Shown: piece after piece, positions 1-32,397 of the stretch
Numbering within the stretch: the first letter of the stretch is position 1
How the letters are laid out: each line of letters begins with the position of its first letter
IMG/VR virus record: IMGVR_UViG_3300020215_000110
Span: 1 to 32,397 of that record
Length of the DNA stretch: 32,397 nucleotides
Source of the DNA: a virus
Reading direction: 5' to 3' (one strand)
Position numbers and translations under genes: made by a program
Notes under the pieces: generated by a model
The model's input: the letters and a program-made list of their open reading frames with translations, nothing else
What the model was told of the DNA's origin: nothing
The model's database searches: none

Positions 1-1
1 A

Positions 2-133
2 GCGAAGTGTCAGAAGGCAGGATGCACCAACGTACCCTATGATCGGTGCAGCGTGTGTTCGCGGCAGGTCTGTTTGCGCCACGGAAAGCGTGTTGGAGAT
101 CGCTTTGTGTGCCACGACTGTTCAGGTCGCTAA
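2..133 (+). CDS. Cys/His-rich zinc-finger protein, 5'-truncated
   Basis: The open frame enters from the left edge and stops at TAA 131-133, leaving 43 residues. These hold eight cysteines in pairs (C-x4-C, C-x2-C, C-x2-C) plus three histidines, an arrangement typical of a small treble-clef or B-box-like zinc fold. The start lies outside the window, so length and family are unknown. It is the first of several tiny Cys-pair proteins in this phage. A TTGACA promoter for the next gene begins four bases after its stop, so it ends a transcription unit. No function can be assigned. Confidence 0.6.
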   Translation, partial: AKCQKAGCTNVPYDRCSVCSRQVCLRHGKRVGDRFVCHDCSGR

Positions 134-136
134 TAC

Positions 137-164
137 TTGACAAATACGGGGGTAATGGTAGCGT
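137..164 (+). promoter_or_regulatory. Promoter with consensus -35, before the 58-aa gene
   Basis: A perfect -35 TTGACA (137-142) is followed after 16 nt by a -10-like TAGCGT (159-164). The next ATG is at 174, nine bases past the -10, so the transcript should have almost no leader. The -10 is weak, but the -35 and spacing are good. Confidence 0.55.
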
Positions 165-173
165 TACTCCCGT

Positions 174-350
174 ATGACTATTAAAGAACTGTTGAGTAGT
201 CCTTTACTTACTAGAGAGACAGTAGAAACCGTAGACAAATTCGCAGATACGGCCCCCAACTGGGACGAGCTGAGAGCCTTCGCGCAGACGCAAAGAGCCA
301 GCTGGCAAGCCTTCGAGGAAAGCGTCTTACGTGAGAACCCCGCCGACTAG
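174..350 (+). CDS. Small hypothetical protein (58 aa)
   Basis: ATG 174 to TAG 348-350 encodes a helical, charged 58-residue protein with no Cys pairs or membrane segment. The start is supported by the promoter ending nine bases upstream and the end by an intrinsic terminator that includes the stop codon, so the gene forms its own monocistronic unit. I do not recognise the family. Its position just ahead of the antirestriction gene suggests an early-expressed accessory protein, which is inference only. Confidence 0.6.
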   Translation: MTIKELLSSPLLTRETVETVDKFADTAPNWDELRAFAQTQRASWQAFEESVLRENPAD

Positions 351-365
351 CGGGGCTTTTCTTTT
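338..365 (+). terminator. Intrinsic terminator overlapping a stop codon
   Basis: A 6-bp GC stem (CCCCGC 338-343 with GCGGGG 350-355) has a six-base loop and is followed by CTTTTCTTTT. The TAG stop of the 58-aa gene lies in the loop and 3' arm. Confidence 0.85.
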
Positions 366-372
366 AGCGGGG

Positions 373-378
373 TACAAT
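373..378 (+). promoter_or_regulatory. -10 box before the ArdC-like gene, with a four-codon mini-ORF
   Basis: TACAAT (373-378) would start transcription near 384-386. An ATG at 384 opens a four-codon ORF (Met-Asp-Ala-Leu-stop, ending 398). The strong Shine-Dalgarno of the ArdC-like gene follows at once. No clear -35 is visible. Confidence 0.5.
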
Positions 379-412
379 TGGCCATGGACGCTCTCTGAAA
401 AAGGAGGAGCAC

Positions 413-1249
413 ATGGCCGTCCATGACCTCTACAAATCCGTTACGGATCAGATCATCAAAGACCTGGAAAGCGGCTGTCCATCGTGGACGAAGCCGTGGC
501 GCACGGGAAATCCAGGTAAGGTTCTCCCCGAAAATGCCGCGACAGGCCGCCACTACAGCGGGATCAACATTCCGATTTTGTGGCAGGCACGCGAAGCCAA
601 CGGCTACCCCACACCCGAATGGCTCACCTATAAGCAATGCCTCCCGATGGGATGGCAGGTGCGTAAAGGCGAGAAGGCGACCACGGTTGTGTTCGTCAAG
701 AAGGTCTCGGTGAAGAAGGAGGACGAGGAAACGCAGCTCAGTTTGTTGCGCGTCTACCACGTCTTCAATGTCGCTCAGATTGATGGATTTGAACCCCCCG
801 AACTCCCACCGAAGGAGCCGCACCATGCTTTGGACTTCATCCAGGCGACGAAGGCGGAAATCCAGGAAGGGGGCGACAAAGCAGCCTACGTCCCCAGCCT
901 CGACCGCATCTACATGCCACCCGAGCACGCCTTCACAGGACGGGAGCACTACTTCGCTACCACCCTGCACGAGTGTGTGCATTGGAGTGGACATAAAAAC
1001 AGGCTCAATCGCGATCTATCGGGACGGTTCGGCACCCACTCCTACGCCGCCGAAGAACTGGTGGCGGAACTAGGAGCAGCGTTTTTGTGCGCCCACCTCG
1101 GTATCAAGGGACAGCTCCAACATTCGGAGTACATCAGCAACTGGGTGCAGCTCTTGAAGTCAGACTCGCGTGCGATATTTACCGCTTCATCGAAGGCCAG
1201 CCAGGCCGCAGACTATCTCCGCTCTTTCTCTGAAACAGTGGAGGAGTAG
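413..1249 (+). CDS. ardC: ArdC-like antirestriction protein with zincin domain
   Basis: This 278-aa protein fits the ArdC layout. The N-terminal ssDNA-binding (DUF1738/ArdC_N) part, about residues 1-120, includes the PSWTKPW and GWQVRKGEKAT segments. A C-terminal zincin metallopeptidase-like part carries HECVH at 186-190 and a following glutamate-rich helix (EELVAEL, about 214-220) that can supply the third metal ligand. ArdC proteins protect incoming DNA from restriction, so early expression on entry is expected. The start at 413 follows an exceptionally strong ribosome site, AAGGAGGAG (401-409), unlike most genes here. It is monocistronic, with its own -10 box and terminator. The SD-type start may mean it was acquired from elsewhere. 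The family call is firm; the activity is inferred from family. Confidence 0.9.
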   Translation: MAVHDLYKSVTDQIIKDLESGCPSWTKPWRTGNPGKVLPENAATGRHYSGINIPILWQAREANGYPTPEWLTYKQCLPMGWQVRKGEKATTVVFVKKVSVKKEDEETQLSLLRVYHVFNVAQIDGFEPPELPPKEPHHALDFIQATKAEIQEGGDKAAYVPSLDRIYMPPEHAFTGREHYFATTLHECVHWSGHKNRLNRDLSGRFGTHSYAAEELVAELGAAFLCAHLGIKGQLQHSEYISNWVQLLKSDSRAIFTASSKASQAADYLRSFSETVEE

Positions 1250-1272
1250 CCCCCCCAATCGGGGGCTTTTTC
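1249..1272 (+). terminator. Intrinsic terminator of the ArdC-like gene
   Basis: GCCCCC (1249-1254) pairs with GGGGGC (1261-1266) across a six-base loop, followed by five T and then CTT. It begins at the last base of the stop codon. The next promoter's -10 starts only nine bases past the stem. Confidence 0.9.
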
Positions 1273-1275
1273 TTG

Positions 1276-1281
1276 TATAAT
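1276..1281 (+). promoter_or_regulatory. -10 box (TATAAT) for a leaderless start at 1289
   Basis: A perfect TATAAT sits seven bases before ATG 1289, placing the transcript start at or next to the start codon. No -35 match is evident because the terminator occupies that space. Confidence 0.75.
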
Positions 1282-1288
1282 AGGGTGA

Positions 1289-1663
1289 ATGGGATTTAGC
1301 AAAGCGGAGCAAATAAGGGTCTTCAAGGTAACGCCGTGGAAGACAGGTTACGCTGACGACAAATTCTCACGCTACATCCGCAACAGAGACGGTAAGTGTA
1401 TGCGGTGCCACGCCACCAACAAACCACTAGACTGTTCTCATTACTGGCGTCGCGGGGAAAAGATGACACGCTTCGATCCGAAGAACTGCATCGCCTTATG
1501 CCGCGATTGTCATACACGATGGGAGCGACAACAGAACAACGAGTACAAAGCATTTATGCTGCAATGGCTAGGCCAGGAGGAGTACGACGCCTTAGAAGTT
1601 CGTGCTCGCACATCACAACCACTACGAGAGTCCGTGCTACACTTGATGACATGGATGAAATAA
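1289..1663 (+). CDS. HNH/NinG-like nuclease
   Basis: This 124-aa protein has a zinc-bound HNH (beta-beta-alpha metal) core. Cys37/Cys40 and Cys71/Cys74 form two pairs, the SHY motif (50-52) supplies the catalytic-type histidine, and FDP-x-N (62-66) precedes the second pair and His75. This spacing resembles NinG-type recombination nucleases and free-standing phage HNH proteins. The substrate is presumably DNA, perhaps branched recombination intermediates. Homing is possible but less likely given the lack of a DNA-recognition domain. The start is fixed by the TATAAT seven bases upstream. The 3' end overlaps a possible 23-codon ORF. Confidence 0.8.
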   Translation: MGFSKAEQIRVFKVTPWKTGYADDKFSRYIRNRDGKCMRCHATNKPLDCSHYWRRGEKMTRFDPKNCIALCRDCHTRWERQQNNEYKAFMLQWLGQEEYDALEVRARTSQPLRESVLHLMTWMK

Positions 1664-1722
1664 CCACTGACAACCCAATCAACGAAGACCCCAGCTTGAA
1701 CGTTTGTGAATCGTGCACCTGA
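1651..1722 (+). CDS. Possible 23-aa peptide with a C-x2-C motif
   Basis: ATG 1651 overlaps the end of the HNH gene in another frame and runs to TGA 1720-1722, three bases before the next ATG. The product is acidic and ends with a single Cys pair. The tight packing between neighbours fits the style of this arm, but nothing else supports it. Confidence 0.3.
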   Translation: MDEITTDNPINEDPSLNVCESCT

Positions 1723-1725
1723 TGT

Positions 1726-2199
1726 ATGGAAATCCGTGTAGGCCGTAGGCAGTTGCCAATACAGATCGATGCTGAAGATTATGACCGGATCAGGTACCTT
1801 CCCTTATCAGTCACGTCACATGGTTACGTTTCCATCAGTTTCTACGACGGGAAGGTAGGCGGGAAATACAAGTACCGCCGTGTGTACTTACATCGGTACT
1901 TACTGTCTGCCCCGAACGAATTAAAAGTGGATCACATCAACCACGACAAGAGGGATAACCGGAAAGGCAATCTCAGACTTGTCACTGATGCGCAGAGTTT
2001 GTGCAATACGCGTGCCCGTAAGCATGGCAAGAGCAGATACAAAGGGGTCTTTCCGGCAGGTCGCTATAATGGCTGGATCGCACAGGTCAATCACAAGCAC
2101 CTTGGTTCATATAAGACGGAACGGGAAGCAGCTCTTGCATACAACGAAGCTGCGAAGCGCCTACAGGGTGAGTTCGCAGTTCTGAATGTCATCAAATAA
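1726..2199 (+). CDS. HNH homing endonuclease with C-terminal AP2 domain
   Basis: The 157-aa protein has an HNH_3-type nuclease half with a DHIN core (69-72) followed by D-N-R-x2-N-L-R (77-84). A C-terminal AP2-like DNA-binding domain, about residues 103-157, shows YKGVF, the GW-x-A core, LGSY and the EAALAYNEAA helix, ending in GEFAVLN. HNH-AP2 proteins are mobile homing endonucleases that cut intron- or gene-less alleles and spread by repair. It stands free, not in an intron that I can see. It follows the HNH gene after 62 nt, so this arm has two nuclease genes in tandem. Confidence 0.9.
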   Translation: MEIRVGRRQLPIQIDAEDYDRIRYLPLSVTSHGYVSISFYDGKVGGKYKYRRVYLHRYLLSAPNELKVDHINHDKRDNRKGNLRLVTDAQSLCNTRARKHGKSRYKGVFPAGRYNGWIAQVNHKHLGSYKTEREAALAYNEAAKRLQGEFAVLNVIK

Positions 2200-2237
2200 A
2201 TGACACCAGGTTGAACCCCGACCCAACGTAAGCTAGG

Positions 2238-2256
2238 CTCCCCACCTCGGGAGGGA
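2238..2256 (+). promoter_or_regulatory. Ribosome site inside a short hairpin before the 67-aa gene
   Basis: CTCCC (2238-2242) can pair with GGGAG (2249-2253), covering the GGGAGGGA Shine-Dalgarno-like sequence of the ATG at 2260. This could limit translation. A 5-bp stem is weak evidence. Confidence 0.35.
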
Positions 2257-2259
2257 ACC

Positions 2260-2463
2260 ATGCGAACTAAATACAGGCAGCTCCTCATCACACTTGTCCT
2301 TATCTTCCTCATCCTCTTTTTCTTTGCGCCATATCCGAGCGCGATTGACCGACCGTTTATGAGTGAATCTGAAGCCTTCGTACGGAGGGGATTTAGCTAC
2401 ATAACAATGCTACTCGTCCCCGCGATCATCCTTGTATTCATCTTGGAGCGTCGAGCGCGTTAG
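2260..2463 (+). CDS. Small two-helix membrane protein (67 aa)
   Basis: The protein begins with a basic head and a strongly hydrophobic stretch (about residues 8-27). After a charged loop comes a second hydrophobic helix (about 47-62) and a basic end. This gives two membrane spans with both ends probably inside. One of few genes here with a Shine-Dalgarno-like sequence (GAGGGA, four to five bases from ATG). It could be holin-like or a superinfection-exclusion factor, but distance from the lysis module argues against a main holin. Family not recognised. Confidence 0.6.
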   Translation: MRTKYRQLLITLVLIFLILFFFAPYPSAIDRPFMSESEAFVRRGFSYITMLLVPAIILVFILERRAR

Positions 2464-2541
2464 CTTCTGCGTTAAACGGCTCAACAGAGCCATTTCGCTA
2501 CTTGACAGATGTGCTATCCCCAATCCCAGTGTTGGGTTTCC

Positions 2542-2569
2542 TTGCATAATCCTATCGCTGGGTTATAAT
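2542..2569 (+). promoter_or_regulatory. Promoter for leaderless gene at 2576
   Basis: TTGCAT (2542-2547), a 16-nt spacer and a perfect TATAAT (2564-2569) end six bases before ATG 2576. A weak CCCA/TGGG hairpin (about 2526-2537) just upstream may end transcription from the left. Confidence 0.75.
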
Positions 2570-2575
2570 GCCCCT

Positions 2576-2731
2576 ATGGAAACAGAAAACGATAAACGAG
2601 GAGCAGCATTAGCAACCGAGCTACAGTGGAACGGAAACGCGATCCTAGAAGTCGCCGCAGCCGCACTGGAGGAAGCAAACTACCACTCGGAAAGCCTCGC
2701 GATCCGCGAGATGATCGCTGCAAAGAACTAA
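2576..2731 (+). CDS. Small helical protein (51 aa)
   Basis: Start 2576 is chosen over upstream in-frame codons because a complete promoter ends six bases before it. The product is a short alanine- and glutamate-rich helical protein, likely an early regulator or inhibitor, though this is a guess. It leads a run of closely packed small genes up to 3141. Confidence 0.6.
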   Translation: METENDKRGAALATELQWNGNAILEVAAAALEEANYHSESLAIREMIAAKN

Positions 2732-2732
2732 C

Positions 2733-2843
2733 ATGAAAAACCCCGCAGCAGTAGCTCTGGGCTCAATCACTTCAAAGAAGAAAGCCGCAGCCGCACGTCG
2801 AAACGGCAAGAAGGGCGGACGCCCTAAGAAGGTGGCACGATGA
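2733..2843 (+). CDS. Small basic DNA-binding-like protein (36 aa)
   Basis: Starts one base after the previous stop. The 36 residues end in a Lys/Arg-rich run with GGRPKK, an AT-hook-like core. Small proteins with the pattern A-A-A-R-x-N-G-K-K-G-G-R-P are widespread in phages and plasmids; their role is not established. Non-specific or AT-tract DNA binding is inferred from composition. Confidence 0.6.
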   Translation: MKNPAAVALGSITSKKKAAAARRNGKKGGRPKKVAR

Positions 2844-2847
2844 CGGT

Positions 2848-3141
2848 ATGAGCATCGACTACAAACTAGCGAAGCAGTTGAAAGAGGCGGGATACCCACA
2901 GCACGAAGAAGGCACGTGTACTCGTGGGGCTTGTTACGGCTTTGACTACTGCATGCCAACCCTAGAGGAATTGATTGAGGCGTGTGGCAAAAATTTCCGA
3001 CAGGTGTTACTTCATTCCAATGGTTCCCGTCTTTGGACAGCGAAAGGCGGTATGCAAAAGTTTGGCAAGTGGAGCCTATTCAGTGGCCACACAGCACATG
3101 AGGCAGTAGCAAAGCTCTGGCTCGCACTCAACAAATCATGA
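2848..3141 (+). CDS. Small phage protein of ABA-sandwich type (97 aa)
   Basis: The protein opens with a helix (YKLAKQLKEAGYPQ), has a central PTLEELIEACG segment, then beta-rich W/G-containing strands, and ends with a helix HEAVAKLWLALNKS. The closing pattern 'T-x-E-A-V-A-x-L-W-L-A-L' is common in small phage accessory proteins. I judge the family resemblance by pattern only. Function unknown. Its stop overlaps the next start by ATGA. Confidence 0.65.
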   Translation: MSIDYKLAKQLKEAGYPQHEEGTCTRGACYGFDYCMPTLEELIEACGKNFRQVLLHSNGSRLWTAKGGMQKFGKWSLFSGHTAHEAVAKLWLALNKS

Positions 3142-3284
3142 CCTGGCCACTTTCCAGCAGACGACGACAAAGCCAACGGACTAAGAAACTATGGCAAGAC
3201 CCCACGTACCGAAAGAAGTTCTACGAGGGGACGAAGGATCATCCGTGGAGAGTGTGGAACGGTGATCCAGCGAAGCGGGTATAA
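3138..3284 (+). CDS. Small basic protein (48 aa)
   Basis: Starts in an ATGA overlap with the previous gene. The very basic N-terminus (SRRRQSQRTKK) is followed by LWQDPTYRKKFYEG, a pattern like the NUMOD3-type repeat seen in HNH and terminase-associated proteins. It may bind DNA. Its TAA stop is part of the TATAAT promoter of the next gene, so terminator codon and promoter are shared. Confidence 0.5.
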   Translation: MTWPLSSRRRQSQRTKKLWQDPTYRKKFYEGTKDHPWRVWNGDPAKRV

Positions 3285-3285
3285 T
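3280..3285 (+). promoter_or_regulatory. -10 box (TATAAT) overlapping a stop codon
   Basis: Perfect TATAAT ends six bases before ATG 3292. Bases 3282-3284 are also the TAA stop of the preceding gene. Confidence 0.7.
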
Positions 3286-3291
3286 GCAGCA

Positions 3292-3432
3292 ATGAGCCTC
3301 AGCGTTAAGGCAATACGATACCGATGTCATGGATGTAAGCGAGTAGTGAAGATCATCCACTGTGAGAAGGGATTGTGTCTGTGTGAAGAAATATGCGAAC
3401 CCAAGCGTGCTACCATCAAGCGATATGAGTGA
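3292..3432 (+). CDS. Small zinc-ribbon-like protein (46 aa)
   Basis: The 46 residues contain C-x2-C (RCHGC), H-C, C-x-C and a further Cys, fitting a small metal-binding fold. The start is defined by TATAAT six bases upstream, and the end overlaps the next gene by eight bases (ATGAGTGA). The function is unknown. It belongs to the set of Cys-pair mini-proteins scattered between larger genes. Confidence 0.55.
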   Translation: MSLSVKAIRYRCHGCKRVVKIIHCEKGLCLCEEICEPKRATIKRYE

Positions 3433-3715
3433 TGCTATTAGCCTCTCATTCTTTTACAGGAACGATGAGCACCTGAAAGGTTCAGCCCCCGCTCCACATA
3501 ACATTGACGACGCATTTAATGTTGTTCGACGTGAGGGGATAACCCGTGTTCGAGTGACGCCTCAGGAGATGAGCGCGATAGTAGCGTTTACACTTGCAAG
3601 TGTGCCTCGCGCCCCAGAGAACCTTCAAATCGTAAAAGATTGGAAGATTGATCGCTTTATGGGCGTTGACCTTATCCTCGATGAAAAAGACCACCTACCA
3701 AACCATCAAGGCTGA
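3425..3715 (+). CDS. Hypothetical protein (96 aa)
   Basis: The frame is open from 3362, but ATG 3425 is preferred because it gives the ATGAGTGA overlap with the leaderless gene before it. The protein is alpha/beta, soluble, without Cys pairs. A segment rich in Val/Arg (ITRVRVTPQEMSAIVAF) looks like a strand-helix core. I do not recognise it. Confidence 0.55.
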   Translation: MSDAISLSFFYRNDEHLKGSAPAPHNIDDAFNVVRREGITRVRVTPQEMSAIVAFTLASVPRAPENLQIVKDWKIDRFMGVDLILDEKDHLPNHQG

Positions 3716-3806
3716 GTGTCGTAAGTGCAAGGAACTAAGCTCGACCATCTGGTACGATAAATACTCACGTCCGTGGTGTGGCAAGTGTAAGGGTGATAGA
3801 ATTTAG
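3681..3806 (+). CDS. Small zinc-ribbon protein (41 aa)
   Basis: A 41-residue ORF overlaps the previous gene by 35 nt and carries two clean zinc knuckles, C-x2-C (CRKC) and C-x2-C (CGKC), separated by about 18 residues, as in a classic zinc ribbon. The motif pair makes it credible despite its size and overlap. It ends two bases before the terminase small-subunit start, and its coding end contains that gene's -10 box. Confidence 0.55.
   Translation: MKKTTYQTIKAECRKCKELSSTIWYDKYSRPWCGKCKGDRI
3797..3802 (+). promoter_or_regulatory. -10 box for the packaging operon
   Basis: TAGAAT ends six bases before ATG 3809, the same spacing as the other leaderless starts. No -35 seen. Confidence 0.5.
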
Positions 3807-3808
3807 GT

Positions 3809-4177
3809 ATGGGACGACCAACTGATTATGGGCCGCAGATTGTGGAACTGGCCAAGGCTTACCTCGAACAGTTCGAAGACAGCGAATACACGAAAGAGGT
3901 TGTTCCTACTATCGAAGGGTTGGCTCTATTCCTCGGTACGCATCGCGACACTGTGTATGCCTGGGGTAAAGATCATTCAGAATTTTCCGACATCGTTGAG
4001 TTGGTTCGCACGACCAAGTCACACGCGCTGCAAAATGGTGCGCTTTCAAACAAGCTCAATGCATCGGTAGCTAAACTCCTCCTCGGCCACGAGGGGTATC
4101 GAGAGGCACAGGACGTAACAACCAACGGCAAGGATATGCCGCAGCCGATATTAGCCAGCGTGAAAGAGGATGAATAA
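3809..4177 (+). CDS. terS: Terminase small subunit
   Basis: This 122-aa protein begins with the GRPTDY motif typical of phage small terminase/gp3-like packaging proteins. A helix-turn-helix-like region (TIEGLALFLGTHRDTVYAW, about residues 34-52) would recognise the packaging site. The C-terminal helices (NKLNASVAKLLLGHEGY) are typical of the oligomerisation part, and the acidic tail could contact the large subunit. Length is usual for the family. It starts a compact packaging operon, with only a 53-aa zinc-type ORF between it and the large subunit. Confidence 0.85.
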   Translation: MGRPTDYGPQIVELAKAYLEQFEDSEYTKEVVPTIEGLALFLGTHRDTVYAWGKDHSEFSDIVELVRTTKSHALQNGALSNKLNASVAKLLLGHEGYREAQDVTTNGKDMPQPILASVKEDE

Positions 4178-4331
4178 GTGGCTCACCTACTTTTTTTGTA
4201 AGCATGAATGGCAGTACGCAATGAGGATGTCGTATCCTTGTCTTCACTGCGACTGGCACAAGGTAGCCCGTCGCAACTATCTTCGATATGTTCCAAGCGA
4301 CAACAGCCACAAAGAAGATACCACGTCTTAA
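4170..4331 (+). CDS. Small zinc-binding protein (53 aa) between terminase genes
   Basis: Overlaps the end of the small subunit by eight bases and the large-subunit start by 44. It contains FCKHEWQY and C-x2-C (CLHC), giving a C-x-H...C-x2-C zinc site of the short phage type. Because it bridges two terminase genes by overlaps on both sides, it may be translated in the same coupled unit. Role unknown. Confidence 0.5.
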   Translation: MNKWLTYFFCKHEWQYAMRMSYPCLHCDWHKVARRNYLRYVPSDNSHKEDTTS

Positions 4332-5481
4332 ACAGCGCATCAGAGCCGTACAGGGTGGCTCATCCGCTTCAAAGACCATTTCAATACTTTTGTATCTCAT
4401 CAACCGTGCGCAGTCAGACAAAGCCCCCACCCTCACCTCAGTAGTCTCCGAGAGCATCCCGCACTTAAAGCGTGGTGCGTTGCGTGACTTCAAGAACATC
4501 ATGCAGACGCATCGCTACTGGAAGGATGCGAATTGGAATGGCACTGATAGCGTGTACACGTTCGAGACAGGCTCACAGATCGAGTTCTTCTCCACCGACA
4601 ACGGCGATAAGCTCAGAGGTGCCAGGCGTGACCGCTGCTTTATGAACGAAGCGAACAACTGCACCTTTGAAGCCTTTGAACAGCTCGAAATCCGTACCAA
4701 GGAGTTCTTCTTCCTCGACTGGAACCCAACCAACGAGTTCTGGTTCTACACTGATATACTAGGGAAACGAGATGACGTAGATCACATCATCCTCACCTAC
4801 TTGGACAATGAAGCGCTCGACCCCGCCATCGTCAAAGCCCTCGAACAGCGTAAGGAACGTAAGAACTGGTGGCAGGTCTACGGACTCGGCCAACTTGGAG
4901 AGGTTGAGGGACGAATTTTTACAGGCTGGCAGATCATTGATGATATCCCTCACGAAGCACGATTGGAGCGCTTTGGACTCGACTTTGGATATTCCAACGA
5001 CCCTACAGCAATTGTCGGCGTGTATTATTTCAATGGGGGATATATCCTCGACGAAATCGCCTACACCAAAGGGCTATCGAACAAACAAATAGCCGACATC
5101 ATCATCAATCAGGGGAAGAAGGCACTGGTTATCGCGGACAGCGCAGAGCCTAAGAGCATCGACGAGATTAAGATGTTTGGAGTAAGTATCATCCCCACAA
5201 CCAAGGGGCCAGGCTCGGTGTTGCAGCGTATTTCAATGATGCAGGATCAGCAGATATCAGTGACCAAACGCTCCACCAACATCCTCAAAGAGTATCGCAA
5301 CTACCTGTGGGAGACTGATAAGGACGGGAAGATCATCAACGAACCAAGTCCGATATGGAACCACGCGATGGACGCAATAGGCTATGCACTTACATCCCTT
5401 GTCCCGCTTATCCGACAGCAGGAACTCATCATCGACATCAAAGGGTGGGGTGATGACCGCCGTGTAAACCCCGCTCGCTAA
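4288..5481 (+). CDS. terL: Terminase large subunit
   Basis: The 397-aa packaging motor has an N-terminal ATPase with a Walker-A-like GGSSASKT (23-30), a Walker-B-like CFMNEAN (117-123) with catalytic Glu121, and the LDWNPTNEF coupling segment (143-151). The C-terminal RNase-H-fold nuclease shows the expected acidic residues Asp232 (LDFGYSNDPTA), Asp284 (IADSAEPKS) and Asp362 (HAMDAIGYAL). This is the Terminase_3/PBSX-like type. The Walker B Asp is replaced by Asn120, as in many phages of this class. It pumps DNA into the prohead through the portal encoded downstream. The start overlaps the 53-aa ORF. Confidence 0.95.
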   Translation: MFQATTATKKIPRLKQRIRAVQGGSSASKTISILLYLINRAQSDKAPTLTSVVSESIPHLKRGALRDFKNIMQTHRYWKDANWNGTDSVYTFETGSQIEFFSTDNGDKLRGARRDRCFMNEANNCTFEAFEQLEIRTKEFFFLDWNPTNEFWFYTDILGKRDDVDHIILTYLDNEALDPAIVKALEQRKERKNWWQVYGLGQLGEVEGRIFTGWQIIDDIPHEARLERFGLDFGYSNDPTAIVGVYYFNGGYILDEIAYTKGLSNKQIADIIINQGKKALVIADSAEPKSIDEIKMFGVSIIPTTKGPGSVLQRISMMQDQQISVTKRSTNILKEYRNYLWETDKDGKIINEPSPIWNHAMDAIGYALTSLVPLIRQQELIIDIKGWGDDRRVNPAR

Positions 5482-5482
5482 T

Positions 5483-5617
5483 ATGTGTCCCTGTAAACGA
5501 TGCCACCTCATCTACTGCCATAGACCGAAGGATGACTCTTTCTTCTGCGCCGTCCACAACGCGATGACGAGCGCGGAGCTACAGGAGTACTTCAAGTGGG
5601 CGCGTCAAGAGGCGTGA
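5483..5617 (+). CDS. Small Cys/His-rich protein (44 aa)
   Basis: Begins one T after the terminase stop (TAATATG). The first 30 residues contain CPC, C-H, Y-C-H and C-x2-H, enough ligands for one or two zinc ions. A short helix follows. Its TGA stop forms the TG of the extended -10 element driving the next gene. Function unknown. Confidence 0.55.
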   Translation: MCPCKRCHLIYCHRPKDDSFFCAVHNAMTSAELQEYFKWARQEA

Positions 5618-5623
5618 TAAAAT
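5615..5623 (+). promoter_or_regulatory. Extended -10 promoter TGATAAAAT
   Basis: TGA (the upstream stop codon) plus TAAAAT forms an extended -10 seven bases before ATG 5631. The same nine-base string recurs at 8515 and 15629. Confidence 0.75.
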
Positions 5624-5630
5624 AGTGTGC

Positions 5631-5885
5631 ATGGCGAAGAAACCCCAGTTCACCATTACACTCCAACTTGGTGACAAAACTTATAAGTCGAAGGGAGCTG
5701 ATGCCCTCGAAGCGTTACTCAACCTTGAGCGACCCGTGAAGATCATGAGCAAGGGCATACTCACGGTCTCAGACGGGATTAAATCGAAGACCCAGCTCTA
5801 TTTCCCAGTGCGCTTACAACGCCTGTTTTATAACAAGTATTTTGCTCAGATACAGGCAAAGCAGCTCGCATTGCTGATGAAATGA
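5631..5885 (+). CDS. Hypothetical protein (84 aa)
   Basis: ATG 5631 is chosen over the in-frame GTG at 5625 because of its seven-base distance from the -10. The protein opens with a beta-rich FTITLQLGDKTYKSKG segment followed by DALEALLNL, a strand-hairpin-helix pattern seen in small phage proteins near portal genes. A basic, aromatic C-terminal helix follows. ATGA overlap with the next gene. No firm family. Confidence 0.6.
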   Translation: MAKKPQFTITLQLGDKTYKSKGADALEALLNLERPVKIMSKGILTVSDGIKSKTQLYFPVRLQRLFYNKYFAQIQAKQLALLMK

Positions 5886-6100
5886 AACCCCTCTTTGAAG
5901 CACATGAACTCGGTATCACGCGCAAGACGACGGACGGGTATGAGGTTCACCTGGTTATCGACCGCGCTCGTGCTCGGTACTTCGGTCGTCCCCTTTCTGA
6001 CGCGGCCTATGGCTCTACTGCCCATCGTAAGTTTGAAAACATCGTCAAACTCTCCTATGCACCGTTAAAAGTCCACATCCACTATGAGCTATCACGCTGA
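5882..6100 (+). CDS. Hypothetical protein (72 aa)
   Basis: Starts by ATGA overlap and overlaps the portal start by 17 bases, so the three genes form a coupled unit. It is a mixed alpha/beta, His/Arg-rich soluble protein. I do not recognise it. Position suggests a packaging or portal accessory factor. Confidence 0.55.
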   Translation: MKPLFEAHELGITRKTTDGYEVHLVIDRARARYFGRPLSDAAYGSTAHRKFENIVKLSYAPLKVHIHYELSR

Positions 6101-7892
6101 CATCTTTGACTACATCGCAGCCCAGGAGGTGGCGTACAAGCTCCCTATTCGTATCAATGAGAACTGGACGTGGAGCATGGCCGAACACATTCGGCTCTCC
6201 GTTTTGTATAAGAACTCCCAGCTCGCAACCGGGAAGGACGATTTTAAGCCCGTAAAGAACATCACCCGGCCAATCCTCAACCTTCAGTACCGTGCAGAAG
6301 GGTTTGATGTGAAGGACATCACCATTTTCGTCAACGAGCAGGAGAACTACCACAAATCCTTCCTGGTGAAGAAATTCCACGAGAAATGGGCGTTAGAGAA
6401 CTCGATAGACACCTTTATCGACACCTTGGTTGAAAGCTATGTGGATTTCGGTGGGGCTTTGGTTAAGCACGTCAACGACGTAAAGCCTGAAGTCGTACCG
6501 CTCCAATCCATCGTGTTCTGTGACCAGACCGACATTCTCTCTGGCCCGATTGGTATCAAGCACTACTTCTCACCCGATCAGCTCCTAGCGATGGCAGACA
6601 AGGGATGGGGCAACAAGAAGTACGGCGCTAATTGCTCATTGGAGGAGGCTATTGAGGCTTCACGCGATATTAAGAAGGACACTGAAGGAGGTCAGCTCAA
6701 CGACACACCAGGTAGGTACGTCGAGGTCTACGAAGTGCACGGCAACATGCCGGAGCGCTTCCGTACCCACACTGATTCAAAGAAGTACGAAGGTCAGCTC
6801 TTTATCGGCTGCATGTACCAGAAGAAGGATGGGACAAAGAAGAACATCGTCCTCTTTCACATGCCCGAGACCAAATCACCCTTTAAATTCATCGCACGTG
6901 ACGCGATCTACGGCCGTGCACTCGGATTTGGCGGCGCAGAAGAACTCTTTGAAGCACAGGTGTGGACAAACTACGACGAGATACGCAAGCAGGGTCTCAA
7001 AGACGCAGCCTCGAAGACCATTCTCAAAGCGTCAGGCGTTATGGGCGCGACGATTGCCCAGAAGAACAAGGTTCGCGACATGGAGAACCTGCAAATCATC
7101 GACGTTGGGCCTGATGGTGACTTGAACCAGATCGACACCTTCCCGCGAAACATTCAGATATTTGATAACTCACAACAGGAATGGCTCGCGCACGCCCAGC
7201 AGATGGGCGCAGCTAATGATTCGATCATGGGTGTTTCTCCTAAAGCTGGCACCCCGTTCAAGCTCCAAGAACTTGTCACCCAGGAATCTCATTCACTCCA
7301 CGAATACCGCAAGGGCAAACTCGCCACCTTCATTGGTGAAATCTACCGTGATTGGTCGCTCCCGCACTTCGCGAAGGAGATTGCAAAGGGACAGAAGTTC
7401 CTCGCAGAACTCACGTTAGATGAGCTGAACTACGTCATGGACTGCATCGTACGCAATGCCGAGAACAACATGGTCAAAGAGAAGATACTCAACGGAGAAT
7501 TGATCGACCCTGAGGAGATCGAGGGATACAAAGAGATCGTCGGAGAGGAGTTCAAGCGCAAAGGGAACAAGCACTTCATTGAAATGATGAAGGACGAGAT
7601 GAAAGGCGCACCACTGGACGCCTATGTATCCATCGTCGGCAAGCAGAAGAACCTAGGCGAGGCAGTGGACAAGATTGTGAACATCATCAGATTCCTCGTC
7701 GGTTCCAACCCAATGACCCTCGCCTTCCCTGGCACGTGGAAGCTCATCAATCAGGTAGTGGAGCACTCGGGATTAGACCCCGTGGACTTCTCAGAACTCG
7801 CCGGAGCCTTCAAGAAGATGGCGGAGCAGCAGCAAATGGCGCAACAGGCACAAGCTCCCGCTCCTCAGCAAGAGGCCCAACCCGTAATCTAG
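6084..7892 (+). CDS. Portal protein
   Basis: The 602-residue protein is portal-sized and lies directly downstream of the terminase. The N-terminal half has the KPVKNITRPILNL segment and a wing-like region with VPLQSIVFCDQTDILSGP. The central part (EELFEAQVWTNYDEIRKQGLKDA, about residues 280-305) has the helical character of portal stem/wing regions. The C-terminus is Gln/Ala-rich (KKMAEQQQMAQQAQAPAPQQ), typical of the crown or barrel tail. Twelve copies are expected to form the DNA channel. Its size is nearer to podovirus-type portals than to HK97-type ones of about 400 residues. Assignment rests on size, motifs and context. Confidence 0.85.
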   Translation: MSYHADIFDYIAAQEVAYKLPIRINENWTWSMAEHIRLSVLYKNSQLATGKDDFKPVKNITRPILNLQYRAEGFDVKDITIFVNEQENYHKSFLVKKFHEKWALENSIDTFIDTLVESYVDFGGALVKHVNDVKPEVVPLQSIVFCDQTDILSGPIGIKHYFSPDQLLAMADKGWGNKKYGANCSLEEAIEASRDIKKDTEGGQLNDTPGRYVEVYEVHGNMPERFRTHTDSKKYEGQLFIGCMYQKKDGTKKNIVLFHMPETKSPFKFIARDAIYGRALGFGGAEELFEAQVWTNYDEIRKQGLKDAASKTILKASGVMGATIAQKNKVRDMENLQIIDVGPDGDLNQIDTFPRNIQIFDNSQQEWLAHAQQMGAANDSIMGVSPKAGTPFKLQELVTQESHSLHEYRKGKLATFIGEIYRDWSLPHFAKEIAKGQKFLAELTLDELNYVMDCIVRNAENNMVKEKILNGELIDPEEIEGYKEIVGEEFKRKGNKHFIEMMKDEMKGAPLDAYVSIVGKQKNLGEAVDKIVNIIRFLVGSNPMTLAFPGTWKLINQVVEHSGLDPVDFSELAGAFKKMAEQQQMAQQAQAPAPQQEAQPVI

Positions 7893-7893
7893 T

Positions 7894-8124
7894 ATGCTCA
7901 AAATCATCGCTGACAATCCACAGCTCATGGCGGAGCTACGAACCCTCCTCTATTCCAAGTTTGATGGCCTGACCCCGCACGAGGCGGAAAAACATGATGA
8001 CAAGCGGCTTGGCGAATTAGTCCGGGCACGGCTTACGGGGCGCAAGTTGGTCGATGACGCGCTCAGAGACATTGAACAACTCAAAGGGGATGATCCCCAG
8101 CCCATTACAAACCCAGCACGATAA
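7894..8124 (+). CDS. Hypothetical protein (76 aa)
   Basis: Follows the portal by stop-T-ATG. It is a charged helical protein with a hydrophobic N-terminal helix (LMAELRTLLYSKF) and an Arg/Lys-Asp/Glu rich centre. A small head-assembly factor is possible from its position. Not recognised. Confidence 0.6.
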   Translation: MLKIIADNPQLMAELRTLLYSKFDGLTPHEAEKHDDKRLGELVRARLTGRKLVDDALRDIEQLKGDDPQPITNPAR

Positions 8125-8126
8125 CT

Positions 8127-8510
8127 ATGAGAGACATTTTCTACGTCATTATCGGTCTTGTGGTCGGTTCCGCGCTGTTCGCAGCGTTGATTCCACTGCG
8201 CGAGACCACCCTTGGCGGTGCACCGAATGGCATTGCCGCAACCCAAGGAACGTCAACCGTCGTCACCGTAGGGACTACACCGACTATCCCGATTGCAGCT
8301 ACTTCGTCATGCGCAGCACGCATCATCACGACAGGTGCTTCAGCAGTGGCCATTAGCTTCAACGGCATCCCACCAACGGGAGGCCCAGGCGGTGGCGTTG
8401 CACAGGCAGCTTCAACCACGGCGGCGTACGACTGCGGTATCTATGGCGGCGGCGCAGTACAGGTGTACAGCTACGCATCGCAATCACTCCGCATCACGGA
8501 GACCCGTTAA
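8127..8510 (+). CDS. Membrane-anchored, Ala/Gly/Thr-rich beta protein (127 aa)
   Basis: An N-terminal hydrophobic segment (about residues 4-22) reads as a membrane anchor or signal-anchor. The rest is low-charge, Ala/Gly/Thr/Ser-rich and likely beta-structured, with two cysteines about 47 residues apart that could pair outside the cytoplasm. Such a protein is unexpected between portal and capsid genes. It may be a surface or decoration protein, or act at the host envelope. It resembles in style the exported proteins at 8646 and 20332. Confidence 0.6.
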   Translation: MRDIFYVIIGLVVGSALFAALIPLRETTLGGAPNGIAATQGTSTVVTVGTTPTIPIAATSSCAARIITTGASAVAISFNGIPPTGGPGGGVAQAASTTAAYDCGIYGGGAVQVYSYASQSLRITETR

Positions 8511-8514
8511 TAGA

Positions 8515-8523
8515 TGATAAAAT
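8515..8523 (+). promoter_or_regulatory. Extended -10 promoter TGATAAAAT
   Basis: Identical to the element at 5615; it ends seven bases before ATG 8531. Confidence 0.75.
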
Positions 8524-8530
8524 AGTGAAC

Positions 8531-8644
8531 ATGAGCACATTAGAATCAGCACGCCTCCCAAGACTTCGCGACAAGCACCTTGCTGAGGCAGAGGAGAAAG
8601 GATCGAAGGTCGAAAAAAAGTTACCAGCAAAAAAAAAGAAATAA
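8531..8644 (+). CDS. Small Lys-rich protein (37 aa) ending in poly-A tracts
   Basis: Leaderless start after the extended -10. A charged helical product ends in KKLPAKKKK, encoded by runs of seven (8613-8619) and nine (8629-8637) A. These A-runs could cause polymerase slippage. The collagen-like gene starts two bases after its stop, and that gene's frame is open back through the A-runs, so slippage could fuse the two. The product is probably cytoplasmic; function unknown. Confidence 0.5.
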   Translation: MSTLESARLPRLRDKHLAEAEEKGSKVEKKLPAKKKK

Positions 8645-8645
8645 C

Positions 8646-9251
8646 ATGGACAAGATTCTTGCATTGGGTGTGGCCGCAGCGATAGCACTGGGCGGTCTCG
8701 CACTCACCAAGGCAGGTGTTTCAGGCCCAATGGGGCCACAAGGCCCACGGGGGGAACAGGGAATCCCTGGAAAGGACGGACGCAACGGCGTTGACGGGAA
8801 GAACGGCACAACCGTTCTCGGTGCCACAGGAGATCAGCACTACAACGTGCAGACCTTCTTCGGTGACATCCGCATCAGCGGCTCTCGCGTATCGTCATCG
8901 ACATCAGCAAGCGTGACGTTGGCAGGCACGGAGTTCAACAACGCGTCGTACCTCGATTACACCGTAAACGTAGGCGACGTGACGTTGACGCTTCCCGCTT
9001 CAACCACGGCTCTCTGTGCTGCGCTTCCATCGAATATGCGACGCACGGTATTCATTCGACACGCGACGACAACGGCATCTTCTGACCTTACCCTCGCAGG
9101 TGGTACAGGCTTTGCGATCAAGCGTTCAGCTACGACCACCACCGCGTTTCTACACGGAGACACGGACGGGAACAGCTACTTTGAGGTTCAAATCGCACGC
9201 AATGCTCATAACCGAGACTGCACCGCGTTTGTGATCCCATTCAACGACTAA
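8646..9251 (+). CDS. Signal-anchored collagen-like surface/fibre protein (201 aa)
   Basis: ATG 8646 gives a clean N-terminal hydrophobic segment (about residues 4-20). It is followed by collagen-type Gly-X-Y triplets (about 26-53) and then a Ser/Thr-rich beta domain. The upstream in-frame extension to 8580 is poly-Lys and is rejected as the normal start. The beta domain has RRTVFIRHATTT and LTLAGGTGF segments like those in Parcubacteria envelope proteins. Collagen triplets are common in phage fibres, but a signal-anchor is not. It could be a virion appendage or an exported host-surface protein. Sits just before the scaffold gene. Confidence 0.7.
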   Translation: MDKILALGVAAAIALGGLALTKAGVSGPMGPQGPRGEQGIPGKDGRNGVDGKNGTTVLGATGDQHYNVQTFFGDIRISGSRVSSSTSASVTLAGTEFNNASYLDYTVNVGDVTLTLPASTTALCAALPSNMRRTVFIRHATTTASSDLTLAGGTGFAIKRSATTTTAFLHGDTDGNSYFEVQIARNAHNRDCTAFVIPFND

Positions 9252-9284
9252 TTATTAGAGCTGGCTCGACTCTTAATCGGGCAT

Positions 9285-9301
9285 AGCTGACCATAACAGC
9301 T
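9285..9301 (+). promoter_or_regulatory. Hairpin before the scaffold start
   Basis: AGCTG (9285-9289) and CAGCT (9297-9301) form a 5-bp stem with a seven-base loop, ending six bases before ATG 9308. Similar hairpins precede the next two genes. Confidence 0.4.
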
Positions 9302-9307
9302 TTAACT

Positions 9308-9907
9308 ATGGAACCTGAGAACGACAACTCTTTAAATAACGACCAGGGTGTGGAAGACACCGCGACTGACACAGATGTGGATGTCGAAGCTCTCAAGAAG
9401 CGAGCAGAGGAATTGGAACAAACCAATCGTCAGCTGTTCGAGAGGGCCAAAAAGGCAGAAGGCTTTGTGAAGGTAGACGGCAAGTGGGTGAAAGCCCCGA
9501 AGGCTGAAGAAGCCGTAGCCGCTATCCAAAAAGCTGAAGCCACCACAGGCGAATTACAGGAAGCACAACTCGACTTCTTTGAACTCAAAGGATACGCAGA
9601 CGAAGACGAAGTAGCGATCTTTCAGAACATCATGAAGCGCACGGGCATGTCCCACCGCGAAGTGATTAAAGATGAATACGCACTCTCTCGCATCAACGCC
9701 ATCCGACAAGAGAAAGAAGTACGAAACGCAACTCCTACCTCGTCGAAACGGAACGGCCAATCAGAAACCAATAGCATTGATTACTGGATAGCCGAAAACG
9801 AACGATCAGGGAAACTCCCCGATGACTTTGAGACCCGCGTCGCGGTGATCGAAGCAAAGGAGAAACGGCAGGGCAACGACAGAGTGCCACCGTGGAAGCG
9901 TAAGTAA
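9308..9907 (+). CDS. Capsid scaffolding-type protein
   Basis: This 199-aa acidic protein lies immediately before the major capsid gene, the usual place for a scaffold. Residues 1-27 are Asp/Asn/Glu-rich. Residues about 28-50 form a coiled coil (VEALKKRAEELEQTNRQLFE), then comes an Ala/Glu helical stretch, and the C-terminus is basic (VPPWKRK), as expected for the capsid-binding tail of a scaffold. A basic C-terminal helix binding the capsid is known for P22 and phi29 scaffolds. No protease motif was seen. Identity rests on composition and position. Confidence 0.75.
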   Translation: MEPENDNSLNNDQGVEDTATDTDVDVEALKKRAEELEQTNRQLFERAKKAEGFVKVDGKWVKAPKAEEAVAAIQKAEATTGELQEAQLDFFELKGYADEDEVAIFQNIMKRTGMSHREVIKDEYALSRINAIRQEKEVRNATPTSSKRNGQSETNSIDYWIAENERSGKLPDDFETRVAVIEAKEKRQGNDRVPPWKRK

Positions 9908-9916
9908 CCTCACTCG

Positions 9917-9945
9917 CCTGATTATTGAAAACTCAATCAATCAGG
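9917..9945 (+). promoter_or_regulatory. Long hairpin abutting the capsid start codon
   Basis: CCTGATT (9917-9923) pairs perfectly with AATCAGG (9939-9945). An inner TTGA/TCAA stem (9925-9928, 9933-9936) continues it after a small internal loop. The structure ends one base before ATG 9947. No T-run follows, so it is not an ordinary terminator. It may stabilise or process the capsid mRNA or control initiation. Confidence 0.6.
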
Positions 9946-9946
9946 T

Positions 9947-10861
9947 ATGGCTACATTAGCTACATACAAATACCAAGAAGATTGGGAGACAAAGCTCGCA
10001 GCTCGTCTCGACAGGCCGCAGAACTGGAAGGATGTATGTGATGTTCGATACACGGACACACAGACACTCGTACTTCCATACGTTTCTACGGGAGGCGAAC
10101 CAGCAGTATCGACTAGCCACTTCGCAGCGGCAGCAGAACGATCTGACACGACAAAAGTCATCCCACTCACGACTGTTACACAGTCAACAGAAACACTCGC
10201 TATCGTCACGACAGACATGGTGTCTGAATACATGGACATGGCGGACGAAGCGCAATCCAATTACGTATCGCAGATGATCTCAGCAGATCGTCTCGGTAAG
10301 AAAATGGGTGAGCGCATCGAAGCAATCATCCTCGGCAACCACGCAGCATGGACGAACATCGGTGACGATGGTTCGGGCGGCGTATCCCTCAGCACATCGA
10401 ACTTCACAGTCTCGGCATCAAACATCGACGACTTGGTTCGTGGCATCATCGAGCAAATCCAAACCGCAAACGGCTTCAATCTCTACAACGAGAAGGGAGG
10501 CTTTGCCGTATGGCGCCCAGCAGACTGGACGAAGCTCGTCGCATTCATGCAGGCAAACGGTTACTCGTTTGCTGACGAAGCACTTCGCGACGGTGGTAAG
10601 GGCCGTATGGGTAAGGAGACAATGGGTCTCTACCACTACGTCTCAACCTCGCACGCAGCTGGCCACCTCATGGCTGGTGTACGCGGTATTCAAATCCTCG
10701 GCGTTCTCAACCGAACATTCGGTAAGACCTTCCGAGTTGAACACCCAGCGTCTTCAACAGCTGGCAACCTCTCAGGTGCACTCACGTACACCCGATTGGA
10801 CTACGGTCTGAAGGTTCAGACCAACGTTCTGCCAATCATCTACGACGTGAACGTAGCCTAG
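9947..10861 (+). CDS. Major capsid protein
   Basis: The 304-aa protein follows the scaffold and fits the HK97-fold capsid class in size. An N-terminal arm precedes the spine-helix-like stretch DMADEAQSNYVSQMISADRLGKKMGERIEAIILG (about residues 96-129; helix with regular hydrophobics). The P-domain and A-domain follow. The C-terminus TRLDYGLKVQTNVLPIIYDV is a typical closing strand pair. No N-terminal delta domain is seen, which agrees with a separate scaffold. Hundreds of copies form the head. It has the highest expected expression, which gives weight to the hairpin just before its start. Confidence 0.85.
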   Translation: MATLATYKYQEDWETKLAARLDRPQNWKDVCDVRYTDTQTLVLPYVSTGGEPAVSTSHFAAAAERSDTTKVIPLTTVTQSTETLAIVTTDMVSEYMDMADEAQSNYVSQMISADRLGKKMGERIEAIILGNHAAWTNIGDDGSGGVSLSTSNFTVSASNIDDLVRGIIEQIQTANGFNLYNEKGGFAVWRPADWTKLVAFMQANGYSFADEALRDGGKGRMGKETMGLYHYVSTSHAAGHLMAGVRGIQILGVLNRTFGKTFRVEHPASSTAGNLSGALTYTRLDYGLKVQTNVLPIIYDVNVA

Positions 10862-10875
10862 TTTTGTTTCTCATC

Positions 10876-10898
10876 CCTGCCCTTTCGACGGGGGCAGG
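10876..10898 (+). promoter_or_regulatory. Hairpin between capsid and glycosyltransferase genes
   Basis: CCTGCCC (10876-10882) and GGGCAGG (10892-10898) form a 7-bp GC-rich stem with a nine-base loop, two bases before ATG 10901. It lacks a T-run. It could lower downstream expression or mark a processed 3' end of the capsid mRNA. Confidence 0.5.
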
Positions 10899-10900
10899 AC

Positions 10901-11494
10901 ATGGGAAGGAAAACGAAACCCAAAGTACTCGTAGCACTCACCGCTCAACGGTTTGTGTTTTCACGTACCACGTTTTCCTTAGTCCAAGCAGCACTCCACA
11001 GCTCTGACTTTGAGTTCGACTTCTATATGGAGATGGGGTGCGACATCGCGTCGAGCAGAAACCGCATCGCCCAGGCTGCGTTAGACCGCAACTGCACACA
11101 CCTCTTATTCGTTGATTACGATATGTACTTCCCCGGAGATGCTATCTCGCACCTTCTGAAGCAAGACAAAGACATCATCGGCGCGTCGTACAACTTCCGG
11201 GAAGAACCACTGAAAAACACCGCCGTTCCCGAAGGCCAGGGTGGTCAGGTGCATCCCGACGAGCTTCCAACAGAGCCCTTTAAGTGTGAGGCGATTGGGA
11301 CAGGACTTCTTCTTATCAAAACAGACGTACTCAAAGCACTTCCAAAGCCGTGGTTCATGTGGGGCTACACCCCTGAAGGTCTCCTCCACTTCGGAGAGGA
11401 CACGTACTTCGCACAGATGGCGAAGAAGGCGGGATTTGAGGTGTGGGCAGACCCAACCATGCGCGTCAAACATTTAGGCGAGAAACTTTTCTAA
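10901..11494 (+). CDS. GT-A-like glycosyltransferase family protein
   Basis: A 197-aa protein has a GT-A/Rossmann-type pattern. The first strand is KVLVALTA and the metal/nucleotide-binding acidic motif is FVDYDMYFP (DYD at 72-74). GTGLLLIKTDVL (about 133-144) and the acceptor-side motif GEDTYFAQMAKKAG (165-178) with a late His191 follow. Such GT2-like proteins are frequent in phage head modules, where they may glycosylate virion proteins or modify host glycans. The donor sugar is unknown. At 197 residues it is short for GT2 and may be a minimal catalytic domain. Position right after the capsid suggests a virion target. Confidence 0.75.
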   Translation: MGRKTKPKVLVALTAQRFVFSRTTFSLVQAALHSSDFEFDFYMEMGCDIASSRNRIAQAALDRNCTHLLFVDYDMYFPGDAISHLLKQDKDIIGASYNFREEPLKNTAVPEGQGGQVHPDELPTEPFKCEAIGTGLLLIKTDVLKALPKPWFMWGYTPEGLLHFGEDTYFAQMAKKAGFEVWADPTMRVKHLGEKLF

Positions 11495-11495
11495 T

Positions 11496-12179
11496 ATGCA
11501 GTTCACCGACATCAAGAACCAGGTTTACATACTCACCAAAACAAACAGTTCGTCATTCCCTGTTGCGGACTTGACCTTACTTGCCAACAACGCGATGTCG
11601 CGTGTTTCGTCTATGATTCTGCAAGCAGACGGACGATGGGAGTTTGACGACACAAACTACACCGACCTTCCAATTGGCACCACTGCACTGGTTTCAGGAC
11701 AGAGCGACTACGAGCTTTCAACCGATCACCTTGAAATCACCGATGTGGAAATCAAAGACTCGAACGGGAATTGGTATCCCCTAAAGCCGATTGATAAGAA
11801 AGACGCTGAGGATGTCGCACTCACCGAGTTCTACGAGAACTCAGGCTCACCGATGTACTACGACGTGATGGGGAAATCCGTCTTCCTCTATCCTGCACCG
11901 AACTACTCACAAGCAGCGTCCTTAAAGGTCTTCTACAAGCGAACACCGAGCTATTTCACGACCGCTGACACGACCAAGACGCCAGGCTTTGCGACCATCT
12001 TCCACGACCTCATACCCCTGTGGGTTTCCTACGAATATTCGATTGCCAATGGCTTGAAGAACTCGAACCTCTTGATGGCTGAGATCGACCGCAAAGAACG
12101 GGCACTGGTGAGTTTCTACAGTCACCGCAACAAAGACGACCAACCGATTATGAGCATGAGACCAATTTCATTCCGCTAG
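11496..12179 (+). CDS. Head-tail adaptor/connector protein
   Basis: Starts by stop-T-ATG after the glycosyltransferase. The 227-aa protein shows the layout of podovirus adaptors of the P22 gp4/phage gp6-like type. It has an N-terminal helical part, a central beta region, a GSPMYYDVMGKSVFLYPAP segment (about 117-135) typical of the family, and helical C-terminal residues LIPLWVSYEYSIANG. It should form a ring below the portal and join it to the nozzle. Assigned by pattern and order; moderate confidence. Confidence 0.7.
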   Translation: MQFTDIKNQVYILTKTNSSSFPVADLTLLANNAMSRVSSMILQADGRWEFDDTNYTDLPIGTTALVSGQSDYELSTDHLEITDVEIKDSNGNWYPLKPIDKKDAEDVALTEFYENSGSPMYYDVMGKSVFLYPAPNYSQAASLKVFYKRTPSYFTTADTTKTPGFATIFHDLIPLWVSYEYSIANGLKNSNLLMAEIDRKERALVSFYSHRNKDDQPIMSMRPISFR

Positions 12180-12180
12180 T

Positions 12181-12588
12181 ATGGCCAGCTTCCAGAAATT
12201 TAACAGCTTCGTCGAGGCTCTTGCAGAAAAGACCCACAACCTCGGTTCAGACACGTTGAAGGTGGCTCTCACCAACAGCGCACCAGTTGCGACGAACACC
12301 GTGCTCGCCAACATCACGGAAGTCTCCTACGCCAACCTCTCATCGCGCACGCTCACGGTTTCATCCTCAGCGCAGTCATCAGGGACGTACAAACTTGTCC
12401 TCGCGGATTTAACGCTTACTGCCACGGGTGCAGTTGGCCCTTTCAGATACATCGTGATTTACAATGACACGGCTTCTAACGACGAACTCATAGGCTGGTA
12501 CGACTACGGCTCCTCAGTCACGCTCGCTAACGGCGATACCTTTGTCTTGGACTTCGATGGCACCAACGGAGTGCTCCAATTAGTCTGA
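12181..12588 (+). CDS. Virion-associated protein (135 aa)
   Basis: The sequence MASFQKFNSFVEALAEK followed by HNLGSDTLKVALTN and a beta-rich remainder is a recurring small phage structural protein pattern. It usually lies among tail or fibre genes. The Thr/Ser-rich strands and GWYDYGSS turn suggest a jelly-roll or Ig-like fold. It may decorate the capsid or tail base. Precise role unknown. Stop-T-ATG start. Confidence 0.65.
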   Translation: MASFQKFNSFVEALAEKTHNLGSDTLKVALTNSAPVATNTVLANITEVSYANLSSRTLTVSSSAQSSGTYKLVLADLTLTATGAVGPFRYIVIYNDTASNDELIGWYDYGSSVTLANGDTFVLDFDGTNGVLQLV

Positions 12589-12589
12589 T

Positions 12590-13576
12590 ATGGCGACCAA
12601 CGTTGAATACGTCATTGTCGCAGGAGGAGGAGGAGGCGGATCAGGGGTCTCAGCCGCAGGCGGAGGAGGAGGTGGTGGAGCCGGGGGATACCTCGAAGGC
12701 ACCACGGCAATCACCGTCCAAGCCTATACCATCACCGTAGGCGGGGGTGGCACAGGTGGCTCAGGAGGCTCTGACAACGCCACAGCTGGCTCAGACAGCG
12801 TAGCTCTAGGGCTGACGGCCGTAGGGGGCGGTAAAGGGGCTGTAGGCCAGGGTACAGGCGGTAACGGCGGATCAGGCGGTGGAGGTGGCGGAGGCGCAGG
12901 AGGCGGATCAGGAGGCACGGGAAGCCAGGGAAACAGCGGTGGAGCCAGGAACGGTTCTACCTCAGGCGGAGGCGGTGGTGGTCACGCAAGCGCAGGTGGC
13001 AACGCTACCGACAATACAACCGCAGGGACGGGTGGTTCTGGTACGGCATCATCCATCACCGGGGCATCAGTCACTCGCGCAGCGGGTGGAGCTGGTGGAG
13101 CTGGGAATACCAACGGAGCAGGTGCAGCCGGGACGACGAACCGTGGCAACGGCGGAGGCGGAGGCGGAGCCAACACAGGCAACCACTCAGGAGGAAATGG
13201 CGGATCGGGAGAAGTCATCATCCGCTACACCGATGGCGCAGGCATCATCGCAACAGGCGGGACGATCACAACGTCAGGCGGCTACAAAATCCACTCATTT
13301 ACATCATCAGGGACATTCACAGTCACCGCGATCCCGCTCGAAGCAAGCCAGGCATCATTTACGCTCACTGGTCAGTCCGCCACGCTCCTCGAAGCAAACT
13401 GGTATTCACTTTCTTTAACGCAGGCATCGTTCACGTTCACCGGCCGGGACGTAACCCTTACGCCCCCGCCCTGGACGAGACAGACTAAAAACACTTCATC
13501 CTTTTCAGCAGCATCACGTAACTCATCGTCCTGGACTGCGCAGACTAAGAACACATCGACATTCACGAACCTATGA
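12590..13576 (+). CDS. Glycine-rich tail adhesin-like protein
   Basis: The 328-aa protein has an N-terminal strand (VEYVIVAGGGGGG) and about 200 residues very rich in Gly, arranged in tracts split by short Ser/Thr/Asn segments. This matches the Gly-rich domain of phage fibre adhesins, where polyglycine-II helices pack together (as in the gp38 adhesin of S16). After a VIIRYTDGAG...GGYKIHSFTSSGTF closing domain come short repeats: QASFTLTG/QASFTFTG and WT-x-QTKNTS-x-F, each twice. It probably binds the host surface. Short Gly tracts may vary by slippage and change specificity. Confidence 0.8.
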   Translation: MATNVEYVIVAGGGGGGSGVSAAGGGGGGGAGGYLEGTTAITVQAYTITVGGGGTGGSGGSDNATAGSDSVALGLTAVGGGKGAVGQGTGGNGGSGGGGGGGAGGGSGGTGSQGNSGGARNGSTSGGGGGGHASAGGNATDNTTAGTGGSGTASSITGASVTRAAGGAGGAGNTNGAGAAGTTNRGNGGGGGGANTGNHSGGNGGSGEVIIRYTDGAGIIATGGTITTSGGYKIHSFTSSGTFTVTAIPLEASQASFTLTGQSATLLEANWYSLSLTQASFTFTGRDVTLTPPPWTRQTKNTSSFSAASRNSSSWTAQTKNTSTFTNL

Positions 13577-15141
13577 AGACCATTGTTGTAAACAGATTTG
13601 ATAACGGGATGCAGGAAAGTCAGTACTCTCGTATTGAAGGAGGATGTTCAGTCTGCAAACATTTTGATGCACACACCTACCCATTCAGACTTCGGCCGTA
13701 TCGCGGTGTCGAAGCTGACACCACGGGGCAAACATCTATCGGCAATCTGCTAGTCGGCTCCAACGGCCTCGTGTACGGATTGGGATCGAACGGTAGCGCC
13801 AATCGCATCTATTACAAGAGTACCGCTATCACGGACGCGTGGGCTGCGCTTGCAAACTCGACAAACGGCGGAACCGCACTTGGATACGAACTCTTTGTTG
13901 AATACCGAGACTACAACGCGGTTAAACGCATTTTCTTTGGCTCATACCGCGCTTCTGATACCAGCACCGCTATCTACATGGCCGATATTACAGGTGCGAC
14001 TGGTATTACCAGTCACAACCTTACCTTCACAACACTCGGGCAAGGCATCAGACATCCAAAGGATGATGTTCTGTATATCCCCTATGACAATAAGATCGCA
14101 CGCTACAACCCCACTGAGGCCACGGAATCAAACAATTGGACAGACGCAGCACTCACCCTCCCTGCCGCAGAAACGATCACTTCAATTGCGCCCTATGGAA
14201 ACTATCTTGCCATAGCCACCGTCCCCACGAACGCGATTTCCGGGATAGCCACTACGGGCACCTTTAAATCAAAGGTATACCTCTGGGATCGCGACGTATC
14301 GCTCGGCACCGTCTCAGAAGTCATCGACTGGGACACGGGACTACTCCGCATCATCAACGAACTCGACGGAGTACTCATTGGTGTCTCTGACACAAAGGGT
14401 GCGTCAGCCGTCTCCCCTGATTTTGATAGCCTCCTAGTCAAAGCGTACACAGGTGTATTTCCCCAGCTCCTCAAAGAGATCACGACGAGGAAGCAAACAA
14501 CCACCGCACCCGATGCAGTGGTGAATAGCCGCGTCAATTTCATCAGTGGCGGGAAGCTCTATTTCTCTGCAAACATCGTCGGCGGCTCCACCTCTCCAAA
14601 ACAATACGGGCTGTGGACGGTTGCAAAGAGTAAAGTATCCGGCCGCTACGCCGTGACTATCGAAGCGGGAGCAACGAACGACAACACCGAAACAGGCGTG
14701 CTCGCAGCAGTGAAAGTGGGTGACTATTTCAATTTTGTGCACACCGCAGCAGGTACAGTCACCCGATCCTACAACACCACCTCAGACGCCGACGCGTTCA
14801 ATCAGACTTCGTTCTACGAGAGCCTTGTAAATCCGAACATGTCGGACGTGGATTATATGGCGAAGAAACAGCTCAAATCTGTGACATGTCATTATCTTCC
14901 GCTCCCCGCAGCAGGCGACACTATCACGAACTTCATCACCTTTAAGTACCGCGTTGATGGAGGAGATTGGATCAGCGTCTTTACCGAATCAACCCAGGGA
15001 GCAGTCGCTACAGAGCGAGTTAAGACCGCGACGGACGAATTTACATCAGGACGACAGTACGAGTTCCGCATTGAAAGCACGGGAGGAGCGGAGATTTTAG
15101 GATTCAGTTACAAGTACGAAATCTTAGAAACCAATATATGA
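13573..15141 (+). CDS. Tail nozzle/hub-like beta-propeller protein
   Basis: This 522-aa protein begins with NRFDNGM and is composed of repeating strand blocks with YG/LG and W/Y-rich turns (about residues 65-330), as expected for a propeller. It ends in a separate beta-sandwich. In short-tailed phages a propeller-bearing protein (P22 gp10-like, T7 gp12-like) plugs the adaptor ring and forms the tail tube end. ATGA overlap with the genes on both sides indicates coupled translation. No tape measure or tube gene is nearby, which supports the podovirus reading. Fold call is by eye. Confidence 0.65.
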   Translation: MKTIVVNRFDNGMQESQYSRIEGGCSVCKHFDAHTYPFRLRPYRGVEADTTGQTSIGNLLVGSNGLVYGLGSNGSANRIYYKSTAITDAWAALANSTNGGTALGYELFVEYRDYNAVKRIFFGSYRASDTSTAIYMADITGATGITSHNLTFTTLGQGIRHPKDDVLYIPYDNKIARYNPTEATESNNWTDAALTLPAAETITSIAPYGNYLAIATVPTNAISGIATTGTFKSKVYLWDRDVSLGTVSEVIDWDTGLLRIINELDGVLIGVSDTKGASAVSPDFDSLLVKAYTGVFPQLLKEITTRKQTTTAPDAVVNSRVNFISGGKLYFSANIVGGSTSPKQYGLWTVAKSKVSGRYAVTIEAGATNDNTETGVLAAVKVGDYFNFVHTAAGTVTRSYNTTSDADAFNQTSFYESLVNPNMSDVDYMAKKQLKSVTCHYLPLPAAGDTITNFITFKYRVDGGDWISVFTESTQGAVATERVKTATDEFTSGRQYEFRIESTGGAEILGFSYKYEILETNI

Positions 15142-15425
15142 ACCCTGAAATAGAAGCACTCCGCAGAGAGATTGAGGAATTGAAAGTCCGTCTGGCTCGC
15201 TTCGAGCGAAAAGACCGCTTCATATTCGAGAACCCTATCCACGGAGGTACGCGAGGACTCCGTATTGGCGCGTCCAAGATAGGCTTCTTTGGCACCGAAC
15301 CAACGGAAAAGTACAGCTTCGTTTTCAATGGCGTCCCCTCAGGAACGTGGGGTGCGTCCGAACAAGCAACGCTCAATGGCATCCGCCTGGCCCTCGACGC
15401 CTACGGTCTCATCCGCACTTCGTAA
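15138..15425 (+). CDS. Small coiled-coil fibre/appendage protein (95 aa)
   Basis: An N-terminal heptad coiled coil (IEALRREIEELKVRLARFE) precedes a beta part with RGLRIGASKIGFFGTEP, a motif found at the head of phage fibre or tail-tip appendage domains. It probably trimerises. It lies between the nozzle and the holin-like gene and starts by ATGA overlap. Confidence 0.65.
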   Translation: MNPEIEALRREIEELKVRLARFERKDRFIFENPIHGGTRGLRIGASKIGFFGTEPTEKYSFVFNGVPSGTWGASEQATLNGIRLALDAYGLIRTS

Positions 15426-15426
15426 T

Positions 15427-15639
15427 ATGGAAGAACAAGAAACATACCGCGCCTGGGTCAAAGAGATACTGACCGAAATTAAAGAGCAAACGACCAAGAC
15501 CAACGGCCGTGTGTTGCGACTTGAAGACCGCCAGGACAAAGCCGATATCAATTGGGCCTATATGAAAGGCGCGATGGCGGTAGTGACTGCTTTATTGGTT
15601 CCGATCCTCCTTATGGTCGTCAGTCAGATGATAAAATAA
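15427..15639 (+). CDS. XhlA-like holin/membrane protein (70 aa)
   Basis: ATG 15427 is preferred over earlier in-frame codons because it follows the previous stop by one T (TAATATG). The protein has an N-terminal amphipathic coiled coil with NGRVLRLEDRQD (about residues 27-38), then one transmembrane helix (about 48-67) and a short basic end. This is the layout of XhlA/haemolysin-type holin accessory proteins. Its place before the ejection genes, away from the endolysin, leaves a virion or envelope role possible. Its last codons are part of the next gene's promoter. Confidence 0.65.
   Translation: MEEQETYRAWVKEILTEIKEQTTKTNGRVLRLEDRQDKADINWAYMKGAMAVVTALLVPILLMVVSQMIK
15629..15637 (+). promoter_or_regulatory. 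Extended -10 promoter TGATAAAAT inside the holin-like gene end
   Basis: The third copy of this nine-base string, formed by the last codons of the previous gene (Met-Ile-Lys). It ends eight bases before ATG 15646. Confidence 0.7.
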
Positions 15640-15645
15640 CGATAC

Positions 15646-17181
15646 ATGCCAACCCCCTACGTCAATCCCAATAAGCAGTGGCAGGAGAACCCCAACTCGA
15701 TCACCTCAGCGTCCATCACTTCAACCCCCGCAATTCCGTATGTGACGCCGAAAGAGACCCCTATCTTTCCTGTAGCGAGCATCAACCCGGTTGACGCAAT
15801 GCAGCAGACCGTTCCCGAGGCGCAGGCGCAGGACGCCAATTCGATGCTCCAATCTTTGAATAAGCAACTCATTGGAGAAAGTACCTACCGCGCAGAGCAG
15901 GAACGGGCTCAAGGCATCGTGGAGAAGCAACAGAGCGTCAACGACCTCTCATCTCGTTTAAAGGCACTTCAGAACGAAGCATTGGCCATTCCGTTACAGC
16001 TTCAGCAGCAGGCACAGGGACGCGGGATCACCGCAGCTGGCCTTCAACCCCACCAGACCGCAGCGCTCAGAAACAACGCGATCCAAGCCCTCAGTGTTAA
16101 CTCTCTTTTAGAGGCGTCACGTGGCAACCTCACCACGGCGATGGACATGGCCGACCGAGCGGTGAAGCAACGCTTTGACCCTATCCGGGAACAAATCGCA
16201 GCTACACAGAAAAATCTTCAGCTCATCATGGAAAGCCCGGCCTACAGCCTGGCCGATAAAAAGCGTGCAGCTCAACAGCAGCAGCTTCAGGAAGACCGTA
16301 AGCGGATGCTCGACAACCAGGAGGAGGACAATAAAGCAGCTCAGGCAATGGCCGCAGCTGCTACGAAGAACTTTCCTAATGACCCCGCAGCGCAAATGGC
16401 TATCCGCCAGGCGCTCGCGATTGATCCATCCGACCCGAACTACATTCAAAAGGTGTTTGGATTGATCGGCCAGTACCAGGCCAACCCACAGGAAATCGAA
16501 GCCGCTATCCTCGACCAGCAGTACAAGCGTCAGCAGATTGCAGCGTCGAAGGCGTCAATAGACCTCGACTACAAGACCTTTGACCTCAATAAGAGAAAGA
16601 CCGAAGCCGAGATAGGAAATATCAATGCGGACGCAGCTAAGAAACGTGCAGAGTTAGGTGGTGGCACTGCTACAAATACCGCGTTCTCATTTCAGCCAGC
16701 ATACTCAAAGCTCACAGCAGCGCAGAAGAAGCAGGCAGACTCGCTGAATAACCTTGTTCGCTCCATTGGTGAGTACGAACAGTACGTCAAAAATAACGTG
16801 GGCTTTACAGGTGTGAAGATGACTGGAAAAGACGCAGCGGTACTTCAGACGAAGATCAACTCAATTATCTTTGCCGCAGCCCAGGCAGAAGGTACAGGGG
16901 CATTGCAACAGGCAGACCGTGAGGTGATTGAGAAGATCATTCCAAATCCAACCAATCTTGGAGGCGCATGGAGTGCTCTCACAAAAGGTGGCAAGGAAGG
17001 TCAGCTTCTTCAGATTGCCGACCAAAAGGATAAGTATACGAAGAACCTGGCAGGCTACGGACTTACCCCGACAGACGGTGGACTTCCATCCCCGCAAATG
17101 GCTCAACCAGCTCGACAGATCATGTACAACGGAAAGAAATACAACGTAGACGCACAGGGTAATATGACCCCCGCCAATTAA
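15646..17181 (+). CDS. Gln-rich helical internal virion (ejection) protein
   Basis: The 511-aa protein has a Pro/Thr-rich N-terminus (1-55) and then almost continuous helix rich in Gln, Ala and Lys (about 60-350), including QLQQQAQGRG and AAQQQQLQED. A second helical domain (about 360-470) and a short C-terminal tail follow. Long Ala/Gln helical proteins in this slot of short-tailed phages are internal proteins ejected with DNA to form a trans-envelope channel (P22 gp16/gp20-like). No catalytic motif is seen. Starts a two-gene ejection operon with its own leaderless promoter. Confidence 0.7.
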   Translation: MPTPYVNPNKQWQENPNSITSASITSTPAIPYVTPKETPIFPVASINPVDAMQQTVPEAQAQDANSMLQSLNKQLIGESTYRAEQERAQGIVEKQQSVNDLSSRLKALQNEALAIPLQLQQQAQGRGITAAGLQPHQTAALRNNAIQALSVNSLLEASRGNLTTAMDMADRAVKQRFDPIREQIAATQKNLQLIMESPAYSLADKKRAAQQQQLQEDRKRMLDNQEEDNKAAQAMAAAATKNFPNDPAAQMAIRQALAIDPSDPNYIQKVFGLIGQYQANPQEIEAAILDQQYKRQQIAASKASIDLDYKTFDLNKRKTEAEIGNINADAAKKRAELGGGTATNTAFSFQPAYSKLTAAQKKQADSLNNLVRSIGEYEQYVKNNVGFTGVKMTGKDAAVLQTKINSIIFAAAQAEGTGALQQADREVIEKIIPNPTNLGGAWSALTKGGKEGQLLQIADQKDKYTKNLAGYGLTPTDGGLPSPQMAQPARQIMYNGKKYNVDAQGNMTPAN

Positions 17182-17182
17182 C

Positions 17183-18901
17183 ATGAATATCAACGACCTT
17201 CCGAAAGGCTCATACCAAGAGGTTAAACCTCTTAATATCAACAGCCTCCCGAAAGGTTCTTTTTCTGACGTTCCGACTCAAACCCAACCAAAACTCTCTG
17301 AGAGGATTTGGTCAGGTGTGGCGAAGACTGCATCCTTTTTTCCGGGAAAGGTTCTCGGTGAAGTTGTCGGGAACAATATTCATGGACTATCGCGCCTAGC
17401 GCAAGGGGACGTGCAGGGGTTCAATCAAGCAGCTGACGCAGTAGGCCAAATACCATTGAAGCGCATTGCGGGGGATGTAACCGCAGCCGTCCTTACCCCC
17501 GCTTCTATGGCAATCTCAGGCCCGGCAGGCACGGGGCTTCTGGCCCGAGCTGGACGCGTGGCCACAAACACAGGTGTTGGCGCAACGCTTGGTGGAGCAG
17601 ACGCAGCCGCAGAAGGTGGCAGCATCACCAGTGGTGCACAACGAGGCGCAGCATGGGGAGCAGGAATGAGCGCAGGCGGTGAAGCCGCATCAGCACTCCT
17701 GAGCCGCCTCCCGACGTGGTTCACCAACAAAGCACTCCCAAAGCTCAAAGACGGGAACATCGAATACGCGCTCAAAACTACCAAGATAGGGCCGATCCCC
17801 AAACTCCTAGAGCAGTCAGACAACTCGGTCGCAAGCTTCGGTAAGCAGATCAATTCAATCCTTGAACACCCGCAGTATGCGGACGCAGTTGGGTTTGGAT
17901 CACAGCCCATTGACGATGCACTTGCTGCGTTTCCTGACGCTCAACTGACGGGAGATGATGTTGTCGATATCTCAAAGAAGGTGGCACCTTCCAGTAAGGC
18001 AATCCTCGACAAAGTGAAAGCTGGTACCGCGACGCTCTTGGAGAAGAATAAGCTCCGTATCGCACTCGACCAGGCAACCAAAAAGATATTCACCGACGCA
18101 CCTGATGTTTCGTTTAATAAAAAAGTGGCGAACGCGCTTGCAAACGCGCTTCGCAATGACGTGCAGTCGAACGCAGAGGAGACCGTACCCATTTTCCAAC
18201 AGTTCACGAAAGAAATGGATTTGAATAACGCGCTTACGTCCATGACAAAAACACTCCGCACACGGAGCGCCTTTGGTCTCTATGACATCGTGGCAGCACT
18301 TGGAGGTTTTGCCACACTTGGCCCGGCAGGATCAGTGGGTGCAATTGCAGCGGAGAAGGCTTTAAGAAGCCCAGGTGTAAACCTGGCAGCCGCCAAGGGT
18401 GCACAAGCACTGCAAAACGCAGCTCCGGCGATAGGCGCAATTACCAAGGGCGTGCGTCCTGCAATCATTGACGCATCTATCGACGCTCAAACAGCCACGC
18501 CACAGCCCCCACAGCCAGACCTATTAGAATCGCCGTCATCATCTACAAACAATACCTTAGATGATGTGGTAAGCGCAAATGACGACGGGACATTCACAGT
18601 CAAAGGCCCCTTCTCAGGAGAAGACTTCACGGTTGATATGGCTGTTGGCGGAACGCTTGGAAAAGTCAGCAGTAAGGCATTGGAGAAGATTGCCAAGCGC
18701 ATCCACAAGGAAGATATCGGCTTTATGCGCGATATCACCGACTACGTTGCGAAGTCCTACAAGCCAAGTGCCCAAGAAGCGATTAAAATAGAGCTTGATG
18801 CTCGTCGTTTATGGGAACACTACCTTCCTGACATTCACCCGCCGAAGACATTGAAAGGCATCGCGAACGATTTAGGCCGCTTGCTCGACTACCTACACTA
18901 G
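17183..18901 (+). CDS. Ejection protein with membrane-active Gly/Ala region
   Basis: This 572-aa protein opens with two copies of a short motif (INDLPKGSYQEV at 3-14 and INSLPKGSFSDV at about 19-30). Tandem L-P-x-G-[YF] motifs are common at the N-termini of phage internal proteins. A Gly/Ala-rich hydrophobic zone (about 95-165) with glycine-zipper spacing could insert in membranes, followed by helical domains and a second hydrophobic Ala/Gly region (about 370-430). The C-terminal part (about 485-572) is a compact charged domain. It likely enters the host envelope with the preceding protein. No peptidase motif recognised. Confidence 0.7.
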   Translation: MNINDLPKGSYQEVKPLNINSLPKGSFSDVPTQTQPKLSERIWSGVAKTASFFPGKVLGEVVGNNIHGLSRLAQGDVQGFNQAADAVGQIPLKRIAGDVTAAVLTPASMAISGPAGTGLLARAGRVATNTGVGATLGGADAAAEGGSITSGAQRGAAWGAGMSAGGEAASALLSRLPTWFTNKALPKLKDGNIEYALKTTKIGPIPKLLEQSDNSVASFGKQINSILEHPQYADAVGFGSQPIDDALAAFPDAQLTGDDVVDISKKVAPSSKAILDKVKAGTATLLEKNKLRIALDQATKKIFTDAPDVSFNKKVANALANALRNDVQSNAEETVPIFQQFTKEMDLNNALTSMTKTLRTRSAFGLYDIVAALGGFATLGPAGSVGAIAAEKALRSPGVNLAAAKGAQALQNAAPAIGAITKGVRPAIIDASIDAQTATPQPPQPDLLESPSSSTNNTLDDVVSANDDGTFTVKGPFSGEDFTVDMAVGGTLGKVSSKALEKIAKRIHKEDIGFMRDITDYVAKSYKPSAQEAIKIELDARRLWEHYLPDIHPPKTLKGIANDLGRLLDYLH

Positions 18902-18902
18902 T

Positions 18903-19730
18903 ATGGAAAAACCATCAGAGAGATTTCTAAAGCTCCTCGACTCGACCATGACCAAGGACGAGTTTGTTGAAGCGTTTGAGAACGTCGTCAAAGCGGTCAA
19001 GACCCTCGAAAAGAAAACAGCTGATGACGTCTCAGCCCTCGCTGAAACAATCAAAGGGATGCAGGCCAAGCTGTCAGATGATACCTTACTCACCTTAGAG
19101 GAAATGAAAGAGTGGACGCGAAACCACCTCGCCACCATCGCACAACCTAAGGACGGTAAAGACGGTCTCCCAGGCGCAGACGCCGACGAAGAATACGTCA
19201 TCTCCCAAGTCCTCTCCCGCATTGTCATGCCGGAAGTCCGTGACCCCATCATGGACACGCCTATAGAACTTCGCGACAAGCTCGAATCCCTCAAAGACGA
19301 TGATCGCTTAGACAAGGCAGCAATACGCGGCATCGACAAGATCGAAGAACGCGTGAAGCAGGTAGAGAATAGACCCGCCCCAAAGATTGGAGGAGCAAAA
19401 GGCTTTCAGCTCCTCATCAATGGCGTCAAAAAACTCCTCACGGCACAGACAGTCAACTTCGTACCAGGTTCAGGAGTATCAATCAGCTACGCGCACGCAC
19501 AGGGGCGCAACGATATTACGATCAGTGCATCTGGCGGCAACATCTCTATCTTGACGGCAACAGGTGACATCGACGGTGTAAACACGAGCTACACATTCGC
19601 GTCAGAGCCAGTGGTAGTCATCGTCAATGGAGCTTCGTACAGGAACACGAAGGGTGTCAGCATTTCAGGAACGAGCGCGACGCTCGATTTCGCCCCCCAG
19701 GTAGGTTCGGATGTTTATGGACTAGGATAA
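18903..19730 (+). CDS. Tail fibre protein with coiled-coil stalk
   Basis: The 275-aa protein begins with heptad helices (about 5-85), has a short GKDGLPGAD collagen-like hinge (about 83-92), a second helical region to about 155, and a beta-rich C-terminus. The last ~55 residues (TGDIDGVNTSYTF...VIVNGASYR...YGLG) match a common fibre-tip domain pattern. It should form trimers that contact the host. Stop-T-ATG start. Confidence 0.75.
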   Translation: MEKPSERFLKLLDSTMTKDEFVEAFENVVKAVKTLEKKTADDVSALAETIKGMQAKLSDDTLLTLEEMKEWTRNHLATIAQPKDGKDGLPGADADEEYVISQVLSRIVMPEVRDPIMDTPIELRDKLESLKDDDRLDKAAIRGIDKIEERVKQVENRPAPKIGGAKGFQLLINGVKKLLTAQTVNFVPGSGVSISYAHAQGRNDITISASGGNISILTATGDIDGVNTSYTFASEPVVVIVNGASYRNTKGVSISGTSATLDFAPQVGSDVYGLG

Positions 19731-19733
19731 ATC

Positions 19734-20342
19734 ATGGTCTACGCAGATCGCACAGCACCGTACGGTGAAAAGAGGAAATGCGCGCGAGCCGGTTGCTCCA
19801 TTCTCTTTCAGCCCACAGTTTCTTGGAAAACTAAGAAGTTTTGTTCGCGCTCGTGTGTCCATTTAGGTCGGACATCTTGGAACAAGGGGCTTCCAAACAT
19901 CTGGTACAACCCGAAGGGTCTAGAGATAGGCCGGACATTGAGCAAGGGTCGCATCGTATCGGATACGACGCGCGAAAAGCTCAGACAGTACTTCACAGGT
20001 AGGAAACATTCGCTCGCTACTCGTAAGATGATGAGTGAGAAACTTCGCGGACCAAATGCTTCTCGCTGGGAAGGGGGTAAGACAAAGGAAACGAAGATCA
20101 TCCGCCGGTCATTTGAGTATCGCGAATGGCGTAAGCACGTCTTCCAGCGTGACGACTACACGTGTCAGGCATGCGGACAGAGAGGTGGCACTTTGCACGC
20201 AGATCACGAGCTTCCCTTCTCTCTCTTCCCCGCACTCCGATTTGAAATCCTTAATGGTCGCACTCTTTGCGTTGCATGTCACAAGAAGACCCCAACGTAT
20301 GGAGGAAAGTCTGATAAACTTCACATGATATATGCTCTCTAG
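19734..20342 (+). CDS. NUMOD3/HNH homing endonuclease
   Basis: The 202-aa protein has an N-terminal zinc finger (Cys16, 21, 37, 41), then NUMOD3-like DNA-contact repeats (about 66-105, KGRIVSDTTREKLRQYFTGR). A C-terminal HNH nuclease follows: C-x2-C at 144/147, HADHE with His155/His158, Asn174, and C-x2-CH at 179-183. This is a free-standing mobile endonuclease inserted among fibre genes; its end overlaps the next gene by 11 bases. It probably cleaves a related phage's fibre locus and is copied by repair. No intron or split gene is evident around it. Confidence 0.85.
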   Translation: MVYADRTAPYGEKRKCARAGCSILFQPTVSWKTKKFCSRSCVHLGRTSWNKGLPNIWYNPKGLEIGRTLSKGRIVSDTTREKLRQYFTGRKHSLATRKMMSEKLRGPNASRWEGGKTKETKIIRRSFEYREWRKHVFQRDDYTCQACGQRGGTLHADHELPFSLFPALRFEILNGRTLCVACHKKTPTYGGKSDKLHMIYAL

Positions 20343-22200
20343 TATCGCCGCATTCATCGCCGGATTGCTTGGTTTAAGTAGCGTCACCCTTGGTGCCGCC
20401 CCCGCTCTAACAGTACAAGCCGGAGGAACAGGTACAACGACGGTTCCCGCGAACTACGTCCTTATGGGATTAAACAGCGGCCGTCTTACCGCAGTCTCAA
20501 CCTCATCGCTCGGCATCACCGCAGCAGGTGACGGAACGTTTTCAACAACCTCAGCGGACTACTGGAAAACGCAGAACACCTTTGAATCCATCACCGCAGG
20601 TGACGCACTCACCCGTACAGGCAATGACATCGACTTCGACGGTGGCGCAACACCAGGTGGCGACTTAGGAGGCACATGGGCGTCCCCATCAGTCACCAAC
20701 GACAGCCACGACCACACCGCCTCAACGATTTCAGGACTGGGCACGGCTGATATTTCCGGCCTCGATATTTCAGATGATACAAACCTCGCCGCTACCTACC
20801 CAGTTATCCTGACTGGTGACACGCTTTCCCTCGGATTTAGTACCACGACGAATAACACGTGGAGCGGATCGAATACTTTTAGCGCCTCGACCACCATCGG
20901 CGATGGAACCGCTACAGGCGGTCTCACGGTCTCTGGTGGCGCAACAACCTCGCTCGGTATGAGCGTGGGAGCAAACGGATTTACCGTTGGCAACACCGGG
21001 ACGATTACAAAACTCGGAAACATTGCCGTCGCTTTGACGGGAGCGTTCTTACAGCTGAACTCGTCTGGTGGCGATGTGTGGCTCCAAAACAACGTAGCAA
21101 CCGCTGGCTCAGGCGTTGCGATTAAAGCGGGCGTCTCACCGAACAACCGACTCAGTGCAATCAAACTCGAAGCGGGGGGACTGGAACGTGCACGCGTCAC
21201 GGGAGATGGTCTATTCGGTGTTGGAACGTCTACACCGTTTGCATCGCTTTCTGTTGCGGGAACATCAACACAAGCAGTTATTCCACTGTTCACAGTATCG
21301 TCTTCGACCGCATCGGCTACTTCTACAGTTTTCCATATCGACCCCAACGGCTTAGTAGGTATCGGTACTCATTCACCCCTCACTCAGCTCGACGTTCGCG
21401 GCACCGCATCAACAACCGCTCTCATCGTCTCCAATACCCGTTCCGCACTTATGCTCACCTCAGCGACAGGCTTAGTCTCAGCCTACGGAGGAGCAGCAGC
21501 GTGTACGAACCAGTTTGTCACCGCTATTTCCGCAGTGGGCGGGACAACATGTGCATCCATCAACAACGCGCAGTGGAGCGGCACCGACCTATCAGTAGCG
21601 AACGGTGGAACAGGACTCTCGACGTTCGGTGGTACGAATCACATTCTCTACACGACCGCAGCTGACACGCTTTCATCGGAGGCAGCGTTCACCTACGCAC
21701 CAACAACCGACCTCTTTACAGTGGGCAACGCATCAACCACCCGTCTCTCTGCTTCAACGTATCTCGACATTCCATACTCCGCGTCGATCACCCTAGCCCC
21801 AAACGGCCAGGTCTACATCGACAGCACCTCGAACCAGTTCAAATACCGTTCAGGAGGCGCAGACCGCATCCTTGGAAACGGAAACTTCTATCCCGCGTTC
21901 TTCTACTCCACGACAACCGCATGGACAGGGACAACTACAATCGACCTTGGCCCCTCATACGTGGGCGAGACATGGAACGGCGTGCAGTGCTTTACCAACA
22001 CGGGAACACTCAACGTCCGATTCAATGATGGGACAAATCACATGAACCTCTTTAACGCGAGTACGACCGTTGGCACGGTGACACTTTCGACCAACAACAC
22101 GTTCACCGCTGCTGAGAAACGCTATGTCGATATCGGAACACCCGCCTCATCACCCACCAGAATCTCGTGCACCGTTTCTAAGAGCCTAACTTCAGACTAA
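20332..22200 (+). CDS. Exported Ser/Thr-rich beta protein of Parcubacteria surface type
   Basis: The 622-aa protein has an N-terminal signal-like segment (about residues 2-22, LSSIAAFIAGLLGLSSVTLG). About 500 residues of short Thr/Ser/Gly-rich strands follow, with recurrent TSTPFASLSVAG, GIGTHSPLTQLDVRG and STTALIVSN units. These GIGTxxPxxxLxVxG units also occur in phage fibres and in bacterial shaft domains, and are very frequent in Parcubacteria genomes. A C-terminal domain (about 505-622) looks like a globular cap. It could be a long receptor-binding fibre or a protein displayed on the infected cell. The signal segment and host-like style are unusual for a phage fibre. Confidence 0.7.
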   Translation: MLSSIAAFIAGLLGLSSVTLGAAPALTVQAGGTGTTTVPANYVLMGLNSGRLTAVSTSSLGITAAGDGTFSTTSADYWKTQNTFESITAGDALTRTGNDIDFDGGATPGGDLGGTWASPSVTNDSHDHTASTISGLGTADISGLDISDDTNLAATYPVILTGDTLSLGFSTTTNNTWSGSNTFSASTTIGDGTATGGLTVSGGATTSLGMSVGANGFTVGNTGTITKLGNIAVALTGAFLQLNSSGGDVWLQNNVATAGSGVAIKAGVSPNNRLSAIKLEAGGLERARVTGDGLFGVGTSTPFASLSVAGTSTQAVIPLFTVSSSTASATSTVFHIDPNGLVGIGTHSPLTQLDVRGTASTTALIVSNTRSALMLTSATGLVSAYGGAAACTNQFVTAISAVGGTTCASINNAQWSGTDLSVANGGTGLSTFGGTNHILYTTAADTLSSEAAFTYAPTTDLFTVGNASTTRLSASTYLDIPYSASITLAPNGQVYIDSTSNQFKYRSGGADRILGNGNFYPAFFYSTTTAWTGTTTIDLGPSYVGETWNGVQCFTNTGTLNVRFNDGTNHMNLFNASTTVGTVTLSTNNTFTAAEKRYVDIGTPASSPTRISCTVSKSLTSD

Positions 22201-22622
22201 TGACGCGAGCAGTCGCCCTCTACATAGCCGTTTTCGCCGCTCTCTCAGCGGTTGGCGTGGCCTCGTACTACGCCAACAGTGCGAATTTCGGTGCAAACGC
22301 AACATTCAACACCATCCAAAAGCTCTGCGCAGCCCAAGAGGCGTACTTTGACCGTACTGGAACGTACTACCAGGTCATGCGCGGAGGCATAAAACCAGAA
22401 CGCGAATCAAAGACAGTTGAGGAGGCGTTTGGTGGCACTATCCCGCCAGGCGTTGAGATCATCACGTACGAGCGCGAAGGCGTGAAAGGCTACCAAGTCA
22501 TCTACGACGATGGAACAACCGTCAGATCATGCGGCAGTGGCCCCGAGACAGCAGAACGAATTTCAATCTATCCCTACCCAACACCACCCCCACCTACGAA
22601 CGTTGCATCAACAACACCATGA
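22200..22622 (+). CDS. Pilin-like membrane-anchored protein (140 aa)
   Basis: TAATG overlap with the previous stop. A hydrophobic N-terminal helix (about residues 4-24) is followed by FNTIQKLCAAQEAYFDRTGTYYQV, the helix-then-tyrosine-rich turn pattern of type IV pilin and pseudopilin proteins. Two cysteines (about 43 and 111) could form a disulfide, and the C-terminus is Pro-rich. No canonical prepilin cleavage site (G/F-T-L-x-E) is seen, so pilin identity is only a resemblance. Located between two exported proteins, it may be part of a surface complex. Confidence 0.5.
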   Translation: MTRAVALYIAVFAALSAVGVASYYANSANFGANATFNTIQKLCAAQEAYFDRTGTYYQVMRGGIKPERESKTVEEAFGGTIPPGVEIITYEREGVKGYQVIYDDGTTVRSCGSGPETAERISIYPYPTPPPPTNVASTTP

Positions 22623-23407
22623 GGTACTTCCTTGCATTTGTACTCTGCCTTCTTCTCATCCCGTCAAACCTTTTTGGGCTGACTTCCAACACGCACTATG
22701 CCGACCTCGAAGACAGCAGCTCACAGTATTTTTCCATTACCGACGCATCCCAAACGGGCCTCGACCTCAGCACCACCTCGACGATTTGCCTCTGGGTAAA
22801 CTTTGAGAACCGCCAGAACGAAGAAAAGTTTGTTTCAAAGATGCTCGGTACGGGAAATCAACGATCATTCTCATTCAGCGCACCCCTTACCAACACCCTC
22901 CAATGGGAAATCTACGGCAATGGCGGGTTTTCAACCGAAGTCTACACCGCATCGGTGACGTGGGCATCGAGCAATGGAACCTGGTACTTCCTCTGTATGA
23001 GCCAGAACGGTACGAGCGTTAAATTCTATGTGAATGGAACACAACAGGGAACCACACAGACGATGGGCGGTTCAGCCATCTTCAACGGCACCGCAGCCTT
23101 TGAGATCGGAGGAGTGAGTGCCTTCACTGCATATATGGATGGGCAAATCGACGATGTTCGTGTATGGACACGTGTACTTTCAGACGGCGATATTTCCAGC
23201 CTCCATTCAGACCCTTGTAACTTCGCCAACGGCGCAAACTTAGTTGGTCATTGGGTATTCGACAACAACGCCAACGACAGCTCAGGCAGCGGAAATAACC
23301 TCACGAACAACAACGCTGCTACCTTTGTCGCAGTGACATCAGCGCCGTACACCTGTGCAGCTGGTTCAGTATCCACAACCCCACCTGGCGTGATTTTCTT
23401 CGAGTGA
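22619..23407 (+). CDS. Secreted LamG/concanavalin-like lectin protein
   Basis: ATG 22619 (ATGA overlap) gives a classic signal peptide (hydrophobic residues 3-19, with a likely cleavage after about 20). A jelly-roll lectin domain of the LamG_3 type covers about 30-215, with the motifs ICLWVNF, WYFLCMSQNGTSVKFYVNG and MDGQIDDVRVWTRVLSDGDI. The end is Asn/Ser-rich. These lectins bind glycans. In phages they often occur on fibres, but here it carries a secretion signal. It closes the virion operon and is followed by a terminator. The four Cys fit export. Confidence 0.8.
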   Translation: MRYFLAFVLCLLLIPSNLFGLTSNTHYADLEDSSSQYFSITDASQTGLDLSTTSTICLWVNFENRQNEEKFVSKMLGTGNQRSFSFSAPLTNTLQWEIYGNGGFSTEVYTASVTWASSNGTWYFLCMSQNGTSVKFYVNGTQQGTTQTMGGSAIFNGTAAFEIGGVSAFTAYMDGQIDDVRVWTRVLSDGDISSLHSDPCNFANGANLVGHWVFDNNANDSSGSGNNLTNNNAATFVAVTSAPYTCAAGSVSTTPPGVIFFE

Positions 23408-23444
23408 TAGAGTCGAGGAATGAAACACATTTTACTCAGCAATC

Positions 23445-23467
23445 GGTGCCAAGCACCTTTCTGTTTT
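23445..23467 (+). terminator. Terminator of the virion operon
   Basis: GGTGC/GCACC (23445-23449, 23453-23457) with a three-base loop, followed by TTTCTGTTTT. It lies 38 bases after the lectin stop and inside a 61-codon ORF that I therefore do not accept. Confidence 0.7.
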
Positions 23468-23618
23468 AGAACAGCGGTCGTCTCAGAAAAGACTGATGCA
23501 GCCAATTATCGGCCGATCAGTGGCTTCTACAATTCCTGTGAGAACCACACATTGGCGAAGCAAGAAGCGATGTTGTGTGAACGCACCTTCCTTGGTCTCC
23601 GATGACTTGACAGGATGA

Positions 23619-23627
23619 TGATATAAT
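23619..23627 (+). promoter_or_regulatory. Extended -10 promoter TGATATAAT for the endolysin
   Basis: TGA plus TATAAT ends six bases before the GTG start at 23634. A TTGACA (23607-23612) is too close (nine bases) to serve as its -35. Confidence 0.8.
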
Positions 23628-23633
23628 GAAGCG

Positions 23634-24935
23634 GTGACAGGCTTCAATTACGATCCGAACAACGATCCGAAGCAATGGATAGAGGGTGAGGTGGTGCTTG
23701 GGCAGGTGACCAAGCTTCCGCTTGAACTCCTGCAACCTGATAGAAACTGGAAGCCCTACTGCCCCGAGCAAGAAATCCAAGTCAGAAACGGCTGGGATTC
23801 TTTAGCGTGTGCGATATTCAACACACTCACGAATATCGAAATTATCATATTCAGGAAATACGGCATTCGTGAAAACTTCTCAGATCGCTTTATCGCATGG
23901 GCAACGGATACGCATAAGAAAAATGGGAACGACCCTCAGATTATTGCGAACTTTCTCTATGACATTGGAGCGGTACAAGAGGACGCATGGCCATTCAGTC
24001 CAATGATTGTCAGTAAGGAGCAGTACTACGAGGAGCCGCCAAAGGTGCTGTTCGAGTTGGCTAAGGAGTTCAAGAGGAAGTACAAATTCAACCACGACAT
24101 CCTCAAAGGCGGTGCTAAAGAGCTGTACGACTCGCTTCAGTACTGTCCGGTCTCCGCATCAGTCGGTTTGTCATCGGTCAACGATAAAGGGTATTTCTAC
24201 AGTCCCAATGGCGACTACCACTGGACAATCTTTGTTGCTGGCAAAGAGGGTGAATACATCGAGGCATTTGATAGCGCAGAGCCAATTTGGAAGAAGGTAG
24301 ATTGGGCCTCTTTCAAACCAAGACTGATGAAGCGTTACACGATTTCAAAACGTGAAGAAACTGAGACGAAGATCGAAGCCAAGCAGATCAGCCTGATGAA
24401 GCAGCTCATCGTGCTCCTTACCAAGTTGCGGGATATGTTGCTGCGTCCCGGCCAGGCATCGCCTGTAAGCCCTTTAATTGCCCCGCCACGCGACGAAAAG
24501 CCAAAAGATGATCCAACCCCTTCATCGAAACCTAATGACCGCTGTAGCGACGTTTATGACGCCGCTCTTAGGTGCGTGGGTTTAGACCTCTCCAAGCAGG
24601 CTGACGATTCCGTAGGATGTGCCGAAGCGACAAGCCGGGTCTTACGCCTGGTCTACCCAAACTTCCCCATCTTCCTCTCCACCATCGAACTCGAAGCCTA
24701 CCTGGTGAAGCACTGCAAAGAGACCACCACTCCAAGGAAAGGATGTATCTCAGGATTTAAGACGGTGGGCAAAACGCGTGGTCACTACGGCATCTGGGGA
24801 GAGACACACGTTCTCTCAAACAATTCATTCTCAGGAAAGTTCGACACCCACTACACACATGCGACCTGGCTTGCGGCAGCGAAGAAGCGAAAGCTGCGCA
24901 ATCGCCATTTCATTCCTCCTTTTGAGTTCAAGTAA
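23634..24935 (+). CDS. Two-domain cysteine-peptidase endolysin
   Basis: The 433-aa protein joins two Cys/His hydrolase domains. The first (about 40-235) is papain/C1-like: WDSLACAIFN gives Cys59, YHWTIF gives His196, and FDSAEP gives Asp213. The linker holds a Leu-rich amphipathic helix (about 250-272) and a Pro-rich hinge. The second (about 300-433) is NlpC/P60- or CHAP-like: VGCAEATSRVL with Cys329, RGHYGIWG with His384, and VLSNNSFSG with Asn396. Both may cut cell-wall peptides. The start is GTG and leaderless. It has its own promoter after the virion terminator, and a holin-like gene follows. Two peptidase domains in one lysin is unusual; one may act in entry or on a protein layer. Confidence 0.8.
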   Translation: MTGFNYDPNNDPKQWIEGEVVLGQVTKLPLELLQPDRNWKPYCPEQEIQVRNGWDSLACAIFNTLTNIEIIIFRKYGIRENFSDRFIAWATDTHKKNGNDPQIIANFLYDIGAVQEDAWPFSPMIVSKEQYYEEPPKVLFELAKEFKRKYKFNHDILKGGAKELYDSLQYCPVSASVGLSSVNDKGYFYSPNGDYHWTIFVAGKEGEYIEAFDSAEPIWKKVDWASFKPRLMKRYTISKREETETKIEAKQISLMKQLIVLLTKLRDMLLRPGQASPVSPLIAPPRDEKPKDDPTPSSKPNDRCSDVYDAALRCVGLDLSKQADDSVGCAEATSRVLRLVYPNFPIFLSTIELEAYLVKHCKETTTPRKGCISGFKTVGKTRGHYGIWGETHVLSNNSFSGKFDTHYTHATWLAAAKKRKLRNRHFIPPFEFK

Positions 24936-24953
24936 TTGGACTAGCTCTTTGAA

Positions 24954-25062
24954 CACTCCCTGGACACGATCACCCCGGCCTCGGCGCGGTGACACGCGAC
25001 TTTCGTTTAGAAGCGTTTTCCCTACTTGTAGGGCACTCCGACTTCGACCAACGCAGGGAGTG
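24954..25062 (+). ncRNA. Possible structured RNA between endolysin and holin-like gene
   Basis: CACTCCCTG (24954-24962) is perfectly complementary to CAGGGAGTG (25054-25062) and would enclose further stems: TCACC/GGTGA near 24970-24992 and CCCTA/TAGGG (25020-25024, 25029-25033). The 3' arm can instead pair with CACTCC (25034-25039), giving a switch-like choice. The 157-base gap has no credible ORF. A 9-bp inverted repeat at this distance is expected by chance several times in a sequence this long, so the evidence is the nesting and the non-coding location. Confidence 0.4.
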
Positions 25063-25092
25063 GAACTGAGTTTTAAAAGTTAAACACGCATA

Positions 25093-25302
25093 ATGAACCC
25101 ATTCACATTGGTTTCTAAGAACGGCACCGCAATGGTGGTGCTCGCACTCGCGTACATCCTTCCATTCCTTGGAGTGGTGGACGTACAGGAAAGCGAGATC
25201 GGCGCGTTCGTCGATAACGCGATGAAAGTCATCAGCTTCGTACTCATGGTATGGAGCCAGATCGAACGACCAGATTTGTCGTTCGGAGTAATCCGCAAAT
25301 AG
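25093..25302 (+). CDS. Holin-like small membrane protein (69 aa)
   Basis: Two hydrophobic segments (about residues 12-29 and 43-57) are separated by a short acidic loop (VQESEIGAFVDN), and the protein ends in a basic tail. This is the size and topology of class II/III phage holins. Direct placement after the endolysin supports release of lysin or membrane depolarisation. The XhlA-like protein at 15427 is a second candidate. Confidence 0.7.
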   Translation: MNPFTLVSKNGTAMVVLALAYILPFLGVVDVQESEIGAFVDNAMKVISFVLMVWSQIERPDLSFGVIRK

Positions 25303-26052
25303 ATGAACATCTACCTCTTTGACATCGAGACCGCCCCATCGCTGGGGTACTACTTCGATCTATGGAAAGAGGGAAATATTGTTGGGACGAAAGAGAATTG
25401 GTACATCCTCTCATTCGCCATCAAGGAATTAGGGACGGGCAAGGTGCAGACCTTCGCCCTTCCTGATTTCAGGGGCTACAAGAAAAATAAGGAAGACGAC
25501 CGACTCCTGGTGCACAAGCTCTGGGAGTTTTTCGATAAGGCAGATATTTTAATCGCGCACAACGGAGATGCGTTTGACATCAAAAAGGCCAATGCGCGGT
25601 TCATCCACCATCGCCTCACACCACCGTCTCCGTACAAAACGGTTGATACACTGAAGCTCGCTCGACGACACTTCAAGTTCGACAGCAATAAGCTGGACGC
25701 GCTCGCTCAGAGCCTCGGATTAGGGGCTAAATTGCCCCACACGGGGTTTAATACGTGGAAAGGGTGTATGACGGGCGATATGAAAGCGTGGGCAATCATG
25801 CGCAAATACAACGCGCACGACGTGGTGCTTCTCGAAAAGGTCTACAATCTTCTCAAAGCGTGGGGAACGCACCCCAACCTCAACATCCTCACCAGAGAAA
25901 ACGCATGTCCAAAGTGCCAGTCCAAACACTGGCAGAAACGAGGATTTAAATACACCGCTACGAGTGAAGCGCAAATCTATAACTGTATGGGCTGCGGCAC
26001 GTACTTTACAGGCAAACCCGAAAAGCTAGCGCGAAGGGTCTATGTACGATAG
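25303..26052 (+). CDS. DnaQ-like 3'-5' exonuclease with zinc ribbon
   Basis: The 249-aa protein has an RNase-H-like DEDD exonuclease core: LFDIETAP with Asp7/Glu9 (Exo I), AHNGDAFDIKKANARF with Asp92 (Exo II), and YNAHDVVLLEKVY with Asp173 (Exo III). A C-terminal zinc ribbon follows (C-x2-C at 202/205, C-x2-C at 228/231). This exonuclease-plus-ribbon form is common in phages and occurs free of a polymerase. No polymerase is present in this window, so it may trim recombination ends for the ERF-type recombinase or help host replication. It starts at the base after the holin-like stop. Confidence 0.85.
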   Translation: MNIYLFDIETAPSLGYYFDLWKEGNIVGTKENWYILSFAIKELGTGKVQTFALPDFRGYKKNKEDDRLLVHKLWEFFDKADILIAHNGDAFDIKKANARFIHHRLTPPSPYKTVDTLKLARRHFKFDSNKLDALAQSLGLGAKLPHTGFNTWKGCMTGDMKAWAIMRKYNAHDVVLLEKVYNLLKAWGTHPNLNILTRENACPKCQSKHWQKRGFKYTATSEAQIYNCMGCGTYFTGKPEKLARRVYVR

Positions 26053-26119
26053 CGCCCTCAGACCAGACGAAGAAGAATGGTACGAGGACGAACTTACACC
26101 AATTCAAGATTTAATATGA
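26042..26119 (+). CDS. Very acidic 25-aa peptide
   Basis: ATG 26042 overlaps the end of the exonuclease gene and its TGA overlaps the next ATG (ATGA). The peptide is strongly acidic. Coupling on both sides supports translation, but no function can be given. Confidence 0.35.
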   Translation: MYDSALRPDEEEWYEDELTPIQDLI

Positions 26120-26490
26120 AGCAAACAGAATTTCTAGAACGAATGAAAGAAATATACGCGGGATGCGTGGAGACCTCGCGCCGGAAGAACACGGACTACT
26201 GTGGAAGCGATGACGCCTTCCATAATTTCAAAGTTTCCGAGCAGCTGGGTATTCCCGTACCTCAGGCGATCTTGGTACGCATGAGCGATAAAATGTCGCG
26301 CGTGGCCACATTGCTTCGCCAAGAGGCACTGGTAGCAGACGAGAAGATCACCGACACGCTCACTGACTTAGCGAACTACGCGATCATTCTCAGAATTTAT
26401 CTAGAGCAACAGAACCGCCCAGCCTTTACGGAGGTCATTCTTCCACATCAGGGAGAAGTAGGCGAAGATCAGCACACACTTGTTCAGTAG
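26116..26490 (+). CDS. DUF1599/Nmad-like nucleotide-associated protein (124 aa)
   Basis: The start at 26116 is set by the ATGA overlap. The protein shows the family pattern KNTDY-x-G...DAFHNF (about 24-38), a Met-rich centre with RMSDKMSRV (about 56-64), DEKITDTLTDLANYAIIL (about 76-93). These are helices of an all-alpha NTP-pyrophosphatase (MazG-like) type fold. Related Nmad1 proteins are linked to modified-base phages. A role in nucleotide pool or base modification is inferred. The 3' end overlaps a minus-strand gene by 56 bases. Confidence 0.8.
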   Translation: MKQTEFLERMKEIYAGCVETSRRKNTDYCGSDDAFHNFKVSEQLGIPVPQAILVRMSDKMSRVATLLRQEALVADEKITDTLTDLANYAIILRIYLEQQNRPAFTEVILPHQGEVGEDQHTLVQ

Positions 26491-26653
26491 ACATCCCCGC
26501 AGGAATACCCCAGCGTCCTTCGTTCCACCACCGTTCAAAGACGGAGTGTTCGCCCTTGCAATACCGACAACGGTACGCTTCTCCACAATCTCTAAAGCTG
26601 ACCGGGTAAAGACCCGAGCACGTGAGGCAGATAAATGTTTCGGCTTGTTTCAT
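26435..26653 (-). CDS. Small zinc-ribbon protein on the minus strand (72 aa)
   Basis: Start at 26653; the in-frame ATG further upstream (26668) would lie in the predicted leader stem. The protein has C-x2-C at about residues 9-12 (CLTC) and CRYC at about 29-32, as in a zinc ribbon. A Trp-rich helix (FERWWNEGRWG) and a helical C-terminus follow. It converges on and overlaps the plus-strand gene by 56 bases. It is one of only three minus-strand genes here, suggesting separate (early or maintenance) expression. The preceding structured leader with its own promoter supports it. Confidence 0.6.
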   Translation of the reverse strand: MKQAETFICLTCSGLYPVSFRDCGEAYRCRYCKGEHSVFERWWNEGRWGIPAGMSTEQVCADLRLLLPDVEE

Positions 26654-26661
26654 AGAAATGC

Positions 26662-26782
26662 GCACCACCGAAGCGAGTTACCGAGTATGAAATGGAGTGG
26701 GAAGACTGGCGCTCCCTATATGTGTGCATCCCGTATGTGAGAACGGTGTGTCAGGTAACAGGAGTCTATTCTTCGGTGGTGC
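26662..26782 (-). ncRNA. Structured leader RNA or small RNA, nested long stems
   Basis: GCACCACCGAAG (26662-26673) is perfectly complementary to CTTCGGTGGTGC (26771-26782). Just inside, GTTACC (26677-26682) pairs with GGTAAC (26754-26759). Together they give 18 bp enclosing about 70 nt with further small stems (GGAG/CTCC, CCGT/ACGG). Read on the minus strand, the 3' arm ends eight bases before the zinc-ribbon ATG, and a promoter (TTGACA, TAGAAT) ends about seven bases before the 5' arm. It would thus be the 5' leader of that gene, a striking exception to leaderless starts. The minus orientation is favoured, not proven. Confidence 0.6.
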
Positions 26783-26789
26783 TGCGTAC

Positions 26790-26815
26790 ATTCTAAACTA
26801 CATCCGGCATGTCAA
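26790..26815 (-). promoter_or_regulatory. Minus-strand promoter of the structured leader
   Basis: On the minus strand TTGACA (26815-26810) is followed after 14 nt by TAGAAT (26795-26790). The short spacer is a weakness. The predicted start, about 26783, coincides with the first base of the long stem. Confidence 0.45.
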
Positions 26816-26821
26816 ATGCGG

Positions 26822-26830
26822 TTATCCCCA
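26822..26830 (+). promoter_or_regulatory. DnaA-box-like sequence
   Basis: TTATCCCCA differs from the consensus TTATCCACA at one base. It lies 128 bases upstream of the replisome-organiser gene. One such match can occur by chance. Confidence 0.25.
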
Positions 26831-26865
26831 CAAATCGGGATTCTGAAATTTTGATGATCGTCAGG

Positions 26866-26874
26866 TGGTATGAT
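26866..26874 (+). promoter_or_regulatory. Extended -10 promoter for the replication operon
   Basis: TGG plus TATGAT ends six bases before ATG 26881, the start of the leader ORF that overlaps the attenuator-like hairpins. Confidence 0.75.
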
Positions 26875-26880
26875 AGACGT

Positions 26881-26955
26881 ATGAGCCAGCGACACTCATT
26901 GATTAATAACGGCGCACATTCCGTCGCTGGCGTGTGCGCCTTTATCAGTTCGTGA
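26881..26955 (+). CDS. 24-codon leader ORF before the replisome organiser
   Basis: A leaderless ATG six bases after the -10 opens a 24-residue ORF that ends two bases before the organiser's ATG 26958. It spans both alternative hairpins. It may be a leader peptide whose translation chooses between them, or simply a way of keeping ribosomes on the leader. The composition (Ser, His, Asn, Ala) shows no run of one amino acid that would suggest a specific sensing role. Confidence 0.45.
   Translation: MSQRHSLINNGAHSVAGVCAFISS
26885..26940 (+). promoter_or_regulatory. Attenuator-like mutually exclusive hairpins
   Basis: Hairpin 1: GCCAGCGAC (26885-26893) with GTCGCTGGC (26923-26931). Hairpin 2: GGCGCACA (26911-26918) with TGTGCGCC (26933-26940), followed by TTTAT. 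The 5' arm of hairpin 2 is in the loop of hairpin 1, and only one base separates the two 3' arms. A pseudoknot is sterically unlikely, so the two should exclude one another. Hairpin 2 could end transcription, though the T-run is short. Confidence 0.55.
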
Positions 26956-26957
26956 GT

Positions 26958-27641
26958 ATGGCACAACGACGAATGTTCACGTTGAAGATTGTAGACAGTG
27001 ATGCGTTCCTCGATATGGGGCAGGGAGCGCAACTCTTGTACTTCCATCTCTCAATGCGTGCGGATGATGATGGGTTTGTTGATAACCCAAAACGGATACT
27101 CAGGATGGTTGGTGGGAATGACGATGATTTGAAAATCCTTCTCGCGAAGCGATTTCTCATCGCGTTCGACTCAGGGATTGTTGTCATCAAGCACTGGCGG
27201 ATGCACAACTACATTCAAAATGATCGCTACTCACCGACGCAGTACATCGAGGAACGCTGCCTTTTACACGTCAAAGAAAACGGGGCGTATACCGACAAAC
27301 CTACTGATGTATCCAAAACGGATACACAGGTTAGGTTAGGTAAGGTTAGGTTAGGTAAGGATACACACTCTCACTCCGTTCGAGACGAGTACGATGAAGA
27401 CTTCACATCATTTTGGAACGCATACCCTAAGAAGGTGGGTAAGGGAGCGGCGTGGAGTGCGTGGAAACGAGCGAAACCACCAGCCACCTCTATCCTTCTT
27501 ACCGTCCTTGAACAGCAAAAAGACAGTGAGCAGTGGACGCGGGAGAATGGTCGCTTCATCCCACACCCTGCAACATGGATTAATCAGAAACGATGGGACG
27601 ACGAGATACACGGTTCGTCCCGTCAGGTAGATAGATTTTAG
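26958..27641 (+). CDS. Replisome organiser/replication initiator
   Basis: ATG 26958 is chosen for its match to the family start (MAQRRMFT...DAFLDM) over the longer frame from 26934. This 227-aa protein has the N-terminal phage organiser pattern with LYFHLSMRADDDGFV (about 30-44). A variable linker carries VRLGKVRLGK (about 124-133), encoded by tandem iterons. A C-terminal part FTSFWNAYPKKVGKGAAW (about 149-166) is common in phage initiators that recruit host helicase loader (DnaD/lambda O-like). The absence of a phage polymerase and helicase here fits recruitment of the host replisome. Confidence 0.85.
   Translation: MAQRRMFTLKIVDSDAFLDMGQGAQLLYFHLSMRADDDGFVDNPKRILRMVGGNDDDLKILLAKRFLIAFDSGIVVIKHWRMHNYIQNDRYSPTQYIEERCLLHVKENGAYTDKPTDVSKTDTQVRLGKVRLGKDTHSHSVRDEYDEDFTSFWNAYPKKVGKGAAWSAWKRAKPPATSILLTVLEQQKDSEQWTRENGRFIPHPATWINQKRWDDEIHGSSRQVDRF
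27309..27367 (+). repeat. Iterons inside the replication gene
   Basis: A 15-bp unit AGGTTAGGTTAGGTA occurs twice in tandem (27328-27342, 27343-27357). It is flanked on both sides by GGATACACA (27320-27328 and 27359-27367), and by an inverted GTATCC (27309-27314). The repeats keep frame (Val-Arg-Leu-Gly-Lys twice). Iterons within the initiator gene are the arrangement of the lambda O origin, so this is a candidate replication origin. Confidence 0.6.
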
Positions 27642-27642
27642 T

Positions 27643-27969
27643 ATGGCACTGATTATTTTATCGGGTCGCAAAGACCCTATCGAAGTTACTAATGATCGCG
27701 CACGGATGATTAAAGCGCGGTGGAGCGGCGTTGGCGGCATGAAGGCAAGCTCCGAAGATTTAGTGGATTTGGATTGGATTTCATTTCGCTATGGCCAGAT
27801 CAAATCCATCGAAATGCAAAAGGAAACCAAAGAGCGAGATGTTGAGTTCACACGTCCCTTGACCGAACAGGAGAAAAGGGATCGTGCGGTGATGATGGCT
27901 CGCATACGAAAGAACCTCGAAGACCAGGGGATTCTCCAGAAGAAGAACATGCTCGAACACTATGAGTGA
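27643..27969 (+). CDS. Hypothetical protein (108 aa)
   Basis: Follows the organiser by stop-T-ATG. It has a short beta N-terminus (MALIILSGRKDPIEVTNDRA), a mixed centre and a long charged helix at the C-terminus (LTEQEKRDRAVMMARIRKNL). It could be a helicase-loader partner by position, but no ATPase motif is present. Not recognised. Confidence 0.6.
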   Translation: MALIILSGRKDPIEVTNDRARMIKARWSGVGGMKASSEDLVDLDWISFRYGQIKSIEMQKETKERDVEFTRPLTEQEKRDRAVMMARIRKNLEDQGILQKKNMLEHYE

Positions 27970-28105
27970 AGTGCTGCGGTGTAACGTGTGCAAGAAGGAA
28001 ATAAACCGCCACCCTCAACAGCTCGAAGGACACCAGGAACCTAACAATACATCGTGGTGCTTTATTCATTGGGAAATGGAGTCACGTCGGCGCTTCCCGC
28101 GTTAA
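27962..28105 (+). CDS. Small zinc-binding protein (47 aa)
   Basis: Starts with an eight-base ATGAGTGA overlap, the same junction as at 3425. Contains C-x2-C (CNVC), His residues and C-x2-H (CFIH), giving a possible zinc knuckle. Last gene of the rightward replication unit; two terminators follow. Confidence 0.55.
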   Translation: MSEVLRCNVCKKEINRHPQQLEGHQEPNNTSWCFIHWEMESRRRFPR

Positions 28106-28158
28106 CTTCACAACGTTTTCAAAGTGCATCCCGTATCCTCTCACCAGTTCACTCCTAT

Positions 28159-28192
28159 CGCTGGCGGGTAGAGATCAGCGGCGTTCTTTTTC
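28159..28192 (+). terminator. Terminator 1 after the replication unit
   Basis: CGCTG (28159-28163) with CAGCG (28176-28180), a 12-base loop, then TTCTTTTTC a few bases on. Short stem; works in tandem with the next one. Confidence 0.5.
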
Positions 28193-28205
28193 ATGTAGCT
28201 GCAAG

Positions 28206-28232
28206 GTCGCACTTTATGAGGGTGCGACTTTT
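28206..28232 (+). terminator. Terminator 2 between convergent units
   Basis: GTCGCAC (28206-28212) pairs with GTGCGAC (28222-28228), a nine-base loop, then TTTT. It lies between the rightward replication genes and the converging minus-strand operon. Confidence 0.8.
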
Positions 28233-28235
28233 GCT

Positions 28236-28484
28236 TTAGATGGTGTCAGCGTTTCCTTTCAGCGCCATCGTCAACCACCGAACGACATCGGGTAGATATC
28301 CAGTGGTGTTGTACTGCGCTATATCGATTACGGATTGTTCCATCTCAGCACGTTCGTCTTTCTCATATTCTTTGTCGATGTTCCACTTGCCTTTGTAGAA
28401 AGTGGGTTCGTCATGATCCCAATAGACGATTGTGAAATTGCCAGTTCGTAGGAGAGATACCAGCTCCTTTTCTGTCATCTTCAT
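28236..28484 (-). CDS. Minus-strand operon, second gene (82 aa, unknown)
   Basis: Begins by ATGA overlap with the RHH gene. The 82-aa acidic protein has an aromatic beta segment (FTIVYWDHDEPTFYKGKW, about 17-34), an acidic helix with IDIAQYN, and a C-terminal LPDVVRWLTMALKG helix. It may be the partner of the RHH protein (toxin, co-repressor or anti-repressor). No known toxin motif (PIN, RelE, HEPN R-x4-H) is visible. Tight coupling is the main clue. Confidence 0.6.
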   Translation of the reverse strand: MKMTEKELVSLLRTGNFTIVYWDHDEPTFYKGKWNIDKEYEKDERAEMEQSVIDIAQYNTTGYLPDVVRWLTMALKGNADTI

Positions 28485-28615
28485 ACACGCTTGAAGCGTT
28501 CCTCGATAATTTGTGCGAGGGAGGTTCGACGCTTCTTCGCCAGCGCAGAAATCTTCTTATAAGTGCTTGGGTATAAACGCGCCCGAGCTGTCGCGAACTC
28601 AATGGTGTTACTCAT
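28481..28615 (-). CDS. Ribbon-helix-helix regulator-like protein (44 aa)
   Basis: This 44-residue protein has a short N-terminal strand candidate (IEFATARARLYPSTYKKI). Helices ISALAKKRRTSL and AQIIEERFKRV follow, as in Arc/CopG/antitoxin-type RHH proteins. These bind DNA as dimers and usually repress their own promoter. Its leaderless start follows TATTAT on the minus strand, and the next gene overlaps by ATGA. As the only regulator-like gene pointing left, next to a large non-coding control region, it could be a lysis-maintenance switch or an antitoxin-like autoregulator. Confidence 0.65.
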   Translation of the reverse strand: MSNTIEFATARARLYPSTYKKISALAKKRRTSLAQIIEERFKRV

Positions 28616-28623
28616 ATTGCTCT

Positions 28624-28632
28624 ATAATACCA
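28624..28632 (-). promoter_or_regulatory. Minus-strand extended -10 of the RHH operon
   Basis: On the minus strand TGG plus TATTAT (28632 to 28624) ends eight bases before the RHH start at 28615. On the plus strand the same bases give TATAAT (28623-28628), without a plausible gene nearby. Confidence 0.7.
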
Positions 28633-28817
28633 TATTTCAGAGGGCCGTTTCGCTATCCACAGGGGATACTTGCGTACCCGCTATACCGTGCTTCAATGAC
28701 CGAGGTGAAGGAAAGCGGATTGTGGCGGTGTCTGCTAAGACCTGGTCATCATATCCCCGCACGAGTGAGAATCACATAGAGCACTCGTACTTCACCTAGA
28801 TCTTTAACACACGAATA

Positions 28818-28943
28818 GCGGATACAGGGCTTACGGGGGAAGTTCGTACGGCTCGGAGCGCGAGTGACGCCGCGCATGGAGTGTAGTCAGCATTGCCGAT
28901 CTCCAGATGCTCTCTCTGGGTTTCCCCGCAAGCTCTGTATCGC
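28818..28943. ncRNA. Long imperfect stem enclosing branched RNA-like fold
   Basis: The arm 28818-28841 (GCGGATACAGGGCTTACGGG and on) is complementary to 28921-28943 over about 20 pairs with one mismatch, two single-base bulges and one G-U pair. Inside are CGG-CTCG/CGAG-CCG (about 28849-28875), GGAG/CTCC (about 28880-28905) and CCAGA/TCTGG (about 28904-28919). That gives a junction-like fold of 126 nt. Strand cannot be decided. A tRNA reading was tested and fails (no T-arm). Confidence 0.5.
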
Positions 28944-28952
28944 ATTTATAAG

Positions 28953-29007
28953 CCCTTGCGCTCTCTCAACTCCTCATCACTCGCAAGGCGGTGAGGAGTT
29001 GCAAGGG
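28953..29007 (+). promoter_or_regulatory. Bulged hairpin with alternative pairing before the muramidase gene
   Basis: CAACTCCTCA (28967-28976) pairs perfectly with TGAGGAGTTG (28992-29001), extended by CCCTTG/CAAGGG (28953-28958, 29002-29007) beyond an eight-base bulge. The loop carries a second GCAAGG (28983-28988) that could compete for CCTTGC. The structure ends 16 bases before ATG 29024. Confidence 0.55.
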
Positions 29008-29023
29008 GATCATTACACCTAAT

Positions 29024-29563
29024 ATGAATTATCGAAACACAGAGCATGGAAAGACCACGCTCTACAACAGATTTGCCTTCTGGTTTATCACCTGCGTCAT
29101 TGGAACCCTCATATTCCTCTACGCATGGAAGACCCAGGAGGAAGGAAACAAGGTACACGCTGAAGCACCAAAGCCGATCCTCGTCCAAACAGCATTTGCT
29201 GATACGACGATGGAGGCGAAGGTAGACGCACTAAAAGAAGAAATCCTCGACACACTGATGCAGTGTGAAAGCGCAGGACGAAAGGAAGAAGACGGTATCG
29301 CCATCTTAGACAGCAACGATAAAGGCTCATACGGCCCATTCCAGTTCCAACGAACGACCGTAATGTTCTACATGGAGAAGAAGGGCGAACCGATCAACGG
29401 ACGCGACGCCATTATTCTGGCTTTACAAGGTGACAAAGCACGCGACCTGGCACGCTACGTTATCTTCGAGACCGACGCAGGCGTTGCGAAAGACTGGGTG
29501 AACTGCAATCGAAAGCATGGCCTCCAAACACAAGTAGACCTGATTAAGAAGCTCACGAACTAG
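29024..29563 (+). CDS. Membrane-anchored lytic transglycosylase-like protein
   Basis: ATG 29024 gives a signal-anchor (about residues 15-34) at the start of a 179-aa protein. The lysozyme-like domain (about 65-179) has CESAG with likely catalytic Glu82, LDSNDKGSYGPFQFQ (95-109), and the closing NCNRKHGL (150-157). The same motif set is frequent in Parcubacteria chromosomal proteins, which supports a host in that group. It would cut peptidoglycan from the outside of the membrane, possibly aiding entry, exit or envelope remodelling. It lies far from the endolysin and behind a structured leader, so it may be separately timed. Confidence 0.75.
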   Translation: MNYRNTEHGKTTLYNRFAFWFITCVIGTLIFLYAWKTQEEGNKVHAEAPKPILVQTAFADTTMEAKVDALKEEILDTLMQCESAGRKEEDGIAILDSNDKGSYGPFQFQRTTVMFYMEKKGEPINGRDAIILALQGDKARDLARYVIFETDAGVAKDWVNCNRKHGLQTQVDLIKKLTN

Positions 29564-29566
29564 AGT

Positions 29567-29767
29567 ATGACGACTGATACGGAACTCATGGATCAATTGG
29601 AGAATATTGCCATCGCTGCTATGAAACCAGTCGTTGCCTACGTACTGGAAAGCATCGAAAGTGACACCGATCTTGAGATAGCAACACGCAACTTATTAGG
29701 AAAGGTAGGCACGAGAATCCTCTTTGGAAAAGAGATATACGATGCTGCCGCTAAACGAACGAAATAG
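29567..29767 (+). CDS. Hypothetical protein (66 aa)
   Basis: Starts three bases after the previous stop. Acidic helical protein with no membrane segment or Cys (ELMDQLENIAIAAMKPVVAY). Not recognised; member of the right-arm small-gene cluster. Confidence 0.55.
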   Translation: MTTDTELMDQLENIAIAAMKPVVAYVLESIESDTDLEIATRNLLGKVGTRILFGKEIYDAAAKRTK

Positions 29768-29768
29768 T

Positions 29769-29945
29769 ATGTTCTACGTTCGAGATGAAAAGAAAGCACG
29801 CACGGATATGTTGAAGCGAAAATACCACCGCCTCAATCACGCGTGCACATTCAACATCCCGGTTATCGACGAGGTACGCATTGGCGTCACCTACTTCTGG
29901 AATTACTGCGAGTGCGGCAAGCGTAAACCAAACGGCTGTCTATGA
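29769..29945 (+). CDS. Small basic protein with C-x-C (58 aa)
   Basis: Stop-T-ATG start at 29769. A basic N-terminus (RDEKKARTDMLKRKYHRL) is followed by an aromatic region and CECGKRKPNGC, so four Cys in all could bind a metal. Not recognised. Confidence 0.5.
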   Translation: MFYVRDEKKARTDMLKRKYHRLNHACTFNIPVIDEVRIGVTYFWNYCECGKRKPNGCL

Positions 29946-30025
29946 TTCCGGGGTACATCGTTATGTGTTTCATCATTATCAGCTGTATCCTGGCACTCAC
30001 TCTGTGCCAGGTACTTAACAACTAA
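29942..30025 (+). CDS. Single-span membrane peptide (27 aa)
   Basis: ATG 29942 overlaps the previous end by four bases. Nearly the whole peptide is one hydrophobic helix (IVMCFIIISCILALTLC). Part of its coding sequence forms CCTGGCAC/GTGCCAGG (29989-29996, 30004-30011). A regulatory or membrane micro-protein is possible. Confidence 0.45.
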   Translation: MIPGYIVMCFIIISCILALTLCQVLNN

Positions 30026-30028
30026 CTT

Positions 30029-30205
30029 ATGAACGAACTCGAAGACGCATTGGCAGAACTCGGCAAAATTAACGCCGAACATGCCGTTGCCGTACAAAAA
30101 CTCTTAGATAGCGCAGCATCATTATTGGAAACAGCACGACAACTCTATGGCCCACAAACACTCGTTGACCCGGCAGAATCTCAAACGGATGGACTCATTG
30201 GTTGA
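30029..30205 (+). CDS. Hypothetical helical protein (58 aa)
   Basis: Three bases after the membrane peptide. Acidic, Ala/Leu-rich helix (ELEDALAELGKINAEHAV), probably a coiled coil, with a short flexible C-terminus. Not recognised. Confidence 0.5.
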   Translation: MNELEDALAELGKINAEHAVAVQKLLDSAASLLETARQLYGPQTLVDPAESQTDGLIG

Positions 30206-30338
30206 GGAGTACAAGTCCAAACGAAACTGGCCAGCCCTTACCAGATTAATTGGTGGCAACCCACGGTACGACTTGATGGACTACGATGATCGGGACGCAT
30301 CAGGGAGCCACCCCGACGAACGATATGAGATATCTTAG
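30189..30338 (+). CDS. Hypothetical protein (49 aa)
   Basis: ATG 30189 overlaps the previous gene by 17 bases; an alternative ATG at 30147 adds 14 residues but overlaps by 59. The product has a helix DSLVEEYKSKRNWPALTRLIGG and an acidic end (YDDRD). Not recognised. Confidence 0.4.
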   Translation: MDSLVEEYKSKRNWPALTRLIGGNPRYDLMDYDDRDASGSHPDERYEIS

Positions 30339-30471
30339 CCTAGCAGCAGGTGTAATTTTGATCGCTGCGGGATGCTTACAGGCTACGCAAGGAAATTGGG
30401 GTTGGGTTGCCTTTGACTTCGTCTTTGGGCCGTTCAACTTCTACGCTTACTACATTCAACGGCACGTATGA
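30325..30471 (+). CDS. Small membrane protein (48 aa)
   Basis: An N-terminal hydrophobic segment LSLAAGVILIAAGCLQ contains a Cys as in a possible lipobox (IAAGC), followed by an aromatic hydrophobic region WVAFDFVFGPFNFYAYY. It may be a lipoprotein or a two-span protein. It overlaps both neighbours. Confidence 0.45.
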   Translation: MRYLSLAAGVILIAAGCLQATQGNWGWVAFDFVFGPFNFYAYYIQRHV

Positions 30472-31061
30472 AACTCAATGAAATACAACAGGCATTAAAA
30501 GTCCCCAAAAATCACTTAAATAAGTTCGGTGGCTACAACTACCGCAACGCAGAGGACATCTTAGAGGCGGTGAAGCCGCTCCTTGGTGACAGCACGCTCA
30601 CGCTCTCAGACGAAGTGGTGAATGTGGGAGATCGTTACTACGTTAAGGCGACGGCCGAGTTCAAAGAGCAGGACGCCATTGTTCTCGGAGCCGTTCGAGT
30701 CACCGCCTACGCCCGTGAAGAAGAAACCAAGAAGGGTATGGACGGTGCACAGATCACAGGCGCAGCCAGCTCATACGCACGCAAGTACGCGTTAAATGGC
30801 TTATTCCTCATAGACGACACCAAGGATGCGGACAGTGATGACGGCACAGTACCCTCTAAAACGCATTTAAACGCTCCTAGCGCAACGAAACCAGCTCAGT
30901 CCGACAAAGATACCATCAAGGCTCTCTTGAAGCAGCTGGGGCACGAACCAAAGACCGTTACAGAAGCGAAGGAAGTCATCGAGTTTCTGACCGACATCAC
31001 GTACACCGAACAGAACTATGAGGCGATTATCGACGAGCTTAGAAAACAAGTAGACAACTAG
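30468..31061 (+). CDS. ERF-family single-strand annealing recombinase
   Basis: The 197-aa protein has ERF hallmarks. An N-terminal LNKFGGYNYRNAEDILEAVK (17-36) is followed by a beta-rich centre and ITGAASSYARKYALNGLFLIDD (96-117). A variable acidic linker and a helical C-terminal domain (about 145-195) follow. ERF proteins anneal complementary single strands during phage recombination and circularisation. ATGA start. The next gene encodes an SSB-like protein, its usual partner, and the upstream exonuclease could supply single-stranded ends. Confidence 0.9.
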   Translation: MKLNEIQQALKVPKNHLNKFGGYNYRNAEDILEAVKPLLGDSTLTLSDEVVNVGDRYYVKATAEFKEQDAIVLGAVRVTAYAREEETKKGMDGAQITGAASSYARKYALNGLFLIDDTKDADSDDGTVPSKTHLNAPSATKPAQSDKDTIKALLKQLGHEPKTVTEAKEVIEFLTDITYTEQNYEAIIDELRKQVDN

Positions 31062-31062
31062 T

Positions 31063-31335
31063 ATGGATCAACCATTCATCGAGGGATTCCGAGCATTTAA
31101 GCCTTCAGACAAGGCACCTGAATTTATCAAGGCCAACATCGTCATTGATGTGGTCATGCTGACCAACTGGCTCAACGAGAACGCCAACGCAGAAGGCATG
31201 GTACGTCTCGTCATCAAGGAGAGTAAGGCGGGTAAGTTCTACGCGGAGAAGGATCAGTACACGGCAAAACCCCAAGAGGAGAAGACGGTGCAGATGGGTG
31301 TCGATGACATCCCAGCGGAGGAATTGCCATTCTGA
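31063..31335 (+). CDS. SSB-like protein (90 aa)
   Basis: Stop-T-ATG after ERF. The beginning F-x-x-GF-x-x-FKPSDKAPEF and beta core VRLVIKESKAGKFYAEK resemble small phage ssDNA-binding proteins. The end DDIPAEELPF mimics the acidic, Phe-terminated tip by which bacterial SSB recruits partners. This is inference from composition and position. Confidence 0.65.
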   Translation: MDQPFIEGFRAFKPSDKAPEFIKANIVIDVVMLTNWLNENANAEGMVRLVIKESKAGKFYAEKDQYTAKPQEEKTVQMGVDDIPAEELPF

Positions 31336-31338
31336 GCT

Positions 31339-31686
31339 ATGCAGCGCACGTCCCAGCAGAACCGTTCAATTCACAAGGGATTTGAACTCCTCGCGGATGC
31401 CCTCAACGCTGCCGGAAAAAACATGCGCGTTGTACTGAAACCAGAGATCGACATTCCCTGGACAAAAGACAGCGTGAAAGAGTACCTGTTCAAACCCATC
31501 CTCAAAGCAATGTTTCTGAAACACCACACTGCGGACTTAGAAAAGATCGGAGAGATCGACGCGGTGTGGGAGACGATGATGCGGTTTCTCATGGAGAAGA
31601 AGTATCTCGATGAGTTCATCCCGCTGCCCTCGATGGAGCCTGGCTACGCTGACACAGCTCCACTGAAGAAGGATTACCCGCACTGA
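31339..31686 (+). CDS. Recombination-associated phage protein (115 aa)
   Basis: Begins with RTSQQNRSIHKGFELLADALNAAG. The central IPWTKDSVKEYLFKPILKAM pattern is common in phage proteins encoded near recombination and SSB genes, sometimes called NinB-like. I see the pattern but cannot confirm the family. Three bases follow the SSB-like stop, so it shares that operon. Confidence 0.65.
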   Translation: MQRTSQQNRSIHKGFELLADALNAAGKNMRVVLKPEIDIPWTKDSVKEYLFKPILKAMFLKHHTADLEKIGEIDAVWETMMRFLMEKKYLDEFIPLPSMEPGYADTAPLKKDYPH

Positions 31687-31715
31687 CACGACCGAAAAAC
31701 ACCATTTCACGACAT

Positions 31716-31721
31716 TATAAG
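31716..31721 (+). promoter_or_regulatory. Weak -10 before the 80-aa gene
   Basis: TATAAG, 14 bases before ATG 31736. Five bases after it an alternative ATG at 31726 opens a 40-codon basic ORF in another frame, judged unlikely. Confidence 0.35.
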
Positions 31722-31735
31722 TTAAATGAAACATC

Positions 31736-31978
31736 ATGAAAGTAGTAATCGACATGAGTTTGGAGCAGTTCAATCGACACGTAAGGGAGCACGCGAATAC
31801 GCACGCCTACATTCAACCCGGAGAAGGCGTTGGTTTTTTGAATTTTGAGGAGTGCGAATGGCGGCATGACCCCGAATGTAAAGATGAGCACAAGAGTGGC
31901 CACGTCTGCCTAAATCGCACTCACAATCGGCAACCGCGCTCTTTCAAAGTGCTACAGGTTTTACCTTCCGACGTATGA
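31736..31978 (+). CDS. Hypothetical His/Cys-rich protein (80 aa)
   Basis: Begins KVVIDMSLEQFNRHVREH (strand-helix), then a Cys/His-rich stretch ECEWRHDPECKDEHKSGHVC able to bind a metal, and a basic end. No family recognised. A 12-codon ORF (31975-32013) overlaps its stop. Confidence 0.55.
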   Translation: MKVVIDMSLEQFNRHVREHANTHAYIQPGEGVGFLNFEECEWRHDPECKDEHKSGHVCLNRTHNRQPRSFKVLQVLPSDV

Positions 31979-32023
31979 ACCTCGAACAACAGGAGACGCG
32001 AATTAACAGCTAATGAAGTCAAC

Positions 32024-32254
32024 ATGGAGAAGAAATACATTGTCTGCGGTGATTACGTCACAAGTCGCAGCGACGGGGACAGGCATTACATGGGTCCGCT
32101 GCGTCTGTGCCAGCTTTACAAAGTCAGCCCGAACGAGTGCTACTTACTCACAGAGGGGAATGACCGCGATAGGAGAATAATGGAGAGCCTACCGAAAGAC
32201 TTACCAGTACTCAGGCCACGTGCAGACGGTATGTACACTCAACCAACCGTATGA
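32024..32254 (+). CDS. Hypothetical protein (76 aa)
   Basis: Starts 45 bases after the previous gene. Beta-rich, with SH3-like spacing (KKYIVCGDYVTSRSDGDRHY, LCQLYKV, CYLLTEG). Possibly a small beta-barrel. Not recognised. ATGA overlap with the next gene. Confidence 0.5.
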   Translation: MEKKYIVCGDYVTSRSDGDRHYMGPLRLCQLYKVSPNECYLLTEGNDRDRRIMESLPKDLPVLRPRADGMYTQPTV

Positions 32255-32397
32255 GAAGCAGAGACGAAATAGAGAAACAGATAGACGACATACGCCGTGG
32301 CAGAACAAGCGGCGAAGTGAGTGTCGATGCTACCAAGCTAGAAATGATGGAGGTGACAGCGGCGATCCTCCTCGACATCCGCGACTTGCTGAAAGAT
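32251..32397 (+). CDS. Hypothetical helical protein, 3'-truncated
   Basis: ATG 32251 (ATGA overlap) runs off the window after 49 codons. Charged helix, then hydrophobic MMEVTAAILLDIRDLL, a coiled-coil-like segment. Length and function unknown. Confidence 0.5.
   Translation, partial: MRSRDEIEKQIDDIRRGRTSGEVSVDATKLEMMEVTAAILLDIRDLLKD

Follow-up and report, generated by a model that had tools for sequence, protein, structure and literature searches.

Is the RNA in front of this phage's replication initiator a regulatory switch, and if so, what sets it? The question arises at positions 26881 to 26957 of the window, by which we mean the whole virus contig of 32,397 bases that was analysed. There, a short leader is flanked on one side by a divergent intergenic region and on the other by the gene that it would control, which encodes a DnaD-like helicase loader, or replisome organiser (26958 to 27641, plus strand; phrog_8489, E = 2e-69). 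A sequence-only reading had proposed an attenuator, with the position of a ribosome on a short leader peptide deciding whether the replication genes are transcribed. We conclude that the RNA before the initiator probably switches replication on and off, and that RNA pairing, and not a small peptide, most likely works the switch. Specifically, we assign a probability of about one half to the reading that positions 26866 to 26957 are the leader next to the promoter of the replication operon and act as a two-state antiterminator/terminator RNA switch set by RNA derived from the leader itself.

The leader contains two interleaved, perfect helices on the plus strand, arranged in the order 1-2-1'-2' across positions 26885 to 26940. 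Helix 1:1', the candidate antiterminator, joins arm 1 (GCCAGCGAC, 26885 to 26893) to arm 1' (GTCGCTGGC, 26923 to 26931) over 9 bp; helix 2:2', which is terminator-like, joins arm 2 (GGCGCACA, 26911 to 26918) to arm 2' (TGTGCGCC, 26933 to 26940) over 8 bp and holds arm 1' within its loop. Both hairpins had been noted from the letters alone, and they are confirmed: such an interleaved pair appeared in 0 of 5000 dinucleotide shuffles of positions 26660 to 26957, none of 1000 shuffles matched as well as arm 1, and shuffles of the entire window produced approximately 0.017 such pairs per strand. A chance origin of the pair is excluded. The claim that the helices cannot coexist also holds, because the single base between 1' and 2' sterically bars a pseudoknot; the H-type pseudoknot that we considered was rejected on the ground that a 1-nt gap cannot cross a 9-bp helix. 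Directly after helix 2 lies TTTAT, a weak U-tract (26941 to 26945) that had been reported correctly, and the ATG of the organiser at 26958 is 17 nt past 2', not 18 as first counted.

Folding of the window leader (z = -3.2 for the folded strand) gives a minimum-energy structure at full length in which helix 2 is prolonged downward, positions 26894 to 26910 pairing with 26941 to 26957, to the base adjoining the ATG (-30.1 kcal/mol). RNA that ends at 1' folds as helix 1 (-15.4), and helix 2 takes over only after 2' has emerged. When the first 15 nt were masked, as by the ribosome that the sequence-only reading imagined on the 5' part, helix 2 remained. A simple terminator scan called no terminator in this region of the window.

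The transcript is predicted to start near 26881, on the basis of an extended -10 element (TGGTATGAT, 26866 to 26874, plus strand) that is the sole match to TGGTATRNT in the window, is by itself not above chance and has a weak sigma-70 score. An extended -10 of the same kind is found in the corresponding position, ahead of stem 1, in four related leaders (L002, L068, L113 and L183). Just upstream of this replication-leader promoter is a DnaA-box-like site, TTATCCCCA, and sites of this type (TTATCCCCA / TTATCCAC) also precede the initiator promoter in L070, L110, L113, L183 and L395. Within the initiator gene, GTTAGGTTAGGTAAGG repeats at 27331 to 27360 (protein VRLGKVRLGK) recur in many relatives, for example L002, L099 and L110, and are possibly origin iterons. 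Elsewhere in the window, a small cysteine-rich ORF on the minus strand (26435 to 26653; no PHROG match) points away from the replication leader, and positions 413 to 1249 encode an ArdC-like anti-restriction protein that contains a zincin domain (Pfam ArdcN, MPTase-PolyVal).

Arms 1 and 1', of 9 nt each, occur once each in the window and have no further copies; we rejected the idea that an antisense gene lies at another place in the window, as these arms are absent outside the leader. The window does contain a second copy of the device with other letters (28954 to 29001, plus strand), 22 nt before the ATG of an ORF at 29024 to 29563 that has no PHROG or Pfam match. Here CCTTGCG/CGCAAGG (28954 to 28960 and 28982 to 28988) interleaves with CAACTCCTCA/TGAGGAGTTG (28967 to 28976 and 28992 to 29001). 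This copy is homologous to the initiator leader of L113 (an equal score was reached in 0 of 2000 shuffles), and on prefix folding its 1:1' gives way to 2:2'; it has no U-tract.

Searches of viral contigs with DNA patterns made from the arms of the window gave no match, and therefore it is the pairing that is conserved and not the letters. Rfam, at the gathering score, matched none of the leaders from the window and 13 relatives. A first set of relatives, group A, was collected by protein search and one promoter-plus-start pattern, and its initiators start with MAQRRMF. The 1-2-1'-2' layout, with unrelated arm letters, is found upstream of the same initiator in no fewer than eight other leaders (L002, L068, L070, L113, L110, L097, L099 and L183). 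In L068, for example, the stems are GCTTTGTGA/TCACAAAGC and AGGTAGCAC/GTGCTACCT, followed by TTTTG, and in L183 CTTGTAG/CTACAAG lies within a terminator whose last bases are eight T. Most relatives have a canonical terminator as helix 2, a short distance upstream of the initiator ATG, with U-tracts of approximately 5 to 8 T in L068, L070, L183 and the freshwater group described below; the tracts are poor in the window (TTTAT), L002 (TTTATA) and L113 (TTTCG). The complement between the 5' leader and the terminator loop beat its own shuffles (p <= 0.05) in all nine leaders from group A and the window. The longest such complement reached at least 7 nt in 18 of the 20 leaders matched with their own loop, and in 18 of the 380 mismatched combinations.

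Prefix folding, which is thermodynamic and not kinetic, has 1:1' forming first and 2:2' later in the window, L002, L068, L070, L113 and L097, and shows no long-lived 1:1' state in L183; the stretch folded for L110 started past arm 1. Interleaved matches such as those in L101, L092, L207 and L234 resemble upstream coding sequence and were discarded as chance. In L082 and L109 a terminator-like leader tail (GCCCTTTTTTTTGGAG / GGGCTTTTTTG) stands before a small ORF upstream of the initiator, not before the initiator. Initiator transcripts of L108 and L395 are seemingly leaderless, and in cultured Firmicutes relatives (phage LF1 and a Sarcina plasmid) the initiator sits directly behind other operon genes without such a leader. 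A last protein scan added 20 more distinct leaders and no clear new member.

The sole host hint for group A comes from L183, found in a metagenome-assembled genome named Candidatus Magasanikbacteria, on a small contig that is possibly misbinned. The initiator was present in one of 381 Patescibacteria genomes, namely L183's own. A tail-like protein gave no more than weak matches in that phylum.

Group B, whose initiators are marked by MAERRMFAKTIIDSDAF and whose phages appear from the source studies to be freshwater ones, has leaders of approximately 105 to 114 nt with TTGNNGG in a 5' hairpin loop, a long terminator, and CCNNCAA within the terminator multiloop. Across 11 leaders, 25 pairs were paired in 97.1% of cells, and both sides had changed in 18 of the 25; the covariation score was 0.684, compared with 0.221 for shuffled and at most 0.157 for slid alignments. 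Both sides had also changed in three of the seven antiterminator pairs, and strong compensatory change is found in both helices. In 8 of 10 group B leaders the whole of arm 1 pairs with its own partner, which is true of none of 82 foreign combinations. RNAfold placed every whole leader (11/11) in the terminator (approximately -38 to -44) and every prefix in 1:1' (approximately -16 to -20). Three further, unrelated leaders, L076, L086 and L103, precede the same initiator and follow the same principle: a stretch of the 5' part is complementary to one in the terminator loop, although each leader is singly non-significant (p 0.11 to 0.19). The candidate switch appears both in freshwater phages and, through L183 and its Magasanikbacteria genome, in phages linked to Patescibacteria. 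Compensatory changes that keep both pairings were what the sequence-only reading had suggested looking for in relatives; its proposal of attenuator-like control of the organiser stands to the extent that exclusive pairings recur with such changes and that relatives have terminators before the ATG.

Two pairs of near-identical freshwater phages carry unrelated leaders. L079 and L076 share 92% identity upstream, promoter included, and 98% in the initiator gene, with 50% identity in the leader under forced alignment; the corresponding values for L091 and L087 are 96%, 93% and 58%. The first 100 initiator residues are identical within each pair. The swapped stretch is in both cases the last 140 nt before the initiator, in the fashion of heteroimmune phages. 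Unrelated leader cassettes between near-identical flanks fit an immunity or copy-control determinant, as would be expected of one. A protein that reads the leader would need to change alongside it; an RNA transcribed from the leader does so of itself, and cassette exchange therefore argues for specificity set by RNA. Classical prophage immunity is not established, because 10 of the 11 contigs lack a tyrosine integrase.

From these features we infer a cellular folding order, a termination event in the window and a trans-acting RNA, as follows. Helix 1:1' would be the readthrough, or on, state, in competition with helix 2:2', the terminator, or off, state. Emerging RNA would form 1:1' first and trap arm 2, so that a naive template tends to be on. 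If arm 1 or 1' were kept from pairing in cis, 2:2' would form and expression would halt just upstream of the initiator. The likeliest occupant of these arms would be a further RNA transcribed from the leader: arms 1 and 1' are complementary, and the predicted fold of the terminated form leaves both exposed. A short terminated leader, its 5' end offering arm 1 and its loop offering 1', could then bind the nascent leader that follows and make it terminate. The outcome would be a dose-dependent shut-off of the initiator, that is, copy control, together with immunity restricted to phages that share the leader. Shut-off would be by termination given a good U-tract, as in the relatives with long ones. 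In the window, L002 and L113, termination is perhaps weak; because the U-tract is weak, control in the window may be partly on translation, and its prolonged helix 2, reaching the base at the ATG, might bury the ribosome landing site.

An RNA could also reach the same arms from the other strand. An antisense counter-transcript of the pT181/pIP501 type that binds the leader and favours 2:2' would fit the layout, the site directly before the initiator and the swappable specificity, and there are precedents: in pT181 transcription ends at stem-loop IV, immediately ahead of repC (PMC5703833), and pIP501 uses RNAIII (PMC4981023). We nevertheless consider it unlikely, if the best placed of the alternatives. 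In a search of 19 leaders confined to sigma-70-type promoters, no antisense promoter of the pT181 kind was detected: a minus-strand site exceeded the 95% shuffle level in one leader, approximately the chance rate, and the minus strand near the window leader showed no promoter-like site.

The leader peptide of the sequence-only reading is a poorer candidate still. Its 24-codon ORF (26881 to 26955, plus strand; MSQRHSLINNGAHSVAGVCAFISS and a stop), described as leaderless, is a genuine open frame, whose ATG lies 7 nt past the extended -10. A ribosome on it could select a hairpin or couple translation to the organiser. In support of this, the window, L002 and L110 each have an ATG 6 to 7 nt past the -10 and a frame that stays open across the element, and in the window and L002 the frame stops 2 to 3 nt short of the initiator ATG. 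Against it, L068, L070, L113, L097, L099 and the freshwater group keep the switch and have no start codon at the predicted transcript start; the leader peptides are mutually dissimilar; and the ORF spans both helices, which classical leader peptides do not.

The ATG can also be accounted for by a 5' hairpin, H1, seen on prefix folding (26881 to 26899, plus strand). Its stem, AUGAG/CUCAU, pairs 26881 to 26885 with 26895 to 26899 around loop CCAGCGACA, which holds most of arm 1. Similar 5-bp hairpins are found in L002, L068, L183 and the freshwater group, and the ATG falls in or beside the stem in both the window and L002 (UGAGA/UCUCA). A flanking-stem test gave p = 0.10 for the window alone and p 0.02 to 0.19 across the leaders showing H1, so that H1 is weakly significant per leader and suggestive. 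Because most relatives lack the leader ORF and the ATG falls at the H1 stem, we regard the ORF as no more than a local feature and not as a conserved part of the device. In some members, such as those with the L002 and L110 ORFs, translation may tune the switch; translation cannot be the shared sensor, and control by ribosome position on the peptide is not upheld.

The same two helices could instead respond to a protein or ligand, whether the initiator in autogenous control, a phage regulator or a metabolite. Antiterminator/terminator pairs are typical of such switches, and the lack of an Rfam match leaves room for a new binder. We regard this as improbable: leaders unrelated in letters and in shape precede initiators with identical first 100 residues in both exchanged pairs, and no unpaired motif was observed to be conserved across groups. 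An unregulated structural leader or DNA element, such as an origin palindrome or an mRNA 5' stabiliser, would suit a site adjoining replication genes and the DnaA-box-like TTATCCCCA (26822 to 26830), and has equally little in its favour, since covarying exclusive helices and coding-strand terminators right after a promoter are unexpected of either.

RNA attenuation of replication initiators has so far been known from a few plasmids and the satellite P4. Covarying switches before DnaD-type initiators in many uncultured phages, carried as interchangeable cassettes, suggest that immunity or copy control set by RNA is commoner in phages than protein-repressor models imply. We tentatively propose, at somewhat longer odds than the switch itself, a widespread and undescribed class of phage switches in which the sense leader regulates itself in trans via complementary loops, so that every phage would have a replication-control or immunity type of its own, the leader passing as a cassette between phages otherwise nearly identical. 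In the literature searched, whose mostly open-access coverage makes this weak evidence, such leaders before DnaD-type phage initiators are undescribed. The switch is directly testable with short synthetic leaders, and offers a functional handle on phages whose hosts are hardly culturable.

The remark in the sequence-only reading that attenuation of a phage initiator would be new is partly apt, as RNA-controlled attenuation of replication genes is known in P4, pT181 and pIP501. Leader-peptide attenuators of the trp type share the exclusive hairpins and the terminator, and differ in that here there is no conserved peptide or regulatory codon run, the ORF runs through the hairpins, and mostly there is no ORF. 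For repR of pIP501/pAMbeta1, RNA-induced termination in the initiator leader works through loop-loop recognition (PMC4981023); those systems have a 329-nt leader, the RNAIII promoter pIII and the CopR repressor, none of which was found here. In pT181, a terminator hairpin directly before the repC start codon competes with an alternative leader pairing (PMC5703833), and both features have their like among the leaders studied here; its counter-transcribed RNA, of 87 nt, does not. Because no minus-strand promoter stands out, we prefer a P4-like version of the switch over the pT181/pIP501 one. P4 silences its replication genes by ending transcription early, within an untranslated leader, with an effector RNA that is itself leader-derived (PMC4825925). 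It differs in its initiator and phage type, and in having two target sites and a CI RNA that is processed, where the present element is one compact unit of 60 to 110 nt. As in P4 immunity (CI RNA, seqA/seqC), a leader-derived RNA, here a putative trans-acting one, would pair with complementary sequences in the leader.
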